NCBI RefSeq assembly: GCF_000018885.1
Contig: NC_010168.1
Span: 2,542,001 to 2,606,000, forward strand
Reading direction: 5' to 3'
From: Renibacterium salmoninarum ATCC 33209
Lineage (GTDB): Bacteria; Actinomycetota; Actinomycetes; Actinomycetales; Micrococcaceae
Length of the DNA stretch: 64,000 nt
The notes beneath the pieces were generated by a model. The model saw only the letters and a list, made by a program, of their open reading frames with translations. It made no database searches and was not told the DNA's origin. The position numbers and the translations under genes are program-made. The number at the start of each line of letters is the position of its first letter. The first letter of the stretch is position 1. Positions 1-64,000 of the stretch are shown here, piece by piece.

Positions 1-503
1 TCAAGCTGCCGCGAGTTTATGGAGCCACACCTCGGTTCGAATGAGAGCCTGGCCTACTGATATCGACATCGCCGGGCACATCAACAACGGAATGTACTTC
101 TCGCTGATGGACTTAGGGCGATTCGATCTGATGATGCGCTCGGGGATGTGGAAGACAATCCGGGCCAAAAAATGGACTCCGGTAATGAGTGCGGAGACAA
201 TATCCTTCCGCAAATCGATTGTGCTTTGGCAGAAGTACACGATGGAAACCCGAGTGCTGGGTTTTGATGAGAAGGCAATGTATTTTGAGCAGTGCTATGG
301 TGGCCGACGGCGATGTTTACGTGCGTGCGTTCATGGCAATGCGGTTGGTGTCCAAGCGAGGGCCCGTGACGAATGAGGAGCTTTTCGCCGAAATTGGTGA
401 GCCTCCGGCGGATCTCGTTTTGCACGAATGGATTCATACTTGGCGGGCCGACGTCGCATTGCCTGGCGCTCGGAAGCCTGCTCCCTTTAGCTGGAGTCGC
501 TAG
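1..503 (+). pseudogene. Acyl-CoA thioesterase (hotdog, 4HBT-like), frameshifted and cut by window edge
   Basis: The reading frame is already open at base 2 and carries the hotdog thioesterase signature TDIDIAGHINNGMYFSLMD, so the true start lies upstream of the window. The frame runs to about base 292 (ending FEQC) and then must shift to continue as MVADGDVYVRAFMAMRLVSK down to the stop at 503. One extra base near 291-294 explains this. The family hydrolyses acyl-CoA thioesters in the cytoplasm; substrate cannot be inferred. A second, intact thioesterase of the same family lies at 3635-4099, so the activity class is not lost from the region. Probably inactive: the C-terminal third is out of frame. 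Confidence 0.75.
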
Positions 504-519
504 CGCGTAACATGGCGCT

Positions 520-1704
520 GTGACTACTGACCTAGGAAAATTCGATTTCAATTCGCCCACCGCGCAGACCTTGCGCACAAGGCAAGGGATTAAATGCAAT
601 TTTCATCCGGAGGATGTGCTGCCGCTCTGGATAGCCGAAATGGATTTTCCTACCGCACCAGTTATCGTCGCGGAACTACAACGCACTGTCCAGGAAGAGT
701 CGTTTGGTTACACGCCACCTCGATAGGATGCCTTGGCAGAAGCGCTCGCAGAATTTAGCCGCGTCAGGTACGGCTGGAAATTTGAGCCGGAAGCCATGCG
801 GATTCTGCCCGAGGTCCTTACTGGGGTTGAAGCGGCAATTGACGCCTTCAACCCATCAGGGAGCTCGGTAATTCTGCCAGTTCCGGCGTATATGCCGTTT
901 TTCGGTTTGATCGAGTCCATGGGACGGCAACGAATCGAAGTTCCTTTTGTCAACGACGGCGGTCGCTGGATGTTGGACTTGGCCGCTGTGGAGGAAGCGC
1001 TGAAAGCTGGCGCCGGTACGTTGTTGCTGACCAATCCGCACAACCCCTTGGGCAAGATGTTTGGCCACGCTGAGCTCAGTGCGATCTCGGAACTCGTGGC
1101 GCGATACAGTGCGCGGGTGGTAGCTGATGAGATCCACGCTCCCTTGATTTACGACGGCGTACACGTGCCGTACGCTTCCGTCGATGAGGCAGCTTCGGGC
1201 CATACTGCGACGTTGGTATCTACGTCGAAGGCTTGGAATCTTCCAGGGCTCTGTGCCGCCCAAGTGATTTTGGCCAGCGCAAAAGATCGGGCAGTGTGGG
1301 ATTCCTGGACGCAGGAAGATACCCACGGAATCTCACCTTTGGGTGCTCGGGCCGCTACTGCCGCATACCGAGATGGCGGGCCATGGTTGGATGCGCTCCT
1401 GACTCAGCTGCGTGCCAACCGGGAGTTCTTGTTTCAGAGCCTTTCGGCGATTCCCGGCTTGAAAACGATTGCGCCGGAGGCTACATACCTTGCCTGGCTC
1501 GATTTCTCCGCGGTGGACCTTGGCGAGCATTACCGGCTTGGCGAGGGGCCGGCGTCGTACTTTTTACGCGAAGCGAAAGTGGCTTTTGTGCCTGGCAACT
1601 CCTGCGGCGAAGCCAGCGCCGATTGTCTTCGGCTCAATTTTGGCACTACGCAGCCGATTTTGGCGCAGGCGGTTGAGGCTGTGCTGGCAGCATCACCGAG
1701 GTAA
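520..1704 (+). pseudogene. MalY/PatB-type cystathionine beta-lyase / aminotransferase, one nonsense codon
   Basis: A GTG at 520 opens a PLP-dependent fold-type I protein: LPLWIAEMDFPTAPVI near the N-terminus is typical of the MalY/PatB branch, and the PLP-lysine segment is STSKAWNLPGLCAAQ. The single frame is interrupted by TAG at 724-726 (YTPPR-stop-DALAEAL) and is otherwise open to 1704, about 394 codons, normal for the family. Such enzymes cleave cystathionine or cysteine conjugates to pyruvate, ammonia and a thiol. The first 68 residues alone cannot fold; an internal restart at 733 would lack the N-terminal arm. Hence a pseudogene with one visible lesion. Confidence 0.85.
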
Positions 1705-1728
1705 TGCTGCCAGCACTGTGCTCAGTGC

Positions 1729-2220
1729 TTAGCTCGTAACTCGCTCCACGAATTTCGCGGTGCGTTCGGTTAGGGTGGCAATTTGGCTAGCCCGAGTGGT
1801 TTCCCAATCGGCGTGCCGTTGGCTTGGCTGCAGTTCAACCCGGACATTGCGTGAACAACGGAAATCCGAGCAGATAAGCGTGCCTACGGTATTGCCTTCG
1901 CGCCCCGCGTGCCCTGCCTTGCGTGCAACATAGAGATAAACATCCGTCTCGGCGCGCACGTCGCGGCAAAGGTCACAGATGATCTTTCGGATCTTTCCAC
2001 TGCCGCCGTCGGGGGCGCGCAAAGCTATTCCGACCAAACCGGTATCAGCCGGAAATACCAAGTAGCCTCGCTGTGGCATTTTGGGGTCTCGCCAACCCAA
2101 GTAGTCGAGCTGTTCCCAATCCAATTCTGCAAAGTTAGCTGGAAAGTTGATGGCTTTGACTTCGCTGCGCGAGGCGTTGGTGAAGCTGTGACGGATTTCG
2201 TCGGTTGAAAAATTCTGCAT
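1729..2220 (-). CDS. FBP domain protein (FusB-like, EF-G-binding treble-clef)
   Basis: The 163-residue protein starting MQNFSTDEIRHSFTNAS matches the actinobacterial FBP (fibronectin-binding/EF-G-binding) family. The C-terminal half carries the expected cysteine pairs, CDLCRD and CSDFRCSRNVR, which form a zinc treble-clef in FusB-type proteins, and a WRDPKMPQRGYLV segment. FusB relatives bind elongation factor G and free it from fusidic-acid-stalled ribosomes; whether this chromosomal homologue does so is inference. The frame continues 23 codons further upstream, but the MQNF start matches the family N-terminus. It lies convergent with the lyase pseudogene and is intact. Confidence 0.75.
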   Translation of the reverse strand: MQNFSTDEIRHSFTNASRSEVKAINFPANFAELDWEQLDYLGWRDPKMPQRGYLVFPADTGLVGIALRAPDGGSGKIRKIICDLCRDVRAETDVYLYVARKAGHAGREGNTVGTLICSDFRCSRNVRVELQPSQRHADWETTRASQIATLTERTAKFVERVTS

Positions 2221-2493
2221 GATAAAGACCCTGTCTTCGAAAAGTTTTGGGTGCAGGAACGTGCGCAAAAAAGGCACAGGGCATAGCAAAATTCCGACCT
2301 ACACTAATTGCTCCGACTGAATTAGTTCAGAACGTCGAAGGCAGGGAGCTATGTCGGAAAGCTCAGTTGCACATCGACGCGGAGCCCGGCGCGAAGTAGG
2401 CCGAGTTGGCCGCCTCGCTTCCGATGGCTGCGAATCGCATACCGTTCCTTAGAAAACTTCACGGGATTACTACTTCAGGGTAGCATCCAGCTC
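2221..2493. other. Intergenic region with a possible 33-codon remnant
   Basis: No complete gene is visible. This stretch must hold the divergent promoters for the FBP gene (minus) and the alcohol dehydrogenase pseudogene (plus). A short plus-strand frame at 2351-2452 begins MSESSVAHRRGARREVGRV and stops; its basic start resembles the leading arm of a TetR regulator, but nothing after it supports that, so I only record it. Confidence 0.3.
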
Positions 2494-3605
2494 ATGATGC
2501 AATCTGCAGTTCTAATGACTTCTGCCGCTCAGCGGCCCTACGCAAGCAGTGCACCGTTGGAACTTATGGAGCTGGAAATTCCGCAGCCTCGTGCGGGTTA
2601 GGTGCTGGTGCGAATTGAGCAGGCGAGCCTGTGCCATTCAGATTTGTCGGTAGTCAACGGCTCCCGATTACGCCCACTGCCGATGGCTTTGGGGCACGAA
2701 GCGGCTGGCGTGATTTCCGCCCTTGGCGAGGGTGTTACCGATCTGAGTGTGGGTGACCAGGTGGTGATGGTTTTTGTGCCAGCTTGTGGAAGCTGCCGAG
2801 CTTGTGCGGCTGGAAGGCCGGCATTGTGCCACCGTGGCGCAGAGACCAATGGCAGCGGGGACTTGCTGCACGGCACACCGATGCGGGGGCGCGGATCAAT
2901 CACCACCTGGGCGTATACGCCTTTGCCGAGTAGGCTGTGGTCGCCCGCGAGTCGTTGGTGCCGGTGGACGCCGATGTGCCCGCCGACGTCGCCACGCTCT
3001 TTGGTTGCGCTGCGCTGACCGGCGTTGGCGCGGTGTTGAACACGGCGGACGTTCAGCCGGGGCAGTCAGTGATCGTGTTTGGTCTAGGCGCGGTTGGGTT
3101 GATGGCCGTGATGGCTGCCGCGCAAATCGAGGGAGTCACCGTCATCGCGGTGGATCCATTAGCCTCCAAACACGAGTTGGCACTGCGGTGCGGGGCCGAT
3201 TTTGTTGCGGTCCCCGAGCAGGCCGCTGATTTGGTGGCAATGCATTTCGACGACGGCGCCGATGTTGCGATTGAAGCCGTTGGTAGCGCACGGGTGATGG
3301 AAGCGTTTTTGGCATTGCTAACGCGTGGCGGGGCTCTGGTTTCGGTGGGGTTGCCTCACCCGGATCAGCAATTGAGTGTCCAGGCGCTGCAGTTTGCGGG
3401 AACAGGAAAGCGGCTGCTGGGTTCCTATATGGGCGATGCTGTGCCGGCTAGGGACATCCCACGGTACGTGCAGCTTTGGCGCGACGGCAGGTTGCCAGTT
3501 GAGCTTTTGCACACCGATACCAAGCCGCTGAGCGCGATCAACGAAAGTTTGGATGCGCTGGCTGATGGCACGGTGGTGCGGAGATTGTTTGTGCCGGGGA
3601 GCTAG
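2494..3605 (+). pseudogene. Zinc-dependent alcohol dehydrogenase (MDR family), multiply broken
   Basis: Starts ATGATG at 2494 and reads as a medium-chain zinc alcohol dehydrogenase: LCHSDLSVVNG and MALGHEAAGV give the catalytic zinc ligands (Cys, His-Glu), CGSCRACAAGRPALC the structural zinc lobe, and VIVFGLGAVGLMAVMAA the NAD(P) Rossmann loop. Three lesions are visible: TAG at 2599-2601 (probably GAG in VLVRIEQ context), a frameshift near 2880-2890, and a second TAG about 2931 in the shifted frame just before AVVARESLVPVD. The remaining frame runs cleanly to 3605. Related to mycothiol/class III-type dehydrogenases by overall look, but the substrate is unknown. Certainly non-functional. Confidence 0.9.
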
Positions 3606-3634
3606 CTCGGTCTGATTCGGCGTAGCGTAGCCTC

Positions 3635-4099
3635 ATGGAGCAAAACCGGCTGAAGCTGCAAATACCCCTGCGCTGGGGCGATATGGATGCCTATGGGCAT
3701 ATCAACAATGTCGAAATTGTGCGGATCCTCGAAGAAGCCCGCGTCCACGCTTTCGGCCAGCCAACGGGTACAGGATTGCCCGGTAGCGAGGTGTCGATTC
3801 CGATTTTCAACGACCTGCCAGCCGGAGTACAGATCTTGGTGGTGGAGCATCGGATCAAATACCTAGCACCGTTGAATTACCGCAATATTCCGGCGAGGGT
3901 CGATTTGTGGGTTAGTTCGCTCAAGGGTGCCAGCATCACCTTGGCATATGCCATCTACGATCCCGCAGATGGCACTCGATGCGTTATCGCGGAGACAGTG
4001 CTCGCTTTCTTCGATTCTGTTGCGAGTCGGTTGTTGCGTGTTGAACCGGCCCACCGGGAACGACTTTCGGCGTTACTGGGTGAATCGAATTTCAACTGA
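3635..4099 (+). CDS. Acyl-CoA thioesterase, hotdog fold
   Basis: A 154-residue intact hotdog protein. The signature RWGDMDAYGHINN lies at residues 13-25, with Asp and His/Asn positions typical of the 4HBT/FadM-type acyl-CoA thioesterases, and VEHRIKYLAPLNY follows in the middle strand. It hydrolyses an acyl-CoA to free acid and CoA; chain length is not predictable. It starts 29 bp after the alcohol dehydrogenase pseudogene on the same strand. Its last 27 bases overlap, tail to tail, with the NmrA-like pseudogene on the other strand. A broken paralogue sits at the start of the window. Confidence 0.85.
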   Translation: MEQNRLKLQIPLRWGDMDAYGHINNVEIVRILEEARVHAFGQPTGTGLPGSEVSIPIFNDLPAGVQILVVEHRIKYLAPLNYRNIPARVDLWVSSLKGASITLAYAIYDPADGTRCVIAETVLAFFDSVASRLLRVEPAHRERLSALLGESNFN

Positions 4100-4942
4100 T
4101 TGGGCCTTGCGCAAAACTTCGCTTAACGACGTGGCCGGATTACCGGTCAGCTGCTGCACCTGATCGGTAACTGCTGCCATTTCGCCAGCTGCAATCGCGG
4201 TATAGGTGCTGACCCAGGCATCAACTTCCCATTGCGCGGCCTGGAAAACGGCCCGCGAAGCGTATGCCTCTGGGACAGTTTCATTGAGGAACCTTGTGGG
4301 TTTACCGGTTGATTCGGTAATGATCTGAGCAACTTCGGTAAGCGTTAGCGCTGCCGGGCCAGTCAGGTCATAGCTCTTATTCACATGAGCTCCGGGCGCT
4401 AAAAGTATTGCGCTCGCTACCGCCGCGACGTCGGAGCTGGTCACCCCAGCCACCCGACCGTCTGCCGCTGGGCCCCGGATGACGCCGTTGGCATCGGCGA
4501 AATCTGCCAGGAGATCCAAATAAAAGTTGTCACGGAGAAATGTCTACGACAGGCCAGCAGATTTGATGTGTTCTTCAGTGGCCCAGTGATCTCTGGCAAG
4601 CGTGAAAGTGGCATCGGCAGAAGCGCCAATAAACGAGGTGTAGACGATGTGTTTTACCCCGGCTGCGGTGGCGGCATCGACAAATGCCAGATGTTGCGCC
4701 AGCCGGTCTGGCGCCTCCGCCGCGGAAACCATGAAAAGCAGCTCGACGCCGTCCAGCGCTAACCGGTTCGCCTCGCTATCCGCGTACCCGGAGCTGGCGA
4801 TCGCGCTTGCGCCCGCAAGCTTTGGCGCCCGGATGACATCCCGGACGACGAGTTTCAATTCTGCGCCGGCGGAACTCAGCGCGAGCCCGACCGCTCCACC
4901 AATGTTTCCCGTTGCACCAGTAATCGCGATTTTTGCGCTCAT
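4073..4942 (-). pseudogene. NmrA-like NAD(P)-binding oxidoreductase, one nonsense codon
   Basis: Starting at MSAKIAITGATGNIGGAVGL, the protein has the atypical-SDR dinucleotide motif GATGNIGG at residues 8-15 and a central GVKHIVYTSFIGAS strand, like NmrA and QorB-type quinone reductases. The frame is open except for TAG at 4544-4546, where LS-stop-TFLRDNFYLDLL strongly suggests an original TGG (Trp). The rest continues in the same frame to 4073, total about 290 codons as expected. These proteins act as redox sensors or NADPH-dependent quinone reductases in the cytoplasm. The nonsense removes the substrate-binding half, so I call it a pseudogene. Confidence 0.88.
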
Positions 4943-5002
4943 AATGTTCAGCATACTCGCCGGACATAGCCGGTTTTCAGATTGAAATGAAAGGATGCCG
5001 GT

Positions 5003-5737
5003 ATGGCTGAGATGATTACTTTGAGCAACGGTATTGACGCATATTTAGCAACCCCGGTGGGCGAGGCCAAGGGGGCAATAATTGTCATTCACGAGATCTG
5101 GGGCTTAGTCCCGCACACCAAAGATGTGGCTGACCGATTCGCAGCCGCTGGCTACCTGGTGCTAGCACCAAGTCTGCTGGCGGAAACCGGTATCACCTCT
5201 GAGCGAGCCGCTGAATTCGAGCGCTTGCTCTTCGATCCAGATGCGGATCCCGAAGAAAAGAACAAGCAGCAGACGGCGTTCAGGGCTTTGCTAGCGCCCA
5301 TCCGGTCGCCAGAACACGCGGCCAAGACCGCTGAACGAGTCCAGGTGTGCTTTGATTTTCTCACCGAAAAGGTCGGCGAAAAAGTGGCAATTGCGGGATT
5401 CTATTTTGGCGGCACCAGCGCCTTCTCGCTGGCGGTTCATGAGCCAAGGCTCAAAGCCGCAATTCCGTTTTACGGACACGCGGACTTCAGCGTCGCGGAG
5501 CTCAAAAACGTCAAAGCACCCATCCTCGCTTTCTATGGCGAGACTGACGAGGGGCTCACCACCGCGCTGCCAGAGCGGAGCGCAAAGATGAAAGAGGCCG
5601 ACGTCGAATTTGAAGCTGTCGTTTACCCGAGCACCGGGCACGCATTCTTCAACGACTCAAACCCCTGGGCGTTTGACCAAAGCGCGTCAACCGATGCTTG
5701 GGCAAAGACTTTGGCTTTCCTGGCCGCAAATATCTAG
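5003..5737 (+). CDS. Dienelactone hydrolase family protein lacking the nucleophile Cys
   Basis: A 244-residue alpha/beta hydrolase of the dienelactone hydrolase family: VIHEIWGLVPHTKDVADRFA near the N-terminus, IAGFYFGG as the nucleophile elbow (residues 130-137), Asp182 in FYGETDEG and His213 in STGHAFFND as the other triad members. In this family the elbow is normally GFCFGG, with Cys as nucleophile; here codon 134 is TAT (Tyr) at 5402-5404, one transition from TGT. The frame is otherwise whole, so this may be a catalytically dead protein or a recent missense loss. It overlaps the TetR gene by 4 bp tail to tail. Confidence 0.85.
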   Translation: MAEMITLSNGIDAYLATPVGEAKGAIIVIHEIWGLVPHTKDVADRFAAAGYLVLAPSLLAETGITSERAAEFERLLFDPDADPEEKNKQQTAFRALLAPIRSPEHAAKTAERVQVCFDFLTEKVGEKVAIAGFYFGGTSAFSLAVHEPRLKAAIPFYGHADFSVAELKNVKAPILAFYGETDEGLTTALPERSAKMKEADVEFEAVVYPSTGHAFFNDSNPWAFDQSASTDAWAKTLAFLAANI

Positions 5738-6249
5738 CTGTCAATAATCTGTTGCAACAGACTTCCGTAGGTCTGCACGAAATCTTCGGATTCGACGTCG
5801 GCAAAAAGGTCCAAAGTGCGCATTCCGCTAGCCAGGCCCAAGAGCATCGCCATTACTGCTTCGGCATGTTGTTGGGCCTGGCTAGGCAGCCGCTCGCTAA
5901 GCCAAGCTAGATACTTTTGGCGAATCTCCTCACGGGCGGCATTCTTATCTGGCGCGTCGTGTACCCGCATTGGCGCCATCGTCCAAGGTTCAGGCTCACC
6001 GCGATCACGACGATCAGCTAAACGACGCACCAACTGAAAGCCCAGCGGTTCTGCCAAGGTGGAATCCGGATCTACGGGTGCGGTAGGCGCCGAGGCCGCG
6101 TACAACTGTGCTTTGCTGCCCATCACCTTCATCACCATGGCCGGCGAATACCCAGCCCTAGCAGCAACGTCTTTGATGGTTACAGCGGTATAGCCTTCTT
6201 CACCAAAGAGGTCCCTGGCGGCAGCGATGATTGTCTCGCGGGTGCTCAC
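5734..6249 (-). CDS. TetR-family transcriptional regulator
   Basis: A 171-residue protein whose first 50 residues form a TetR helix-turn-helix (ETIIAAARDLFGEEGY, then VTIKDVAARAGYSPAMVMKV). The C-terminal half is an all-helical ligand domain. The start codon overlaps the stop of the upstream MFS gene (ATGA, 6246-6249), so the two were one transcript. By family habit it represses its own operon and responds to the pump's substrate. With the pump broken (6246-7956) the regulator may control nothing useful, but its frame is intact. Confidence 0.85.
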   Translation of the reverse strand: MSTRETIIAAARDLFGEEGYTAVTIKDVAARAGYSPAMVMKVMGSKAQLYAASAPTAPVDPDSTLAEPLGFQLVRRLADRRDRGEPEPWTMAPMRVHDAPDKNAAREEIRQKYLAWLSERLPSQAQQHAEAVMAMLLGLASGMRTLDLFADVESEDFVQTYGSLLQQIIDS

Positions 6250-7956
6250 GAAGTCACCAGTTCAGCCAGCGGTAGATCTTCAAAGTCCACCACCAAAGAT
6301 TGGCCAGTGAGCACTACCTGTCGAGCAACAGCCCGGGTGGCGCCGGTTGCCAGCACGGTCACAATATAGCGGCCGGTCTGTGGCAGCGGTAGCTCGTAAT
6401 TTCCAGCCACGTCAGTCCGGGCTGAACCGAAAAATTCTCCGGTCGGTTTGGTGAGAGTGACCAGTGCTTCTTCAACTCGTCGGCCGCCAGAACGCACGGT
6501 ACCGCTCAGACCGAATCGAACAGACAGCGTGATGACTCGACCCTGCTCGCCGGCAACAAACTCTGCGACTTCTGATGTTGGCGCCCAGCCTTCGGCGCTG
6601 GAGACCACCAAATAGCGACCCTCACCAGGCAGCGCCAGAGCGTAGCGGCCCTCATTATCAGCGCGTGACCAATCGGCGGGTTCGCCGTCCAGATCCAAGG
6701 CAGTCACTACCGCATTCCGGACTGGCTTTCCGGCCGGTCCTACAACGACGCCGCGCACCACCATCTCATTATCGGCTGCTAGCCGAGCGGGGGCGATTGA
6801 GGCAGACGCCGCAGGATCGGATTTTTGTGCATTGGTGACAATCCGAATGGCGCCGGTGGCCGTGGCGATTTCTTTCGCCGTTGGGATGAATACGTCAACC
6901 GTAATCGCCGCCAAAGCCGCGATTGAGGCCAGCCAGAACACCGTAGTGAACGCGCTCAGTGTGGGCAGCGTAACGGAGCCGTGCTGGGCAATAAAGGAGG
7001 TGAGGATCGCGGCAATGGCCGCGCTCGCCGTCGAAGTTCCCACCGCGCGAAGCAGCGAGTTGAGTCCATTGGCACTGCGCGCATGATCAGGGTTGGCATT
7101 GCCGCATAGGCAATTGCGGTGCCGATGCTAACGGTGGTGGCACCCAGGATGATCATCCAGACTTCGCCGGTGAGGAAGACTCGAGCAATATAAGCGCCGG
7201 CCAGAACGGCTGCACCAACAATGAGCGTGGTTTTCGCGCCGAATCTTTTGGTCAGGGCAGCGGAGATTGGTGCGAAGGCGACCATCGCTAAGCCGGAAGG
7301 CGCCATGCAAAGGCCAGCCACAGTGACCGCCAGCCCAAAGCCAAACCCGCTGATTTCCGGCAACTGCAATTGTTGCGTGGTGGCCAGCATACTGGCATAC
7401 ATCGAAAAGCCGACTAGCAAGGATGCCAGGTTGGTTAGTAGGACTGGGCGGCGGCTCGAGGTACGTAGATCCACCATGGGCTGGCTGACCCTGAGCTCGT
7501 AGGGGACCCAGGCAGCCCAAAAGACTACTGCGGTGATGAAAAATAGAATGACGGGCTCGCTGGACCAGCCCCAATTGTCGCCTTTGGAGATTGCCAGCAG
7601 CAGCGCGGTCAAGGCGACAGAAAGCAGCGCCGCGCCAAAGAAGTCAAAGCGGCCTTTGGCGCGAAGTTCGGATTCAGGGACTACCAACAACACTGCGATA
7701 ATCAACAGCACGCTCACCACAGTGCTTAGCCAGAAAATGGCTTCCCAGCCGAGGCTTTCGTAAATCAAACCGGACAATGGCAGACCCAGAGCGCTACCGA
7801 TGCCTAAAGTGGCGCTCATCAACGCCACTGCTGAAGCGACGCGTTCTTTGGGTAGTTCATCGCGCATAATCGAGATACCCACGGGGATGAGCGATGCGGC
7901 GAAACCTTGGAAGGCGCGGCCGACGACGAGCAGCGCACCCGCTCCTTGGCCAAATT
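6246..7956 (-). pseudogene. MFS drug exporter (DHA2 type) with C-terminal carboxypeptidase-regulatory-like domains, truncated and frameshifted
   Basis: The minus frame from about 7956 reads VVGRAFQGFAASLIPVGISI, the middle of a 14-TM EmrB/QacA-type transporter; TM1-TM3 are missing because sequence identity switches abruptly near 7957. A second lesion lies near 7050, where LIMRAVPM must jump frame to ANGLNSLLRAVGTSTAS, as if a short segment between was deleted. After the last TM comes a soluble tail with two Ig-like carboxypeptidase-regulatory repeats (VRGVVVGPAGKPVRNAVV and LSGTVRSGGRRVEEALV), a known but uncommon MFS architecture in Micrococcaceae. Ends overlapping the TetR start by 4 bp. 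Non-functional. Confidence 0.85.
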
Positions 7957-8082
7957 CCCGCGCTCAAAAAGGGTGCATACGCTGCAGACATGTCCAAAAC
8001 GCTCAACCTTGCCTGGGCCGTGAGCCTAGAGAAATTCGTGCCTGAGCTGGTCAAGGCCGTTGACGCAGCAGGCAAGAAGTAA
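7957..8082 (+). pseudogene. C-terminal fragment of iron-siderophore ABC binding protein
   Basis: Only the tail of the gene remains: IPALKKGAYAADMSK followed by LNLAWAVSLEKFVPELVKAV and a TAA at 8080-8082. This ending (LAWAVSLE.FVP.L..A) is characteristic of FepB/FhuD-type substrate-binding proteins and it sits 35 bp before a FecCD permease, its expected position. The 5' end is lost at a junction near 7957 where the MFS gene begins on the other strand. A single deletion that removed the divergent promoter region and both gene starts explains the arrangement. Confidence 0.75.
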
Positions 8083-8116
8083 CAAGTGGTTGGCCTGGAG
8101 TGCCGAAAGGTCAGTG

Positions 8117-9190
8117 ATGAGTGAGACGCTAACCGTCACCACTGCGGCACAGGCCGAGGCGGATCGCAAAACCAGCATGTCTCGACGAATGCTGGTACTG
8201 CTATTGCTTGCGGTTTGCCTAGTGGTAGTCGCCCTAGCCTCGGTGGCGGTGGGCGCGCGCGGGATCCCGCTGGGCACGGTTTTCGATGCTTTGACGCACT
8301 TTGACCAGCTGGGCAAACCGGGTGCAGATCCAAGCGGCGACTGGGCGGTAGTTCAGACGAGAATTCCGCGCACAATCGCAGGAATACTCGTCTGAGCCTG
8401 CTTAGGCCTGGCCGGGACAGCGATGCAAGGCGTGGCGCGAAACCCACTGGCAGACCCAGGAATTCTAGGCGTGAACGCTGGTGCGGCTCTCGCGGTGATA
8501 GCCGCCGTCGTGCTTTTTGGCACTACCACTCCATCGGGATATATCTGGTTCGCCTTTATTGGCGCGGCCGTAGCGGCCGTTTTGGTTTACGCCATCGCGA
8601 GTCTTGGTCGCGAGGGCGCGACGCCGGTCAAGCTCGCGCTCGCGGGTGCGGCACTTTCCGCTGGACTGGTGTCATTGCTGCAGGGTTTGTTGATTACCAA
8701 TCAGGACGCACTGACAGCATTTCGCAATTGGCAAGTGGGCTCAGTGGCCGGCAAAGGCTGGGAACAGATTTTGCCGGTGCTGCCGTTCATGGTGGTGGGC
8801 ATCGTGATCGTCATCTTTACTGGTCGTTGGCTCAACGGTTTGGCTTTGGGCGATGACCTAGCGCGAGGACTAGGCCAGAACCCGATGTTGGCGCGCGGTG
8901 TTTCGGCAATCGGCATTGTGCTGCTTTGCGGGGCGGCTACTGCTTTGGCGGGTCCGGTTGGCTTTATCGGGCTGGTAGTTCCGCACTTGTTGCGAGCCTT
9001 GATTGGTACCGACTACCGCTGGCTGCTGCCGTACTCAGTACTTCTTGCGCCGGTGATCTTAGTCTTGGCCGACGTCGTCGGACGGGTAATTCTGTTGCCG
9101 GGTGAAGTGGCTGCCGGAATCATCTCGGTCTTTGTCAGTGCGCCAGTCTTTATTTGGCTCGTGCGTAAGCGCAAGGCGGTGGCACTGTGA
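8117..9190 (+). pseudogene. FecCD-type siderophore ABC permease 1, nonsense codon
   Basis: Start ATG 8117 with an AAAGG motif upstream. The protein is a BtuC/FecCD inner-membrane permease: RIPRTIAGILV, GTAMQGVARNPLADPGILGVNAGAAL, and the coupling-helix region GPVGFIGLVVPHLLR near the end. A TGA at 8393-8395 interrupts GILV-stop-ACLGLAG, where the family has Gly (GGA to TGA is one change). The remaining frame is open to 9190, giving about 357 codons. It would pair with the second permease (start overlaps by 4 bp) to import ferric siderophore across the membrane. Confidence 0.9.
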
Positions 9191-10054
9191 CGCTATTGCA
9201 GAAATCAAATATCGCAAAGCTAGTGAACACAGCGGCTCTGCTCCGTGCGGTGCTTGGCTTGCTGGTTGGGGCGGCATTTGGCGTGTCCGGGGTAATCTTT
9301 CAGACCTTGCTACGTAATCCATTAGCAAGCCCGGACATTATTGGGATTTCTGGTGGAGCCAGCGCCACCGCGGTCGCTGCAATTGTGCTTTTTTCTGCCA
9401 GTGGTGTCACGGTTTCGGTGTTGGCCATTATCGGTGCGATTCTAATTGCCTTATTGATCAGTGCACTTGCTGGCCGCGATTCTGGTGGTCGCTTGATTTT
9501 GATTGGCATCGGCATTGCCGCAATGGCAGATGCTTTTGTCATTTTCATCATGCAACGAGCCGAGATCAACCGGGCTCAGGATGCCATGCTTTGGCTGACT
9601 GGCTCGCTCAATTCAGCCAATTTGGACCGAATCTCCGCTTTTGCTTATTGGCCTCATTATTGCTATTCCGTTCGTGCTGATTTTCACCGCCAAATTGGGT
9701 GGGTTGCAACTGGGCGATGACACTGCTGCCGGCTTGGGCATCGCCGTCGGGCGGACCCGCATGGGGCTGATCATTGTTGGTGTGGCTCTAGCCGCGCTAG
9801 CTACCGCGGCATCTGGGCCAATCGCCTTCGTTTCTTTCCTCGCTGAGCCGATTGCGCGCAGACTCCTGGGTGGTCGAGTTTCATTAATTGCCTCTGCTCT
9901 GGTGGGTGTTTCGATCGTGCTCGCTGCCGACTATGTTGCGGCCTACCTGATTCAGGGAACTAGCTTGCCGGTTGGTGTGGTGACCGGCGCTGCGGGCGCG
10001 CCCTTCCTTCTTTGGCTTTTGATCAGTAGCAACAAACAAGGATCGGCGAGCTGA
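9187..10054 (+). pseudogene. FecCD-type siderophore ABC permease 2, N-terminally deleted and frameshifted
   Basis: A GTG at 9187 overlaps the previous stop. Only about 20 residues precede LLRAVLGLLVGAAFGVSGVI, whereas permease 1 has about 90 residues before the equivalent segment, so roughly 70 residues including TM1 seem deleted in frame. The FecCD core follows (LLRNPLASPDIIGISGGASA). Near 9640 the frame shifts: the plus-1 frame resumes LIGLIIAIPFVLIFTAKLGG and continues through SGPIAFVSFLAEPIARRLLG to the stop at 10054. Two independent lesions make this a clear pseudogene. Confidence 0.88.
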
Positions 10055-10119
10055 TGGCCGGATTGCCCCAACAAGACAAACAAGCAAAGAACCCTGATGA
10101 ACTCTCGAAGGAGAAGCGG

Positions 10120-10929
10120 ATGAGCACCGAGGCGAATTCTCACTCGGCTAGCCAAGCCGGGCCAACCCTGGCGGCCGAGGGCATATCGCTGGCTTACGGT
10201 GAACGGACCGTGGTCGATGGGCTCAGCGTCGAACTTCCGCAGGGGCAGGTGACGATGATTGTTGGCGCAAACGCCTTCGGTAAGTCCACCCTGTTGCGCG
10301 GATTGGCAAGATTGCTCAAGCCCGGTGCTGGCTCGGTATTGCTCGATGGCACTGACATTCACAAGTTGCCGGCCAAACAGGTAGCTCGGCGATTGGGGCT
10401 GCTACCCCAATCGCCCATAGCACCTGACGGCATTACCGTCTCAGAGCTGGTGGGCCGCGGCGGCTACCCGCATCAGGGCTGGTTCCGAAAATGGAGCAAA
10501 GAGGACGACGACGCCGTAGCTGAGGCGTTAGAGGCTACCGACACTTTGCAACTGGCAGAGCGTGGTGTGGACGAGCTATCGGGTGGTCAGCGTCAGCGAG
10601 TTTGGATTGCAATGGCGCTTGCCCAGCAGACTCCACTACTGCTTTTAGATGAGCCGACGACCTACTTGGATATGGCGCATCAGGTTGAAGTGCTTGATTT
10701 GGTTACCGAACTCAACCGGAGCCGGGGGACCACCGTGGCGATTGTTCTGCATGAACTCAACCTGGCAGCTAGGTACGGCGATCACCTTATTGCGATGAAA
10801 AATGGCGCAATTGCTGCGCAAGGTACACCTTCCAAAGTGTTGACCGAAGAGCTGGTTCGAGAAGTTTTTGGTTTGGAATCAGTGATCTTGCCGGATCCGG
10901 TGACCGGGGCACCCATGGTGGTGCCGTAA
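10120..10929 (+). CDS. Iron-siderophore ABC transporter ATP-binding protein (FepC-like)
   Basis: A 269-residue ATPase with Walker A GANAFGKST (residues 49-57), signature LSGGQ (153-157), Walker B LLLLDEPT (173-180) and switch His in IVLHELNLA. The length, D-loop and QSPIAPDGITVSELVGRG Q-loop region fit the FecE/FepC/FhuC branch that energises siderophore uptake. I choose ATG 10120 because AAGGAG sits 6 bases upstream; a longer frame opens at 10054 overlapping the permease stop. Cys or Gly is usual at the Phe of Walker A, a tolerated position. The gene is whole, but both of its permease partners are broken. Confidence 0.88.
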   Translation: MSTEANSHSASQAGPTLAAEGISLAYGERTVVDGLSVELPQGQVTMIVGANAFGKSTLLRGLARLLKPGAGSVLLDGTDIHKLPAKQVARRLGLLPQSPIAPDGITVSELVGRGGYPHQGWFRKWSKEDDDAVAEALEATDTLQLAERGVDELSGGQRQRVWIAMALAQQTPLLLLDEPTTYLDMAHQVEVLDLVTELNRSRGTTVAIVLHELNLAARYGDHLIAMKNGAIAAQGTPSKVLTEELVREVFGLESVILPDPVTGAPMVVP

Positions 10930-11018
10930 GGCCGCCAACACTCAAGAACTTTGCAGTCAGCACCAGATAACTTAGCGGCACTACCCCGTGAATCCGATGA
11001 ATTTGAAGGAGTAGAAGC

Positions 11019-11935
11019 ATGAGCACTGTTACTGAGACGATCCAACCGATGAAAGCCTTCAGCGTTAAGGTTGGAAAGGTCCAGGACTTGGGCCCGCACT
11101 TCAAACGGATTACCTTTCCTCCGAGGACCTGCGCGATTTCGGTTCTGATGCTTCGGGCCAGACGCTAGATTTGCGCATCAAAGTCATGGTGCCCTCGCCG
11201 GGGCACAACTTGCCGGACTTCCAAACCTTGATAGCTCAGCCAGATGCCTCGTGGTACCAAACGTGGCTTGCCATGGACCCGGCGACGCGCGGTTCCATGC
11301 GGACCTATACCGTGCGTGAAGCCCGCCCTGCTCAGGCCGAAGTGGACGTAGATTTTGTTCTGCATCCGCCAGTTGACGGCGGCCCAGCCGGGCCTGCGGC
11401 TAGCTGGGCGGCAGACGCTGTTATTGGTGACGAGCTGATTCTGATTGGTCCGAATGCGGCTGCCGGGCCTTGTCTTGGCATCGAGTTTAAGCCCGGGGCG
11501 TCGAAGCGACTCTTGTTGGTTGGCGATGAGACAGCGGTTCCGGCCATTGCGGCCATTTTAGATACTTTGGCTGCGGATGTGAGCGGGACCGCGATTTTAG
11601 AGGTGCCAGAATCGGCTGACTTTTTAGCGCTGAAGGCACCAGCCGGCGTCGAAATTAAATCGTTGGCTCGTGATCAAGCCGCGCACGGCGAGCTTTTAGG
11701 TGCTGCGGTACGTGCGGCATGTTTGCCGGGATCGCATGTGGCCAAGGTAGAGCTTGAGGACGTCAACGTAGATGAGGTGATCCTTTGGGAATCACCAGAT
11801 CCCGAAAGCGACGGGTTATCCAGTGCGCTGTACGCCTGGATTGCCGGCGAAGCCGGTGTGATCAAAGAGTTGCGTCGCTATCTGGTCCGTGAAGTCGGAA
11901 TGGATCGCAAACAAGTTGCCTTTATGGGATATTAG
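11019..11935 (+). pseudogene. Siderophore-interacting protein (FAD/NADPH ferric-siderophore reductase), frameshifted
   Basis: ATG 11019 is preceded by GAAGGAG. The N-terminus reads FSVKVGKVQDLGPHFKRITF, the flavin-binding barrel start of the SIP/ViuB family, then loses frame near 11132; one missing base restores SEDLRDFGSDASGQTLDLRI and the rest. The downstream frame has MRTYTVREAR (FAD site) and LLLVGDETAVPAIAAIL (NADPH site) and ends MDRKQVAFMGY, the normal C-terminus. The family reduces imported Fe(III)-siderophores in the cytoplasm to release iron. A restart at the internal ATG-like codon at 11171 would lack the first barrel strands. Confidence 0.88.
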
Positions 11936-11954
11936 CGAACGGGAAAATCTGAAG

Positions 11955-13028
11955 ATGTCTGAGCTTGATCTGTTTCGAAGCAGCTTTTCTCGGCGTCAAG
12001 GCTTTGCGCTAATGGGCGTAGCTGCCATCGGTTTGGGGCTAGCTTCTTGTTCCACTGGCACCGTGACCGACGCTGGAGCCTCCGCGGCATCCGATGTTGA
12101 CGGTACTTTCCCCGTGACAATAAAGCATGCCTTGGGCGAGACCGTGATTGCCAAAGCGCCTAGCCGGGTAGCAACGATTTCCTGGACCAACGACGATATG
12201 GTCATGGCGCTGGGCGTAGTGCCAGTGGGGGTTCCAAAAGTAGCTTGGGGTGGTGATGCGCAAGGTCTGACGCCTTGGAAACAAGATGCGTTGGAGCAAC
12301 TTGGCGCACCGTTGGGCAGCACAGCTGCGCCGGTGATCTATTCCGAGACCGATGGCTGGAATTTTACTGAGATTGCTAAGACCAGTCCTGAAGTAATCGT
12401 TGCGGCGTACTCGCAGCTGAGCCAAGAGGGATACGAAAAGCTTTCGAAAATTGCGCCGGTGGTTTTGTACCCCGAGGGTCAGGCCTACCAAATGCCATGG
12501 CGGGATTCGCTCCGACTTGTGGGTAAAGCCTTGGGCCGGAACGCCAAAGCAGAGCAGCTGATCAAAGATACTGATGCAATCATGACGGCTGAAAAGTCGA
12601 AGTTCCACAACTTGGCGGGAAAGACCTTCATCTGGAGCGGGGTAGACACGGCAACCACCGGGCAGATGTTCTTATGTACAACGGGTGACCCGCGTTCGCG
12701 TTTCCTGATGGAGCTGGGCCTCAAACCGGCCCCTGTTTTGCTCGACTGGCAAAAGGACGTCAAAGATTATTACTTTTCGTTCTCCACCGAAAAAGCCAAT
12801 GAACTAGTCAGCGACATCATGTTCATCGACTTTTCTAGTGACTTCACCAAAGAGTCGCTTACCAAGGCCCCGCTGTTGAGCCAGATTCCGGCAGTCAAGC
12901 GTGATGCTCTGGTTGGCTTCGATGACAATACGCTGAGTTTGGCTATTGTGGCTTCTTCGCCGCTGTCGCTGAAATGGGCGGTGGATCTGGTTGTTTCGAT
13001 GGCGGATAAGGCTGCTGCGAAGGCCTAA
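11955..13028 (+). CDS. Iron-siderophore binding lipoprotein (FepB/FhuD-like)
   Basis: A 357-residue lipoprotein: twin-arginine-like SFSRRQGFALMG leader and lipobox LASC with Cys32 for lipidation, so it should be membrane-anchored outside the cell. The periplasmic-binding fold (peripla_BP_2) is visible from ATISWTNDDMVMALGVVPVG through SPLSLKWAVDLVV. It binds ferric siderophore for the adjacent ABC system. The start is 17 bp after the reductase stop, so it belongs to the same operon. It is intact and resembles the fragment at 7957-8082, suggesting the locus once held two binding proteins. Confidence 0.87.
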   Translation: MSELDLFRSSFSRRQGFALMGVAAIGLGLASCSTGTVTDAGASAASDVDGTFPVTIKHALGETVIAKAPSRVATISWTNDDMVMALGVVPVGVPKVAWGGDAQGLTPWKQDALEQLGAPLGSTAAPVIYSETDGWNFTEIAKTSPEVIVAAYSQLSQEGYEKLSKIAPVVLYPEGQAYQMPWRDSLRLVGKALGRNAKAEQLIKDTDAIMTAEKSKFHNLAGKTFIWSGVDTATTGQMFLCTTGDPRSRFLMELGLKPAPVLLDWQKDVKDYYFSFSTEKANELVSDIMFIDFSSDFTKESLTKAPLLSQIPAVKRDALVGFDDNTLSLAIVASSPLSLKWAVDLVVSMADKAAAKA

Positions 13029-13332
13029 ATTCAGCCCGCGGCCCGAATACCGGATTGCAGATGAGCTTGCAGCGGAAGTTGGTATTGCTTTCGGCCGGAT
13101 GGAATTTAAACGCGTTCGACATTGCCTTTTCGACGGCGGCAGACCTTGCCGACAATCAGGCCGTGTTGAAAGCGCTTTGTCATCCGTGGCCCCCGCCCAA
13201 TCGAATGCTGGTTGTAAATTCCGCAAAGTTTTACTCGAGGTGCACTCTACCGCTTGAGTCGCGGTTTGCTCTGGAGCATTGGGTATTTATGCCACATTCT
13301 GGACGAACGCATAGATCTGGAGCATTCCGAGG
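13029..13332. other. Gap of about 300 bp, possible decayed coding sequence
   Basis: Two overlapping plus frames remain open here: one reads SLQRKLVLLSAGWNLNAFD then FSTAADLADNQAVLKALC, the other GIAFGRMEFKRVRHCLFDGG. The composition looks coding-like and the two frames could be parts of one broken gene, but I recognise no family. No hairpin with a T-run was seen after the lipoprotein stop. Confidence 0.3.
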
Positions 13333-13752
13333 CTAAGCGGTAGTGCTCGTTATGGCCTGCCGAATGAGGGCAAAGTCATGCTCTGTGATTGGCACCACGC
13401 CTCGGCGCAACTGGTAGCCCCAATTGGCTTCTTGTGTGAACTCCAATTGGGGCTGCAGCTCGGCAAGTGACACGTCTGTGCTGAGGTCGTAGTGCACTTT
13501 GCGACGCCAAGGCTTAAAGTTTTCAACATCGCTTTGCCAAGGTTCGCCGTCGGCAATGCGGCCCACAGCGGTAAAAGCCTTGAGCGGCTCACCGTCCGGG
13601 TAGCTAGTCTTCGGCGAGTAATAGACCAAGCCGTCGCCTGGGCTCATCCGACGGATGCCTTGTGGCTTGCCATGGTTGGTCTGCACAATGCCAAATTCCA
13701 CGCCTTGGCGAACATGCTGAGCGCTCACCACGGCCAGCCAAAAGTTGCTCAT
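13333..13752 (-). CDS. EVE domain protein
   Basis: A 139-residue EVE-domain protein (PUA-like fold): MSNFWLAVVSAQHVRQGVEF, then GKPQGIRRMSPGDGLVYYSP and FTAVGRIADGEPWQ are typical. EVE domains bind modified bases in nucleic acids and are found alone or fused to restriction-type enzymes; this is the stand-alone form. It is encoded 33 bp downstream of the zinc alcohol dehydrogenase on the same strand. No restriction or defence genes lie nearby, so a housekeeping role is as likely as defence. Confidence 0.82.
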   Translation of the reverse strand: MSNFWLAVVSAQHVRQGVEFGIVQTNHGKPQGIRRMSPGDGLVYYSPKTSYPDGEPLKAFTAVGRIADGEPWQSDVENFKPWRRKVHYDLSTDVSLAELQPQLEFTQEANWGYQLRRGVVPITEHDFALIRQAITSTTA

Positions 13753-13785
13753 CAGATGATCCTTTCGTTGCAGTGAATGCCAAAA

Positions 13786-14832
13786 TTAGGGGCGGAGCAG
13801 CACCTTGATAGCGCGACGCTCATCCATTGCTTTGTACGCTTCAGCAGCTTCGCTCAACGGCGGCTCTAAGTCGAAAACTTTGCCCGGTTTGATGGTGCCA
13901 TTGAGAACTTCCGGCAGCAGCTCTGGAATGTAAGTATGTGCTGGTGCGATGCCGCCAGCCACGTGGATGTTGGTTTCAAATAGGTAGCGCAACGGTAGCG
14001 CTGATTCGCCAACGGGCACGCCCACATAGCCGAGGTGTCCGCCCGGACGCAGCACGTGCAGGGCCTGGTCCATCGATTCTTTGGTGCCCACGCACTCGAG
14101 CGCGCAATCTGCCAAGCCACCTAGGAGTTCCTTGATCTTGGCAATGCCTCCTTCGCCGCGTTCGGCGACGACGTCGGTCGCGCCGAATTCGACGGCAAGC
14201 TTCTGGCGATCCTCGTGCCGAGACATGATGATGATCCGCCCTGCACCGAGGCGCGCTGCGGCCAGCACCCCGGAAAGTCCGACGGCGCCGTCGCCCACCA
14301 CAACGACCGTCTTGCCCGGCCCAACCTCGGCGGAAACTGCTGCGTGGTGGCCGGTGCACATGACGTCAGCGAGCGTGAGCAGGTGCGGGATGAGGTCATC
14401 GGAGGGCATTTCTGGCGTGGCGATCAAGGTGCCATCGGCGTAAGGCATCCGAACAAATTGGCTCTGTGCGCCGGTAACCGGCAAGCCGAATCCGTCGTCG
14501 CCACCAAAGCCGGTGCCGTGCTCGCACGCTTGGGTCCAGCAATTTTTACAGTTGACACAGGTGCCATCGCTGATCGCGAACGGCGAGATGACAAAATCAC
14601 CGGGTTTGACGGTTTGGACGTCTGCACCAATTTCCTCAACTACGCTGACTAGCTCGTGGCCAATTCCGTGCGCCTCTTTGGTGGGCTTCACGCCACGGTA
14701 AGGCCATAGATCTGAGCCGCAAACGCAAGCGGCAACCACCCGGACGACGGCGTCGCTAGGGTTCAGGATGGTCGGTTGCGGCAGGTCCTCGACGCGAATG
14801 TCGCCGGGGGCATGGATGATGGTGGCAAGCAC
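13786..14832 (-). CDS. Zinc-dependent alcohol dehydrogenase, MDR family
   Basis: A 348-residue intact medium-chain dehydrogenase. Catalytic-zinc ligands appear in ACVCGSDLWPYRG and GIGHELV; the structural zinc lobe is CVNCKNCWTQACEHG with four cysteines; the nucleotide-binding loop is VVVGDGAVGLSGVLAAARLG. The sequence lacks signs of a defined substrate; close relatives are annotated as glutathione-independent formaldehyde or general alcohol dehydrogenases. It is divergently oriented to the SGNH hydrolase with about 100 bp between. Unlike the MDR gene at 2494-3605 it has no lesions. Confidence 0.88.
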   Translation of the reverse strand: MLATIIHAPGDIRVEDLPQPTILNPSDAVVRVVAACVCGSDLWPYRGVKPTKEAHGIGHELVSVVEEIGADVQTVKPGDFVISPFAISDGTCVNCKNCWTQACEHGTGFGGDDGFGLPVTGAQSQFVRMPYADGTLIATPEMPSDDLIPHLLTLADVMCTGHHAAVSAEVGPGKTVVVVGDGAVGLSGVLAAARLGAGRIIIMSRHEDRQKLAVEFGATDVVAERGEGGIAKIKELLGGLADCALECVGTKESMDQALHVLRPGGHLGYVGVPVGESALPLRYLFETNIHVAGGIAPAHTYIPELLPEVLNGTIKPGKVFDLEPPLSEAAEAYKAMDERRAIKVLLRP

Positions 14833-14929
14833 AGCTAGCTCCTCGAAATAACGTGAACGATACGTAAATAGTTACTCAAGACTACTTACCGGCCACGATA
14901 CTCCCCGCCGCTGTACCTAGGATGAAGGT

Positions 14930-15697
14930 GTGGACTTTGCGAACCGGTACCTGGCCTTAGGCGACTCCTTTACCGAAGGGGTGGGCGATCATGCGCCGGA
15001 TTTGCCCAATGGCGTTCGAGGTTGGGCAGACGTCGTTGCGGCGCAACTTGCTGAGCAAAACGGCGACTGGGGTTATGCGAACTTAGCGATCCGTGGCCGC
15101 AAAATGGGCCAAATTCTTGACGAGCAGCTGGCTCCAGCGCTGGCGATGAAACCAACTTTGGTCACGATTTACTCGGGCGTCAACGATCTGATGCGGCCCA
15201 CGGTAGATATCGATGCGCTGATGGTTCGTTATGACGAGGCGATTGGTGCATTGGTTGCTGCTGGCGCGCAGGTGGCGATGTTCACTGGCTTCGATGCGAA
15301 AGTTTCTAAGATCTTTGCTCGGTTACGCGGCCGGACGGCGATCTATAACGAGCTGGTGCGGGAGATCTCAGATAAGCACGGCACGCTGTTGATCGATTTT
15401 TGGCGGTTCCGCGAGTTTGACGACTGGCGGATGTGGGCTGAAGACCGGATCCATATGTCCACTGCGGGGCATCAACGGATGGCGCAGCGAGTGCTTGGCG
15501 TGCTGGGTAAGCCCTCGACTTTAGCGGAACCGGCGTTACCAGTTTTTGCAGCAAAATCGACCTCGGAGCGACTCAAAGCGCAAGCCGAATGGACGTGTGA
15601 CCACGTGGGGCCGTGGATCGGCCGACGAGTGCGCGGAGCTTCATCAGGAGATGAATTGGATCCACGCTGGCCAGAGTTACGGAATCCACTCAGCTAA
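14930..15697 (+). CDS. SGNH/GDSL hydrolase
   Basis: A 255-residue cytoplasmic SGNH-fold hydrolase. Block I is YLALGDSFTEGVGD (Ser nucleophile in GDSFTEG), block III is TIYSGVNDLMRP, and block V is EDRIHMSTAGHQRMA with the catalytic Asp-x-x-His. No signal peptide is visible. GTG at 14930 is the likely start, since the protein begins directly with the strand leading to GDSFTEG as in relatives. Substrate (ester or lipid) is unknown. The stop overlaps the UspA gene tail to tail by 4 bp. Confidence 0.85.
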   Translation: MDFANRYLALGDSFTEGVGDHAPDLPNGVRGWADVVAAQLAEQNGDWGYANLAIRGRKMGQILDEQLAPALAMKPTLVTIYSGVNDLMRPTVDIDALMVRYDEAIGALVAAGAQVAMFTGFDAKVSKIFARLRGRTAIYNELVREISDKHGTLLIDFWRFREFDDWRMWAEDRIHMSTAGHQRMAQRVLGVLGKPSTLAEPALPVFAAKSTSERLKAQAEWTCDHVGPWIGRRVRGASSGDELDPRWPELRNPLS

Positions 15698-16128
15698 GCC
15701 ACTTTCCTAACTAGTGGCCGCGAACTGTCAGCACTGGGCAGTCCGCTTCCAGGATGATTTGTTGCGCCATTGAGCCCATTAAAGAGCTTCATGACGGGGG
15801 AGCGTTTCCGGGTAGAAAGCACAATTAGCTCGGCAGAATAACCTTCGGCCAGTTCCAAGACCTGTTCGGCCGTGTTGTCGCGTGCCAGCACTAACTCATA
15901 CTCAATTCCAGCTGATTCGAGTGCTTCGGCAACTTCGCTTCGAGCTTCAGGTGAGGCGTAGACCGGCGTCGCACTGGCGTCGCCGCTCGCGACGATCTTC
16001 GCTTGCCGCCAGCGCGCCTGGCTGATCGCCTCGGCAATTGCTGCGGCGCCGTCGTCGCCCTTTACATGGACGAGGATGATGGTTGGCAATGTGTCTCTTT
16101 TCAACGCAGTTCCTTCCGAGAGATTCAC
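15694..16128 (-). pseudogene. Universal stress protein (UspA), C-terminus frameshifted
   Basis: The minus frame gives a UspA-like protein: PTIILVHVKGDDGAAAIAEA, YELVLARDNTAEQVLELAE and ELIVLSTRKRSPVMKLFNG. After NG at about 15777 the frame continues with an unrelated tail to 15694, but the plus-1 frame reads SMAQQIILEADCPVLTVRGH and stops near 15713, which is the standard UspA ending. One extra base therefore replaced the last strand and the end of the nucleotide-binding loop. The product might still fold partly, so loss of function is likely but not certain. It follows the CitMHS transporter by 3 bp. Confidence 0.75.
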
Positions 16129-16131
16129 GGC

Positions 16132-17603
16132 TTAGCGGCCGAACGGGATGACGCCGAAGAGAACGCCGACGGTGAGCATCGCGAGCGAGACGACCAATGC
16201 GCGCCAGAGCACTTTCTTGTGGTGATCGCCCAGATCCACGTTGGCTAGGGAGACGAGGAGCAGAATTGCTGGCACCAAAGGGCTCTGTAGGTGCACTGGT
16301 TGGCCGGTGATCGAGGCGCGAGCCATTTCTACCGGTTGGATCCCGTAGTTTTCGGCGGTCTTGCTGAGTATCGGCAAAATGCCGAGGTAGAAGGCATCAT
16401 TGCTCATCAGGAAGGTTGCCGGAATGGAGATCAGGCCGGTGATTACTGCGGCGTAGGGCCCCATTGACGGCGGAATGATCTGCACAAGCCACTGGGACAT
16501 GGCATCCACCATGCCGGTGCCGCTGAGCATGCCGGTCAAGACGCCGGCGGCCATTACCATCGCAACTACGGCGACCACAGACGGTGCGTGCGCAATCAGC
16601 TGCTTAGCCTGATCGCCAACCTTCGGGAAGTTGACTAGCAAGGCGATGGCGCTGCCAAGCATGAAGACGTAGGGCAGCGGAATGACGTCGATGACCAGCA
16701 CGATCATCACGATGACGGTCAGCGCCAAGTTGAACCAAATGAGCTTGGGACGCAGTGTGGATCGGTTGGGGTCTAACACGGTATCTGCCATTGCCGAGTC
16801 GGCTAGATAAACTTTCGCTTTGACCAATTTGCCGGCACCACCGAGCGCCTTACCCAGGCCGCCACCGAAGGTTTTCTTGCTGAAGTTGTCGCCCTTGGCC
16901 GCGATGGTTTGGCCAGCTCCGGGTGCCCAGGTGATGGGGTCCAGGGCGCGCAGTCGATTGCGCTCGCTGATGCCCAGCAGCCAAGCGAATGCGAAGCAGA
17001 TGATGAGTCCAACGATGAGGGACGGGATCATGGGCACGAAGATGTCAGTGGCTGGAACCTTTAGTGCGGTCGCGGCGCGGATCGTGGGGCCACCCCAGGC
17101 ACGATGTTGAGTGTGCCGTTGGTTAGGCCGGCCACGCAGGTGAGGACTACTGGGCTAATGCCCAGTCTGAGATAAATCGGCAGCATCGCCGCCGTGGTGA
17201 TGATGAAGGTAGTGGAGCCGTCGCCGTCCAGCGAGACTGCGCCAGAAAGAAGAGCGGTGCCAAGCACGACCTTGGCCGGGTCGTTGCCCAGTACCTTCAG
17301 AATGTAGCGCACTAACGGATCGAAAAGGCCGACGTCGATCATCAGGCCAAAGAAGATGATCGCGAACATCAGCAGTGCAGCTGTTGAGGCCATGCCACCG
17401 ATTGATTTCATCACCATCTCGCCGATGTTGTGCTCTTTGGGACCCCAAAGCAGGCCGCCCGCGAAGAGCGCGAATACGGTGGGCACGATGATGAGTGCCA
17501 GGACCGGGGTCATTCGCTTGGTCATGATGAGCACCATGAAGACCAAAATCATCAAGAATCCGAGGATTACCAGCACGTTCTCTCCCATTGCGTCCGACGT
17601 CAT
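16132..17603 (-). pseudogene. CitMHS-family citrate-metal/proton symporter, frameshifted
   Basis: Hydrophobic transporter with the CitMHS start ENVLVILGFLMILVFMVLIM, a GDGSTTFIITTAAMLPIY motif and GLTNGTLNIVP. At about 17090 the frame breaks: GTLNIVPG runs to a stop at 17061, while one missing base would give NIVPWGGPTIRAATALKVPA and join the second part, which runs intact to GVLFGVIPFGR at 16132. Together about 490 codons, the family norm of roughly 12 TM segments. Such carriers import citrate complexed with Mg or Ca. The single-base deletion in a G/T-rich run destroys it. Confidence 0.88.
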
Positions 17604-17939
17604 TGTCAGGGCACGCTGCGATTCGCTGGCCCCCCTAAAAGAGGGTAAGACGTGTCTTAGCTCACAGTGTGGGTTTAGGGGAGCTGAGTGGCAATGTTCT
17701 CTTTAAGCGGAGTTTTGCGCATTGTGCTCACGTTGATCCGTATTCGATCTAGGTCAGAGGTGCTGAGTAGCTTGCTTTGCGTTTTTAGCTGGTCAGGTGT
17801 GCAGCCCCTTGCCGGGTCGAACACCTGACCAGCAAGACGATAGAGGGGAAAAGTTGCCAACTTTACGATATCTAAGAGTCAGGTAACCTTGCGCGTAGCT
17901 TGGCTTCAGTGGCGGCAATCATCAGCGCCATTGATGGCT
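17604..17939. other. Intergenic region holding a 12-bp stem hairpin
   Basis: No gene is supported. The region should contain the CitMHS promoter (minus strand). The one conspicuous structure is the inverted repeat at 17789-17832. Confidence 0.4.
17789..17832. repeat. Perfect 12-bp inverted repeat with 20-nt loop
   Basis: CTGGTCAGGTGT at 17789-17800 pairs exactly with ACACCTGACCAG at 17821-17832. No T-run follows on either strand (the minus strand continues with A residues), so it is not a standard intrinsic terminator. It lies between the CitMHS start and the fragment at 17940, both on the minus strand; a transcript attenuator, binding site or end of a lost element are all possible. Confidence 0.6.
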
Positions 17940-18143
17940 CTACTGCACCGAGACCTTCCATCCTTCAATGTTGGTTGGTGCGTTGATGTTGTTTAGCGAG
18001 ATATCTTCTTTTTGGCATTGATAGCTGTTTGCGCCAACCGCACCCTGCGGCCATATGCGTGTGTATTTCACGCCTGCAGCGTTGATGTTGTATGCCTGTA
18101 CGCCGTAGTCGCCTTGCACGGTTTTACCTGCTATCCCTGGCAA
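17940..18143 (-). pseudogene. Unrecognised C-terminal protein fragment
   Basis: The minus frame is open from just after TAA near 18165 and reads NQEKPLPGIAGKTVQGDYGV, then GVKYTRIWPQGAVGANSYQC and NAPTNIEGWKVSVQ before the stop at 17940. There is no ATG or GTG and no ribosome site; only a TTG at 18143. The sequence, with Gly/Tyr/Trp-rich strands and one Cys, looks like the end of a secreted beta-rich protein whose front is gone. I do not recognise the family. Confidence 0.45.
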
Positions 18144-18437
18144 GGGCTTTTCTTGATTCGTTTATCGATTAACTTCGGGACACTAGAGTTGCCTAGGATT
18201 CACTGACGATCGAATCGCTCAGAAGCGCGTTTTCCAATCAACCGTCAGGGTTGACTGGCTAGTACCTATTTTTGATTGAACGCATGGCGTTCTGGGATTG
18301 GCTATACCGTGGCGGGCACACGCATGGTCCTGGCTGCTATTGACTAGCTCGATAGCGTTCCTGTCCTCTTTGACCGCTATCCGATGCTCGGATAAGTCCC
18401 TAGGCAGCTCGGACAAAAACGGAGGTGGCGACTGGCT

Positions 18438-18956
18438 CATGAAGAGCGAGCCGCGCTCGCTGCCGATGTGCGCCATCTCAGTGCGGAGCGGTGGAGTACG
18501 CCGTTGTTGTCTGCTGGCTGGAGTGTGCACGGCGTGCTGGCGCATTTGATTGGTCTACAAGACCACAAGACCTGGCTTTGTTCGCGGAATTATTGCCGCG
18601 CGTTTCGACTTTGATCGCAATAGCCAGGCCGGCGTCGACCGGGAGCGCTATACCTATCCAACGCGAACTTTGACCGCGTTGGAAGTGGCGATTCCGCTAA
18701 CTGCAACTCCGCCCGCGGATCCTGTCACTCGGTTGATTGAAGAAATTGCGCACGGTGAGGATATTCGTCGTCTGCTGGGTATCCACAGTGCTTATCCCCT
18801 TGAATCTGTGCTGCTCGCGCTGGGTTATTTAGTGAAGACATCGCAGAAGCTCGGCAGTAGAGTCGGTCTGCTTCTCTTTCCTTCCGGGCGAAAGTTGATC
18901 CGAGTGAGTTGTCCGGCGAGGGTGCAAATGATTTTCCGGCACGGTTGAGTGCGTAG
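18438..18956 (+). pseudogene. Maleylpyruvate-isomerase/DinB-like family protein (TIGR03083 type), frameshifted and internally deleted
   Basis: Frame 3 from 18438 reads HEERAALAADVRHLSAERW and SAGWSVHGVLAHLIG, the first helices of the mycothiol-dependent MDMPI/DinB-like family. Near 18553 the frame shifts to KTTRPGFVRGIIAARFDFDR, continuing through IEEIAHGEDIRRLLGIHSAY. After LVKTSQKLGSRVGL it degenerates, but another frame at about 18909 recovers the normal ending ELSGEGANDFPARLSA with TAG at 18954-18956. So at least one frameshift and one internal deletion; the start codon is also lost or unclear. The family uses mycothiol or binds metal through His residues. Confidence 0.75.
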
Positions 18957-19108
18957 CTAGTGTGCTGATTGGCTTTAACCCTCGCGATGCCGGTAAACTA
19001 GTGAGGCGCTAAGTGGCGTGGAACCCGGGCAATTGCTCCGATGGCTGTTTGAAGGCAGCGGTCGGTAGTGAGGGGCTCAAGTTGCACGGACCCGACGTCG
19101 GCCAAATC

Positions 19109-19125
19109 TGAGAAATCATTTTGTA
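19109..19125 (+). promoter_or_regulatory. Candidate Zur (zinc uptake regulator) box
   Basis: TGAGAAATCATTTTGTA at 19109-19125 resembles the actinobacterial Zur consensus built around TGAAAATCATTTTCA, matching in the AAATCATTTT core and in the outer TGA on one side. It lies 51 bp before the rpmB start, where Zur sites occur upstream of zinc-independent ribosomal protein operons. Imperfect symmetry keeps the confidence moderate. Confidence 0.45.
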
Positions 19126-19175
19126 GAGCTGGACGCTGCTTTGCGCTTAAACATACACATCAATGGAGGCAGATC

Positions 19176-19412
19176 ATGGCAGCACATTGCCAGGTGACTG
19201 GAGCTGAGCCGGGCTTCGGGCATAGCATTTCGCACTCGCACCGCCGCAACAAGCGTCGGTTCGACCCGAACATTCAGAAGAAGCGCTACTGGGTACCGTC
19301 CCTGCGCCGTAATGTCACGCTGCAGGTTTCTGCACGTGGCATCAAGACCATCGACGTCCGCGGCATTGACGCAGTCGTCACCGAGATCCTTGCACGTGGG
19401 GTGAAGCTCTAA
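19176..19412 (+). CDS. rpmB: 50S ribosomal protein L28
   Basis: A 78-residue L28: [20 protein letters not shown], then [18 protein letters not shown] and [23 protein letters not shown] 19176 follows GGAGG and matches the universal L28 start; the frame extends upstream without meaning. Only one Cys is present, so it is the form without a zinc ribbon. It heads a three-gene operon and its stop overlaps the L33 start by one base (TAATG). In actinobacteria the zinc-free paralogues are induced when zinc is scarce to spare ribosomal zinc. Confidence 0.96.
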
Positions 19413-19579
19413 TGGCTAAAGACAAGGACGTACGTCCGATCATCAAGCTCAAGAGCACGGCCGGCACCGGCCACACCTACGTGACTCGCAAGAACCGTCG
19501 TAACGACCCAGACCGTTTGGTTCTGAAGAAGTACGACCCCAGGATCCGTCAGCACGTCGAATTCCGAGAGGAGCGCTAA
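19412..19579 (+). CDS. rpmG: 50S ribosomal protein L33, cysteine-free form
   Basis: A 55-residue protein, [20 protein letters not shown] then [20 protein letters not shown], ending VEFREER. The four cysteines that bind zinc in the other L33 form are absent. ATG at 19412 overlaps the rpmB stop by one base and the stop at 19577-19579 is 3 bp before rpsN. Too short for many ORF filters but a clear universal ribosomal protein. Confidence 0.96.
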
Positions 19580-19582
19580 GAC

Positions 19583-19888
19583 ATGGCTAAGAAGTCAATG
19601 ATCGCTAAGAACGACCAGCGCAAGGTCATCGTCGAGCGTTACGCCGAGAAGCGCCTTGCCTTGAAGAAGGCTTTGGTTAACCCGGAGTCGACCGACGAGC
19701 AGCGCGAAGAGGCCCGTTTGGGTCTGCAGAAGCTGCCCCGCAACGCCTCACCGATCCGTCTACGTAACCGCGACGCGATCGACGGACGCCCGCGCGGTAC
19801 CCTCCAGAAGTTCGGCATCTCCCGTGTTCGCTTCCGCGACATGGCTCACCGTGGCGAATTGCCCGGTATCAAGAAGTCGAGCTGGTAA
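19583..19888 (+). CDS. rpsN: 30S ribosomal protein S14, long zinc-independent form
   Basis: A 101-residue S14: [39 protein letters not shown] and the conserved [20 protein letters not shown]. The 101-residue length and absence of CxxC pairs identify the zinc-independent long form, as opposed to the 61-residue zinc-binding S14 in the main ribosomal operon. Last gene of the rpmB-rpmG-rpsN set, followed at once by two hairpins. Confidence 0.96.
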
Positions 19889-19896
19889 AAACTTCA

Positions 19897-19959
19897 TTCA
19901 CCGCTCAAACGCGGTGAACGCCTAAAGGGGCGGTGGTCTTCGGACCGCCGCCCCTTTTT
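19897..19959 (+). terminator. Tandem hairpins ending in an intrinsic terminator
   Basis: First stem TTCACCGC (19897-19904) / GCGGTGAA (19911-19918), then a 12-bp stem from GGGGCGGTGGTC (19927-19938) with TTCG loop to GACCGCCGCCCC (19943-19954), followed by TTTTTG. This is a strong Rho-independent terminator for the ribosomal protein operon. Confidence 0.92.
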
Positions 19960-20046
19960 GTTTCTCCGCTAATTTCGAAGAAAAGTTCAAACGGTACGCG
20001 TTCAAAGTCCATTTTCAAGCGCGGCAGACACCTCTACGCTCGAAGA

Positions 20047-20898
20047 ATGCTCACCTCCAATGGCTACAGCCTGGACGAATCGCCGCAACGACTAGGCCTG
20101 CTGGACCCGGTTCCAGCCAGCGAAATGCGAGATTTCGATGCGCTGTGGCATCGAATACGCAACGATGGCTACCTTTATCTGAAAGGATTCTTGCCTAGTC
20201 AGGATGTGCAAGACTTCCGACACTACTACTTCAAATCATTAGCGGGCACTGGGCTGCACCGCGTCGGCACCGACCCGGGGCAAGGCATCTCCGCAGAGCA
20301 GAAGCCAGACCAAGCAGCATTGCGCAGGGTACTTTTCGATTCGATCGTTCCCGGCACTGAATATGCCGGGCTAACTGCTCACCCAAGAATCGTTGACTGG
20401 TTCAAGTGGTTTCTTGCCGACGACGTGCATCTGCATCGGCGCAAAATCATCAGACATACTCGCCCTGGTGATGCCGGAATTGGCACCGCGACGCAGGCGC
20501 ACTATGACTTGGTGTACTTGCGTGAAGGCGCCGACAAAGTGCTTTCAATGTGGATTCCGCTGGGGGATTGTCCACGTAGCAGGGGTGGCTTGGTCTACTT
20601 AGAACAGAGCCACCGTTGGGTGCTGGCAGAAGAAGCGGCTGGAACCTTGCCGCAACCGGCCGCTTCAATCACGGCTGACTTGCCCGGTTTGGCGCAAAAG
20701 CATGATGCCCGGTGGCTGGCAGCGGATTATCAAGCCGGCGACGTCGTGGTGCACTCCGCCCATATGGTGCACGCGGCACTTGACAATGTGGATCCGGACG
20801 GTGTGATCAGGTTGAGCACCGATATTCGGTATCAGCGCAGCGGCGAGCCGATAGATTGGCGTTGGCAGAACGATTGGAACTGGGCAGACGGACTCTAG
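20047..20898 (+). CDS. Phytanoyl-CoA dioxygenase family protein (Fe(II)/2-oxoglutarate)
   Basis: A 283-residue protein of the PhyH family. The iron facial triad is visible as His152-x-Asp154 in TQAHYDLVYL and the distal His in VVVHSAHMVHAALDN (His242 best fits), with Arg255 in VIRLSTDIRY for the 2-oxoglutarate carboxylate. The reading frame extends back into the terminator at 19933, but ATG 20047 is the first sensible start. Such enzymes hydroxylate small molecules or lipids; the substrate is unknown. No coupled genes remain, because the next gene is cut off by an IS. Confidence 0.82.
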   Translation: MLTSNGYSLDESPQRLGLLDPVPASEMRDFDALWHRIRNDGYLYLKGFLPSQDVQDFRHYYFKSLAGTGLHRVGTDPGQGISAEQKPDQAALRRVLFDSIVPGTEYAGLTAHPRIVDWFKWFLADDVHLHRRKIIRHTRPGDAGIGTATQAHYDLVYLREGADKVLSMWIPLGDCPRSRGGLVYLEQSHRWVLAEEAAGTLPQPAASITADLPGLAQKHDARWLAADYQAGDVVVHSAHMVHAALDNVDPDGVIRLSTDIRYQRSGEPIDWRWQNDWNWADGL

Positions 20899-20907
20899 GC
20901 AGGAATC

Positions 20908-20993
20908 ATGGGTGACTGGGCGCTTTATCGAACCCCAGATCCGGTGTTGCGTGACTCCGCGCTGGTCTGTCTGGGTGCCGGTGAGCAGTCGGG
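20908..20993 (+). pseudogene. Start of an unrecognised gene truncated by IS
   Basis: Nine bases after the dioxygenase stop, an ATG opens MGDWALYRTPDPVLRDSALV then CLGAGEQSG, and at 20994 the inverted repeat of the insertion sequence begins. The AGGCAGG upstream could be its ribosome site. The remainder is not found on the far side of the IS. I cannot name the family from 29 residues. Confidence 0.55.
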
Positions 20994-21043
20994 TGAATCG
21001 CCCCGGTGTGTCCGGAGACTTTCTTGTTTGAGAGGATCAGGAC

Positions 21044-21409
21044 ATGGCAGGGAAGACTACGACACGGTATCCGCAGGAGTTGAAGGATCGTACGGTGCGC
21101 ATGGTGGCGGAGATGGAGGGTGCGTCTTCGGAGTGGGCGGCGATGCAAAAAGTTGCCCAGCTTTTGGGTGTGGGTGTGCCGGAAACGGTGCGTAAATGGG
21201 TCCGGCAAGCCGAGATCGATGTTGGTACTAGAACTGGAACAACGAGCACGGAATCGGCCGAGCTGAAACGGTTACGGCGTGAGAACGCTGAGCTGAAACG
21301 GGCGAACGCGATCCTTCGGAGTGCTTCAGCTTTTTTCGCGGTCGAACTCGACCGCCACAACACTGATCGTGAAATACATCAAGGACCATGCCGGTCACCG
21401 CGAGAATAA
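21044..21409 (+). CDS. IS6110-like transposase OrfA (copy A)
   Basis: 121 residues: TTRYPQELKDRTVRMVAEME and the HTH region VAQLLGVGVPETVRKWVRQA match the IS6110 OrfA DNA-binding domain, followed by a leucine-zipper-like LKRLRRENAELKRANAILRS. A TTTTTTC run at 21331-21337 is the expected slippery site for -1 frameshifting into OrfB. The last residues after FFAVELDR differ from IS6110-type OrfA, apparently because one G is missing from the CCGCC run (see findings). Confidence 0.88.
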   Translation: MAGKTTTRYPQELKDRTVRMVAEMEGASSEWAAMQKVAQLLGVGVPETVRKWVRQAEIDVGTRTGTTSTESAELKRLRRENAELKRANAILRSASAFFAVELDRHNTDREIHQGPCRSPRE

Positions 21410-21418
21410 TGGATTGCG

Positions 21419-22309
21419 GTGGGGTGTCGAGTCGATCTGCCAGGTGCTTACTGGGACGGGGTGAAGACCACCCCGTCCACGTACTACGAATGGGTGGATA
21501 AAACACGATCTCACCGAGAACAACGTGATGAGGTGCTCAAGCCCGTGATCCAGAAGGTGTATGCCGCTAATTACGGGGTTTACGGCACCAGGAAAGTCTG
21601 GTTGGCGATGAACCGTGAAGGTGTGCCGGTGGCCAGGTGCACGGTAGAACGGCTCATGGGGTTACTTGGCATACAGGGTGCGGTCCGTGGCAAGGTCAAA
21701 CGCACCACGATCAAAGACTCGAAGGCGGCCCGAGCGAAGGACTTGGTCCGCCGTGATTTCACACCAACGGCACCGGATCGGCTATGGGTAGATGATTTCA
21801 CCTATGTTTCGACCTGGTCCGGGTGGGTCTATGTTGCCTTCGTGATCGATGCCTACTCTCGGAGGATCCTGGGCTGGTCAGCGAGTGCTTCTATGAACAC
21901 CGTGCTAGTGCTCAACGCAGTTAATCAGGCAATCTGGAGTCGTGAACGGGCCGGGGCTGAGATTTCCGGGGTGATTCATCATCACGATGCCGGGGCTCAA
22001 TACGCCTCCTTGGCCTTCACCGAACGCCTGGCCCAGGCCGGTATCCGCCCCTCGATCGGTTCTGTGGGTGATAGTTACGACAACGCCTTGGCGGAAACCA
22101 TCAACGGGCTTTATAAGACCGAGCTGATCAAACCCGGCAAGCCCTGGCGGACTATAGAAGAAGTCGAAATCGGCACCGCTGAATGGGCCGATTGGTACAA
22201 CCACCGAAGGCTCTACCAGTACTGCGGAGACATCCCACCAGTAGAGCTAGAAAACCACTACTACAATCACTACCAGAGCACGGCAGCCGCCGACAGGCTC
22301 ATCGTCTGA
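21419..22309 (+). CDS. IS6110-like transposase OrfB, DDE integrase (copy A)
   Basis: 296-residue frame with the rve integrase core: DDFTYVSTWSGWVYVAFVID (first Asp), HHHDAGAQYASLAF (second Asp) and YDNALAETINGLYKTE (Glu), then the IS3-typical WYNHRRLYQYCGDIPP. The first dozen residues from GTG 21419 do not match the family: the conserved upstream part (GLRWGVESICQVLTGTG) is in another frame, offset by one missing base near 21463. Therefore a normal OrfAB fusion cannot be made from this copy as it stands. Confidence 0.85.
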   Translation: MGCRVDLPGAYWDGVKTTPSTYYEWVDKTRSHREQRDEVLKPVIQKVYAANYGVYGTRKVWLAMNREGVPVARCTVERLMGLLGIQGAVRGKVKRTTIKDSKAARAKDLVRRDFTPTAPDRLWVDDFTYVSTWSGWVYVAFVIDAYSRRILGWSASASMNTVLVLNAVNQAIWSRERAGAEISGVIHHHDAGAQYASLAFTERLAQAGIRPSIGSVGDSYDNALAETINGLYKTELIKPGKPWRTIEEVEIGTAEWADWYNHRRLYQYCGDIPPVELENHYYNHYQSTAAADRLIV

Positions 22310-22339
22310 GAAACCCTCCGGACACACCGGAGCGATTCA

Positions 22340-23460
22340 GCTGCTTCTTTTGAAAGCATGGTGCGCAGGAATTCTTTGGCACCTGATACGTTCTTGCCCT
22401 TGGTAGGAACCATAAACGGCTCGCCTGCCGCACTGTGCAAGGTCTCATAAGGAAGCTTCGAGTCTGATGAGACCGTAAACGCCGGTACGCCAGTCATCTT
22501 GAAGTCGGCCTTAGTCTGCGCCTTCATCTCGTTTTCAATCCAAGAGCCGGACGGATAGAGCAAGGCATCCTGGCTATTCGACCACTATGCTTGTGCGGCG
22601 GTGAAATGAGTTCCGGAGCCACCGGGCACGAAGTAACCCTTTTGCACGGCTTCCGCGATCTTGTTAAAGACCGACTGAATGGCCGGGTGTGACCAGGCAT
22701 CTGCCTTGAGGTTTTCAATGGCAAGACGAACCTCGTTGCCACCTTCCTTCACCGCAGAGCTAACTGCCAGCTCCATGTAATAGGTAGCAGCTTCCTTGCC
22801 CCAAACGAAAAGCTTCTTGCCCTTTTCGGCAGCCTTTGCACCGAGCGCAAGAGCTTCATCCCAGGTCTTGGGCGGCGTCCAACCATTGGCCTCAAAGAGC
22901 GAAGCCGAGTACCAGACAGCGTAAACGGTCAACGCGTAGTTAATCGCAGCGAGCTTACCGTTGAAGGTGCCCGGGGCAGTAACACCATCGTACAAAGTGT
23001 CCTTGATGGCAGTGCCTTCGAGGTTCTTGCCATTGATGACCGAGCTAAGGTCTTCCAGCTGATCCAAAATGGTGCTGATACCGATGGACTTTGCGCCGGA
23101 GTTATCGAACAAGTCCGGCGGGATGCCACCAGCAAAGCGCGGTTGCAGTTCGCCAGAAATATCGGTCGAAGCATTGACCTTTGCCGTGATGCCCTTGTGG
23201 TTCTTGGTCAATAAGTTGCCGGCGAACTCAGCATAATCAATGCCATAACCACCCTTGAAGACCACGACGTCGATCGTCGAGTTATCGGCCAGGCCGAAGG
23301 GGTTGGAGTCGGAAACTGAGCCGGTCTGGCCACCGCTGCTGCTGTCGCCGCCACCGGCAGCGCAAGAAGCTAGGGCGCCACCGAGCGGCACCAATACGGC
23401 TACCGCGAGCGCGCCGCGTAGAAAGCCACGCCGTTCAAAAGACTTCGTTTGGATGTTCAT
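22340..23460 (-). pseudogene. Sugar ABC transporter binding lipoprotein (NgcE-like), nonsense and IS-truncated
   Basis: Starts MNIQTKSFERRGFLRGALAV (ATG 23460, AGGGAAGG upstream) with a twin-arginine-type leader and lipobox LASC, Cys33. The extracellular solute-binding fold resembles N-acetylglucosamine/chitobiose binding proteins (DISGELQPRFAGGIPPDLFD; PKTWDEALALGAKAAEKGKK). TAG at 22585-22587 breaks AAQA-stop-WSNSQDALLYPSGSW, and the gene ends abruptly at the IS boundary at 22339 after TMLSKEAAES. The missing C-terminus is not on the other side of the IS. It would have captured an amino sugar for import. Confidence 0.85.
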
Positions 23461-23541
23461 TTCTTGCCTTCCCTCGATGGTGCGATTGTCATTGCTGTGT
23501 GATTGGCGCCATTGCACTGCCCGGTTTGGACCGGACCCAGC

Positions 23542-23753
23542 TCATGAAACCTGACGGATCCGCTCATCATAGAGCGCCTCCCATGCGTTATTGTGATCGT
23601 CTCCGCCTGGAATATTTGCGGAAATATAGAACGGCGGTTGGGTGCCGCCTTCAGCCAACTTCACCGCAGCGCCGATGGTCAGTAACTGTGCAATGTAGGC
23701 TGCCGTCAACGAAGAAACGGCCCCCACGCCCGTGCCGCCCGCTGTGGTCAGTG
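23542..23753 (-). pseudogene. C-terminal fragment of SIS-domain sugar-phosphate protein
   Basis: The minus frame from the IS edge reads LTTAGGTGVGAVSSLTAAYI, then AQLLTIGAAVKLAEGGTQPP and ISANIPGGDDHNNAWEALYD, ending RIRQVS at 23542. This resembles the end of actinobacterial SIS-domain proteins that sit just ahead of an amino-sugar ABC transporter, which matches the NgcE-like gene 80 bp downstream. The N-terminal part is gone: beyond the IS (25097) lies an unrelated operon. Confidence 0.65.
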
Positions 23754-25096
23754 TGAACCGTTACCGGTTTTATGCCGCTTCCTTTTGAGTTTGGAAGGAA
23801 GCATTGATGGTTATGAATCGGAAGTTTTCGCGGGAGGTTCGGGACAGGTCGGTGCGGCTGGTTTTGGATCATCTCCAGGAGTATCCATCGTTGATGGCTG
23901 CTTGTGCTGCTGTGGGCGGCAAAGTCGGGGTTGGGAAGGAATCCCTACGTCGTTGGGTGAGGCAGGCCTAAATTGATGCCGGGACCAGGGTAGGGATGTC
24001 CACGACGGAATCGGAGCAGGTACGTGCGCTCAAACGTGAGAATCGTGAGCTGCGTGAGTCGTTAGAGATTGTGAAGGCTGCGTCGGTTTTCTTCGCGGGG
24101 GAACTCGACCCCCGCGAAGCATTGATCAGGGGATTCATCGATGAACAACGCTTCCTTGGCTGGGCAGTCGAGGTGATCTGCAAGGTCCTGCGTGGCCAGG
24201 GCTTAACGGTCACTGCCCGGACCTACCGTAGTTGGAAGGTCTCCACCGCTTCGGTCCGGGACATGGCAGAGGCTTCGGTTATGGATGCGTTGCTAGGAAC
24301 GGTAGGGACACCGGAGGGAATGTACGGGAGGAGGAAAATGACGGCTTGGCTGCGTCGGAAAGGATTCGAGGTCTCTTACCGGCAGGTGAACCGGCTCATG
24401 AGCTTGTTGAGTTTGAAAGGCCGGGTACGGGGCAAAGGTGTGCGCACCACGGTGCCGGACCGAAACCATGACCGTGCCCCGGATTTATTGGATCGGTGCT
24501 TCACCGCAGCTGGCCCAAATCAGCGCTGGGTTGCGGACTTCACCTATGTGCGCACCTGGGCAGGTTTCGTCTATGTCGCGTTCATCATTGATTGTTTCTC
24601 CAAGTACATCGTGGGCTGGAACATCTCCACGATCAAGGACACCGCCCTGGTGAGCACAGCACTCAGGATGGGCTTATGGCAGCGGACACGCACCAGGCAT
24701 CCGGTCGCAGAAGGGCTGATCCATCATTCCGCCGCCGGGTCCCAGTACACTTCCTTGCATTTCGGGGAAACCCTGACTCTGGAGGGCATCGCAGCATCAA
24801 TCGGCTCTGTCGGGGACGCCTACGATAACGCCTTGGCCGAGTCCACCATCGGCCTGTTCAAGACTGAAGCCGTCCGAGAAGATTCTCCCTTCCGCAACGG
24901 GCCGTTGAAAACCATCGATGAGGTTGAATGGGCCAGCTTGGCCTGGATCGATTGGTACAACAACGACCGCCTACACACCAGCATCGGAGACATCCCACCG
25001 ACAGAACACGAAGTAGTGTATTACGCTAAAGAAACCATCCCGGCCCAACCGGTGCAGGGACTCGCATAAAAGCGGCAAGAAACCGGTAACGGTTCA
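23754..25096 (+). mobile_element. IS3-family insertion sequence of a second type, inactive
   Basis: 1343 bp bounded by inverted repeats: left TGAACCGTTACCGGTTTTAT and right (reverse complement) TGAACCGTTACCGGTTTCTT, both continuing GCCGCTT. One transposase frame fills it. Flanks are GTG and TTT, so there is no target duplication. Distinct from the IS6110-like copies in termini and protein sequence. The transposase has both a nonsense codon and a lost catalytic Asp. Confidence 0.9.
23807..25069 (+). pseudogene. IS3-family transposase, OrfA-OrfB in one frame, nonsense and catalytic loss
   Basis: From ATG 23807 the OrfA part reads MNRKFSREVRDRSVRLVLDH and GKESLRRWVRQA, then TAA at 23969-23971 (CAA, Gln, expected before IDAGTR). 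The frame resumes and runs without a shift through the OrfA zipper (VRALKRENRELRESLEIVKA) into the integrase: VADFTYVRTWAGFVYVAF, HHSAAGSQYTSLHF, and DAYDNALAESTIGLFKTE. The family has HSDAGSQY; the second DDE Asp is Ala here. The usual -1 shift between OrfA and OrfB is absent, as if frames had been fused. Inactive on at least two counts. Confidence 0.88.
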
Positions 25097-25129
25097 TTTT
25101 GAGAGCTGAATCACTCTTATAAATGAATA

Positions 25130-25173
25130 GACTGTGTGCTGGCCGGATCAACATTTCTGGCCAGCACACAGTC
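25130..25173. repeat. Perfect 15-bp inverted repeat upstream of DUF5819 operon
   Basis: GACTGTGTGCTGGCC at 25130-25144 pairs exactly with GGCCAGCACACAGTC at 25159-25173, loop 14 nt. It lies between the IS end and the first operon gene, 20 bp before its start codon, with no T-run after it. Possible transcript leader structure or the terminator of a gene removed by the IS event. Confidence 0.6.
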
Positions 25174-25193
25174 GCGTTGAAGGGTAGTTATCA

Positions 25194-25976
25194 ATGGCTG
25201 AAACGGTTGTTCCGGCTAAACCGGTCCGGAAGAAGATTGTCCGCGCGACGATGATCGTTGCGGTGCGTGCCGCCTTGTGGCATATTGTGGCTTCGTTTTT
25301 ATGGATTGCGCCGTATTCGGCCGGTGCGTGGGCGTTGTTTCCTGGTGGTCAGCAGGTGCTGTCGTCTTATATGATTCCGATGTTTGGCCAGTCCTGGAGT
25401 GTGTTTGCGCCCGAGCCGGTGAATGGTGATTACATTTTGCGGGTGCGTGCGGTATTGCCTCAGGATGGTCAGGAAGTCACCACTGATTGGGCGGATGCGA
25501 CGGCGGTTGAAACGTCGATGATTGAGCATAATTTGTTCCCGCCTCGTGCTGGCATTGGAGCTGGCGAGTTGGCTTCGGAATTCAAAGGCAAGTGGGACGC
25601 GTTGACTGCTGACCACAAGGTCGTGGTGAATCTGAATTATTTCACTGGCACAGATTGGCCGTTGCGGTTAAATGAGAAGCTTCAGTCCTATGGCACCGTG
25701 AACGTTGTGGCCCCGTATTTGGAGGCCGAGAACACGGTGATTAAGTACTCCACTCAAGTCGCTCGAGCGGTGTGGGGTAACTCGGCGACTCGGGTTCAGT
25801 TTGAAATTTATCGGCAGAACGTGATCCCGTTCGAGGATCGCAACACCCCTGGGGTGGCGCCGCAACCGAAGCAGATCGCTAACACTGGTTGGCGGGGGCT
25901 AGAAGTAGCTCCGGGTCAATCCGATCAAAACTTCGCTGATGTCTTCAAGGCCGCGTATGAAAGGCTGCCCCGATGA
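25194..25976 (+). CDS. DUF5819 family membrane-anchored protein (SdpA-like)
   Basis: A 260-residue protein with a basic N-terminus, one membrane segment at about residues 27-49 (LWHIVASFLWIAPYSAGAWA) and an outside domain beginning MIPMFGQSWSVFAPEPVNGD, the P-x-F-x-Q-x-W-x-x-F-x-P-x-P signature of DUF5819, similar in character to SdpA. It overlaps the HTTM gene by 4 bp. SdpA and the HTTM protein SdpB together mature the SDP toxin in Bacillus; a comparable partnership here is inference. ATG 25194 lies within the only operon left intact between the two insertion sequences and the division cluster. Confidence 0.75.
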   Translation: MAETVVPAKPVRKKIVRATMIVAVRAALWHIVASFLWIAPYSAGAWALFPGGQQVLSSYMIPMFGQSWSVFAPEPVNGDYILRVRAVLPQDGQEVTTDWADATAVETSMIEHNLFPPRAGIGAGELASEFKGKWDALTADHKVVVNLNYFTGTDWPLRLNEKLQSYGTVNVVAPYLEAENTVIKYSTQVARAVWGNSATRVQFEIYRQNVIPFEDRNTPGVAPQPKQIANTGWRGLEVAPGQSDQNFADVFKAAYERLPR

Positions 25977-27169
25977 ACACCACTAAAGCACAGCAAACCC
26001 CGTCTGAGAAACCAGAAACGGTAGTGCCAGAGGCAGCAAAGGAAGCTGACCGGAAAACCTCAGTACCGTCATCGAATGCTTTCGCGCGATTCGTTACTGG
26101 CTTGGCGAACTTCATCGCTAGCTTCTTCAAGGACTTCATCGGCGTGGTAGCTGGTGTCTTGCAACGTGGTTACCTTTGGACTGAGACGTGGTTACTTGAT
26201 TCGAAGAAATTGCTTTTCGGCTTAGCGGTGGCCAGGATTGTGTTCGGTCTGACCGGGCTTGGACTGTTGTTCTTTAACTTCTCTACCCGCCTTTACTCCT
26301 TCGGACCCGGATCAGCTTGGAACGGTGAAGCCGCTGCGGCTAAGAGCGACTTCCCCAAAATCTGGATCTTCAGCATGTTCCACGATGCGATGCTCAACGG
26401 CGCGGTCTATACCTTCCTCTACCTTGTCCTAATGTTTTTAGCCGTGCTGGTCATCGTCGGCTGGCGTTTCAAGTTTGTGTTACCGGTCTACTTCATCATG
26501 TGGGTTTCCTTCATTGAAGCTAACGACATGCTCGGTGACCAGGGCGATAACATGTACCGCATCGCGCTGTTGTTCATGCTGTTCGCTGACCCTGCCGCGA
26601 AGCTCTCTTTTGATGCGCGCCGTCGTAATAAGTTCGCGAACACGTTCACGCCAACAACGCCGTGGATAGTGCGTAAATGGCGTGGCGAGCCGCTTTTCGA
26701 TACCCAAATAGGCAACCTGTTCCACAACCTGACGCTGGTCGTGCTCACCGCGCAAGTCTGCTTCGTGTACGTCTCAGGCGCACTGTATAAAGCCGGCGGC
26801 ACACCCTGGTCTACCGGATACGCGATCTACAACCCGTTGATGACTGACCGCTTCGGCACCTGGCCAGAGCTGAGTCAGCTCTTCACCTACTGGGCGCCCA
26901 TGGTCGCGATCATCTCCTGGTCATCAATCGTGATCCAAATGTCGTTCCCGCTGATGCTGCTGACCCGACCAACCCGCATCCTGGCCCTTTTCGGCATCCT
27001 GTCCTTCCACATCGGCATCGCCGTACTAATGGGCTTGCCCTGGTTCTCCCTCACCATGATCGCTATCGACTCCATCTTCATTCGCGATCGCACCTGGAAA
27101 AACGTCGGTAACCGCATCAAAGACAGCTACCAAAAAGCCATGGCAGGACAACAAAAGGCAACTACGTGA
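25973..27169 (+). CDS. HTTM domain membrane protein (vitamin K-carboxylase/SdpB homology)
   Basis: A 398-residue polytopic protein. After an Ala/Glu/Lys-rich cytoplasmic arm, SKKLLFGLAVARIVFGLTGL opens the HTTM (horizontally transferred transmembrane) domain; further helices include TFLYLVLMFLAVLVIVGWRF, VLPVYFIMWVSFIEANDMLG and FGILSFHIGIAVLMGLPWFS. Charged residues inside the membrane region (GDQGDNMYRIALLFMLFADP) are typical of the fold shared with gamma-glutamyl carboxylase. It is translationally coupled at both ends (ATGA with DUF5819, GTGA with the oxidoreductase). Reaction unknown. Confidence 0.8.
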   Translation: MNTTKAQQTPSEKPETVVPEAAKEADRKTSVPSSNAFARFVTGLANFIASFFKDFIGVVAGVLQRGYLWTETWLLDSKKLLFGLAVARIVFGLTGLGLLFFNFSTRLYSFGPGSAWNGEAAAAKSDFPKIWIFSMFHDAMLNGAVYTFLYLVLMFLAVLVIVGWRFKFVLPVYFIMWVSFIEANDMLGDQGDNMYRIALLFMLFADPAAKLSFDARRRNKFANTFTPTTPWIVRKWRGEPLFDTQIGNLFHNLTLVVLTAQVCFVYVSGALYKAGGTPWSTGYAIYNPLMTDRFGTWPELSQLFTYWAPMVAIISWSSIVIQMSFPLMLLTRPTRILALFGILSFHIGIAVLMGLPWFSLTMIAIDSIFIRDRTWKNVGNRIKDSYQKAMAGQQKATT

Positions 27170-28611
27170 GCGATGCCGCAGTCGTCGGTTCCGGACCAAA
27201 CGGCTTGGCGGCCGCCGTCGTTATGGCCCGCGCAGGACTGTCTGTTGACCTCTACGAAGCCAAAAATACGGTGGGTGGCGGTACCCGAACCGAAGAACTG
27301 ATCGAGCCCGGTTCATGGCACGATGTGTGCTCGGCAGTGCATCCAATGGCTCTTGCCTCACCATTTTTCCGAGAGTTTGGCATTGAACAGCGAGTCGATT
27401 GGTTTGTACCCGAGCTCTCCTACGCCCACCCGCTCGACGGCGGGCGCGCGGGCCTGGCATATCGTGATTTGAATCGAACGGTAGAGTCGCTCGGCGTGGA
27501 CGGGCCGAATTACCGCCGCCTCATGGCACCACTCTTGCGCAATACTGAGTCGGTGTTGGCCACAGCACTCAATCCCGTGCTGCGCGTTCCGTCCGGAATT
27601 GCCGGACCATTAGCGCTGGCAACCGGCGCACTTTGGCAGGGCGGCCCCTGGTGGAATGCAGGGTTCCGCGAAGAGCAGGCACCCGCGCTAATCAGCGGTG
27701 CCGCTGCGCATCCGGTTGGCGTCATGCCGTCCTTGGCCAGCAGCGCCGCCGGCCTGGTTTTAGCTCATCTGGGACATACTGTCGGCTGGCCTATCCCCCG
27801 CGGCGGCTCAGCCAAAATTGCCGCCGCCATGTTGGCAGATTTTGAGTTACACGGTGGCAAAGTCCACCTTGGCCAGACAATCACCGGTCTTTCCGAGGTT
27901 GCAGAGGCGGACGCTGTGCTCTTAGACACCTCTACCAATGCCTTGCTATCGATCGCTGGGGACCGCCTGCCCGATCGCTACGCTGCTGCCTTGCGTCGAT
28001 TCCGCTATAACAATGCCGCTTGCAAAGTCGATTTCATCCTCTCTGCTCCGGTGCCCTGGCAAAACTCGGAGGTCGCCAAGGCGGGAACCGCACACGTGGC
28101 GGGAACTCGTGCCGAGATGGCGCACTCAGAGCGCCAGGTGGCTCAAGGCGTCCATCCGGAACGGCCTTATGTTCTGCTTTCTCAGCCCAGCCAATTCGAC
28201 GCCGGCCGCACATCGGCTGACCAACATGTGCTCTGGACTTACTGTCACGTGCCGGCAGGCTCGACAACCGACATGACTGACGCCGTCGTCCGGCAAATTG
28301 AGCGATTCGCGCCTGGGTTCCGGGACACTATTCTGCATTCAAAGGCCACAACTGCGCAGCAGCTCTCTGAATACAACGCAAACTACGTCGGCGGCGACTT
28401 CGGCTCTGGTGCCACCGGCCTCAAACAGTTACTGGCCCGGCCAGTTGCTGGCAGCAAGCCTTGGAAGACTCCGGTGCGCGGACTATATCTATGTTCCGGA
28501 TCAACCACCCCAGGACCCGGGGTCCACGGCATGGGTGGCTTGCACGCCGCTACGCTTGCCCTCAAAGAGGTCTTCGGGCTGAAACAGCCGGATCTTTCCC
28601 CAGAGTTCTAA
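27166..28611 (+). CDS. FAD-dependent oxidoreductase, phytoene-desaturase/CrtI-like
   Basis: A 481-residue flavoprotein beginning at GTG 27166. The dinucleotide-binding motif VVGSGPNGLAAAVVMARAG is at residues 6-24, followed by DLYEAKNTVGGGTRTEEL, and the C-terminal FAD motif GLYLCSGSTTPGPGVHGMGG is typical of the CrtI/phytoene desaturase-like and NAD(P)/FAD-dependent amine oxidase relatives. The GTGA overlap with the HTTM gene indicates obligate co-translation. No carotenoid synthase genes are nearby, so a carotenoid role is not supported; it probably oxidises or isomerises a lipid or peptide-linked substrate with its two partners. Confidence 0.82.
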   Translation: MSDAAVVGSGPNGLAAAVVMARAGLSVDLYEAKNTVGGGTRTEELIEPGSWHDVCSAVHPMALASPFFREFGIEQRVDWFVPELSYAHPLDGGRAGLAYRDLNRTVESLGVDGPNYRRLMAPLLRNTESVLATALNPVLRVPSGIAGPLALATGALWQGGPWWNAGFREEQAPALISGAAAHPVGVMPSLASSAAGLVLAHLGHTVGWPIPRGGSAKIAAAMLADFELHGGKVHLGQTITGLSEVAEADAVLLDTSTNALLSIAGDRLPDRYAAALRRFRYNNAACKVDFILSAPVPWQNSEVAKAGTAHVAGTRAEMAHSERQVAQGVHPERPYVLLSQPSQFDAGRTSADQHVLWTYCHVPAGSTTDMTDAVVRQIERFAPGFRDTILHSKATTAQQLSEYNANYVGGDFGSGATGLKQLLARPVAGSKPWKTPVRGLYLCSGSTTPGPGVHGMGGLHAATLALKEVFGLKQPDLSPEF

Positions 28612-28812
28612 GCACCTTGGGTTCGCAGGCCTAAATACTTTGAGCTAAATACGTTCAGCTGCGGTAACTCATCCCCACGCTTGAGTGATTCCACGTGGGC
28701 ACGAAGGGTCACACCCTCCTACTGGCATCTCGGAGTGGGGGTCAACTGTCGCCTACAACCATGACGACGGCGAGCCCGAAAATGGTTACCCTGAAGCGGG
28801 TAGAAACTGTCG
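28612..28812. other. Short intergenic stretch, nothing recognised
   Basis: No gene, tRNA or promoter is clearly visible here. It separates the oxidoreductase from the palindrome and tRNA-Leu on the other strand. Confidence 0.4.
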
Positions 28813-28856
28813 AACTAAGGAGGGCCCGGATCAAATGATCCGGGCCCTCCTTAGTT
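28813..28856 (-). terminator. Perfect 21-bp palindrome ending tRNA-Leu transcription
   Basis: AACTAAGGAGGGCCCGGATC and its exact complement (21 bp per arm) flank a 2-nt AA centre, immediately 3' of the tRNA-Leu gene on the minus strand. The GC-rich core GGAGGGCCCGGATCA would make a very stable hairpin, followed by TT then mixed sequence. The position supports a transcription terminator or tRNA 3'-processing hairpin, also usable from the plus strand. Confidence 0.75.
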
Positions 28857-28857
28857 G

Positions 28858-28940
28858 TGCGCGAGGGGGGATTTGAACCCCCACACCCTTTCGGATACTG
28901 GCACCTGAAGCCAGCGCGTCTGCCGTTCCGCCACTCGCGC
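28858..28940 (-). tRNA. tRNA-Leu (anticodon CAG)
   Basis: Minus-strand class II tRNA of 83 nt: acceptor GCGCGAG pairs with CTCGCGC plus discriminator A; D-arm TGGCGGAACGGCAGACGCG; anticodon stem CTGGC/GCCAG with loop TTCAGGT, anticodon CAG; long variable arm; T-arm GGGGGTTCAAATCCCCC. CCA is not encoded. Confidence 0.95.
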
Positions 28941-29249
28941 AAAGTGCTAATCCCAGAAAAATTCAGCGTTTTAGCCGAACCACACCGGAATCACAGCGAA
29001 AATTAAGCATAGCGGATACCAGACGAATATGCCTAAACGGGTACGGTAAATCAAGGCGAATCTGCACTCCGCAGGCCGTGAGTCAGAGCCTTAATCGAAC
29101 TTTCCGGCACGTCCAACCGTTGTGCTTTAAGGCCTTTGACAGGCTCACCAAGTAGTATCGAGGCCAGAAGGAAGGAGTGGCAGCTACAGCGTGCCGCTCA
29201 TCGAACGTTGCCCCTCGGGGCTTCTGGGACAGAATGTGAGGAGGTGTCC
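28941..29249. other. Leader region upstream of the fhaA cluster
   Basis: About 300 bp between tRNA-Leu and fhaA. It should hold the tRNA promoter (minus) and the promoter of the division/signalling operon (plus), but no box convincing enough to name. An upstream extension of the fhaA frame begins at 29136 but is not protein-like. Confidence 0.4.
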
Positions 29250-30077
29250 GTGGGACTACTTGACAATGTTGAGCGTGGATTGGAAAAAGCAGTTCGGGGC
29301 GCTTTCGCCCGCGGAACCAAGTCGCAAGTGCAGCCCGTAGAGATCGCCAGCAGACTGCGCCGCGAGATGGACGACAAAGCGATGACTATGGCGGCTGGCC
29401 GCACGCTTGCCCCCAATATTTACGACGTCAGACTCAGTGAAAAAGACTTCGAGCGGGCTAGGAGCTGGGGAACAGCCTTAGCCGAAGAACTCTGCGATGT
29501 AGCCATTCGGCATGCTCGTTCGCAGGGCTACACCTTGCAAGGCCCAGTCAGAGTTTCGTTTACCGAATTCGTGGATTTCAAAGCCGGCGAATTTAACATC
29601 GCCGCCAGCACTGAACGCGCCGGCGGCCAAGCGCAACATGCGCAGCCGGCCTATCCCTCAGCACAACCACCTCGGATGCCGCAGGCAGCACCGCCAAGCT
29701 CTCCGCCAGCTCCAGCACAGGCAACCACTATTGCGCCACAGATAAGACAAGCCGTGCCTGCCCAGCCGGTATTAGATATCGATGGCCAACGCTATTCACT
29801 CAACGCATCTGTGATCGTCCTTGGCCGCTCCTCCGAGGCAGACGTCTTGGTAGATGACACTGGTGTTTCTCGACGGCATCTTGAGATTCGCCTCGACCAG
29901 GGCAACGGCACCGCGGTAGATCTCGGTTCGACCAATGGCAGTTTTCTCAACGGTTCCCGAATCAACGGCAGCTCCCGGTTATCAGACGGCGATGTCCTAA
30001 CCATCGGCCGAACCAAAATGACCTTCCGGCAGCTCCCCGGTCGGCGCAATCCGGCAGCAGGATCGGAGCGTGGCTGA
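29250..30077 (+). CDS. fhaA: FhaA: DUF3662 plus FHA domain protein
   Basis: A 275-residue protein starting at GTG 29250 after GAGGAGG. Residues 1-120 form the DUF3662/FhaA N-terminal domain (GLLDNVERGLEKAVRGAFAR, then QPVEIASRLRREMDDKA). A Pro/Gln/Ala-rich linker follows, and the C-terminal FHA domain shows VIVLGRSSEADVLVDDTGVS, RRHLEI and LGSTNGSFLNG, the phosphothreonine-binding loops. In mycobacteria FhaA binds phosphorylated partners of PknB/PknA such as MviN and restrains cell-wall synthesis. First gene of the seven-gene signalling cluster. Confidence 0.93.
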   Translation: MGLLDNVERGLEKAVRGAFARGTKSQVQPVEIASRLRREMDDKAMTMAAGRTLAPNIYDVRLSEKDFERARSWGTALAEELCDVAIRHARSQGYTLQGPVRVSFTEFVDFKAGEFNIAASTERAGGQAQHAQPAYPSAQPPRMPQAAPPSSPPAPAQATTIAPQIRQAVPAQPVLDIDGQRYSLNASVIVLGRSSEADVLVDDTGVSRRHLEIRLDQGNGTAVDLGSTNGSFLNGSRINGSSRLSDGDVLTIGRTKMTFRQLPGRRNPAAGSERG

Positions 30078-30560
30078 GTGAATCTCAATGAATTGACCTT
30101 GACCGTGCTTCGGTTTGGGTTCTTGTTGCTGCTTTGGGTACTAATTTTCAGCATTGTGACCGCGATGCGCCGCGACCTAGTCATTGGCCGCAAGATCCGC
30201 ACTGGCACGCCAACTGCCCGGCAAGCACGTAAACATCCAGAGCTGACTCAAGAGCCGCCAGCGCGCCAACAAGCTCATCAGCTTGTTGTTATTGAGGGTC
30301 CATTAAATGGCCAAGTAATTGAGCTTGGCTCACAACCGATTCTTTTGGGCAGAGCCCAGGAGTCCACCCTGGTTCTTGAAGATGACTATGCCTCTGGCCG
30401 CCATGCCAGGTTGTTTCCGCAAGGAAGTCGATGGTTCATCGAAGATTTGGGTTCCACAAACGGCACCTACTTAGCCGATCAACAACTCACTAGGGCACTG
30501 CCAGTTGAGCTAGGCGTTCCCGTAAGGATCGGTAAGACGGTCATCGAGCTGAGGCCGTAA
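30078..30560 (+). CDS. fhaB: FhaB/FipA: membrane FHA protein
   Basis: 160 residues: N-terminal membrane helix LRFGFLLLLWVLIFSIVTAM, a short cytoplasmic linker, and an FHA domain with ILLGRAQESTLVLEDDYASG, RHARL and LGSTNGTYLADQQL. The GTG start directly abuts the fhaA stop. FipA/FhaB links FtsZ and FtsQ in mycobacteria in a PknA-phosphorylation-dependent manner; a similar division role is expected here. Confidence 0.93.
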   Translation: MNLNELTLTVLRFGFLLLLWVLIFSIVTAMRRDLVIGRKIRTGTPTARQARKHPELTQEPPARQQAHQLVVIEGPLNGQVIELGSQPILLGRAQESTLVLEDDYASGRHARLFPQGSRWFIEDLGSTNGTYLADQQLTRALPVELGVPVRIGKTVIELRP

Positions 30561-30562
30561 CG

Positions 30563-32161
30563 GTGACGCCCAGTTCACTAGTATTGCGATACGCAGCCCG
30601 CTCCGATGTGGGTAAGGTTCGCGCCAAAAACGACGACTCCGCCTATGCGGGGCGGTTCTTGGCTGTTGTCGCGGATGGCATGGGCGGGCATGCTGGTGGC
30701 GACGTGGCTAGTGCCTCCACGGTTCTAGACTTGATCCACCTAGATCGAGATGGCTACCGGGGCGACGCCGGAACGCAGCTTGCCGATGAGATTCAAACCG
30801 CCAATTCGCTGCTTTCCGAAATGGTGCACGTTAACCCGAAGCTCACCGGGATGGGCACTACGGTAACCGCGCTACTGCTTTCAGATGACAAGCTAGCTTT
30901 TGCGCATATTGGCGATTCGCGGGCTTACCGGCTGAAATCTGGCGTTTTCGAACAAATGAGCATCGACCACACCTTTGTGCAGCGCCTCATCGATGAAGGC
31001 CGACTCACGCCGCAAGAAGCAGAAACTCACCCGCATAAAAATGTGCTGATGAGGGTGCTGGGCGACGTTGATGCCTCGCCTGAGCTGGATTTGACGAGTT
31101 TCGACGCAACAGCCGGTGAACGCTGGCTCTTGTGCTCGGATGGTTTGAACTTCGTAGATTTGGAAACAGTAGAGCAAGTGGTGCGGGAGACCCCATCATT
31201 AGCCGAAACGGCCGACCGGCTGATTGAACTGACTCTCGAAGCCGGTTCTCCGGACAATGTAACGGTGGTGTTAGTCGAAGTCGGCGAGCCACGGGCGGAA
31301 GACGTCCATACCGACCAGATAAGCCTTGTTGATCCGGCAAGCGGGAGCTCAGCACACGAGACCTTAAAACTTCCGATTGATCGCGAACTTCAAGCAGAAG
31401 ATCTTGAAGACCAAGACCCCGACGATGTTGAGCCCGAAGATAACGCCGATGAGACCAACGATGACGAAGACTCACCAGCGCAACGCCACGATCGGCTGGG
31501 CATCCACATAACAGCCGAAGCAATTCGGGAAGATCTAGCTTCGCGCCCACATGAACTCGTTGGCGCGGCAGTCACCGCTGCCAAAGACGGCAGAATCCCT
31601 GCCATTGCGGGGCGTTCGGATAGCAAACGAGCCTCTTCAGTACTTACGCACAAACCCGAAACAGCCGAAGACGAAGAAGTCATTCTGGTCTCGGAACCGC
31701 CAAAGCGGCCACGCTGGTTCAGCATCGCTGCTGGAATCCTGATTGTAGCTATGCTCGGCGCAGGTGCCTGGTTGGGTTATTCCTGGACCCAGACTCGTTA
31801 TTATGTCGGTGAGTCCAACGGTAAAGTCGCCATCTACACGGGAATCTCGCAATCGCTAGGGCCAATTGCGTTGTCTCATGTCTACACTGTGACTCCAGTT
31901 ACCGTCGATTCACTTCCGCAGTTCTCCCGACAGCGGCTTCAGCAAACTGTGCCAGCAGCCTCGCTCACGGACGCAAATCAAATCGTGACGGACCTAAGAC
32001 TCGGTGTTGTCGGGCCAGGACCCAGTCCCTCTGGCACTCCTAGCTCCACACCCTCCGGTTCGCCGTCGTCGCCGAATGCAAGCCCCTCAGCAAGCTGCAC
32101 ACCCTCCACTCCGCCGCCCGGCGCACCCGCTGCTAGCCCCTGTGAAGGAGGGACGCCATGA
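30563..32161 (+). CDS. pstP: PP2C-type Ser/Thr phosphatase PstP
   Basis: 532 residues. The PP2C catalytic domain (residues 1-240) has the metal-binding motifs VRAKNDDSAYAG, VVADGMGGHAGGDVAS, AHIGDSRAYRL, CSDGLN and SPDNVTVVLVEV. An acidic linker precedes one membrane helix (SIAAGILIVAMLGAGAWLGY), and the extracellular tail ends in a Ser/Pro/Thr-rich segment. It reverses phosphorylation by PknA/PknB. Stop and rodA start overlap (ATGA). Intact. Confidence 0.94.
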   Translation: MTPSSLVLRYAARSDVGKVRAKNDDSAYAGRFLAVVADGMGGHAGGDVASASTVLDLIHLDRDGYRGDAGTQLADEIQTANSLLSEMVHVNPKLTGMGTTVTALLLSDDKLAFAHIGDSRAYRLKSGVFEQMSIDHTFVQRLIDEGRLTPQEAETHPHKNVLMRVLGDVDASPELDLTSFDATAGERWLLCSDGLNFVDLETVEQVVRETPSLAETADRLIELTLEAGSPDNVTVVLVEVGEPRAEDVHTDQISLVDPASGSSAHETLKLPIDRELQAEDLEDQDPDDVEPEDNADETNDDEDSPAQRHDRLGIHITAEAIREDLASRPHELVGAAVTAAKDGRIPAIAGRSDSKRASSVLTHKPETAEDEEVILVSEPPKRPRWFSIAAGILIVAMLGAGAWLGYSWTQTRYYVGESNGKVAIYTGISQSLGPIALSHVYTVTPVTVDSLPQFSRQRLQQTVPAASLTDANQIVTDLRLGVVGPGPSPSGTPSSTPSGSPSSPNASPSASCTPSTPPPGAPAASPCEGGTP

Positions 32162-33612
32162 GCCAAGTCCTGACCGTGCCTAAACCCCGGCGGAACACTG
32201 AGTTGATTTTGCTGATATTCGCTTTGATCATCGCGATCGGCGCATACGCCTTAGTCGACATAAATCTTGAACGACCGCTCGACGCTGATTTCTATTTCCA
32301 GGCTTCAGTTTTGACAGTGCTGGCGCTGGCAGTGCACGTTACCCTGCGCCTTCGCGCAAAATATGCCGATCCGGTAATACTTCCAATTGTGATCGCCCTC
32401 AATGGCATCGGGCTAGCGATGATCCACCGGATCGATATTGCAACCGACGACGACGCCGGCCAACGGCAATGGATGTGGACTACCGTGGCGGTTGTCGCGG
32501 CGATAGCAGTGATCTGGTTCCTCCGTGACCATCGGATTCTTCGCCGTTTCACCTACATATCGCTTGCAGCCAGCGTGATCTTGTTGATTTTGCCATTGGT
32601 TCCAGGCGTCTCTGGCGGCGATATTAACGGCGCTAGCGTCTGGATCAAGATCGGCAGCGCATCCTTCCAACCGGGTGAAATCGCTAAAATCACGCTCGCA
32701 ATCTTTTTCGCTGGGTACCTCTCGTCAAATCGTGACTTGATTCTGCTCGCCGGTAAAAAAATTGGGCCACTGCAGCTTCCGCGAGCCCGAGATCTAGGCC
32801 CCATGATCGTGGCCTGGCTGGCTAGTGTTGGCGTGCTGGTTTTTCAGCGCGATATAGGGTCTTCGATTCTGTTCTTCGGCCTGTTTATGACGATGATTTA
32901 CGTTGCGACCAGCCGCGTCTCCTGGGTAATTATCGGCGTAGTGCTCATTGCTGTTGGCGGATTCGCGGCGTCGAAGATTTTCAGTCACGTTGGTTTACGT
33001 ATCGATTCGTGGGTCAACGCCTTCAGCCCTGAGGTTTACAATCGGCAGCCTGGCGGCAGCGGTCAAATTGTTCAAGGCCTCTTTGGCATGGCCAATGGCG
33101 GAATTATCGGCACTGGACTAGGCCAAGGTGAGCCGTCCAGAGTGCCATTCGCGAACTCGGACATGATCGTGGCGTCCCTAGGCGAAGAGCTCGGCATGAT
33201 TGGCCTTTTCGCGGTCATCATGCTCTACCTACTCCTGATCACCCGTGGATTCCGTGCCGCGCTAGGCACCCGAGACGCCTTTGGCAAGCTTCTTGCTTGT
33301 GGCTTGTCCTTCGCCATCGCATTGCAGTGCTTTATCGTCATTGGCGGCGTGACTCGTTTGATCCCACTCACCGGCCTAACTACGCCATTCCTCGCGGCTG
33401 GCGGCTCCTCGCTTTTGGCCAACTGGATTATCGCGGCGCTGCTTTTGATGATCTCAGATTCAGCCCGCAGACCGATATCGACCACACCCTTGCCAGCCGA
33501 CGGCGTACCCTTGGGCAACTCAATCAGTGCAAGTGCGGATGCTCGCCAGCAACAAGAGGCCGAACCTGCCCACAGACCTGACAATCAAACTGAGGTGGTG
33601 AGCCCCCTATGA
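32158..33612 (+). CDS. rodA: SEDS peptidoglycan glycosyltransferase RodA/FtsW
   Basis: 484-residue polytopic SEDS protein. Hallmarks include GASVWIKIGSASFQPGEIAK, the catalytic-region FQRDIGSSILFFGLFMTMIY (Asp in Q-x-D), the extracellular loop with GLFGMANGGIIGTGLGQGEP and SLGEELGMIG near the end. It polymerises lipid II glycan strands together with the class B penicillin-binding protein encoded next. Overlaps pbpA by 4 bp. Hydrophilic C-terminal tail is cytoplasmic. Confidence 0.94.
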   Translation: MSQVLTVPKPRRNTELILLIFALIIAIGAYALVDINLERPLDADFYFQASVLTVLALAVHVTLRLRAKYADPVILPIVIALNGIGLAMIHRIDIATDDDAGQRQWMWTTVAVVAAIAVIWFLRDHRILRRFTYISLAASVILLILPLVPGVSGGDINGASVWIKIGSASFQPGEIAKITLAIFFAGYLSSNRDLILLAGKKIGPLQLPRARDLGPMIVAWLASVGVLVFQRDIGSSILFFGLFMTMIYVATSRVSWVIIGVVLIAVGGFAASKIFSHVGLRIDSWVNAFSPEVYNRQPGGSGQIVQGLFGMANGGIIGTGLGQGEPSRVPFANSDMIVASLGEELGMIGLFAVIMLYLLLITRGFRAALGTRDAFGKLLACGLSFAIALQCFIVIGGVTRLIPLTGLTTPFLAAGGSSLLANWIIAALLLMISDSARRPISTTPLPADGVPLGNSISASADARQQQEAEPAHRPDNQTEVVSPL

Positions 33613-35084
33613 ACCAAGCAATTCGATCTTCTTGGGTGGTCGCAATCGCGCTTTTTACCCTCATCCTGGGCTCCGCGAGCTACGTTCAGCTTTTCGCTGC
33701 GGATAGTTTGAATAATAATGCCTGGAACTCACGTGGGCTGTTGCAGACTTACTGTAATGAACGCGGACCAATCTTGGTGGGCGGGCAAGCAATCGCTCAA
33801 TCAGTGCCTTCTGGCGATTCATGCAAATTTGTCCGAAAGTACACGGATTCGCCAATCTATGCGGGTTTGACCGGATTTTACTCGCTCACCAACGGCGGAA
33901 CCGCCCTCGAAGACTCAATGAATTCGGTACTTACCGGGCAATCGCCAGATTTGCTTTACGACCGAATTGCACAGATCCTTTCCGGTGCACAGCCTAAAGG
34001 TTCGTCAGTTGAGTTGACCTTGGATCCGGCTATTCAAAAGATGGCCTACGACATGATTCCGGACGGCGTGCAGGGGTCCATCGTGGTGATGAACCCGAAG
34101 ACCGGTGCGATCATTGCAATGGTTTCCAAGCCGAGTTATGACGCCAATCTGCTCTCCAGCCACGATTCGAAACTGAATCAACAAAACTATGACCAATTGG
34201 TCAAGGTACCGGGCATCAACATGTACGGCTCTAAAGGCTATAACGACACGTACTACCCGGGATCAGTTTTCAAAATCGTCGACACCGCAGCTGCTTTGGC
34301 GTCCGGTAAATACAATAAAGATTCGGTGCTGCCTAACCCGGCCGTGCTGAACTTCCCCGGCACCACAGTGGGCCTACCGAACTATGTTTCTGGCGGCTGT
34401 TCTGCGCGAACTCAGGCAGATTTCGCTTTTGCCTTGGCTCAATCCTGCAATACGCCGTTCGCAAGTATTGCTGCAGACCTTGGTCAGCAAGCAATCACAG
34501 ATCAAGCTACTAAATTCGGTTTCAACGAAAGCGGTTTGAAGATCCCAATGCAGGTTGCGAAAAGCATCTTCCCGAACAAAGACAACAGTCTGCTTGACCC
34601 CGCATCTCTTGCTCGTAGCTCAATCGGTCAGCAAGACGTTCGAGCGTCCCCGCTCGAAGTGGCCATGATGACGGCGGCGATCGCAAACGGTGGCACGCAG
34701 ATGAAGCCAAATCTGATTCAAGCCGTACGAACCCCTGACCTCAAGCCGGTGCCCAACTTCGACTTCAAACCTGAAGTGCTTCGCCAATCGACCACCCCCG
34801 AGATCGCAAAGCAGATCACCCAATGGATGCAAGGTGTGGTCGACAACGGCATTGGCAAGGGAGCGTCAGTGCCAGGGATTCCGGTGGCAGGTAAGACTGG
34901 CACCGCTGAGTCTGACCCCTCGATTCCGGATTCCATCAAGAACTCGTGGTTTACCGGATTCGCGCCAGCCAATGACCCACAAGTGGTGGTTTCGATCGTG
35001 GTTCAAGGATCGAACATCATCGATAGCAACAAATTGACCAGTCCTAATGCAAGTAAACTCTTTGAGGCGGTGTTGAAAAAGTGA
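33609..35084 (+). CDS. pbpA: Class B penicillin-binding protein PbpA
   Basis: 491 residues with an N-terminal membrane helix ([20 protein letters not shown]), a dimerisation domain and a transpeptidase domain: acylation Ser in SVFK (219-222), SCN (279-281) and KTG (429-431, AGKTGTAE). It cross-links septal or lateral peptidoglycan made by the neighbouring RodA. Translationally coupled both ways (ATGA and GTGA overlaps). Intact, of normal length. Confidence 0.95.
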
Positions 35085-36781
35085 GACCGACGTCGGGAAT
35101 CACCTTAGGCGGCAGATTCCAGCTCACATCCCGAATCGCCATTGGCGGAATGGGCGAGGTATGGCGGGCTCAGGACCAGTTACTGGGCCGCACCGTCGCG
35201 ATCAAAATCCTGAAGGAAGAATATACCGGCGATCCAGGCTTCCTGGAGAGATTCCGAGCAGAAGCACGTCACACCGCGCTCTTAAACCACGTAGGAATCG
35301 CCAACGTTTTTGACTACGGCGAAGAAGCTGGCTCAGCCTATCTAGTCATGGAACTGGTGCCGGGAGAGCCGCTTTCGACCATCATCGAACGCGAACATGT
35401 ACTTTCACCGGACCGCACGCTAAGCATCATTTTTCAAACCGGATGTGCTCTCTCAGCCGCGCACGCACAGGGGCTAGTGCACCGCGACGTGAAGCCAGGC
35501 AACTTGCTGATCACGCCAGATAATCGCGTCAAAATCACGGACTTTGGCATCGCCAGACTTGCTGATCAAGTCCCGTTGACTCAGACCGGTCAGGTTATGG
35601 GCACTGCTCAGTACCTGGCCCCTGAGCAGGCCACCGGACAGCTAGCTACCGGTGCCAGCGATATCTATGCGTTAGGCATCATCGGCTACGAATGCCTCAC
35701 CGGGCACCGTCCATTCTCTGGTGAGTCGCAGATTGCCATAGCGTTGGCGCAAGTCAACGATGCACCGCCACCGCTGCCAGAGACCCTGCCAAAGCCGGTG
35801 CGCGCACTTTTGATGTCTATGCTCTCCAAAGATCCAGCGAACCGCCCGGCTAGCGCCGACCGGCTTGCCGATGCAGCGGACGCTATTCGCAACGGCAATA
35901 TTGAGGCTGCGCATACTGCTGTTCCCGGCATGCTGCTTTTCGAATCCGCTACTGGGCCGATCACTGCACCGGTAGATTTGGGCGGCACTGCACCAACGTC
36001 AGTTGTTGGCTCAGCACTGCCAATAACAAGTTCCGCGCCAGCAACCTCTGCACTGCCAATGCTTCCCGAAGACCAGCCGTTAGCTGCAGAGCGCAGCTGG
36101 GATCCGCAAGATCTTGACGATTCTGCACCCGAACCCGCGAAGCGAGGCCGAAGCCCATGGACCTGGCCGCTGGTTGGGTTGATAGTCCTAGTGCTCTTTG
36201 TCTTAGGGGTAATCATCCTGCAATCGATGGGCTTCTTTAGCCCCAAGCCGTCAAATAGCTCGCCGGTACAGAGTAGCTCACAATCCTCGACAAGCCCGAC
36301 GTCAAGCAGCAGTAGCCCGACCACGACGTCGCACGCTCCTACGACGCCGCCGCCCACTACGCCTCCAGCAGACGACACGGTCACCATCAATCCGGCTGCC
36401 TTCCTTGGCAAGGATTTTGCTACCGTTCAAAGTCAGCTGATCGCCATGAAGATGGGCGTCAATGGCGTGGAAGTCTTCGACGATACAAAGCCCGCGGGTA
36501 CGGTGCTGAAAATCAGTCCCACCGGTGTGCAAAAGACCGGTACGGAAATCACCGTAACCTATTCAAAAGGCCCTGAAACTGTTTCAGTTCCTGGCTTTGT
36601 CACCGGAGAAACCGTGCAGAGCTACTCTAATAAAGTGGCGGCGGTTGGGCTGACCCCAGTGGGAAATGGTCAACCAGATGACATCGTGAAATCGGTCACG
36701 CCAGGCATTGGAACCAATGTCAAAAAGGGCTCCCAGGTAACAATTACCTCAACACCAGCCACGCCGCCTAAAACCCCATGA
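35081..36781 (+). CDS. pknA: Ser/Thr protein kinase PknA-type with C-terminal PASTA-like repeats
   Basis: 566 residues. Kinase domain: Gly loop IGGMGEVW, Lys42 in VAIKILKE, catalytic HRDVKPGN with Asp136, DFG Asp154, and APEQATG. A Pro/Ser-rich juxtamembrane part, one TM ([20 protein letters not shown]), a Ser/Thr/Pro linker, then two PASTA-like units ([20 protein letters not shown] and [20 protein letters not shown]). Mycobacterial PknA lacks PASTA; the extracellular repeats here could bind muropeptides or lipid II. Starts GTG overlapping pbpA. Confidence 0.92.
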
Positions 36782-36842
36782 GGCTAAAACTGTCGCGATC
36801 CAGCAAAACCAAAGCAACTGCCAATCAGAAAGGAGCTACCCG

Positions 36843-38777
36843 ATGAGTGAGTCACGCATCCTCAACGGTCGCTACGAACTGGGTAGGCTGCTGGGTCGCG
36901 GCGGCATGGCTGATGTTTATCTAGGTAAAGATATCCGACTGGGACGAACCGTTGCGGTTAAGGTCCTCCGTTACGATTTGGCTCGGGATCCACAGTTTCA
37001 GGCCCGTTTTCGCCGCGAGGCGCAAGCTGTGGCCGGGCTAAACCATCCTTCGATTGTGGCCGTCTATGACACCGGCGACACCTTGCCTGACATTGATTCC
37101 CAAGAGACAACTCGACTGCCGTACATCGTGATGGAGTACGTCGAAGGCGAGACTTTGCGGGTCCTGGTAAAACAGGGCGATCTGAGTATCGACCACGCAA
37201 TTGACTACTCCTTGGGAGTGCTCTCAGCACTGGAATACAGTCACCGTGCGGGCATTGTGCATCGTGATATCAAACCGGCAAACGTGATGGTGACCAAAGA
37301 CGGCAACGCCGTCAAAGTAATGGACTTCGGCATTGCACGCGCCATTGCGGACTCGTCGGCAACAATGACGCAGACGCAAGCGGTCATCGGCACAGCCCAA
37401 TATTTGTCTCCAGAACAAGCTCGCGGTGAAACAGTTGATGCGCGCAGCGATCTGTACTCGGCAGCATGTTTGCTCTATGAAATGCTGACTGGCCGACCAC
37501 CTTTTGTTGGTGATAGCCCCGTTTCAGTGGCCTACCAGCACGTACGTGAGACTGCCGAAGCGCCTAGCCACTTCAACACGCAAGTGACGCCAGCAATCGA
37601 TAGCGTGCTGGCAAAGGCGCTTCAAAAGGATCGACAGGACCGCTTCCAAGATGCCGCCGCCTTCCGACGCGCCCTTCGAGCGGCCAAGGCCGGCGTCGAA
37701 CTTAGCCCGAACAAAACCCCCGACACGGCAACAGACCAATTAGTCTCTGAAATTCCTACCCGACTTGCCGCAGCAACACCGTTGCCGGGCGCCGTCGCTC
37801 CTCCGGTTGACCCGGAAGAGGTAGAAAGCGGTCCTTCGACCAGGGCAATGGCAAAAGTACTCAGCGGCGGGCCGCTAACAAGTGGTGACGTTCAAGAAGA
37901 CGCGCCAGAACAGGTGCCCATGGGGTTCCTCCAAGATCAGGAAATCAGCAAAGCAGCCAAACGAAAACGAGGAGCTTGGATCATCACGCTCTTCGTCTTA
38001 CTGGCATTGGTACTTGGCGGCGGTGGCTTCTTTCTTTACAACCAACTCAATGCCAAGCCTCCGGCACCACAAACCACTCAGGTGCCCAGTATTGCTGGGA
38101 AAAGTGAAACAGATGCGTTTCTAGCTATCTCTAGCGCGCAACTCAAACCCACTACTGTCAAAGTGAACTCGGATACGGTCAAGACTGGACTCGCAGTTGA
38201 AACCGACCCGAAAGAGGGCAGCACCGTTAACTTGAATACTCAAGTGACGCTGTACGTTTCAAAAGGGCCTTCCAGCATCACCATTCCAGACTCATTACTG
38301 AAGATGACTGAGGCTGGCGCTCGTGACTCGCTCCGTCAGCTTGGTCTGCAACCCGGCACCACAACACAGATTGATGATCCAACCATCCCACAGGGTCAAG
38401 TGATTTCCACTTCGCCTACGATCGGCCAGAAAGTCGGCTCCGGAACCACGGTTGATATCAACATCTCCACGGGCAAGGTGAAACTTCCACCACTCTACGG
38501 CAAAACCAAGGACGAGGCCACTCAAGCACTTAAAGACGCTTCTCCGACCCTTATTGCGGTATTCAAGGACGAAGAAAATGCTGTTGTTGAGGCTGGCAAA
38601 ATAACTGCCCAAAGCCCCACCGACGGGACGGAAGTCAGTCAGGGCTCCACGGTAACTATTACCGTGGCAATAGCCCCAAAGACACCACCGTCTAGCTCCA
38701 CGCCGTCGCCGAGCTGCACGCCGTCGTCAGGTCCAGGATCTGCGGTAACCTGCCCGCCTTCGAGCGGAAAGCCCTAA
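36843..38777 (+). CDS. pknB: Ser/Thr protein kinase PknB with PASTA repeats
   Basis: 644 residues. Kinase domain: LGRGGMADVYLG, Lys40 in VAVKVLRYDL, HRDIKPAN (Asp142), DFG (Asp161), YLSPEQARGE. One TM (WIITLFVLLALVLGGGGFFL) leads to three PASTA units beginning TTQVPSIAGKSETDAFLAIS, SITIPDSLLKMTEAGARDSL and VKLPPLYGKTKDEATQALKD, and a Ser/Pro tail. AAAGGAG precedes ATG 36843. It senses peptidoglycan precursors and controls growth and division with PstP. Ends 4 bp before the amidotransferase gene on the opposite strand. Confidence 0.95.
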   Translation: MSESRILNGRYELGRLLGRGGMADVYLGKDIRLGRTVAVKVLRYDLARDPQFQARFRREAQAVAGLNHPSIVAVYDTGDTLPDIDSQETTRLPYIVMEYVEGETLRVLVKQGDLSIDHAIDYSLGVLSALEYSHRAGIVHRDIKPANVMVTKDGNAVKVMDFGIARAIADSSATMTQTQAVIGTAQYLSPEQARGETVDARSDLYSAACLLYEMLTGRPPFVGDSPVSVAYQHVRETAEAPSHFNTQVTPAIDSVLAKALQKDRQDRFQDAAAFRRALRAAKAGVELSPNKTPDTATDQLVSEIPTRLAAATPLPGAVAPPVDPEEVESGPSTRAMAKVLSGGPLTSGDVQEDAPEQVPMGFLQDQEISKAAKRKRGAWIITLFVLLALVLGGGGFFLYNQLNAKPPAPQTTQVPSIAGKSETDAFLAISSAQLKPTTVKVNSDTVKTGLAVETDPKEGSTVNLNTQVTLYVSKGPSSITIPDSLLKMTEAGARDSLRQLGLQPGTTTQIDDPTIPQGQVISTSPTIGQKVGSGTTVDINISTGKVKLPPLYGKTKDEATQALKDASPTLIAVFKDEENAVVEAGKITAQSPTDGTEVSQGSTVTITVAIAPKTPPSSSTPSPSCTPSSGPGSAVTCPPSSGKP

Positions 38778-38781
38778 GTTC

Positions 38782-39420
38782 TCAGCGGTGGATGAGTGGG
38801 CTGAGTTCTGAGGAAGCTTCAGCCACTCCCACCATGCCCAAGGACTCCAGCCAGTTGCCCAACATCCGGTAACCACCTTCGGTGAGGACCGATTCAGGAT
38901 GGAACTGAACGCCCACCAGTGGGGCGGTCCGATGGGCTAGGCCCATCACGACGCCGCTTGCCGTCTGCGCAGTAATCTCAAGCTCGTCCGGGATTGTCTC
39001 GCGAACCGCCGCCAAGGAGTGGTATCGAGTCGCGGTGAACGGAGACGGCACGCCGTCAAACATCGCAGCCCCATTGTGCTCCACGGGTGAAGTCTTGCCG
39101 TGCATTAGTTCAGGCGCGTGCGCAACAACGCCCCCGAATGCTTCAGCTAATGCCTGATGCCCAAGGCAAACACCGAACATTGGCTTGCTATTCTGCGCGC
39201 ACCAACGAATTAGCTCGATACAGACGCCCGCCTCCGCTGGATTCCCCGGGCCGGGCGAAAGCAAAACCCCATCCCGGACTTCCGCGAGTGCCACAGCTTC
39301 ATCAAGGGTGACGTCATCATTTCGGATAACAGTGGTCTCGGCCCCTAGCTGCTGCAGGTAGCCCACCAAGGTGTAGACGAAAGAGTCGTAGTTATCAATA
39401 ACTAAAATGCGAGTACTCAT
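38782..39420 (-). CDS. pabA: Glutamine amidotransferase, PabA/TrpG type
   Basis: A 212-residue class I amidotransferase: ILVIDNYDSFVYTLVGYLQQ, nucleophile Cys in MFGVCLGHQALAEAFGG, and the His-x-Glu of GVQFHPESVLTE. It supplies ammonia for para-aminobenzoate or anthranilate synthesis; this orphan copy between pknB and srtE is annotated either way in actinobacteria. The frame continues far upstream, but MSTRILVID is the family start, overlapping the preceding small gene's stop by 4 bp (ATGA). Confidence 0.9.
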   Translation of the reverse strand: MSTRILVIDNYDSFVYTLVGYLQQLGAETTVIRNDDVTLDEAVALAEVRDGVLLSPGPGNPAEAGVCIELIRWCAQNSKPMFGVCLGHQALAEAFGGVVAHAPELMHGKTSPVEHNGAAMFDGVPSPFTATRYHSLAAVRETIPDELEITAQTASGVVMGLAHRTAPLVGVQFHPESVLTEGGYRMLGNWLESLGMVGVAEASSELSPLIHR

Positions 39421-39587
39421 GACAGAAACAACAAACCAATCGTGGAGTCGGTGAAAGGATTGAACTGGGAAAGCCAAGGGAAAACCCAAATGACCAACAT
39501 GGCAAGAACCGCTACCAGCAAGATGAGGGCGAAAACGATCCGCAACCATAAAGGTCCCGGCAAAGTTCGGAAGATCCAACCGTACAT
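39417..39587 (-). CDS. Small conserved-position membrane protein, 56 residues
   Basis: A minus-strand gene hidden between srtE and pabA: MYGWIFRTLPGPLWLRIVFA followed by a single strong membrane helix (LILLVAVLAMLVIWVFPWLS) and NPFTDSTIGLLFLS. ATG at 39587 follows AGGGATAGGGAC; the TGA overlaps the pabA start by 4 bp, the same coupling used throughout this cluster, which supports a real gene. Role unknown; location suggests a division or sortase accessory. It is 5 bp downstream of srtE. Confidence 0.75.
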   Translation of the reverse strand: MYGWIFRTLPGPLWLRIVFALILLVAVLAMLVIWVFPWLSQFNPFTDSTIGLLFLS

Positions 39588-39592
39588 AGTCC

Positions 39593-40444
39593 CTATCCCT
39601 GTCCTGCTGCGGCTTGAACTTGCTGCGCGATCTCTGCTGGCGGTCCTGCGCTAGCTGGTTGCCAAGATTCCAGCACGGCGTATGCGATGAAACGCTCAGC
39701 GACGCCAAACCGCGGATTGCAGCTGGTCAACGTCAAATAACGGTCAGTTGGTTGAGCAGAGCTCTGGGTGGGCACCGGAGCCAGAACGCTGGTTTGCGTC
39801 GGCAGCACAATCTCGCTGTTCCGGAAGACGTATGTGTAGTAGCCGTCTTGGGTCTGAACATAGATCTTGTCCCCCGGGACCAAAGCGTGAATGGCATCGA
39901 GCACCGCACCGTGCGTTTGCCGGTGACCAGCAACGGCGAAATTGCCCACTGCTCCCGGCATCGCCGTAGAGGTGTAGTGGTGACCTAGTCCTAGGGTGTC
40001 CAGCTCGCGCTGCGCGGTACCTTGCACCAAGGGCCGCGGTTTGTAATCGGCACCAAATCGAGGGATGTATGCCAAGCCGAAAGTTTCACCGGCCGCATCG
40101 GGCGCCTTGGTTACCACCGGGTCGCCATAGTTGGTTGGCGCGGAAGCCTGCGGCGTAAGCGGGCCTTTGAAGTTCTGCGCAAACTGCTGAACAGCCTGTT
40201 GCTGAGTTTGGTCGGACTGAATGTTGGTCCACCACAATTCCCAGCCGACGAAGAGCATTAAGATCACACCGAGCGTAATAAGTAACTCACCAAAGACTTG
40301 CACGATGGTGCGAAAAACACCCTTTCGCGGCCTGGATCGCCTAGGCCGTCCGCGATCAGACCGGTCCCGTTTCAGGGCACCGGAAACCAATTCATCCACG
40401 CCAATATTGGCTTCCTGGCTGCCTCTGGAAGTGCCCAATTCCAC
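39593..40444 (-). CDS. srtE: Class E sortase
   Basis: 283 residues: basic cytoplasmic arm, one TM (VFGELLITLGVILMLFVGWE), and a sortase domain with His174 in AVAGHRQTHG, Cys242 in YLTLTSCNPRF and a following Arg. The first residue is a GTG; the frame is open a little further upstream, so the start is approximate. Class E sortases attach LAxTG-type surface proteins to the peptidoglycan in high-GC actinobacteria. Divergent from crgA, which is the standard actinobacterial arrangement. Confidence 0.9.
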   Translation of the reverse strand: MELGTSRGSQEANIGVDELVSGALKRDRSDRGRPRRSRPRKGVFRTIVQVFGELLITLGVILMLFVGWELWWTNIQSDQTQQQAVQQFAQNFKGPLTPQASAPTNYGDPVVTKAPDAAGETFGLAYIPRFGADYKPRPLVQGTAQRELDTLGLGHHYTSTAMPGAVGNFAVAGHRQTHGAVLDAIHALVPGDKIYVQTQDGYYTYVFRNSEIVLPTQTSVLAPVPTQSSAQPTDRYLTLTSCNPRFGVAERFIAYAVLESWQPASAGPPAEIAQQVQAAAGQG

Positions 40445-40617
40445 TCCTGAAATTCGCGCTGCCGCCTCGACTAAGGCCGAATGCAGGTTTTGCCGCTAGA
40501 ATTGCTGCGAGAAACCGTGTGGACCGGCAGTTGTTGTCCTTTAGCAGGATACCAAGTGTCGGCGAACGTCACATTCCGGTGCGATGGTCTAAGCCATTCA
40601 CCTGTCAAGGAGAACCT

Positions 40618-40881
40618 GTGCCCGAGTCGAAGTCACGCCGTCGTCCCGCCCGCTCACAACAGGCAGAGGGCGCTAGCAAAGCGGTCAAGCCGAATCCGAT
40701 CTGGTTCAAACCAGTCATGTTTGGGCTAATGGTTATTGGTTTGTTGTGGATCATTGTTTTCTACATCACCTCTAACACCGGATTGGTCTTGCCCATTCCC
40801 AGTGTCGGAGCCTGGAACATCGCAATCGGTTTTGGCATTGCGATTGTTGGCTTCTTGATGACCACTCGCTGGCGTAGCTAA
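40618..40881 (+). CDS. crgA: Cell division protein CrgA
   Basis: An 87-residue protein with two membrane helices (PVMFGLMVIGLLWIIVFYIT and AWNIAIGFGIAIVGFLMTTR) joined by the conserved loop SNTGLVLPIPSVG, the CrgA family signature. GTG 40618 follows AAGGAGAA. CrgA helps recruit FtsI and other divisome parts or restrains FtsZ. Intact and alone on the plus strand. Confidence 0.93.
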   Translation: MPESKSRRRPARSQQAEGASKAVKPNPIWFKPVMFGLMVIGLLWIIVFYITSNTGLVLPIPSVGAWNIAIGFGIAIVGFLMTTRWRS

Positions 40882-40907
40882 GCCCACGATTTTAGGTCCA
40901 CGAGGAC

Positions 40908-42163
40908 CTAATCCACGCTATTTTGCGGCATTGACCCGGTGTACTCACCAATCGGGCGCAATCGCAAGGGTGCTTGCCGGTACTCGTCCATAATGTGGGC
41001 GAGCCAGCCAGCGCTTCGGGCGACGGCAAAGATCGTCTGACCGCCGTCAGCTGGCATTTCAGCGCCAATGATTAATACCGCGAGCGCGAAGTCAATGTTG
41101 ACCGGGCTCTCGGTTCGGGCGCGCACGACGGCGATGATCGCGGCTGCGGCATTGAGGGCCTCACGATACGGTGGCAGTTCCCGCAAGGCCGCAAGGAGGG
41201 TCGCTGCTCTGGGGCCACGGCGCTGATAGATCCGGTGCCCAAAGCCTGGAATACCGTAACCATTATTTAGTTTGGCCGAGATTGCTCGTTCCGGCGATTG
41301 CCCGGCCATGACCGCGACGATGAGTTCTCTTGCCGCAACGCTTACTGAGCCGCGCAAAGAGGAGTCCAGGGTAGACAATGCGCTGATCAGAGCCGCGTAG
41401 GGATGTGCTCGAGCGCTGGCTGCAACTCGGCCCGCAAAGGTGGATTCGGCTAGATCGTGATCAAGCAAAAGTACCAAGACCATATTCAGCAGTGCCGCCT
41501 CATTGGCCTGAGCTAAGCGGCCCGTCAACTTGAACCACAGCACTTCGGAAACGCTCGCAGTGGAACCTATTGGCGCCAAATTGGCGAATTTACTAGGCAA
41601 CGCCTCGATCATGTAAGCAATTGCATGCATCCCCAATTTCGCGACCGATTGTGGGCTCAAGTCACGTTTGAATGGATCGTGGCTGGACGCAATGAGCAGT
41701 GCCTGCAGCATGAAATCGGTGCCACGAGCATCCGAACCCAGGGCAGATGGAGCTGCCGCCTTCTGCTCGTCGAATTCTGGCCGCGAAAACTTGATTGGTT
41801 GCTCGGTCAAGCTTGCTGAGTCGGCCGACCACAACCCACTAGCGACTTGTTCAAAGCTATGGCGCAGCGCAAGCTCACTCGCCAATCTCCCTCGGTAGTA
41901 CAAATCCGCCTCGGTCAGTAAGGCAAACGGCGAGTCGAGTACCATCAACGGCGCACCGGTGAGTGCTGCGGGCGCCGATGCGGTGCGACGTTTTCGGGCC
42001 AAGACTTCGACCTCCAACGGATCGAAGCTGGAACCGCCGCTTTCATGATCCCGCTCGCTTGAGATCAACCCTCGAGATACATGGCATAGAGCGTAGCTGC
42101 CTTAATATTCAAGCGTTCAGCGGCCTGCGCGGTGCTCAATCGTTTCGATTCCGACCCGGACAT
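40908..42163 (-). pseudogene. Citrate-synthase-family protein with N-terminal HTH, frameshifted
   Basis: ATG 42163 starts KRLSTAQAAERLNIKAATLY, an excisionase/MerR-type helix-turn-helix; near 42080 one base is missing and the frame stops at AMYLEG, while the next frame resumes SRGLISSERDHESGGSSFDP and continues to 40908. The long part is a citrate synthase fold (STASVSEVLWFKLTGRLAQA; GYGIPGFGHRIYQRRGPRAA; ADGGQTIFAVARSAGWLAHI). HTH-citrate-synthase fusions lie divergent from a plain citrate synthase in many actinobacteria. Without the HTH in frame it can hardly bind DNA. Confidence 0.85.
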
Positions 42164-42184
42164 AGCAGCACCCCTACTTGATTG

Positions 42185-42219
42185 AATCAATATTGATTAT
42201 CTTGCAATCAATATTGATG
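42185..42219. promoter_or_regulatory. Two palindromic operators 21 bp apart
   Basis: AATCAATATTGATT at 42185-42198 is a perfect 14-bp palindrome, and AATCAATATTGATG at 42206-42219 repeats it with one change. Centre spacing is 21 bp, two helical turns, and both sit in the 68-bp divergent promoter between the HTH-citrate synthase and the plain citrate synthase. Best read as operator sites for the HTH protein. Confidence 0.7.
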
Positions 42220-42231
42220 ATGCCATAAAGC

Positions 42232-43419
42232 ATGCAAACAGTTTCCAGACTCGACAACACCTTGATTTACGTGCCGCGTGGCTTAACTAATGTGGTTGTC
42301 ACCGAAACTCAACTCAGCGACGTACGCGGTCGTGAAGGCTTTTATCACTACCGCCAATATTCGGCGATTGAACTGGCCAAACATTGATCAATTGAAGAAG
42401 CTGGGTACTTGCTGATGTTCGGTGCGCTGCCCGAAACGACGCAGCTAACCGAGTTCCAGCAGCAAATCGCAGCGAATAGCGCACTGTCACAAGAACTTCT
42501 CTCCGCGCTCCCCGCGATAGCAGCCAGCCCCGATCTGCTCGCCGGGCTGCGCGCAGCGTTAGCATTCGAGGGCGCCACCGGCTTCAAAACTGCCGCTAAT
42601 CGGTCTGTTGGTTAGCGTGGCTATCGTCCGCTCTATGACCTGAGTCGCGAAGAGCGAGTGCGGGATCTCATCGCGCTAGCCGCCAAAGTGCCGGCGATAA
42701 TTGCGGCTTTACACCGGCTGCGGAAAGGGTTGAGCCCTGTCGCTAGCCGGCCAGAGCTAGGTTACGTAGCTAACTACCTATCGATGATCAGCGGTGAAAT
42801 ACCAGCCCCACAACAGAGCGCAGCTTTGAGCGCTTATTTAGTGGCCGCCGTCGACCATGGCTTTAACGCTTCCACCTTTACCGCACGTGTGATTGCCTCA
42901 ACGGGTTCAGACGCAGCTTCTTGTCTTATCGGCGGCCTCGGTTCACTCGCGGGCCCATTACACGGAGGCGCACCAAGCCGGGCGTTAGATACTTTGGATG
43001 CCATTGGCGCAGTGGAGAACATCGATCCTTGGATAACTGAGCAGGTTCTGGCCGGTGAGCGCATTATGGGCTTTGGCCACCCGGTTTACCGCACCGAAGA
43101 TCCACGCTCGGCATTACTTAAAGAAGTTGCCCGGGGCTTTGGCGGCGAGCGCGTCGAGTTTGCGGTTGCGGTGGAAGAGCGAATTCCGGTCTTGTTGGAA
43201 CAGCTCAAACCGGGCCGAGCGCTGCATACGAACCTTGAGTTCTACGCCGCAATTGTGATGGAACTTTGCGGCTTGGAACGAGCACTTTTAACGCCAACAT
43301 TTGCGGTCGCCCGAGTATTGGGTTGGTGCGCCAACATTTTGGAACAGTGTGATGATCCGAAAATCATCCGGCCATCGGCACGGTACGTAGGGCCAGCAGC
43401 CCCGCAACCTCTGCCATAA
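42232..43419 (+). pseudogene. Citrate synthase family protein, two nonsense codons
   Basis: ATG 42232; the single frame reads VSRLDNTLIYVPRGLTNVVV, is stopped by TGA at 42385-42387 (LAKH-stop-SIEEAGYLLMFG, probably CGA) and by TAG at 42613-42615 (SVG-stop-RGYRPLYDL), then runs open to 43419. Catalytic-region motifs survive: GGLGSLAGPLHGGAPSRALD, IMGFGHPVYRTEDPRS and RVLGWCANILEQ, the citrate/2-methylcitrate synthase folds. Condenses an acyl-CoA with oxaloacetate in relatives. Its divergent HTH partner is also broken, so the whole pair has decayed. Confidence 0.9.
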
Positions 43420-43453
43420 GTCGGCTCTCAATATGCCACGCCCAATATGCCAG

Positions 43454-43487
43454 TGCACCCCTGAGCGTTCGACTCTAGGGGTGCACC
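43454..43487. terminator. Bidirectional hairpin between convergent genes
   Basis: GTGCACCCCT (43454-43463) pairs exactly with AGGGGTGCAC (43478-43487). It lies between the tail-to-tail citrate synthase and phospholipase C remnants, the expected place for a shared terminator; no long T-run follows. Confidence 0.65.
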
Positions 43488-43508
43488 TGCGGCTTCGAGC
43501 TAGTGAAA

Positions 43509-43867
43509 TCAGCCTGCGTAGCCCGCAAACCGGTAGCGGAACCCATCACCGGTGTTCGCGGTCACGACGACGTCGTAATAGCCACCGACTAGCGTCCAAT
43601 CGACGGTCTTGTTGGAGTTACCGCCCACTGAGACGTCTTCCTTACAGGTGCTAAAGTCATTGCTCGCCAAGGTATAGCGAACAATCGGCGAGCCAGTATT
43701 GCTCAACGTCAGCCGTAATCCGCCGCCGGGAAGCACCGCTGCGGTAACTGCCGGGACGGGCACGTCAGTATGAGTTCCAGAGATCACCGTGCCAGCAAAA
43801 CGCCGGAGGAAGCGGTCCGGGCCGTAGACGCTGAAGTCATATTTGCCATCAGAGCTGGCTGACTGAC
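43509..43867 (-). pseudogene. C-terminal fragment of phospholipase C (phosphoesterase family), IS-truncated
   Basis: From the IS edge the minus frame reads KYDFSVYGPDRFLRRFAGTV then SNTGSPIVRYTLASNDFSTC and TVDWTLVGGYYDVVVTANTG, ending FRYRFAGYAG at 43509. This is the C-terminal DUF756-type beta domain repeat of bacterial non-haemolytic phospholipase C. The catalytic part is missing: the far side of the IS is tRNA-Asn. Such enzymes are secreted and hydrolyse phosphatidylcholine; here it is lost. Confidence 0.8.
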
Positions 43868-43917
43868 TGAATCGCCCCGGTGTGTCCGGAGACTTTCTTG
43901 TTTGAGAGGATCAGGAC

Positions 43918-44283
43918 ATGGCAGGGAAGACTACGACACGGTATCCGCAGGAGTTGAAGGATCATACGGTGCGCATGGTGGCGGAGATGGAGGGTGCGTC
44001 TTCGGAGTGGGCGGCGATGCAAAAAGTTGCCCAGCTTTTGGGTGTGGGTGTGCCGGAAACGGTGCGTAAATGGGTCCGGCAAGCCGAGATCGATGTTGGT
44101 ACTAGAACTGGAACAACGAGCACGGAATCGGCCGAGCTGAAACGGTTACGGCGTGAGAACGCTGAGCTGAAACGGGCGAACGCGATCCTTCGGAGTGCTT
44201 CAGCTTTTTTCGCGGTCGAACTCGACCGCCACAACACTGATCGTGAAATACATCAAGGACCATGCCGGTCACCGCGAGAATAA
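43918..44283 (+). CDS. IS6110-like transposase OrfA (copy B)
   Basis: 121 residues, identical to copy A except His for Arg in the ELKDHTVRMVAEM segment. HTH and zipper regions are intact; same TTTTTTC slippery run and the same altered end after FFAVELDR. Confidence 0.88.
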   Translation: MAGKTTTRYPQELKDHTVRMVAEMEGASSEWAAMQKVAQLLGVGVPETVRKWVRQAEIDVGTRTGTTSTESAELKRLRRENAELKRANAILRSASAFFAVELDRHNTDREIHQGPCRSPRE

Positions 44284-44292
44284 TGGATTGCG

Positions 44293-45183
44293 GTGGGGTG
44301 TCGAGTCGATCTGCCAGGTGCTTACTGGGACGGGGTGAAGACCACCCCGTCCACGTACTACGAATGGGTGGATAAAACACGATCTCACCGAGAACAACGT
44401 GATGAGGTGCTCAAGCCCGTGATCCAGAAGGTGTATGCCGCTAATTACGGGGTGCACGGCACCAGGAAAGTCTGGTTGGCGATGAACCGTGAAGGTGTGC
44501 CGGTGGCCAGGTGCACGGTAGAACGGCTCATGGGGTTACTTGGCATACAGGGTGCGGTCCGTGGCAAGGTCAAACGCACCACGATCAAAGACTCGAAGGC
44601 GGCCCGAGCGAAGGACTTGGTCCGCCGTGATTTCACACCAACGGCACCGGATCGGCTATGGGTAGATGATTTCACCTATGTTTCGACCTGGTCCGGGTGG
44701 GTCTATGTTGCCTTCGTGATCGATGCCTACTCTCGGAGGATCCTGGGCTGGTCAGCGAGTGCTTCTATGAACACCGTGCTAGTGCTCAACGCAGTTAATC
44801 AGGCAATCTGGAGTCGTGAACGGGCCGGGGCTGAGATTTCCGGGGTGATTCATCATCACGATGCCGGGGCTCAATACGCCTCCTTGGCCTTCACCGAACG
44901 CCTGGCCCAGGCCGGTATCCGCCCCTCGATCGGTTCTGTGGGTGATAGTTACGACAACGTCTTGGCGGAAACCATCAACGGGCTTTATAAGACCGAGCTG
45001 ATCAAACCCGGCAAGCCCTGGCGGACTCTAGAAGAAGTCGAAATCGGCACCGCTGAATGGGCCGATTGGTACAACCACCGAAGGCTCTACCAGTACTGCG
45101 GAGACATCCCACCAGTAGAGCTAGAAAACCACTACTACAATCACTACCAGAGCACGGCAGCCGCCGACAGGCTCATCGTCTGA
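44293..45183 (+). CDS. IS6110-like transposase OrfB (copy B)
   Basis: 296 residues matching copy A except GVHGTRKV for GVYGTRKV, DNVLAE for DNALAE next to the DDE Glu, and RTLEEVE for RTIEEVE. The Ala-to-Val change lies beside the catalytic Glu. Like copy A, its N-terminal part is out of frame, so production of a full OrfAB is doubtful. Confidence 0.85.
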   Translation: MGCRVDLPGAYWDGVKTTPSTYYEWVDKTRSHREQRDEVLKPVIQKVYAANYGVHGTRKVWLAMNREGVPVARCTVERLMGLLGIQGAVRGKVKRTTIKDSKAARAKDLVRRDFTPTAPDRLWVDDFTYVSTWSGWVYVAFVIDAYSRRILGWSASASMNTVLVLNAVNQAIWSRERAGAEISGVIHHHDAGAQYASLAFTERLAQAGIRPSIGSVGDSYDNVLAETINGLYKTELIKPGKPWRTLEEVEIGTAEWADWYNHRRLYQYCGDIPPVELENHYYNHYQSTAAADRLIV

Positions 45184-45231
45184 GAAACCCTCCGGACACA
45201 CCGGAGCGATTCAGATCAGGGGCCCTTTTCG

Positions 45232-45304
45232 CTCCTCCTGCTGGACTTGAACCAGCAACCCTTCGATTAACAGTCGAATGCTCTGCCAATTGAGCTAAGG
45301 AGGA
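45232..45304 (-). tRNA. tRNA-Asn (anticodon GTT)
   Basis: 73-nt minus-strand tRNA: acceptor TCCTCCT pairs with AGGAGGA, discriminator G; D-arm TAGCTCAATTGGCAGAGCA; anticodon stem TTCGA/TCGAA with loop CTGTTAA, anticodon GTT; T-arm GCTGGTTCAAGTCCAGC. CCA is not encoded. Confidence 0.95.
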
Positions 45305-45370
45305 ATGAAGCGATTACTACTCTAACAAAGGATTTCGGCTCTGTGAAATCGAGAACCGGAAGCACGGAAT

Positions 45371-47266
45371 CTACTCTTCGCGAAGCACTCTGCGTTGCAC
45401 TTCGAGCTGCATCAATTCACGTTGCAATTGCTGATATCCGGCCGGATCCAACGCCGGATCCATCCGCTGCAAAGCCCCAAGTTTTTCCGCTTTGGCCCGC
45501 GTCAACTGCATCTCGAGCAGACTGCGTAACATGGAGCGGCAATAGTTGAGTAAGCCTTCGTCGTTCGACGCGGGTAACGGAGTCATCGAGAGTTCAGAAA
45601 CCAAAGGACGTAGAGGCTCTGGCGCTTCCTCAGTTATTTTTTGCAGCCAGGCGCCAGTATCCGTGGACGGACGCCCTGCCGCGTGCAGGGCCTCATGGAC
45701 TGCCCGATACGCCGGTACCACAAACTGAATCTCGTTGAAGTTTAGCCAATCAGCTTCACTGAGTAGCGCTGGCTGCTGCAAGACAACTTCCAGTCCTTGC
45801 CGCTCCATCCTCGCCGCTGGATCACGTGGATCGGTCCGGTTGAAGGCCAGTGGCTGGGCCGGGTTAGGCGCTGCGGTTGACTCAGTTTGACCTGGCTGCG
45901 CTTGTAACGCCTTTTGCTGCGACCGGGTGTGGTTCTTGGCCGCCGTCGTTACCGCTCTGAGCACTTCATTCGGATCCGCTATGCCTAGCCAGCCTGCGAG
46001 CTCCTGGCTGTACCCCACTCGAGTAGAACCATCTCGGATCTCCGCCACCACCGGAGCCGCTGCACGAAGCCCTTGCACTCGACCCTCAACGGCGCTCAGG
46101 TCAAAATGTGACAGCGCCGAGCGAATGGCGAATTCGAAGAGCGGCCGTCGTGAGGCGATGAGCGCCTGAACGGCTTCCGAGCCACCGGACTGACGAAGAT
46201 CACAAGGATCCTGACCGCTCGGTTCGACGGCGACGTACGTCTGGGCAACAAATCTCTGATCCAGACTGAACGCCTTGAGCGCAGCATTTTGGCCTGCCGC
46301 GTCACCATCAAAAGTGAAGATTACTTCGCCACCGGTACCGTCGTCAGAAAGCAATCTGCGCGCAACTTTGATGTGGTCCTCACCGAACGCCGTACCGCAA
46401 GTAGCTACCGCGGTACCAACGCCAGATAAATGACAGGCCATGACATCCGTGTAGCCCTCAACCACTACCAATTGGCGGCCTTTGGAGATAGCTTTCTTTG
46501 CTAAGTCAATGCCGTACAGCACATGCGATTTCTTATACAGGATTGTTTCTGGCGTATTGAGATACTTTGGGCCTTGGTCTTCTTCGAACAACTTGCGAGC
46601 GCCAAACCCAATCGTCTCGCCCGCGATATCTCGAATTGGCCAGATTAATCGACCGCGGAACCGATCAAAAAGCCGGTCGCCGGAGCTGCCGGTGGAGAAC
46701 ATGCCGGTAAGTCGGAGTTCCTCGTCTGAATAGCCTTGGCCGCGCAAATGCTTGAGCAATCCGTCCCAACCTTGCGGCGCAAAGCCAACGCCAAACTGCT
46801 CTGCAGCTGCCCGGTCGAAGCCTCGACCAGAAAGGAATTGCCGGCCAGCCGCGGCTCCTGGCGTGAGTAGCTGATCCCGGAAGAATTCAGCGGCAACTTT
46901 ATGCGCATCGAGCAGGCGTTGCCTGCGACCAGTTTCTTCGCGACGCGGTCCAGAACCGCCGTCTTCGTAATGCAACTCGAAACCGATCCGAGCCGCCAGC
47001 TTCTCTACCGTCTCGCTGAAGGAGAGGTGATCGACTTTTTGCACGAAAGAAATGACATCGCCGCCCTCACCACAACCAAAGCAGTGATAACGACCAACTT
47101 GCGGGCGGACGTTGAAGGAAGGGCTGCGTTCATCATGGAAAGGGCATAAACCCTTCCAGGAGCCCACGCCAGCGCTTTTGAGGGTCACATAGCCCTCAAC
47201 GACCTCTTTGATATCGGTGCGGGCGCGGAGTTCCTCAATATCCTCTTGTTTGATCAGTCCGGCCAC
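45371..47266 (-). CDS. dnaG: DNA primase
   Basis: 631 residues. N-terminal CHC2 zinc finger GLCPFHDERSPSFNVRP with RYHCFGCGEGGD, RNA-polymerase/TOPRIM core with VVEGYTDVMACHLSG and EVIFTFDGDAAGQNAALKAF, and a helical C-terminal DnaB-binding domain. It synthesises RNA primers at the replication fork. ATG 47266 starts MAGLIKQEDIEELRARTDIK, as in relatives. Convergent with nothing; lies between tRNA-Asn and dgt on the same strand. Intact. Confidence 0.97.
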   Translation of the reverse strand: MAGLIKQEDIEELRARTDIKEVVEGYVTLKSAGVGSWKGLCPFHDERSPSFNVRPQVGRYHCFGCGEGGDVISFVQKVDHLSFSETVEKLAARIGFELHYEDGGSGPRREETGRRQRLLDAHKVAAEFFRDQLLTPGAAAGRQFLSGRGFDRAAAEQFGVGFAPQGWDGLLKHLRGQGYSDEELRLTGMFSTGSSGDRLFDRFRGRLIWPIRDIAGETIGFGARKLFEEDQGPKYLNTPETILYKKSHVLYGIDLAKKAISKGRQLVVVEGYTDVMACHLSGVGTAVATCGTAFGEDHIKVARRLLSDDGTGGEVIFTFDGDAAGQNAALKAFSLDQRFVAQTYVAVEPSGQDPCDLRQSGGSEAVQALIASRRPLFEFAIRSALSHFDLSAVEGRVQGLRAAAPVVAEIRDGSTRVGYSQELAGWLGIADPNEVLRAVTTAAKNHTRSQQKALQAQPGQTESTAAPNPAQPLAFNRTDPRDPAARMERQGLEVVLQQPALLSEADWLNFNEIQFVVPAYRAVHEALHAAGRPSTDTGAWLQKITEEAPEPLRPLVSELSMTPLPASNDEGLLNYCRSMLRSLLEMQLTRAKAEKLGALQRMDPALDPAGYQQLQRELMQLEVQRRVLREE

Positions 47267-47310
47267 AGAATGAGTTTATGCCAAGGCTAGGACAAGCTGC
47301 GCCGCTAGCG

Positions 47311-48579
47311 TCAGGTCAACCGCTTATGCCAGGCCAAGGCCGACACATCGGTCAGCGAGGCTACCTGATCGATCACCGCGCGCAGCCGGCCAGCGTCGTC
47401 GGCTGCTTGACGCCAATCTGCCGCGAACATCGTCTCTAGATGCGCCTCGCCACCGGCTGCGAGCGCGCCAACCAGCTCGTGCAGCACCTCTTGTTGCCGC
47501 TGGTATATCGGGACTCGATTTTCGCTCGTCATGACAAAGGTCGTGGCTAGGCCCTTCATGGCCGCGATCTCGTGGATCGTTTCTTCTGGCACAACGACGT
47601 CGGCAGCAAATCTGGTCAGCGGCTGCGGCCCGTAAATGGCCCGGGTGGTGTCCAAAGCGCTCTGGCAGAACCGGCCAATCAACTGGCTAGTCATATTCTT
47701 CAACGCGGCCATTGAGGCACGAGTACCGTCCGCATGACGCACCCAAACTTCAGTTGCTTCCAGCCGAGCTAAAGCCGCATCAATCTTAGCTTCCTCGGCA
47801 TGCGGTAAGTACCACTGCCGGGTATAGACAATTACTCTGGCCCTGGTATCTGAGTCGTCAAGATAGGACAGCTGAAAGTGACCCGCAACAATCGCATCTT
47901 CAACATCGTGCACGGAGTAGGAGATGTCATCAGCTAGATCCATCACCTGCGCCTCGATGCAGCTGTGGCCAGCTGGCGCGCCTTCTCGTAGCCAGGCGAA
48001 AATTGGTTCGTCGTCGGTGTAGACGCCAAATTTGCTACTGCGCTGGCCGTGAATCACTGGCGCATCAGCAGCTAGCCACGGGTACTTGCAGGCGGCATCT
48101 AGGCTAGCCTTGGTCAAGTTCAGCCCGGCCGAGAACCCGTCAGCGGTGAGCACTTTAGGTTCCAGCCGAGTCAATAACCGCAGGGTCTGCGCATTACCTT
48201 CAAAACCGCCGATGGCGTGCGCCAAGTCATTCAACGCAGATTCACCATTGTGGCCGAAGGGCGGATGGCCTAGGTCGTGTGCCAAACAAGCGGTATCGAC
48301 GACGTCGGGGTCGCAGCCAAGAACTCGGCCCAATTCACGGCCCACTTGAGCTACTTCAAGCGAGTGCGTCAACCTCGTTCGGACAAAGTCGTCGGTGTCC
48401 GGGGCAACGACTTGGGTCTTGGCACCAAGACGGCGCAGCGCGGAGGAATGCAACACTCTAGCCCGGTCTCGCTCGAAAGGACTGCGGTAGCTTTTCTTGG
48501 CCTGCTCTTGAACAAATCGTGCCGCATCGTCAGCGGAGTAGCCGACGGTTTGCGTAGTTTCTGCCACGGATTCAGCCAC
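47311..48579 (-). CDS. dgt: Deoxyguanosinetriphosphate triphosphohydrolase-like protein (HD domain)
   Basis: About 422 residues. RDRARVLHSSALRRLGAKTQ and the HD-type metal site TRLTHSLEVAQ, CLAHDLGHPPFGHNGE, and DLADDISYSVHDVEDAI are typical of bacterial dNTPases, which hydrolyse dGTP to deoxyguanosine and triphosphate. The frame extends upstream to 48711 through the dus gene; I choose GTG 48579, overlapping the dus stop by 8 bp, giving the usual N-terminus before GYSADDAARFV. ATG 48627 is an alternative. Sits between dus and dnaG, a standard actinobacterial order. Confidence 0.88.
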   Translation of the reverse strand: MAESVAETTQTVGYSADDAARFVQEQAKKSYRSPFERDRARVLHSSALRRLGAKTQVVAPDTDDFVRTRLTHSLEVAQVGRELGRVLGCDPDVVDTACLAHDLGHPPFGHNGESALNDLAHAIGGFEGNAQTLRLLTRLEPKVLTADGFSAGLNLTKASLDAACKYPWLAADAPVIHGQRSSKFGVYTDDEPIFAWLREGAPAGHSCIEAQVMDLADDISYSVHDVEDAIVAGHFQLSYLDDSDTRARVIVYTRQWYLPHAEEAKIDAALARLEATEVWVRHADGTRASMAALKNMTSQLIGRFCQSALDTTRAIYGPQPLTRFAADVVVPEETIHEIAAMKGLATTFVMTSENRVPIYQRQQEVLHELVGALAAGGEAHLETMFAADWRQAADDAGRLRAVIDQVASLTDVSALAWHKRLT

Positions 48580-49753
48580 CGGATACGTCCAATTCTGCCG
48601 CTGCGATATTGGCTTGTTGTTCTTCATTGAGGTCGCGCTCCGCCAACCAGTTATTTGGCAACGCGGTGCGCTTTGGCGTGCCAGCCCTGCCCCGTGGGCC
48701 TTCCGCGTCAACGCCAGGGTAGGGCGAGTCGGTATCCATTTGGTCTAATAATTCGCGCAGTGCCTCGAGTGTGCTCACCATCGCTAATTTGGTCCGCAGC
48801 TCGCTGCCAACAACGTAACCCTTGAAATACCAGGCCATATGTTTGCGAATGTCGCGCAACGCCTTACCTTCTTCGCCGAAAGTTTCGATGAGAAGTTGCG
48901 CGTGCCGGTAAACCGTGTCCGCTACTTGCTTGAGTCCAGGGCGGAACCGGCGGGAGTCGCCGTCGAACGCGGCCATCAAATCGCCAAAAAGCCAAGGCCG
49001 GCCTTGGCAACCGCGGCCAATGACCACACCGTCGATGCCGGTCTCGCGAACCATCCGGATAGCATCTTCGGCGCTCCAGATGTCGCCATTGCCGAGCACT
49101 GGAATATCGGTAACGGCCTCACGCAGTCTGGCAATTGCGGACCAATCAGCGGTGCCGGAATAGAACTGCGAGGCTGTCCGCCCGTGCAGAGCTACCGCGG
49201 CGACACCAGAATCCCGGGCAATTTTGCCGGCTTCCAGATACGTCAGGTGGTCATCGTCGATGCCTTTGCGCATCTTGATAGTCAGCGGAATATCGCCCTT
49301 CGATGCTTCGCGAACCGCGGTGCGCACGATCGAGGCGAAAAGTTCAGTCTTCCAGGGAAGCGCCGCCCCGCCGCCGCGACGAGTCACTTTCGCCACCGGG
49401 CAGCCGAAGTTCAGATCGATGTGGTCGGCGTGATCCTCCTCGACCAACATCCGCACCGCCTTGCCCACGGTAATCGGATCCACACCATACAGTTGCACGG
49501 AACGGACCTTCTCGTCTTCGTCATGCGAGATGATGCGCAAGCTTTCCGGCGTGCGCTCAACCAGGGCCCGCGAGGTGACCATTTCGGCCACGTACAAGCC
49601 GCCGCCGTACTCACGGCAGAGCCGTCGGAAAGCGGTGTTGGTAATTCCGGCCATGGGGGCCAAAACCACTGGGGTGTCCACAGTGATATTGCCTAGCCGG
49701 AGCGGCGGCAGTTCAAGCCGGTCAGTTGCTACTGGCACATCGATAACAGTCAC
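48572..49753 (-). CDS. dusB: tRNA-dihydrouridine synthase
   Basis: 393 residues: APMAGITNTAFRRLCREYGG, the catalytic Cys region LNFGCPVAKVTRRGGGAAL, HGRTASQFYSGTADW and GVVIGRGCQGRPWLFG. FMN- and NADPH-dependent reduction of uridine in tRNA D-loops. GTG at 49753. Upstream, 38 bp away, ends the 33-bp perfect palindrome. A long plus-strand frame opposite is a shadow. Intact. Confidence 0.95.
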   Translation of the reverse strand: MTVIDVPVATDRLELPPLRLGNITVDTPVVLAPMAGITNTAFRRLCREYGGGLYVAEMVTSRALVERTPESLRIISHDEDEKVRSVQLYGVDPITVGKAVRMLVEEDHADHIDLNFGCPVAKVTRRGGGAALPWKTELFASIVRTAVREASKGDIPLTIKMRKGIDDDHLTYLEAGKIARDSGVAAVALHGRTASQFYSGTADWSAIARLREAVTDIPVLGNGDIWSAEDAIRMVRETGIDGVVIGRGCQGRPWLFGDLMAAFDGDSRRFRPGLKQVADTVYRHAQLLIETFGEEGKALRDIRKHMAWYFKGYVVGSELRTKLAMVSTLEALRELLDQMDTDSPYPGVDAEGPRGRAGTPKRTALPNNWLAERDLNEEQQANIAAAELDVSGG

Positions 49754-49791
49754 GGTTCAATTCTCTCAAACCGGTCAAAATCGACCGCCAT

Positions 49792-49862
49792 CTCCCGTTG
49801 AGGGGTCGTATTTTGACGCTAAAAGTGCTTTTTAGCGTCAAAATACGACCCCTCAACGGGAG
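49792..49862. repeat. 33-bp perfect inverted repeat with 5-nt loop
   Basis: The left arm at 49792-49824 (starting CTCCCGTTGAGGGGTCG, ending GACGCTAAAA) is matched base for base by the right arm at 49830-49862 around GTGCT. It lies between the glucanase pseudogene end and the dus start, both on the minus strand. The A/T-rich inner end could act as a bidirectional terminator, but arm length is far beyond normal terminators and resembles a REP- or MITE-like element. Confidence 0.85.
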
Positions 49863-49889
49863 GAATGCAGAGCTAACTACGACGGCGGA

Positions 49890-51254
49890 CTACTGGGCGT
49901 CGTTGATCGTCCACATTTGATTCCGGTCGCCGCTGCGGCAACCTTCAGTGCGTAGCTGTTGTCCATGACCTTTATTGGTCAAGCACGAGCCATCCTGACC
50001 GCTCTGGATCTGAATTTGGCCCTGGCTACCGCCGGGCGCATCGGAAAAATTACATTGCTGGTTGGAGCCGCCGCCGTAGCCCCATTGTTGAATGTCGGTA
50101 CCGGCGATGCTTTTGTCCAAGACCAAGGTGGAGCCGATGCTGCGGAAAATAAATCGGTTCTCGCTCCCCTGCCGGTACATCTGCCAGCGTTGGTTATTTC
50201 CCTTGGCGTAATCCCAAGAGTTCACTTTGGCGCCTTCTGGCTTAGTCGCGTTGGCATCAACGTCTACGGCCTGGCCATCAGCAACGCTTTTGAGCAAGAC
50301 CGCGGGTGATTCCACATGCAAACTAGCCCACGGGTCACCGCCTAATCCGCCGCGTGTTGGTGGTTTGGACTTCACCGGATTCACGCCTCCAAGATCGGTG
50401 ACTTTGACATAGTCAACCAACATTTGCGCTGGCATGCTGTTCAGATCTACCGAGCCGCCAAGAGTGCCGCAAATAGCGAGGTTAAGGATCAAGAAGAAAG
50501 GTTTATCGAAAACCCACTGCTTGCCACCTAGATCTTCTTTACCCACACTAAGGTACGGATTGTCATCCAGAAACCAAGTGATTCGATCCGGACCCCAGTC
50601 AACTCGGTAGGTGTGGAAAGAGTCGCTGAGTGGGCTCGACCTGGTAATTTCACCACCAATGCCATCACCGCCGCTGTAGCCGGGGCCATGCAGGGTGTCG
50701 AGCAATTGATGCGACCGATTGCCAACGTTTTCCATGATGTCGACTTAACCGGACTGCGGCCAGCCAGCGGAACCGATGTTCTCACCCAACATCCAAAATG
50801 CTGGCCAGGCACCCTTTTGGCCCGGAACTTTCACTCGAGCTTCAACTCGGCCATATTTGGCGGTAATTTTTCCTGCCGAATTCAATCGCGCCGAGGTTAT
50901 TTCGCACGGCCAATAAAAACAATTCAATCCATTGGTATTATCTCGTCGGGCGGTAATAACCAGATTGCCATTGCCATCAAGCTTGGCGTTATCTGAGCTG
51001 TCCGTGTAATACTGCCGCTCGTTATTACCCCAGCCAGATCCGCCGGTCTCCATATTCCAGAATTGCGAGTTTGGCTTTGAGCCAGATCCGCCCTCAAAAT
51101 TGTCGGTCCAGTTGGCCACCGCAGCTGCTGGCGCGGCATGAGGCGTCGCCACCGCTGATTGCGAGACTGCTACCGCCCCGGCAGCACCGAGCGAAATTGC
51201 GGCGGCAATCGAGGCCATTCGCACAATTGACTTTCTATCGATGAAATGACCCAC
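49890..51254 (-). pseudogene. GH16 beta-glucanase with ricin-type lectin domain, nonsense at catalytic Glu
   Basis: N-terminal signal peptide (VRMASIAAAISLGAAGAVAV, cleavage near AVA), GH16 domain with GGSGWGNNERQYYT and AWPAFWMLGENIG, then WPQSG followed by TAA at 50745-50747 and VDIMENVG. The GH16 active site is ExDxxE, so the stop replaces the nucleophile Glu (GAA to TAA). The frame continues unbroken through FFLILNLAICGTLGG and a C-terminal beta-trefoil with QRW/QQC/QMW repeats to 49890. It would have been a secreted laminarinase-type enzyme. Confidence 0.92.
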
Positions 51255-51409
51255 AGCGAATCCTTCTGCTTGAGAAAATTATTCCAAAAGCAGGCTACCT
51301 CGATTATTAACACAAATTAGGAAAATTTGTTTAATTCATGAAATCAACAGAAAACTAAGTATTTACCATTAAGTAATTACTTAGTCTGCTAACTAGCCCA
51401 GCGAAAACG
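51255..51409. other. AT-rich promoter region of the glucanase gene
   Basis: About 155 bp with clearly higher AT content (runs such as AATTAGGAAAATTTGTTTAA) between the response regulator stop and the glucanase start, both minus strand. No gene; probably the promoter region of the glucanase. Confidence 0.45.
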
Positions 51410-52017
51410 CTAGAGCAACCAACCGTTTTCCTCAGCCTGATGAGCTGCTTCTGCCCTAGTCCGTGCGCCGGTCTTACCCATTGCACTAGAAAAATAATTT
51501 CGCACGGTGCCCTCCGAAAGAAAGGTCGCTTTGGCAATATCCGCGACTGTTCCGCCCTGGGCAGCAGCGCGCAACACATCGGTTTCTCGTTCCGTCAGTG
51601 GGCTTTCCCGCTGGTAAGCGTTTCGGCAGCGAGCGTTGGATCCACCACTCGAAGCCCCGATTGAACCTTACGAACCGCCTCAGCAAGCTGCTTCGCGGGC
51701 GTATCTTTCACCACGAAACCGCTAGCACCAGCTTGCATTGCTCGCCGCAAATAACCCGGCCGGCCAAAGGTAGTCACCATCAAGACTCGGCATTCAGGCA
51801 TTGAGCCGTGCAGCTGGGCGGCGGCGGCGATGCCATCTAGACCTGGCATTTCAACGTCGAGCAGCGCAACGTCAGCATGGTGAGCTAACGCGGCAGCCAA
51901 CACCTCATCGCCACGGCCAACTTCGGCAACAACCTCAATATCGGCTTCTAAGTTCAACAGGGCGGCCAAGGCGCCCCGAACTAAAGCCTGATCGTCCGCA
52001 ATCAGAAGTCGAATCAT
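51410..52017 (-). pseudogene. NarL/LuxR-type response regulator, frameshifted between receiver and HTH
   Basis: Receiver domain intact: MIRLLIADDQALVRGALAAL, phospho-Asp in VALLDVEMPGLDG, Lys in GFVVKDTPA. At about 51605 one G is missing from a GGGG run: the frame ends LTSGKAH, whereas the next frame reads SPLTERETDVLRAAAQGGTV and YFSSAMGKTGARTRAEAAHQ, a LuxR HTH, stopping at 51410. As written, the product is a 140-residue receiver-only protein. The gene starts 4 bp after the histidine kinase stop, so the kinase has lost its DNA-binding output. Confidence 0.9.
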
Positions 52018-52021
52018 TTTC

Positions 52022-53242
52022 TCAACCTCTCTTGGTAAGCACGCACAATTGGACGCGCAATCGAAAACCGCCCAAAGCAGATTTTCCTACAATCAGGGCG
52101 ACATTTTGCGCCTCGACTCGCTCGCGCAGTCCGCTCAGCCCGTTGCCTGCATCGGCGGCAGCTGAACCCACCGCGCCCACGCCGTCGTCATCGATCTGGA
52201 TAAAGTTTGGCCCCATGGTCACTACGGCTTTACTCGCGTGCGAATGCCGGACAATATTTGTGACTCCCTCACGCAAGGCCCAGCCAAACAGCTCGCGGTA
52301 TTTCGCTGGGATTTCATCCGCAGCACCAGGCACCTCGGCGTCCATCCCTGCCGCGGCGAGCGCGCTGCGGGCATTGACCAGTTCGGTGAGCACGTTGACG
52401 CCACGATAGCCGCGCACCGTCGCTCGCACATCGACCAGCGCACCGCGGGCAAGTTGCTCCACATCATGAATCTCCGCAGCCGCTCGCTCAGGCGCGGCAT
52501 CTAGAAGCCGGCCAGCGAGCTCGGCTTTGACGGCAATAACGGTCAGCGAGTGACCAAGAATGTCGTGCATGTCCCGGGCGACTCGGCTGCGTTCCTCTTT
52601 AACCGCAACATCTGCCAGTTGCTGCTGCGTCTCGCGCAGCACCCGTAACGCTTCGATTTGCCGGGCGAAGGCGATCATCATCAAGCCGATCGACAACGAG
52701 ACAACGGCCATTGAAATTGCATAGTCAAGGCTTTGTCCCATCAGCAACTCGGTGATCACTAGCAAAACCGCCACCGAGCTCACAATGATCAAACCAGTTT
52801 TTCTAGGGTGCTGTTGCATGGCGGCACACACCGTCAAAAAGGTTGCAAACCAACCTCCGGACGGCCCAATGTCCAGAATCCACAAACTCCCCAGCACCGC
52901 GAAGACTAACCAGATAGTGATTTTGAAGGGCTCGCTGCGGGCCCAGCTCAATGGCGGAATGATGATAAATAAGATCAGAGCCAGCAGTGAGATCGCAGCA
53001 TAAAAAATCCGAAGTTCAACCGGGGCATCCGAAGTAAATAACGCTGGCCAGCTATTAAAGCCAAAAATTACCACCGAAATTCCAGCGCCAGTGTACCAAC
53101 GGCGAGCACCGGTGGAGGTGAGCAGTTCGCGGAAGTTCAAAGCTTGCTGCATGTCCTGGGCAAACCAACTCAAGCGCTTGGTCATCCGATCCACGTCTTG
53201 GTTGACCTCTTCGGCAGAGCGGCTGTAATAAACACCTGGCAT
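52022..53242 (-). CDS. Sensor histidine kinase, DesK/NarX type (HisKA_3)
   Basis: 406 residues with several TM helices in the first 190 residues (IFYAAISLLALILFIIIPPL, TGLIIVSSVAVLLVITELLM), phospho-acceptor His226 in ARDMHDILGHSLTVI and an ATPase part with REGVTNIVRHSHAS and GNGLSGLRERVE. It would phosphorylate the neighbouring regulator. The downstream regulator is frameshifted, and the ABC exporter upstream in the same direction (53328-55082) is the presumed target or signal source. Intact. Confidence 0.9.
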   Translation of the reverse strand: MPGVYYSRSAEEVNQDVDRMTKRLSWFAQDMQQALNFRELLTSTGARRWYTGAGISVVIFGFNSWPALFTSDAPVELRIFYAAISLLALILFIIIPPLSWARSEPFKITIWLVFAVLGSLWILDIGPSGGWFATFLTVCAAMQQHPRKTGLIIVSSVAVLLVITELLMGQSLDYAISMAVVSLSIGLMMIAFARQIEALRVLRETQQQLADVAVKEERSRVARDMHDILGHSLTVIAVKAELAGRLLDAAPERAAAEIHDVEQLARGALVDVRATVRGYRGVNVLTELVNARSALAAAGMDAEVPGAADEIPAKYRELFGWALREGVTNIVRHSHASKAVVTMGPNFIQIDDDGVGAVGSAAADAGNGLSGLRERVEAQNVALIVGKSALGGFRLRVQLCVLTKRG

Positions 53243-53327
53243 GGGGTTACCTTACGTTGCTTTGGCTTAGAAAAGTTCGACGTCGGCGCTCACCTGGAGT
53301 GGGCACCGACGTCGAACCGGGTGCTAT

Positions 53328-54134
53328 TTAGACCCGCTTGGTATCGCGGCGGAAGGCAAGGGCCGCGCCAGCAACAAAGATCACTAGCCAAATGGCGACG
53401 TTGAGCAGCGCCAGCCAGTTGAAGGCATCCCCGGTTAGCGGCGCCCGAGCGATTTCACCGATGCCGTAAGTCGGCGTCCAAACACCGACGGATTCGAAAA
53501 CGCCTCCGAGTGATTTCAAGGGAGCAAACAAGCCACCGAAGAAGGCCAAGAAGGCGATGACCGGCCCCATGATTTGCATAACGTTTTCACTGGGAATCAG
53601 GTAGCCAACTAGCAAACCCAATGCGGTAAAGACCAAGGAGCCAAGCAGGCCAGCCAGACCGGAAAGGATCCAGATCTGCGGCTCCATCCGGACGCCGATG
53701 ATAAATCCGGTGATGTCGACCGCCAAGATCGCGATAAGCCCCAGAAGTAATCCACCGACGACTTTGACCAAAATATTTGCTGCCGGAGTCAGCGGGGTAA
53801 GTCGTAGTTGCCTGCTCCAACCCATGGAACGTTCGACGGCGCTACCTGCCGAGGTGGAGGTAACCATGCAGCCATAAACTGCCATCGAGATCATGATGTA
53901 GGCCGCAACCGAAACCCCACCGGCGCTGACCGGGTGACTCGGGTCAATCGCGGTGTCCTTCTGCGGCAAGCCAATGATCAGAAACATCACTACCGGCAGT
54001 ACTAAGGCAAACATCACATTGCGTCGGTTACGTAGGCGACGTTTCATTTCGATGCCGAGCAAGGTCAAATTGAATCCGCCGAACGGCGGCACTTTACGTT
54101 CCAGCGAGATGCTGGCGGGAATTGCAGTAGTCAT
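53328..54134 (-). CDS. ABC-2 type exporter permease
   Basis: 268 residues with six predicted TM helices: NVMFALVLPVVMFLIIGLPQ, VAAYIMISMAVYGCMVTSTS, LLLGLIAILAVDITGFIIGV, VFTALGLLVGYLIPSENVMQ, and the conserved FAPLKSLGGVFESVGVWTP before the last helix. It is 9 bp downstream of its ATPase. The pair resembles DrrAB/NatAB-type exporters of antibiotics or lipids. Confidence 0.87.
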   Translation of the reverse strand: MTTAIPASISLERKVPPFGGFNLTLLGIEMKRRLRNRRNVMFALVLPVVMFLIIGLPQKDTAIDPSHPVSAGGVSVAAYIMISMAVYGCMVTSTSAGSAVERSMGWSRQLRLTPLTPAANILVKVVGGLLLGLIAILAVDITGFIIGVRMEPQIWILSGLAGLLGSLVFTALGLLVGYLIPSENVMQIMGPVIAFLAFFGGLFAPLKSLGGVFESVGVWTPTYGIGEIARAPLTGDAFNWLALLNVAIWLVIFVAGAALAFRRDTKRV

Positions 54135-54143
54135 GGCAGGTCC

Positions 54144-55082
54144 TCAGTTCTTGCTGTCGTCGGCGGTGAGCGCCAAGAAGGCGTCTTCGAGATTGTGCGA
54201 GGTGACTTCGAGGTCTTTCGCATCGGTATTGTTCAGCAAATAGCGCGCTACGGCGTCGGAATCTTTGCTATGCACACTCACGATGCCGGCGCGCAGCTCG
54301 ACATTGTCCACCCCGGGCAACCCGGCAACCGCGGTTTGATCGAGGTTACTCACGGTGGCGCGAACGGTCCGCCCGGAGGCTAGAGATTTGATTTCCGCGC
54401 TGGAACCATCGGCGACGATCTGGCCCTTACGAACCAAGATAATCCGGTCCGCATAAGCATCTGCTTCATCGAGGTAGTGCGTGGCAAAGATTACCGTCCG
54501 GCCGCGGCTGGCGTCAGCATGGATTGCGTTCCAAAAATCGCGACGTCCTTCAACGTCCATTCCCGTGGTTGGCTCATCCAGTATCAACAAGCCCGGGTCT
54601 GAAACCAAAGCCATCGCAAAGCGGAGCCGCTGTTGCTGGCCACCAGAACACTTGCTGACAATTCGATCACCGATGTCCTTAATTCCAGCACGTTCCAGGC
54701 ATTCGTCAGCCGGGCGAGCTTCGGCGAATAGCGACGCCGTCAGCGCCACCGTCTCGCGAACCGTCAGGTCTTTCAGTAAGCCACCGGTCTGCATCAAGGC
54801 CGAAACCTGGCCGTGCGCAATGGCTTGGCGCGGACTCTTACCGTAAATACTGACTGAGCCTTGATCGGGTTTGCTCAGGCCAAGCAGCATATCGATTGTG
54901 GTGGTTTTTCCGGCACCATTCGGGCCCAGAAAAGCTACCACTTCGCCCGGCTTGATCTGCAGGTCGATGCCATTGACTGCTTGGACTTTGCCAAAGGACT
55001 TTTGCAAATTCTGTGCATCGACGGCATAGAGCGCGGAGGGCATGCTGCCGCGTTGTGTCGCGGTGGCGAGTTGTTCACTCAT
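54144..55082 (-). CDS. ABC exporter ATP-binding protein, DrrA/CcmA type
   Basis: 312 residues: Walker A FLGPNGAGKTTTIDML (about residues 53-60 for GPNGAGKT), signature CSGGQQQRLRFAMAL, Walker B LLILDEPTTGMDVEGR and switch His in IFATHYLDEAD, then a C-terminal domain. I take ATG 55082 (MSEQLATATQRG) with AAGGAA upstream; the frame opens 8 codons earlier. Partner of the permease downstream; together with the kinase/regulator a classic self-regulated export module. Confidence 0.9.
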   Translation of the reverse strand: MSEQLATATQRGSMPSALYAVDAQNLQKSFGKVQAVNGIDLQIKPGEVVAFLGPNGAGKTTTIDMLLGLSKPDQGSVSIYGKSPRQAIAHGQVSALMQTGGLLKDLTVRETVALTASLFAEARPADECLERAGIKDIGDRIVSKCSGGQQQRLRFAMALVSDPGLLILDEPTTGMDVEGRRDFWNAIHADASRGRTVIFATHYLDEADAYADRIILVRKGQIVADGSSAEIKSLASGRTVRATVSNLDQTAVAGLPGVDNVELRAGIVSVHSKDSDAVARYLLNNTDAKDLEVTSHNLEDAFLALTADDSKN

Positions 55083-55105
55083 CAGAGATTCCTTAATTTC
55101 CGTCA

Positions 55106-55622
55106 TTAGAGGGTTTTCAGAGTTTTAGGGTGGCCGTCCGCTGGGGTTCTAGCCACGGTGGCAAACCGTTGCGCTGCGAGCGCTACGGCAAGATAAAGCA
55201 TGATGCCGGTCAGGCCCAACGCTTCAGCGCCATCGCTTTGGCCCGCCGGCGAAAGCTGCACGCCAGCCCAGTCAAGGCCTAAGTGCACCGCGATGCCCAC
55301 GATCCACAAGGCGATCGTGATCCAGTTGCCTTGCCGCATCAGCGACCCGTCCTCGGCTCGCCAGAGGTGAACTAACCGCCCGCGCAGCCAACCGAATCCA
55401 GCACCGGTTAGATAAGCCAAGAACTAGAGCGAGGTAACCGGCAGCCGAGATTTCGTCCCGGCCAGCGAGTTGTAAAATCTGCACTCTGCCCAATACCACC
55501 AAAATGAACATCAGCCGATAAGGCTGGCGCTCTTTGATGGGGCGCGGTTGCAACTGGCGGTACAAAATCCAGCCAAGCACCGCGATTGCGATGAGGATGT
55601 TGATAATGTCTTGGGCTGACAT
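55106..55622 (-). pseudogene. Four-helix membrane protein, frameshifted
   Basis: Start MSAQDIINILIAIAVLGWIL then RPIKERQPYRLMFILVVLGR and GYLALVLGL; at about 55420 the frame is lost, and the next frame resumes LAYLTGAGFGWLRGRLVHLW and WITIALWIVGIAVHLGLDWA to 55106. The assembled protein has four membrane helices and looks like a CcdC/DUF1453-type membrane protein that often heads such export modules, but I name it only tentatively. The break separates two helical pairs. Confidence 0.7.
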
Positions 55623-55769
55623 GGTGAGGCGCTCCTGAGAATTTTTCAGCACCCCTCTTGGGGCCGTTATGAAAATCATCCGCCCGCTGCTGGCAGATAC
55701 CACCACACGGCTGTCATCATCTGCAGATGACAAATGTCATCGTCGAGCAGGCAAGATGGAGTAGTGATC

Positions 55770-56340
55770 ATGAAGACTGTGCTAACAGGCCGACTCGAAC
55801 TCACGCCGCTCAGCAGAGCGGATGAAATTGCAAACCCACGAGATCTATTCGGATCCGCAGACCTGGGCTCATCTGCTCGAGCTCCGGCACAAGACGCTGC
55901 AACAAACTCGCGCAATGATCGAGTCGGCAGCGGTAAAGTGGCAAAAGTATGGCGCTAGTTATTGGGCAGTCAGGTTGGCCGTACCTGTTGGTGAGTTGCC
56001 AGCTTGCACTTTTATTGGCAACGGCGGCATCAACCCCTTGGAAGATGCTGCGGCAGGTCTGTGGAACCTAGGCTATCGGCTGACCCCGGCCAGCTGGGGT
56101 CATGGTTTGGCCACTGAGTTGGCGAGCGCCGCACTGAAATTCGCGGCAGAAATTCGGCCGGAACATCCAGTAATCGGCAGAACGCTAGAAAACAACCCAG
56201 GTTCCTTTTCAGTGCTGGAAAAAATTGGTCTAACGCTGCAGTGGCGCGGGGCCGAAGCGCCTGGGAGCGTTTCCCGACTGATCTACGCTGATCGGCCGCC
56301 TAGTCAGCGGCAGTTGCAAGCGTTGATTGACCTGGGCTGA
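55770..56340 (+). pseudogene. GNAT-family N-acetyltransferase, frameshifted
   Basis: ATG 55770: MKTVLTGRLELTPLSRADEI, then an extra A in GAAATTG near 55825 puts LQTHEIYSDPQTWAHLLELR in another frame, which continues with GYRLTPASWGHGLATELASA (acetyl-CoA pyrophosphate loop) and LENNPGSFSVLEKIG to the stop at 56340. It belongs to the RimJ-like GNAT group that acetylates protein N-termini or small molecules. The first 18 residues form a strand important for the fold, so it is probably dead, although a restart at 55822 is imaginable. Confidence 0.8.
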
Positions 56341-57631
56341 CTTCCGGCGTCGCCAGTGGCAACGATTCGCGGCGTCGTCCAGTTGCTTTGACGACCAATA
56401 CTGCAACCGCAGTAGTCACCGGAATTGCCAAAACCAAGCCGATCGAGCCAACCAGGGTTCGCACGATTTCTTCAGAAAGTTCCGCGCTAGTGAGCGCTTC
56501 GCCCATCGAGAGGCGGTAAAGCATGACCAAGATCAGAATCGGTAACGCACCACCAGCGTAGGCGAAAGCAATCGTATAAACCGTGGAGGCAATGTGGTCG
56601 CGGCCAATCCGCATTGCCGAGGTAAAGAGCTTCCGCGCGGAAGTTTTTGGCGCTAGCTCATAAAGCTCCCACACCGCTGAGGCCTGGGTGATGGTGACGT
56701 CGTTGAGCACGCCAAGGCCGGAAATGATCAGACCACAGGTAATCATGCCGGTAATCGACAGCTGCCCCGCAACGCTTTGTAGCTGGTAGGTATTGTGATC
56801 CGCCAGTCCGGTCAAGTAAGTGGCGCTGGTAGCCCAGGCGGCAAGCCCCGCCGTCATCATGAGACCAAAAAGCGTGCCAATCAATGCGGTGGAGGTTCGA
56901 GCAGAAACACCATGCGCAAAATAAAGCACTCCGAACATGATCACTGCCGAGCCAACCAGCGCCAGCAATAGCGGCGGTTTGCCTTCGACTAAGCCAGGCA
57001 AGATGAAGAAGGCAAGTACCAGATATGCGCCCACCAGGCCTAAAAGTGCCCGGAGCCCGCGCCATCGAGCTACCGCAATGACGACCACGGCATAAACCAG
57101 GGCCAGTAGCAGCATGGGCACGCCACGAACAAAGTCCATAAAAACATAGGCCGGTCCGGTAACCGATGGACCGATTTTGGAGAGGTTCACATACTTGATC
57201 GTGTCGCCCTGGTGCACACCGGGCGAGACCACGATTTCTGGGCTGATGAGCACCGGAACCTGATTCCCACCGGCATCTGGTTGGGTGTAGGCCACCAAAC
57301 AGCCCTTGCTACCAGCAACCGCACCCTGGCAGTCTTCGGCTTCAGTGCGCTGAACTTTACCGGTATCAATACTCGCCCCCGGCGCTGCCGCATAGGGGCT
57401 ATTAACCGAGATGGTTGTGCCGGAACCGCTAGGCCACAACAGCACCATAAAGACCACGGCCGCCAGGCCAAGCGGGCCCAGGATCAGACCAAGCAACCAA
57501 CCAGCTCGACGGCGAGCTTGCCGCCGCAACGATTTATCGCGCCGCTGCTCAGGCCCATTAAACCCTGAACCCATCCGTTCGCCGTCGTGCTCCGAACCGC
57601 TCATGACGGCATGAGAATGTCCGTGTCCCAT
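56300..57631 (-). CDS. YibE/F family membrane protein
   Basis: 443 residues. A His-rich start (MGHGHSHAVMSG), a first TM (WLLGLILGPLGLAAVVFMVL), an outside domain with DTGKVQRTEAEDC, then at least seven TM helices including VPMLLLALVYAVVVIAVARW and ISGLGVLNDVTITQASAVWE, the YibE/F signature. Function is uncharacterised; a transport role is often suggested. The last 41 bases overlap the GNAT pseudogene tail to tail. The N-terminal histidines hint at metal handling. Confidence 0.85.
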   Translation of the reverse strand: MGHGHSHAVMSGSEHDGERMGSGFNGPEQRRDKSLRRQARRRAGWLLGLILGPLGLAAVVFMVLLWPSGSGTTISVNSPYAAAPGASIDTGKVQRTEAEDCQGAVAGSKGCLVAYTQPDAGGNQVPVLISPEIVVSPGVHQGDTIKYVNLSKIGPSVTGPAYVFMDFVRGVPMLLLALVYAVVVIAVARWRGLRALLGLVGAYLVLAFFILPGLVEGKPPLLLALVGSAVIMFGVLYFAHGVSARTSTALIGTLFGLMMTAGLAAWATSATYLTGLADHNTYQLQSVAGQLSITGMITCGLIISGLGVLNDVTITQASAVWELYELAPKTSARKLFTSAMRIGRDHIASTVYTIAFAYAGGALPILILVMLYRLSMGEALTSAELSEEIVRTLVGSIGLVLAIPVTTAVAVLVVKATGRRRESLPLATPEVSPGQSTLATAAD

Positions 57632-57771
57632 ATCTTCAGTACCTCCGTGCCGAAGCCTACGTGAGAACCGGTCTTAGATGGTGGAGGCGGGGCTGACTCA
57701 CAGTTCGCAACGGTAGGATTGGGGCTCGGCAGCGTAGCGAATTGACTAGATTCAACAAAAGGGGAAACGCG

Positions 57772-58524
57772 TTGAAACGCAGGATTGATGAGGCCGATGA
57801 AGTGCCTAGGGGAACCTTGGCGCATGCACCGGTGCTGACCATTAGGCCCGCCCACGGCGTGACCAAGGCTGTGGTGTTAGTTCTGCATGGTGGCCGAGTC
57901 AATTCCTATGAACCCGTTCGAGCCCGGCATTTAAGCCCGTCCCGAATGATTCCCATTGCCAAACTTTTACATCGTTGGGGTTCCCGGCACGGCATGGCTG
58001 TCTGGTCCTTGCGCAATCGCGTTCGCGGCTGGAATGGTGAAGAGCGCTCCCCCGTTCAAGATGCCCGTTGGGCACTAGAGAAGATCCGCGAAGAACATAC
58101 TTCGGTGCCGGTTTACATTTTGGGACATTCGATGGGTGGCTCGGTAGCTATCGCAGTGGCCGATGACCCGAACGTCAAAGCAATTGTTTCGCTTGCGCCC
58201 TGGACCGATGAAGATTCGTCCACCGAACCGATCCGCGGCCGGAGTGTCTTGATTATGCGCGGCGACAAAGACAAATGGACCAGTGCGCCCTCGTCACAGA
58301 ATTTTGCTGAACGGGCCCAGGGCTCCGCGAGCGAAATCTTCTACGTTCGGTTGGTCGGTGCCGGGCATTTCATGTTCGACAAAATTGCCATCTGGCAACG
58401 TCTGAGCGCCTCTTTCCTGCTCCGGCAGTTTGGCACCGATTTACACATCCCGCTCAAACCCAAAGTCACTAAGCTAGCCGACCTTCTTTACCAAGGCCGG
58501 CAAAAGCTTCTGACCGAACTGTAA
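57772..58524 (+). CDS. Alpha/beta hydrolase
   Basis: About 250 residues from TTG 57772 (AGGGG eight bases upstream); an alternative TTG lies at 57742. Nucleophile elbow ILGHSMGGSVAIA, acid in MRGDKDKWTS and His in GAGHFMFDK. No signal peptide. It begins a plus-strand operon with the DUF1295 and acyltransferase genes, 13 bp and 1-bp spacing, suggesting lipid or sterol-like chemistry, but the substrate is unknown. Confidence 0.82.
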   Translation: MKRRIDEADEVPRGTLAHAPVLTIRPAHGVTKAVVLVLHGGRVNSYEPVRARHLSPSRMIPIAKLLHRWGSRHGMAVWSLRNRVRGWNGEERSPVQDARWALEKIREEHTSVPVYILGHSMGGSVAIAVADDPNVKAIVSLAPWTDEDSSTEPIRGRSVLIMRGDKDKWTSAPSSQNFAERAQGSASEIFYVRLVGAGHFMFDKIAIWQRLSASFLLRQFGTDLHIPLKPKVTKLADLLYQGRQKLLTEL

Positions 58525-58537
58525 GTGGTGATCCTTC

Positions 58538-59386
58538 ATGACTAATCTCTTCAACACCTCGGCTTCCTTTTCTGGTGGCGCTTTCGCACTCAACCTGCTC
58601 TGGAGTGCGTTGGGGGTTCTGCTAGTTCTTGCCATCACCTATGCGGTGGCGCTCAAACAAAAACGGCATGGCGTGATTGATGTTGCCTGGGCAATGGGTT
58701 TTGTTGTGGTCGCAGTAGTTAGCTTTTTCGCCTCAGCCGGCAGCAATGCCGACGGCGGCCGACGGCTTTTGCTGCTGCTCGCCGTCGCACTCTGGGGCTT
58801 GCGTTTGGCCGGCTTTATTGGCTGGCGCGCCCGCGATGGTAAGGAAGATCCACGCTACGAGGCGATGCTCGCAAAGGCACCGGGCTCGGCAAATATTTAC
58901 GCGCTACAGAAAGTCTATTTGCCGCAAGGGTTGGTGTTGTTTTTCGTTTCGCTCACCATCCAAGTTGGCATGTTCAGTACCGCTAGCTTGGGATGGTTGG
59001 CCTGGCTCGGCATCCTAGCGTGGCTCGTCGGAATGTTCTTTGAGACCGTTGGAGACGCGCAGCTAGCTCGGTTCAAAGCAGATCCCAACACCCGGGGAAC
59101 TGTTCTCAACACTGGTCTGTGGCGCTACACCAGGCATCCGAACTACTTTGGTGATGCCGCAGTCTGGGTAGGGCTGTTCCTGATAGCCGCCGACTCCTGG
59201 CCAGGGGTCCTCACCATCCTCTCCCCCGCGCTGATGATCTGGGCGCTGGCCGGCAAAACTGGAAAGCCGCTCACTGAGTCCCGGATGTCCAGCCGGCCCG
59301 GTTACCGCGAATACATTGAAGCCACCAGCGGGTTCTTTCCACTGCCACCCCGCAAAACCCGCAGCAGCAAGCAAAAGGAGCTCTAG
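58538..59386 (+). CDS. DUF1295 / steroid 5-alpha-reductase-like membrane protein
   Basis: 282 residues with about six TM helices (LGVLLVLAITYAVALKQKRH; LAWLGILAWLVGMFFETVGD) and the conserved C-terminal motif GLWRYTRHPNYFGDAAVWVG plus SRPGYREYIEATSGFFP, which marks the DUF1295/isoprenylcysteine methyltransferase-like and steroid reductase-like clan. Likely NADPH-dependent reduction or methylation of a lipid. The stop shares one base with the next start (59386). Confidence 0.85.
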   Translation: MTNLFNTSASFSGGAFALNLLWSALGVLLVLAITYAVALKQKRHGVIDVAWAMGFVVVAVVSFFASAGSNADGGRRLLLLLAVALWGLRLAGFIGWRARDGKEDPRYEAMLAKAPGSANIYALQKVYLPQGLVLFFVSLTIQVGMFSTASLGWLAWLGILAWLVGMFFETVGDAQLARFKADPNTRGTVLNTGLWRYTRHPNYFGDAAVWVGLFLIAADSWPGVLTILSPALMIWALAGKTGKPLTESRMSSRPGYREYIEATSGFFPLPPRKTRSSKQKEL

Positions 59387-60195
59387 TGCCTTGGCGTCCA
59401 GCCCCGAATAACACCTTTTACCGAATGATCGTCGGCACGGGGCTGTTCCTGCGCGGACTATTCCAACTGGACGTGCAGACCAGCAGCCTTGAACATTTAC
59501 CGGCCGCTGATCCCATCGAAGGCAAGGCTCGTAAGCCAATTCCGGGGCACGGTGCCGTCATTGCCATCACGCACTTTGGATATTTGGATTTCGCGGTGGC
59601 CTCGATGGTGATGTGGAAGCACGCGAAAGTTCAAATGCGCTATTTGATTCATAAAGGAGCTGCCGATCATTGGCTCGCCGGGCCAGCGATCTCGGCAGCC
59701 GGTCATGTAGTTGTGGACCGTGCAGCTGGCCGAGACGCCTATCTGCAAGCAGTACAAAAGCTCCGCGAAGGCGAATACATTGCCATTTTGCCGGAAGCTG
59801 GCGTCAGCCGTTCATTCACCGTGCGCGAATGCAAAACCGGTGCGATTCGGATGGCAGCCGAAGCAGGTGTGCCGATCGTGCCCATCTCAGTGTGGGGTGC
59901 ACATCGGCTGATGACGCGCGGGCATGGTTTCAGGCCATTCAAGTCCTGGAAAAAGCCGATCCGAGTTGATATCGGTGAACAGATCCTGGTTCCCGAGGAC
60001 CTCGATGCGGTAGCGGAGACTGACAAGCTCCGGCAGAGTCTACAGGCGGGCATCGATCGCGCAATGGCCAAATACCCGGAAAAGCCGGCGCCGGGAGCCT
60101 GGTGGATGCCGGCGGCCTTGGGCGGCAGCGCTATGTCTGTGGCAGACCAGTCCGCGGCAGATGCACGAGATTTAGCTCGCGGACGCCGCGACTAA
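59386..60195 (+). CDS. Lysophospholipid acyltransferase (PlsC family)
   Basis: 269 residues. Catalytic H-x4-D in ITHFGYLDFAV, substrate motif in ILPEAGVSRSFTVRECKTGA (variant of FPEGTRS), and VPIVPISVWGAHR. It transfers an acyl chain from acyl-CoA/ACP to lysophosphatidate or a related acceptor at the membrane. GTG start coupled to the DUF1295 stop. The EAGVS in place of EGTRS suggests a divergent acceptor. Confidence 0.85.
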   Translation: MPWRPAPNNTFYRMIVGTGLFLRGLFQLDVQTSSLEHLPAADPIEGKARKPIPGHGAVIAITHFGYLDFAVASMVMWKHAKVQMRYLIHKGAADHWLAGPAISAAGHVVVDRAAGRDAYLQAVQKLREGEYIAILPEAGVSRSFTVRECKTGAIRMAAEAGVPIVPISVWGAHRLMTRGHGFRPFKSWKKPIRVDIGEQILVPEDLDAVAETDKLRQSLQAGIDRAMAKYPEKPAPGAWWMPAALGGSAMSVADQSAADARDLARGRRD

Positions 60196-60271
60196 CTTCC
60201 TAGCCTCGCTGTGAGGGGGCAGGTAAACTCTGGGTGAATTTCACCCACTACTCAAGGACGAGGAGCTTCCC

Positions 60272-61719
60272 GTGCCCAATCCGGCAATACGGCTAAAGAC
60301 CAACCCATCGGTTGAGCCCGAACGCGGCCTAGCGAAATTCGCGCAATCATTGGCCCGTTGGACCGAAAAATGGTTTCCGGAAGCCTACGTTTTTGCGCTG
60401 GCGGGCGTGATCATTGTCGCGGTTGCCGCCTTGGCAAACGGCGCTGGCCCGCAAGCAATTACCGATTCATTCGGCAACGGTTTTTGGGACCTCACCGCAT
60501 TCACGCTGCAAATGGCTATGGTGGTGCTGACCGGTTACGTTGTTGCCACCTCAGCACCAATTGCCAAAGTCATTACTCGGCTGGCAGCGATTCCGACGAC
60601 GGCGCGCGGCGCAGTCAGCTTTCTCGCGTTCCTTGGTATGGCGGTGTCTTTTCTCAACTGGGGACTCAGCCTAGTTTTTGCCGGTCTCGTTGCCCGGGCA
60701 ATAGCGCGCCGAACTGACCTGCGGGTGGATTATCGAGCGTTGGGTGCAGCCGCGTTCATGGGCTTAGGTGCCGTCTGGGCGTTGGGGCTGTCTTCCTCTG
60801 CTGCTCAGTTGCAAGCTACCAAGGCTTCGTTGCCACCAGCCCTGCTCAAAATCACCGGTATTTTGGATTTTGGCAGCACGATCTTCACTTGGCAATCGTT
60901 ACTGATGTGCCTAGTGATTGTTTTGGTCACCGTGCTGATTGCACATTTTTCCGCCCCTAGCGGCAAGGCGATCAAAACTGCCCAGGATTTGGGTGTTGAT
61001 CTTTCTGACGATCCCGAACCAGCTGCGAAACGATCACGACCCGGTGAATGGCTTGAATACAGCCGAGTACTGCCAATCCTGTTGGGCCTATTGACCTTAG
61101 GTTGGCTGGTTTCACAATTTCTGACCTTGCCTGCGCTCGCCGTCGTCTCTTCGCTCAACGCCTATCTCTTAGTCTTTTTGATCCTTGGCTTGGTGTTGCA
61201 TGGCACGCCACGCAAGTTCCTCCAAGCGGTAGCCAAGGCGGTGCCAGCTACCGCAGGTATTCTGGTGCAGTTCCCGCTCTATGCCGCGATGGCCGCTATC
61301 TTGACCAAGGCCAAAGGCTTTGAAGGATTGAGCCTTTCAGAACATTTGGCGCACTTTTTACCAATATCGGCGGCGGCGGTTGGTTTGCTGTCATCATTGC
61401 GCTGTACACCGTGATCCTGGGTATTTTCGTGCCCTCTGGAGGTGGGAAGTGGCTTGTCGAAGCGCCTTATGTGATGCAAGCTGCCACAGTTGTGCAGATG
61501 AATCTGGGTTGGACGGTGCAGATTTACAACGTCGCCGAAGCTTTGCCGAACCTGGTTAATCCATTTTTCATGTTGCCACTTCTTGCCGTGCTTAAATTGC
61601 GTGCTCGCGATTTAGTGGGTTTCACCTTCATTCATTTCATCTTCCACCTACCGATTGTGTTGTTTCTAGTCTGGATTCTGGGCACAACTTTCAGCTTTAT
61701 ACCGCCACACATTCCTTAG
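60272..61719 (+). pseudogene. Short-chain fatty acid transporter AtoE-like, frameshifted
   Basis: GTG 60272; polytopic protein of the AtoE/TIGR00366 family: FAQSLARWTEKWFPEAYVFA, VSFLNWGLSLVFAGLVARAI, and near the end VPSGGGKWLVEAPYVMQAA. At 61355 one base is missing: HLAHFLPISAAAVG runs to a stop at 61414, while the correct frame reads TNIGGGGWFAVIIALYTVIL and continues to 61719. It would import acetoacetate or short-chain acids. Lost the last three helices in frame. Confidence 0.88.
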
Positions 61720-61739
61720 CAAGTATTCCGACATTTCAG

Positions 61740-61768
61740 GAAATATTTCTATGACGCGGAATATATTC
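61740..61768. promoter_or_regulatory. Pair of short AT-rich palindromes before the reductase gene
   Basis: GAAATATTTC (61740-61749) and GAATATATTC (61759-61768) are exact 10-bp palindromes with centres 19 bp apart, and they lie just before ATG 61792. Possibly operator half-sites of an unknown regulator; may be chance in AT-rich DNA. Confidence 0.35.
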
Positions 61769-61791
61769 TGGGCTGTTGTGTTGTCTAAGGC

Positions 61792-62442
61792 ATGACAACT
61801 TTAGGACTCATAGGCAGCGGAAATATTGGATCGACTCTCGCTAAGTTGGCGGTGAAAAATGGCTACGACGTGGTGCTCAGCAATTAACGCGGCCCGGAAA
61901 CCCTTGCCGAATTGGTTACGGAATTAGGGCCCAACGCTCGCGCGGCGACCGCTACCGAGGCGGCCCAAGCTGGCGACGTCGTGGTGGTAACCATCCCGTT
62001 GAAAAACTATCGAGATGTTCCGGTGACCGAACTATCCGGAAAGACCGTGATCGACACCAATAACTACTACCCCGAGCGTGATGGCGTCATCGACGAGCTA
62101 GAAGCCGAGACCACAACCACCTCAGAACTGCTGCAGGCTCACCTACCCGAGTCCAACGTAGTTAAGGCCTTCAATCACATCTACTTCAAGGACCTGCTTT
62201 CGCAGGGCGAGCCAACGGCCACGCCCGGCCGTCGTGCGCTAGCAATAGCAGGCGATGACGAGGCGGCCAAGGCCACAACTGCAGCCTTGATCGAAGAATT
62301 CGGGTTCGACGCCGTTGACGTCGGGGCGCTTAGCGAAGGTTGGCGCTATCAGCGTGACACCGAAGCTTATGTTGATCGGTACGATGCAAAAGGGCTAACA
62401 ACCGCGCTCAAAAACGCCAAACGGTACTCCGAGGGCAGCTAG
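61792..62442 (+). pseudogene. F420-dependent NADP reductase-like protein, nonsense codon
   Basis: ATG 61792: TLGLIGSGNIGSTLAKLAVK is the Rossmann start, then VVLSN, TAA at 61885-61887 (TCA, Ser, is usual before RGPETL), and the frame continues RGPETLAELVTELGPNARAA, TIPLKNYRDVPVTELSGKTV to 62442. These proteins reduce NADP with F420H2 or related dinucleotide chemistry. Only 31 codons precede the stop, so no useful product unless restart occurs; relatives are about 210 residues, matching the total. Confidence 0.88.
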
Positions 62443-63320
62443 CGCAAGGACTTTGCAGCGCCTTTGATGGCGTCAGCCACCAATTTCAAGCTCACTGAGC
62501 CAAGGCGCCATTGCTGCCAATACAGCGGCACATCAACATGACCGCGTGGTGCGATTCGTTGTAATGCGCCTGATTCCAGCAGGGCTGCTGCCTGCATTCG
62601 CGGCACCATTCCCCAGCCAAAGCCGAGCTCTATGGCCTGCATAAAATCACTCGACGCCGGCACATAGTGCCGTGGCGGCTCCGGAGGGGTAGCACTTCGG
62701 AGCCGCAGGTATCGATCCTGCAGATCGTCTTTACGGTCATAAATCACCGTCGGCGCTTTAGCCAGCGCAGCCACATTGGCACCACCTTCGAACCAGCGCG
62801 CGGCAAACTCCGGCGAGCAGATTGGTAAATAACGCACGATGCCCAGCAAGGTTGAACTGCAGCCAGGTGCCGCTTTCGATTCGGACGTGATCGCGGCAAT
62901 TGCATCGCCTTGACGCAGAACTTCTAGCGAGTGGTCCTGATCCTCACGCAGCAGTTCCAAACGCAATTGGGCTGCAAGCGGAGCCAAAGCAGGTAAGACC
63001 CAGGTAGCTAACGAGTCTGCGTTGACCACAATCGAAACCGCTGGCAACTCGTATCCGGGTTCAGCATCAAGTTCAGTGACCAGATCTGCGGTAAGCAACT
63101 CCGTATGCCTAGCAAAGCGCAACATCAGCTGCCCTGCATCGGTTAACTTCGGCGGCTTGCCACGCCGCAGCATCGGACGACCAAATTGGCGCTCCATGGC
63201 CAGTAACCGCTGGCTAACCGCCGATTGAGTGATGTCCAAGCTATTGGCCGCCGCCTCAAAACCGCCGTGATCAATAATCGCACTCAGTGCGCGGAGCTGT
63301 TCGGGCTGAACTTCCATCAT
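62439..63320 (-). CDS. argP: LysR-family regulator ArgP/LysG type
   Basis: 293 residues. Winged HTH at the N-terminus (QLRALSAIIDHGGFEAAANS, then LDITQSAVSQRLLAME) and a LysR substrate domain. ArgP/LysG regulators sense lysine or arginine and activate the exporter gene; here the exporter is divergently encoded 73 bp away, exactly that pairing. The stop overlaps the reductase pseudogene by 4 bp. Intact. Confidence 0.88.
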   Translation of the reverse strand: MMEVQPEQLRALSAIIDHGGFEAAANSLDITQSAVSQRLLAMERQFGRPMLRRGKPPKLTDAGQLMLRFARHTELLTADLVTELDAEPGYELPAVSIVVNADSLATWVLPALAPLAAQLRLELLREDQDHSLEVLRQGDAIAAITSESKAAPGCSSTLLGIVRYLPICSPEFAARWFEGGANVAALAKAPTVIYDRKDDLQDRYLRLRSATPPEPPRHYVPASSDFMQAIELGFGWGMVPRMQAAALLESGALQRIAPRGHVDVPLYWQQWRLGSVSLKLVADAIKGAAKSLR

Positions 63321-63393
63321 TAGCTCAGCTTATAGTGCATTAAAAACATTAGCTGTTAGATTTAAATTTGAGTGCGTAGCGTAGTTACTCGTG
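63321..63393. promoter_or_regulatory. Divergent argP-argO control region
   Basis: 73-bp AT-rich spacer (TTAAATTTGAGT and ATTAAAAACATTAGC) between the LysR regulator and the exporter. By analogy with lysG-lysE it should contain the regulator binding site; I see no exact consensus. Confidence 0.45.
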
Positions 63394-64000
63394 ATGATTT
63401 TGACGGTACTTACCGGGCTGGGCACCAGCATTTCTTTGATCGCGGCCATCGGCGCGCAAAATGCGTTTGTGCTCCGCCAAGGCTTGCGCCGCGAGCACGT
63501 ACTGCCACTCATCGTGATCTGCGCACTCTCAGATGCGGTACTGATTTTTGCCGGAATTGCTGGCTTGGGATTCCTGGTGACATCTTTTCCGCTGATTTTG
63601 ACCGTAATCCGCTATGGGGGCGCCGCATTCCTGCTTTGCTACGGATTCATTGCGGCCCGGCGAGCTCTCCGGCCCGGTGCGCTAACTGCGCAAAAACCTG
63701 AGCGCAACTGCTCGCTCCGTACGGCGATTCTGACCTGTCTAGCCTTCACCTGGCTCAACCCACATGTCTATTTAGACACTGTGCTGTTGCTCGGCTCCGT
63801 GGCAACAGCACAAGGCGACCCAGAAAAGTGGTTCTTTGGTCTCGGGGCCGCCTTGGCAAGCATGATCTGGTTCAGTGCTTTGGGTTATGGATCGCGCCTA
63901 CTCGCACCACTGTTCGCAAAGCCCTTGGCCTGGCGAGTGCTGGACTCGCTCATTGCCGTCATGATGATAGGCTTGGCGACAATGTTGCTCGTTTCCAGTT
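63394..64000 (+). CDS. argO: LysE/ArgO-type basic amino acid exporter, runs off window
   Basis: From ATG 63394: TGLGTSISLIAAIGAQNAFV then LRQGLRREHVLPLIVICALS and a later TWLNPHVYLDTVLLLGSVA, all typical of the LysE/ArgO family with six TM helices. The frame is open to the last base and about 202 residues are visible, close to the full family length near 205. It exports arginine or lysine; regulated by the divergent ArgP. No lesions seen. Confidence 0.92.
   Translation, partial: MILTVLTGLGTSISLIAAIGAQNAFVLRQGLRREHVLPLIVICALSDAVLIFAGIAGLGFLVTSFPLILTVIRYGGAAFLLCYGFIAARRALRPGALTAQKPERNCSLRTAILTCLAFTWLNPHVYLDTVLLLGSVATAQGDPEKWFFGLGAALASMIWFSALGYGSRLLAPLFAKPLAWRVLDSLIAVMMIGLATMLLVSS

Follow-up and report, generated by a model that had tools for sequence, protein, structure and literature searches.

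The best-described relatives of the locus reported here are the SdpABC system (SdpC, TIGR04032; SdpA, PF17418; SdpB, TIGR04033), the linaridin clusters and the vitamin K-dependent carboxylase GGCX. In Bacillus, SdpA and SdpB mature a secreted peptide; their chemistry is, to our knowledge, unexplained. In linaridin clusters, the HTTM protein (e.g. crdG of corynaridin) is placed in peptide maturation, and its mechanism is called unclear (PMC9927463). In GGCX, Lys218 acts as the active base and the naphthoquinone pocket is lined by Trp223 and Phe299 (PMC12589487). Among open-licence PMC papers, no literature was found on DUF5819, on SdpA/SdpB with HTTM, or on choice-of-anchor G, nor any title or abstract opening joining these families.

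The window is the whole analysed stretch of 64,000 nucleotides from Renibacterium salmoninarum ATCC 33209 (NC_010168.1, positions 2,542,001 to 2,606,000). It contains an operon of three genes preceded by an IS element:

23754..25096, + strand, IS element in the place of the surface-protein gene of relatives, with a transposase ORF at 23996-25069
25097..25193, + strand, remnant of the ancestral spacer, 97 bp
25194..25976, + strand, DUF5819 protein gene, 260 aa; PF19136, 131 bits (cut-off 27.1)
25973..27169, + strand, HTTM membrane protein gene, SdpB-like, 398 aa; PF05090, 40.9 bits (cut-off 27.7)
27166..28611, + strand, FAD-dependent oxidoreductase gene, CrtI/CrtO-like, an optional partner, 481 aa; Amino_oxidase, 39.7 bits (cut-off 19.8), and NAD_binding_8, 38 bits (cut-off 21.9)

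A reading made earlier from the letters alone (the sequence-only reading) had described three intact genes with 4-bp overlaps, and the ORF check confirmed it: all three frames are open on the + strand, real and intact, overlapping by ATGA (25973-25976) and GTGA (27166-27169). Compared with the relative G004, the differences are mostly silent, with dN/dS of 0.03 for DUF5819 (where dS is saturated), 0.12 for HTTM and 0.08 for the FAD enzyme.

The upstream element, which we take to be of IS3 type, has 99.85% sequence identity over 1343 bp with the copy interrupting the choice-of-anchor G gene elsewhere in the genome, and at least 9 full-length transposase copies of this IS were found in the genome among 40 of 86 candidates that were scored. 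The spacer remnant aligns with the interval that follows the stop of the surface-protein gene and precedes DUF5819 in three relatives' loci (L065, L066, L067). It carries a perfect 15-bp hairpin (arms 25130-25144 and 25159-25173), and this structure, 25130-25173, is probably the terminator of the lost upstream gene. An exported-precursor gene adjoining the pair, as in an SDP-type operon, was not found in the window, where the IS occupies the site. The earlier remark that no precursor is visible and that an IS disrupted the upstream DNA is supported; relatives have the partner gene, which here is separated at the IS.

The DUF5819 and HTTM genes form a fixed pair, of which the third gene is not a constant companion. 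HTTM lies adjacent to DUF5819 in 40/40 loci, all of which were fetched by their DUF5819. Of 59 relatives, 13 have matches to both families and the others to neither; the two genes are adjacent in 12 of the 13, and the 13th has weak unlinked hits only. The FAD enzyme accompanies the pair on the same strand in 12 of the 40 loci and convergently in 1, so that the coupled trio proposed in the sequence-only reading did not survive the locus survey. No recurring lipid gene beside the pair was seen in the neighbour clusters, which were looked over rather than sorted by family.

The presence of the FAD enzyme is optional, and most pairs have none adjoining them. Strong matches to its family (E up to 1e-40) occur in 47/59 relatives; the 53/59 obtained at E up to 0.001 include six with short FAD-motif hits only. 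Pair-linked FAD enzymes fall in four places of the tree (the window's genus; f13 with f37; L051; L072) and adjoin the pair in several orientations. The 7 label changes of this tree (5 forced) are an overcount, two rows having been wrongly labelled adjacent: L067_16640 is an amine oxidase ~6 kb past the pair, and the FAD row of L069 is ~10 kb away. The enzyme of the window shares the FAD domain and overall similarity with the CrtI/CrtO flavoenzymes, and its closest solved relative is the phytoene dehydrogenase 4dgk (E 1.3e-12). It falls far under their cut-offs, however (CrtO, 82.3 bits of 1000; crtI_fam, 51.9 of 238.1), and no carotenoid gene was recognised among the listed neighbours of the operon. 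By these scores it does not class as a carotenoid desaturase or ketolase, and the earlier remark that no carotenoid genes lie nearby is supported.

The DUF5819 protein consists of one membrane helix followed by an extracytoplasmic domain, and its AlphaFold2 model has a mean pLDDT of 91.9. The motif QSWSVFAPEP occupies residues 66-75, with Q66 and P73 invariant across 74 aligned rows. A resemblance to SdpA had been proposed, and it stands in part: the motif QxWxxF[A/T]xxP is present in both alignments, and the predicted models of both proteins show a membrane helix, the motif and a beta hairpin. Nevertheless, PF17418 finds no match in the DUF5819 protein at E up to 0.1, nor anywhere in the genome at E up to 0.001, and profile comparison gives a probability of 63 over 60 columns only. 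By the curated model DUF5819 is not SdpA; the two appear remotely similar only, with little in common beyond the helix and the motif. Neither predicted fold found a good match among solved structures (PDB).

The HTTM protein scores 61.1 bits against TIGR04033, below the SdpB cut-off of 178.4. Its residues K273, W279, H346 and F358 are kept in 48/48 HTTMs of the pair and in 11/11 SdpB-like HTTM proteins encoded beside SdpA. The HTTM family profile matches GGCX structures with E 3.3e-14, over GGCX residues ~114-331 only, and the expected relationship to the vitamin K-dependent carboxylase is borne out by this alignment. As read off the alignment (numbering offset 31), Lys273, Trp279 and Phe358 fall on GGCX Lys218, Trp223 and Phe299. 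The pair has the HTTM fold family and these three residues in common with GGCX. Where GGCX binds the Glu through Asn159 and His160, however, the HTTMs of the pair have Gln or Gly (position 190) and mostly Gly (position 191), and the extracytoplasmic part comes from a separate protein, DUF5819.

The pair and SdpB may be considered as GGCX-type quinone enzymes, in which menaquinol and O2 would generate a strong base at Lys273 that modifies substrate residues, while the FAD enzyme would maintain the quinone or its isoprenoid tail. The profile match, the three aligned residues with their base and pocket roles in GGCX (PMC12589487), and the FAD enzymes beside the pair in four tree places and several orientations all speak for this proposal; but the Glu-holding residues are replaced, the majority of pairs lack an adjoining FAD enzyme, and both quinone and modified residue are predicted rather than observed. 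In this explicit form the proposal is judged rather unlikely. It is a sharper version of the explanation preferred below.

The genes upstream of the pair in relatives are informative about a possible substrate. By one loosened tail rule, an LPXTG-like gene ends within 700 bp upstream of DUF5819 at 38/64 sites (59%; 35/64 by the stricter first rule), against 7/864 other genes of the same loci (0.8%), although sites were taken as stop-to-stop frames and background as simple gene-caller genes, which are not perfectly alike. The upstream surface protein is often of the "choice-of-anchor G" type. The corresponding family, choice_anch_G, is present in 41/49 genomes with DUF5819, a count that omits two genomes only below a cut-off, versus 16/248 without (odds ratio 74, uncorrected for kinship). 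It lies directly upstream at 26/52 sites, 52 of 55 DUF5819 rows being used (a short above-cut-off fragment, G239:C30, and two rows below cut-off were omitted).

Other sites show a different neighbour. Small secreted precursors with [FYL]D at or near the C-terminus were found upstream of the pair in 17/18 named loci, a set with three repeats of earlier loci; such loci occur in Streptomyces, Knoellia, Microbacterium and myxobacteria. The order exported protein, DUF5819, HTTM recurs in loci of actinobacteria, myxobacteria and one Bacteroidetes record. Inspection by eye revealed no motif that surface proteins and small precursors share. The suggestion of a secreted peptide as partner was corrected in part: relatives do have an exported-protein gene in this place, but in the window's genus it is a large LPXTG-type surface protein and not a small peptide.

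Of the 26/64 sites with no LPXTG-like gene upstream, 5 have a small precursor and 21, including the main Streptomyces-like type, have neither partner. The latter would suit neighbours linked merely by chance or genome position and a pair with an unrelated envelope function, which is very improbable given the 0.8% background against 59% at the sites and the same gene order in actinobacterial, myxobacterial and Bacteroidetes loci. A non-covalent role, in which the pair would only help LPXTG proteins to be anchored, folded or exported, is quite unlikely too: the 38 LPXTG-like neighbours would fit, but non-LPXTG small precursors occupy the same place and the HTTM has invariant catalytic-type residues.

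The likeness to SdpABC extends to gene arrangement. In both systems a pair of membrane proteins is encoded next to a precursor that is exported, and three actinobacterial loci (L134, L137, L138) have the order SdpC-like, SdpA, SdpB-like, as in the loci of the pair. SdpA shares the membrane helix and QxWxxF[A/T]xxP motif with DUF5819, and the SdpB-like HTTM has the invariant Lys, Trp, His and Phe. The systems differ in that PF17418 fails on DUF5819, the HTTM of the pair is under the SdpB cut-off, an FAD enzyme is often added, and the partners are LPXTG-type proteins or a precursor family with no Pfam/NCBIfam model. Five of the small precursors encoded next to DUF5819 gave no TIGR04032 hit at E up to 1; the three SdpC-like proteins that neighbour SdpA reach 68.7-92.5 bits, below the cut-off of 99.2 for this model. 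With linaridin clusters the similarity is an HTTM protein within a peptide-maturation cluster, but there its partner is an alpha/beta hydrolase instead of DUF5819, and the precursors differ. Residue epimerisation has been linked to the HTTM proteins of linaridins, and it too would require a strong base.

DUF5819 and HTTM probably constitute an SdpAB-like membrane machine that matures or modifies the exported protein encoded just upstream. The constant pairing, the recurrent gene order and the kept Lys argue for this as the best reading. The pair would act outside the membrane, working like SdpA and SdpB, with DUF5819 as the putative extracytoplasmic substrate-handling subunit, HTTM as the putative catalytic subunit, and the FAD enzyme perhaps assisting a redox step; maturation is possibly quinone-driven. 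The upstream product would be the substrate: a large LPXTG-type protein, mostly choice-of-anchor G, in the window's genus and a short secreted precursor in other lineages. Several observations were counted against this: the 21 sites with neither partner, 16/57 genomes that have choice_anch_G and lack DUF5819, the DUF5819-SdpA probability of 63 over 60 columns with no good fold match, and the fact that adjacency alone is no proof of a substrate.

A doubtful extension would make the pair's HTTM and SdpB a split bacterial counterpart of GGCX, strong-base enzymes driven by menaquinol, in which DUF5819 or SdpA would bind the substrate and the FAD enzyme would service the quinone, with surface proteins and precursors being modified. 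The change could then be epimerisation in Ala-rich stretches, or one at the conserved C-terminal [FYL]D.

Pairs of this kind are found beside sortase-type surface proteins and beside small precursors in several phyla. They point to a modification of the surface proteins of actinobacteria that has no name as yet, and to a wider, little-studied modification of exported proteins. Because SdpB-like proteins keep the GGCX base and two quinone-pocket residues, and the pair accompanies both kinds of exported product, the chemistry of SdpA and SdpB becomes directly testable.

The locus of surface protein and pair is intact in G006 and split in the window genome. The choice-of-anchor G gene of Renibacterium lies ~0.55 Mb from the pair, contains an internal stop and runs up to another copy of this IS element. 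Its product is 36 and 29% identical to that of G006 in its two frames, beside 70-81% for the neighbours, a low identity that was also counted against the SdpAB-like reading. Since this sole choice-of-anchor G gene found here is broken, the Renibacterium pair may now be unemployed or may serve another protein.

Three intact genes with 4-bp overlaps, claimed from the sequence alone, were found on the + strand of the window at 25194-28611:

25194-25976, + strand: DUF5819 gene, intact
25973-27169, + strand: HTTM gene, intact, overlapping the DUF5819 gene by 4 bp
27166-28611, + strand: FAD-dependent oxidoreductase gene, intact, overlapping the HTTM gene by 4 bp

A single contig of 3,155,250 bases makes up the Renibacterium genome, and the portion of PMC3364575 on ATCC 33209 describes numerous IS elements and pseudogenes on one chromosome of 3.155 Mb. 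Against the related genome G004, substitutions in the trio are chiefly at silent sites, with dN/dS of 0.03 for DUF5819 (dS saturated), 0.12 for HTTM and 0.08 for the FAD enzyme. A tRNA-Leu lies downstream, and the genes 3' of the trio, FHA- and phosphatase-like by recognition, keep synteny with relatives. ARAGORN also called a tRNA-Pyl (anticodon CTA) at 38884-38970 on the - strand, probably a miscall in this organism.

Among 59 related genomes searched, DUF5819 and HTTM matches occurred in the same 13, and the two genes are adjacent in 12 of them; the thirteenth, G022, has only weak, unlinked matches. The sequence-only reading had expected the three genes to co-occur elsewhere. This held for the pair, as HTTM adjoins DUF5819 in 40/40 loci (chosen by their DUF5819), but not for the FAD gene, which lies directly 3' on the same strand in just 12/40. 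DUF5819 exceeds the cut-off in 49/297 genomes of the order and 73/394 of the class, so the majority of genomes lack it. Tandem double pairs, in which a distance of about 1.8-4.5 kb separates two DUF5819 genes that each have an HTTM gene beside them, were seen in families f38 and f45 (L125-L128, L130); LPXTG-like genes lie upstream of several.

Clustering of neighbour genes in relatives revealed a large protein encoded just 5' of DUF5819. Two of three scanned were choice-of-anchor G, an LPXTG-type surface protein (NF033766, 151 and 217 bits; cut-off 45); the third (L066) has an LPXTG anchor and an N-terminal part unlike the other two. Under a single automatic rule for sites and background genes, an LPXTG-like gene ends at most 700 bp upstream at 38/64 DUF5819 sites, compared with 7/864 other genes of the same loci. 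In the order survey, with kinship ignored, choice-of-anchor G was present in 41/49 genomes with DUF5819 and 16/248 without, and directly 5' of DUF5819 at 26/52 sites. Long Ala/Asn/Ser/Asp-rich repeats precede the LPXTG-type anchor in the surface proteins of L066, L067 and L076. In a second pair type, from the Streptomyces-like genus g132, the upstream secreted proteins (L118_7, L119_12, L120_9) are DUF3494-like by recognition, with tail repeats rich in His/Asp/Gly; the same rule found no LPXTG-like end in these three.

A secreted protein of 109-116 aa is encoded immediately 5' of DUF5819 at 5/64 sites (L051, L056, L122, L123, L124). The statement that no precursor gene is visible stands for the window; many relatives carry an upstream exported-protein gene of LPXTG type or this small type. 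Neither was found at 21/64 sites, among which are L044-L047, all four from one genus, and L113-L116, which represent the main Streptomyces-like type. The five small precursors, none above cut-off in a Pfam/NCBIfam scan, share a C-terminal T-x-[FY]-D, followed by R or K in 4/5. A search found 41 relatives; in an alignment of 31 rows (30 relatives plus L051), the C-terminus is FD, FDR or FDK in 30, and the remaining row is a truncated record. A named-genome scan gave 18 loci with a matching DUF5819 (12 Streptomyces, Knoellia, Microbacterium, Myxococcus, Pyxidicoccus, one labelled Comamonas and one Cyclobacteriaceae), three of them duplicating earlier loci. HTTM is beside DUF5819 in all 18, and a small precursor is upstream in all except L168: 13 were detected by profile, and four, which end in TALD, KFDN or RFDPK, were picked out by eye. 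ABC transporter-like genes (by recognition) follow HTTM in the myxobacterial cassette and a near copy in the Comamonas-labelled record (L179, L181), as expected for peptide export or immunity.

In Bacillus, processing of SdpC to a 42-residue toxin requires SdpA and SdpB, according to the portion of PMC6818787 on this system. SdpA was found in 10/296 genomes of the class, and the order SdpC-like, SdpA, SdpB-like occurs in L134, L137 and L138, where the SdpC-like scores are under the family cut-off. The proposed resemblance of DUF5819 to SdpA holds in part. The alignment (probability 63) is limited to a membrane helix and a QxWxxF[A/T]xxP motif, and both predicted models (mean pLDDT 91.9 and 83.1, respectively) run from a membrane helix through the motif to a beta hairpin; curated models, however, place the pair in neither the SdpA nor the SdpB family. 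A solved-fold search gave no good match for either model.

The suspected kinship of HTTM with the vitamin K-dependent carboxylase was borne out by a profile of 48 pair HTTMs, which matched human GGCX structures at E 3.3e-14. HTTM Lys273, Trp279 and Phe358 align with GGCX Lys218, the base deprotonating vitamin K hydroquinone, and Trp223 and Phe299, which line the quinone pocket (as described in part of PMC12589487). These residues and His346 occur in 48/48 pair HTTMs and 11/11 HTTM proteins beside SdpA, whereas the Glu-binding Asn159 and His160 of GGCX are not conserved. This retention of base and pocket residues without the Glu-binding ones suggests that HTTM may be a quinone-driven base targeting a group other than Glu. 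HTTM proteins are also known from linaridin peptide clusters, with the mechanism called unclear in the relevant part of PMC9927463. Our verdict is that the pair probably works in the manner of SdpA and SdpB; it would act on the exported protein encoded upstream, its likely substrate, and the FAD enzyme may help.

Strong FAD-enzyme matches (E up to 1e-40) were found in 47/59 relatives, and short FAD-motif matches alone in six more. The FAD gene is convergent to the pair in L072 and divergent in L123 and L124; it lies within about 4.5 kb in 8/18 further loci, all 8 among the 14 actinobacterial ones. In a 38-row tree (adjacent label wrong on two rows), pair-linked enzymes occupy four places. Given these scattered orientations and positions, partnership of the FAD enzyme with the pair is optional and seems to have arisen repeatedly; a helper role is plausible. 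Carotenoid-enzyme models score far under their cut-offs on the window enzyme, and no carotenoid gene was recognised among the listed neighbours of a second FAD copy in the genome. The nearest solved structure by profile is phytoene dehydrogenase 4dgk (E 1.3e-12). The Renibacterium FAD paralog (L156:3941-6330, - strand) has a 4-bp overlap with a polytopic membrane protein gene, and a similar gene lies near an unlinked FAD copy in G005 (L147).

The sole choice-of-anchor G match of the Renibacterium genome (L132) lies about 0.55 Mb from the trio. It has an internal stop codon and runs into an IS with 99.85% identity over 1343 bp to the IS in front of the trio, of which the genome holds at least nine full copies. 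Its UspA-, amine oxidase- and TetR-like neighbours (by recognition) are 74, 81 and 70% identical to G006 genes upstream of the corresponding surface-protein gene, and the window side matches the remaining half of the G006 locus. The disruption of upstream DNA by an IS, noted earlier, is corroborated. A single IS insertion fails to account for it, because the same IS end borders both junctions; the simplest reading is that an IS-linked rearrangement split the ancestral locus at the surface-protein gene. In its two frames, the protein of this gene shares just 36 and 29% identity with the G006 surface protein, implying a fast-evolving protein or no simple ortholog. The 97 bp separating the IS from DUF5819 align with the spacer of L065-L067 and contain a perfect 15-bp hairpin. 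Beside IS genes at 21044-22309, a lipoprotein-like gene (22270-23517, - strand), probably sugar-ABC substrate-binding, is split into two ORFs and, by recognition, is likely a pseudogene.
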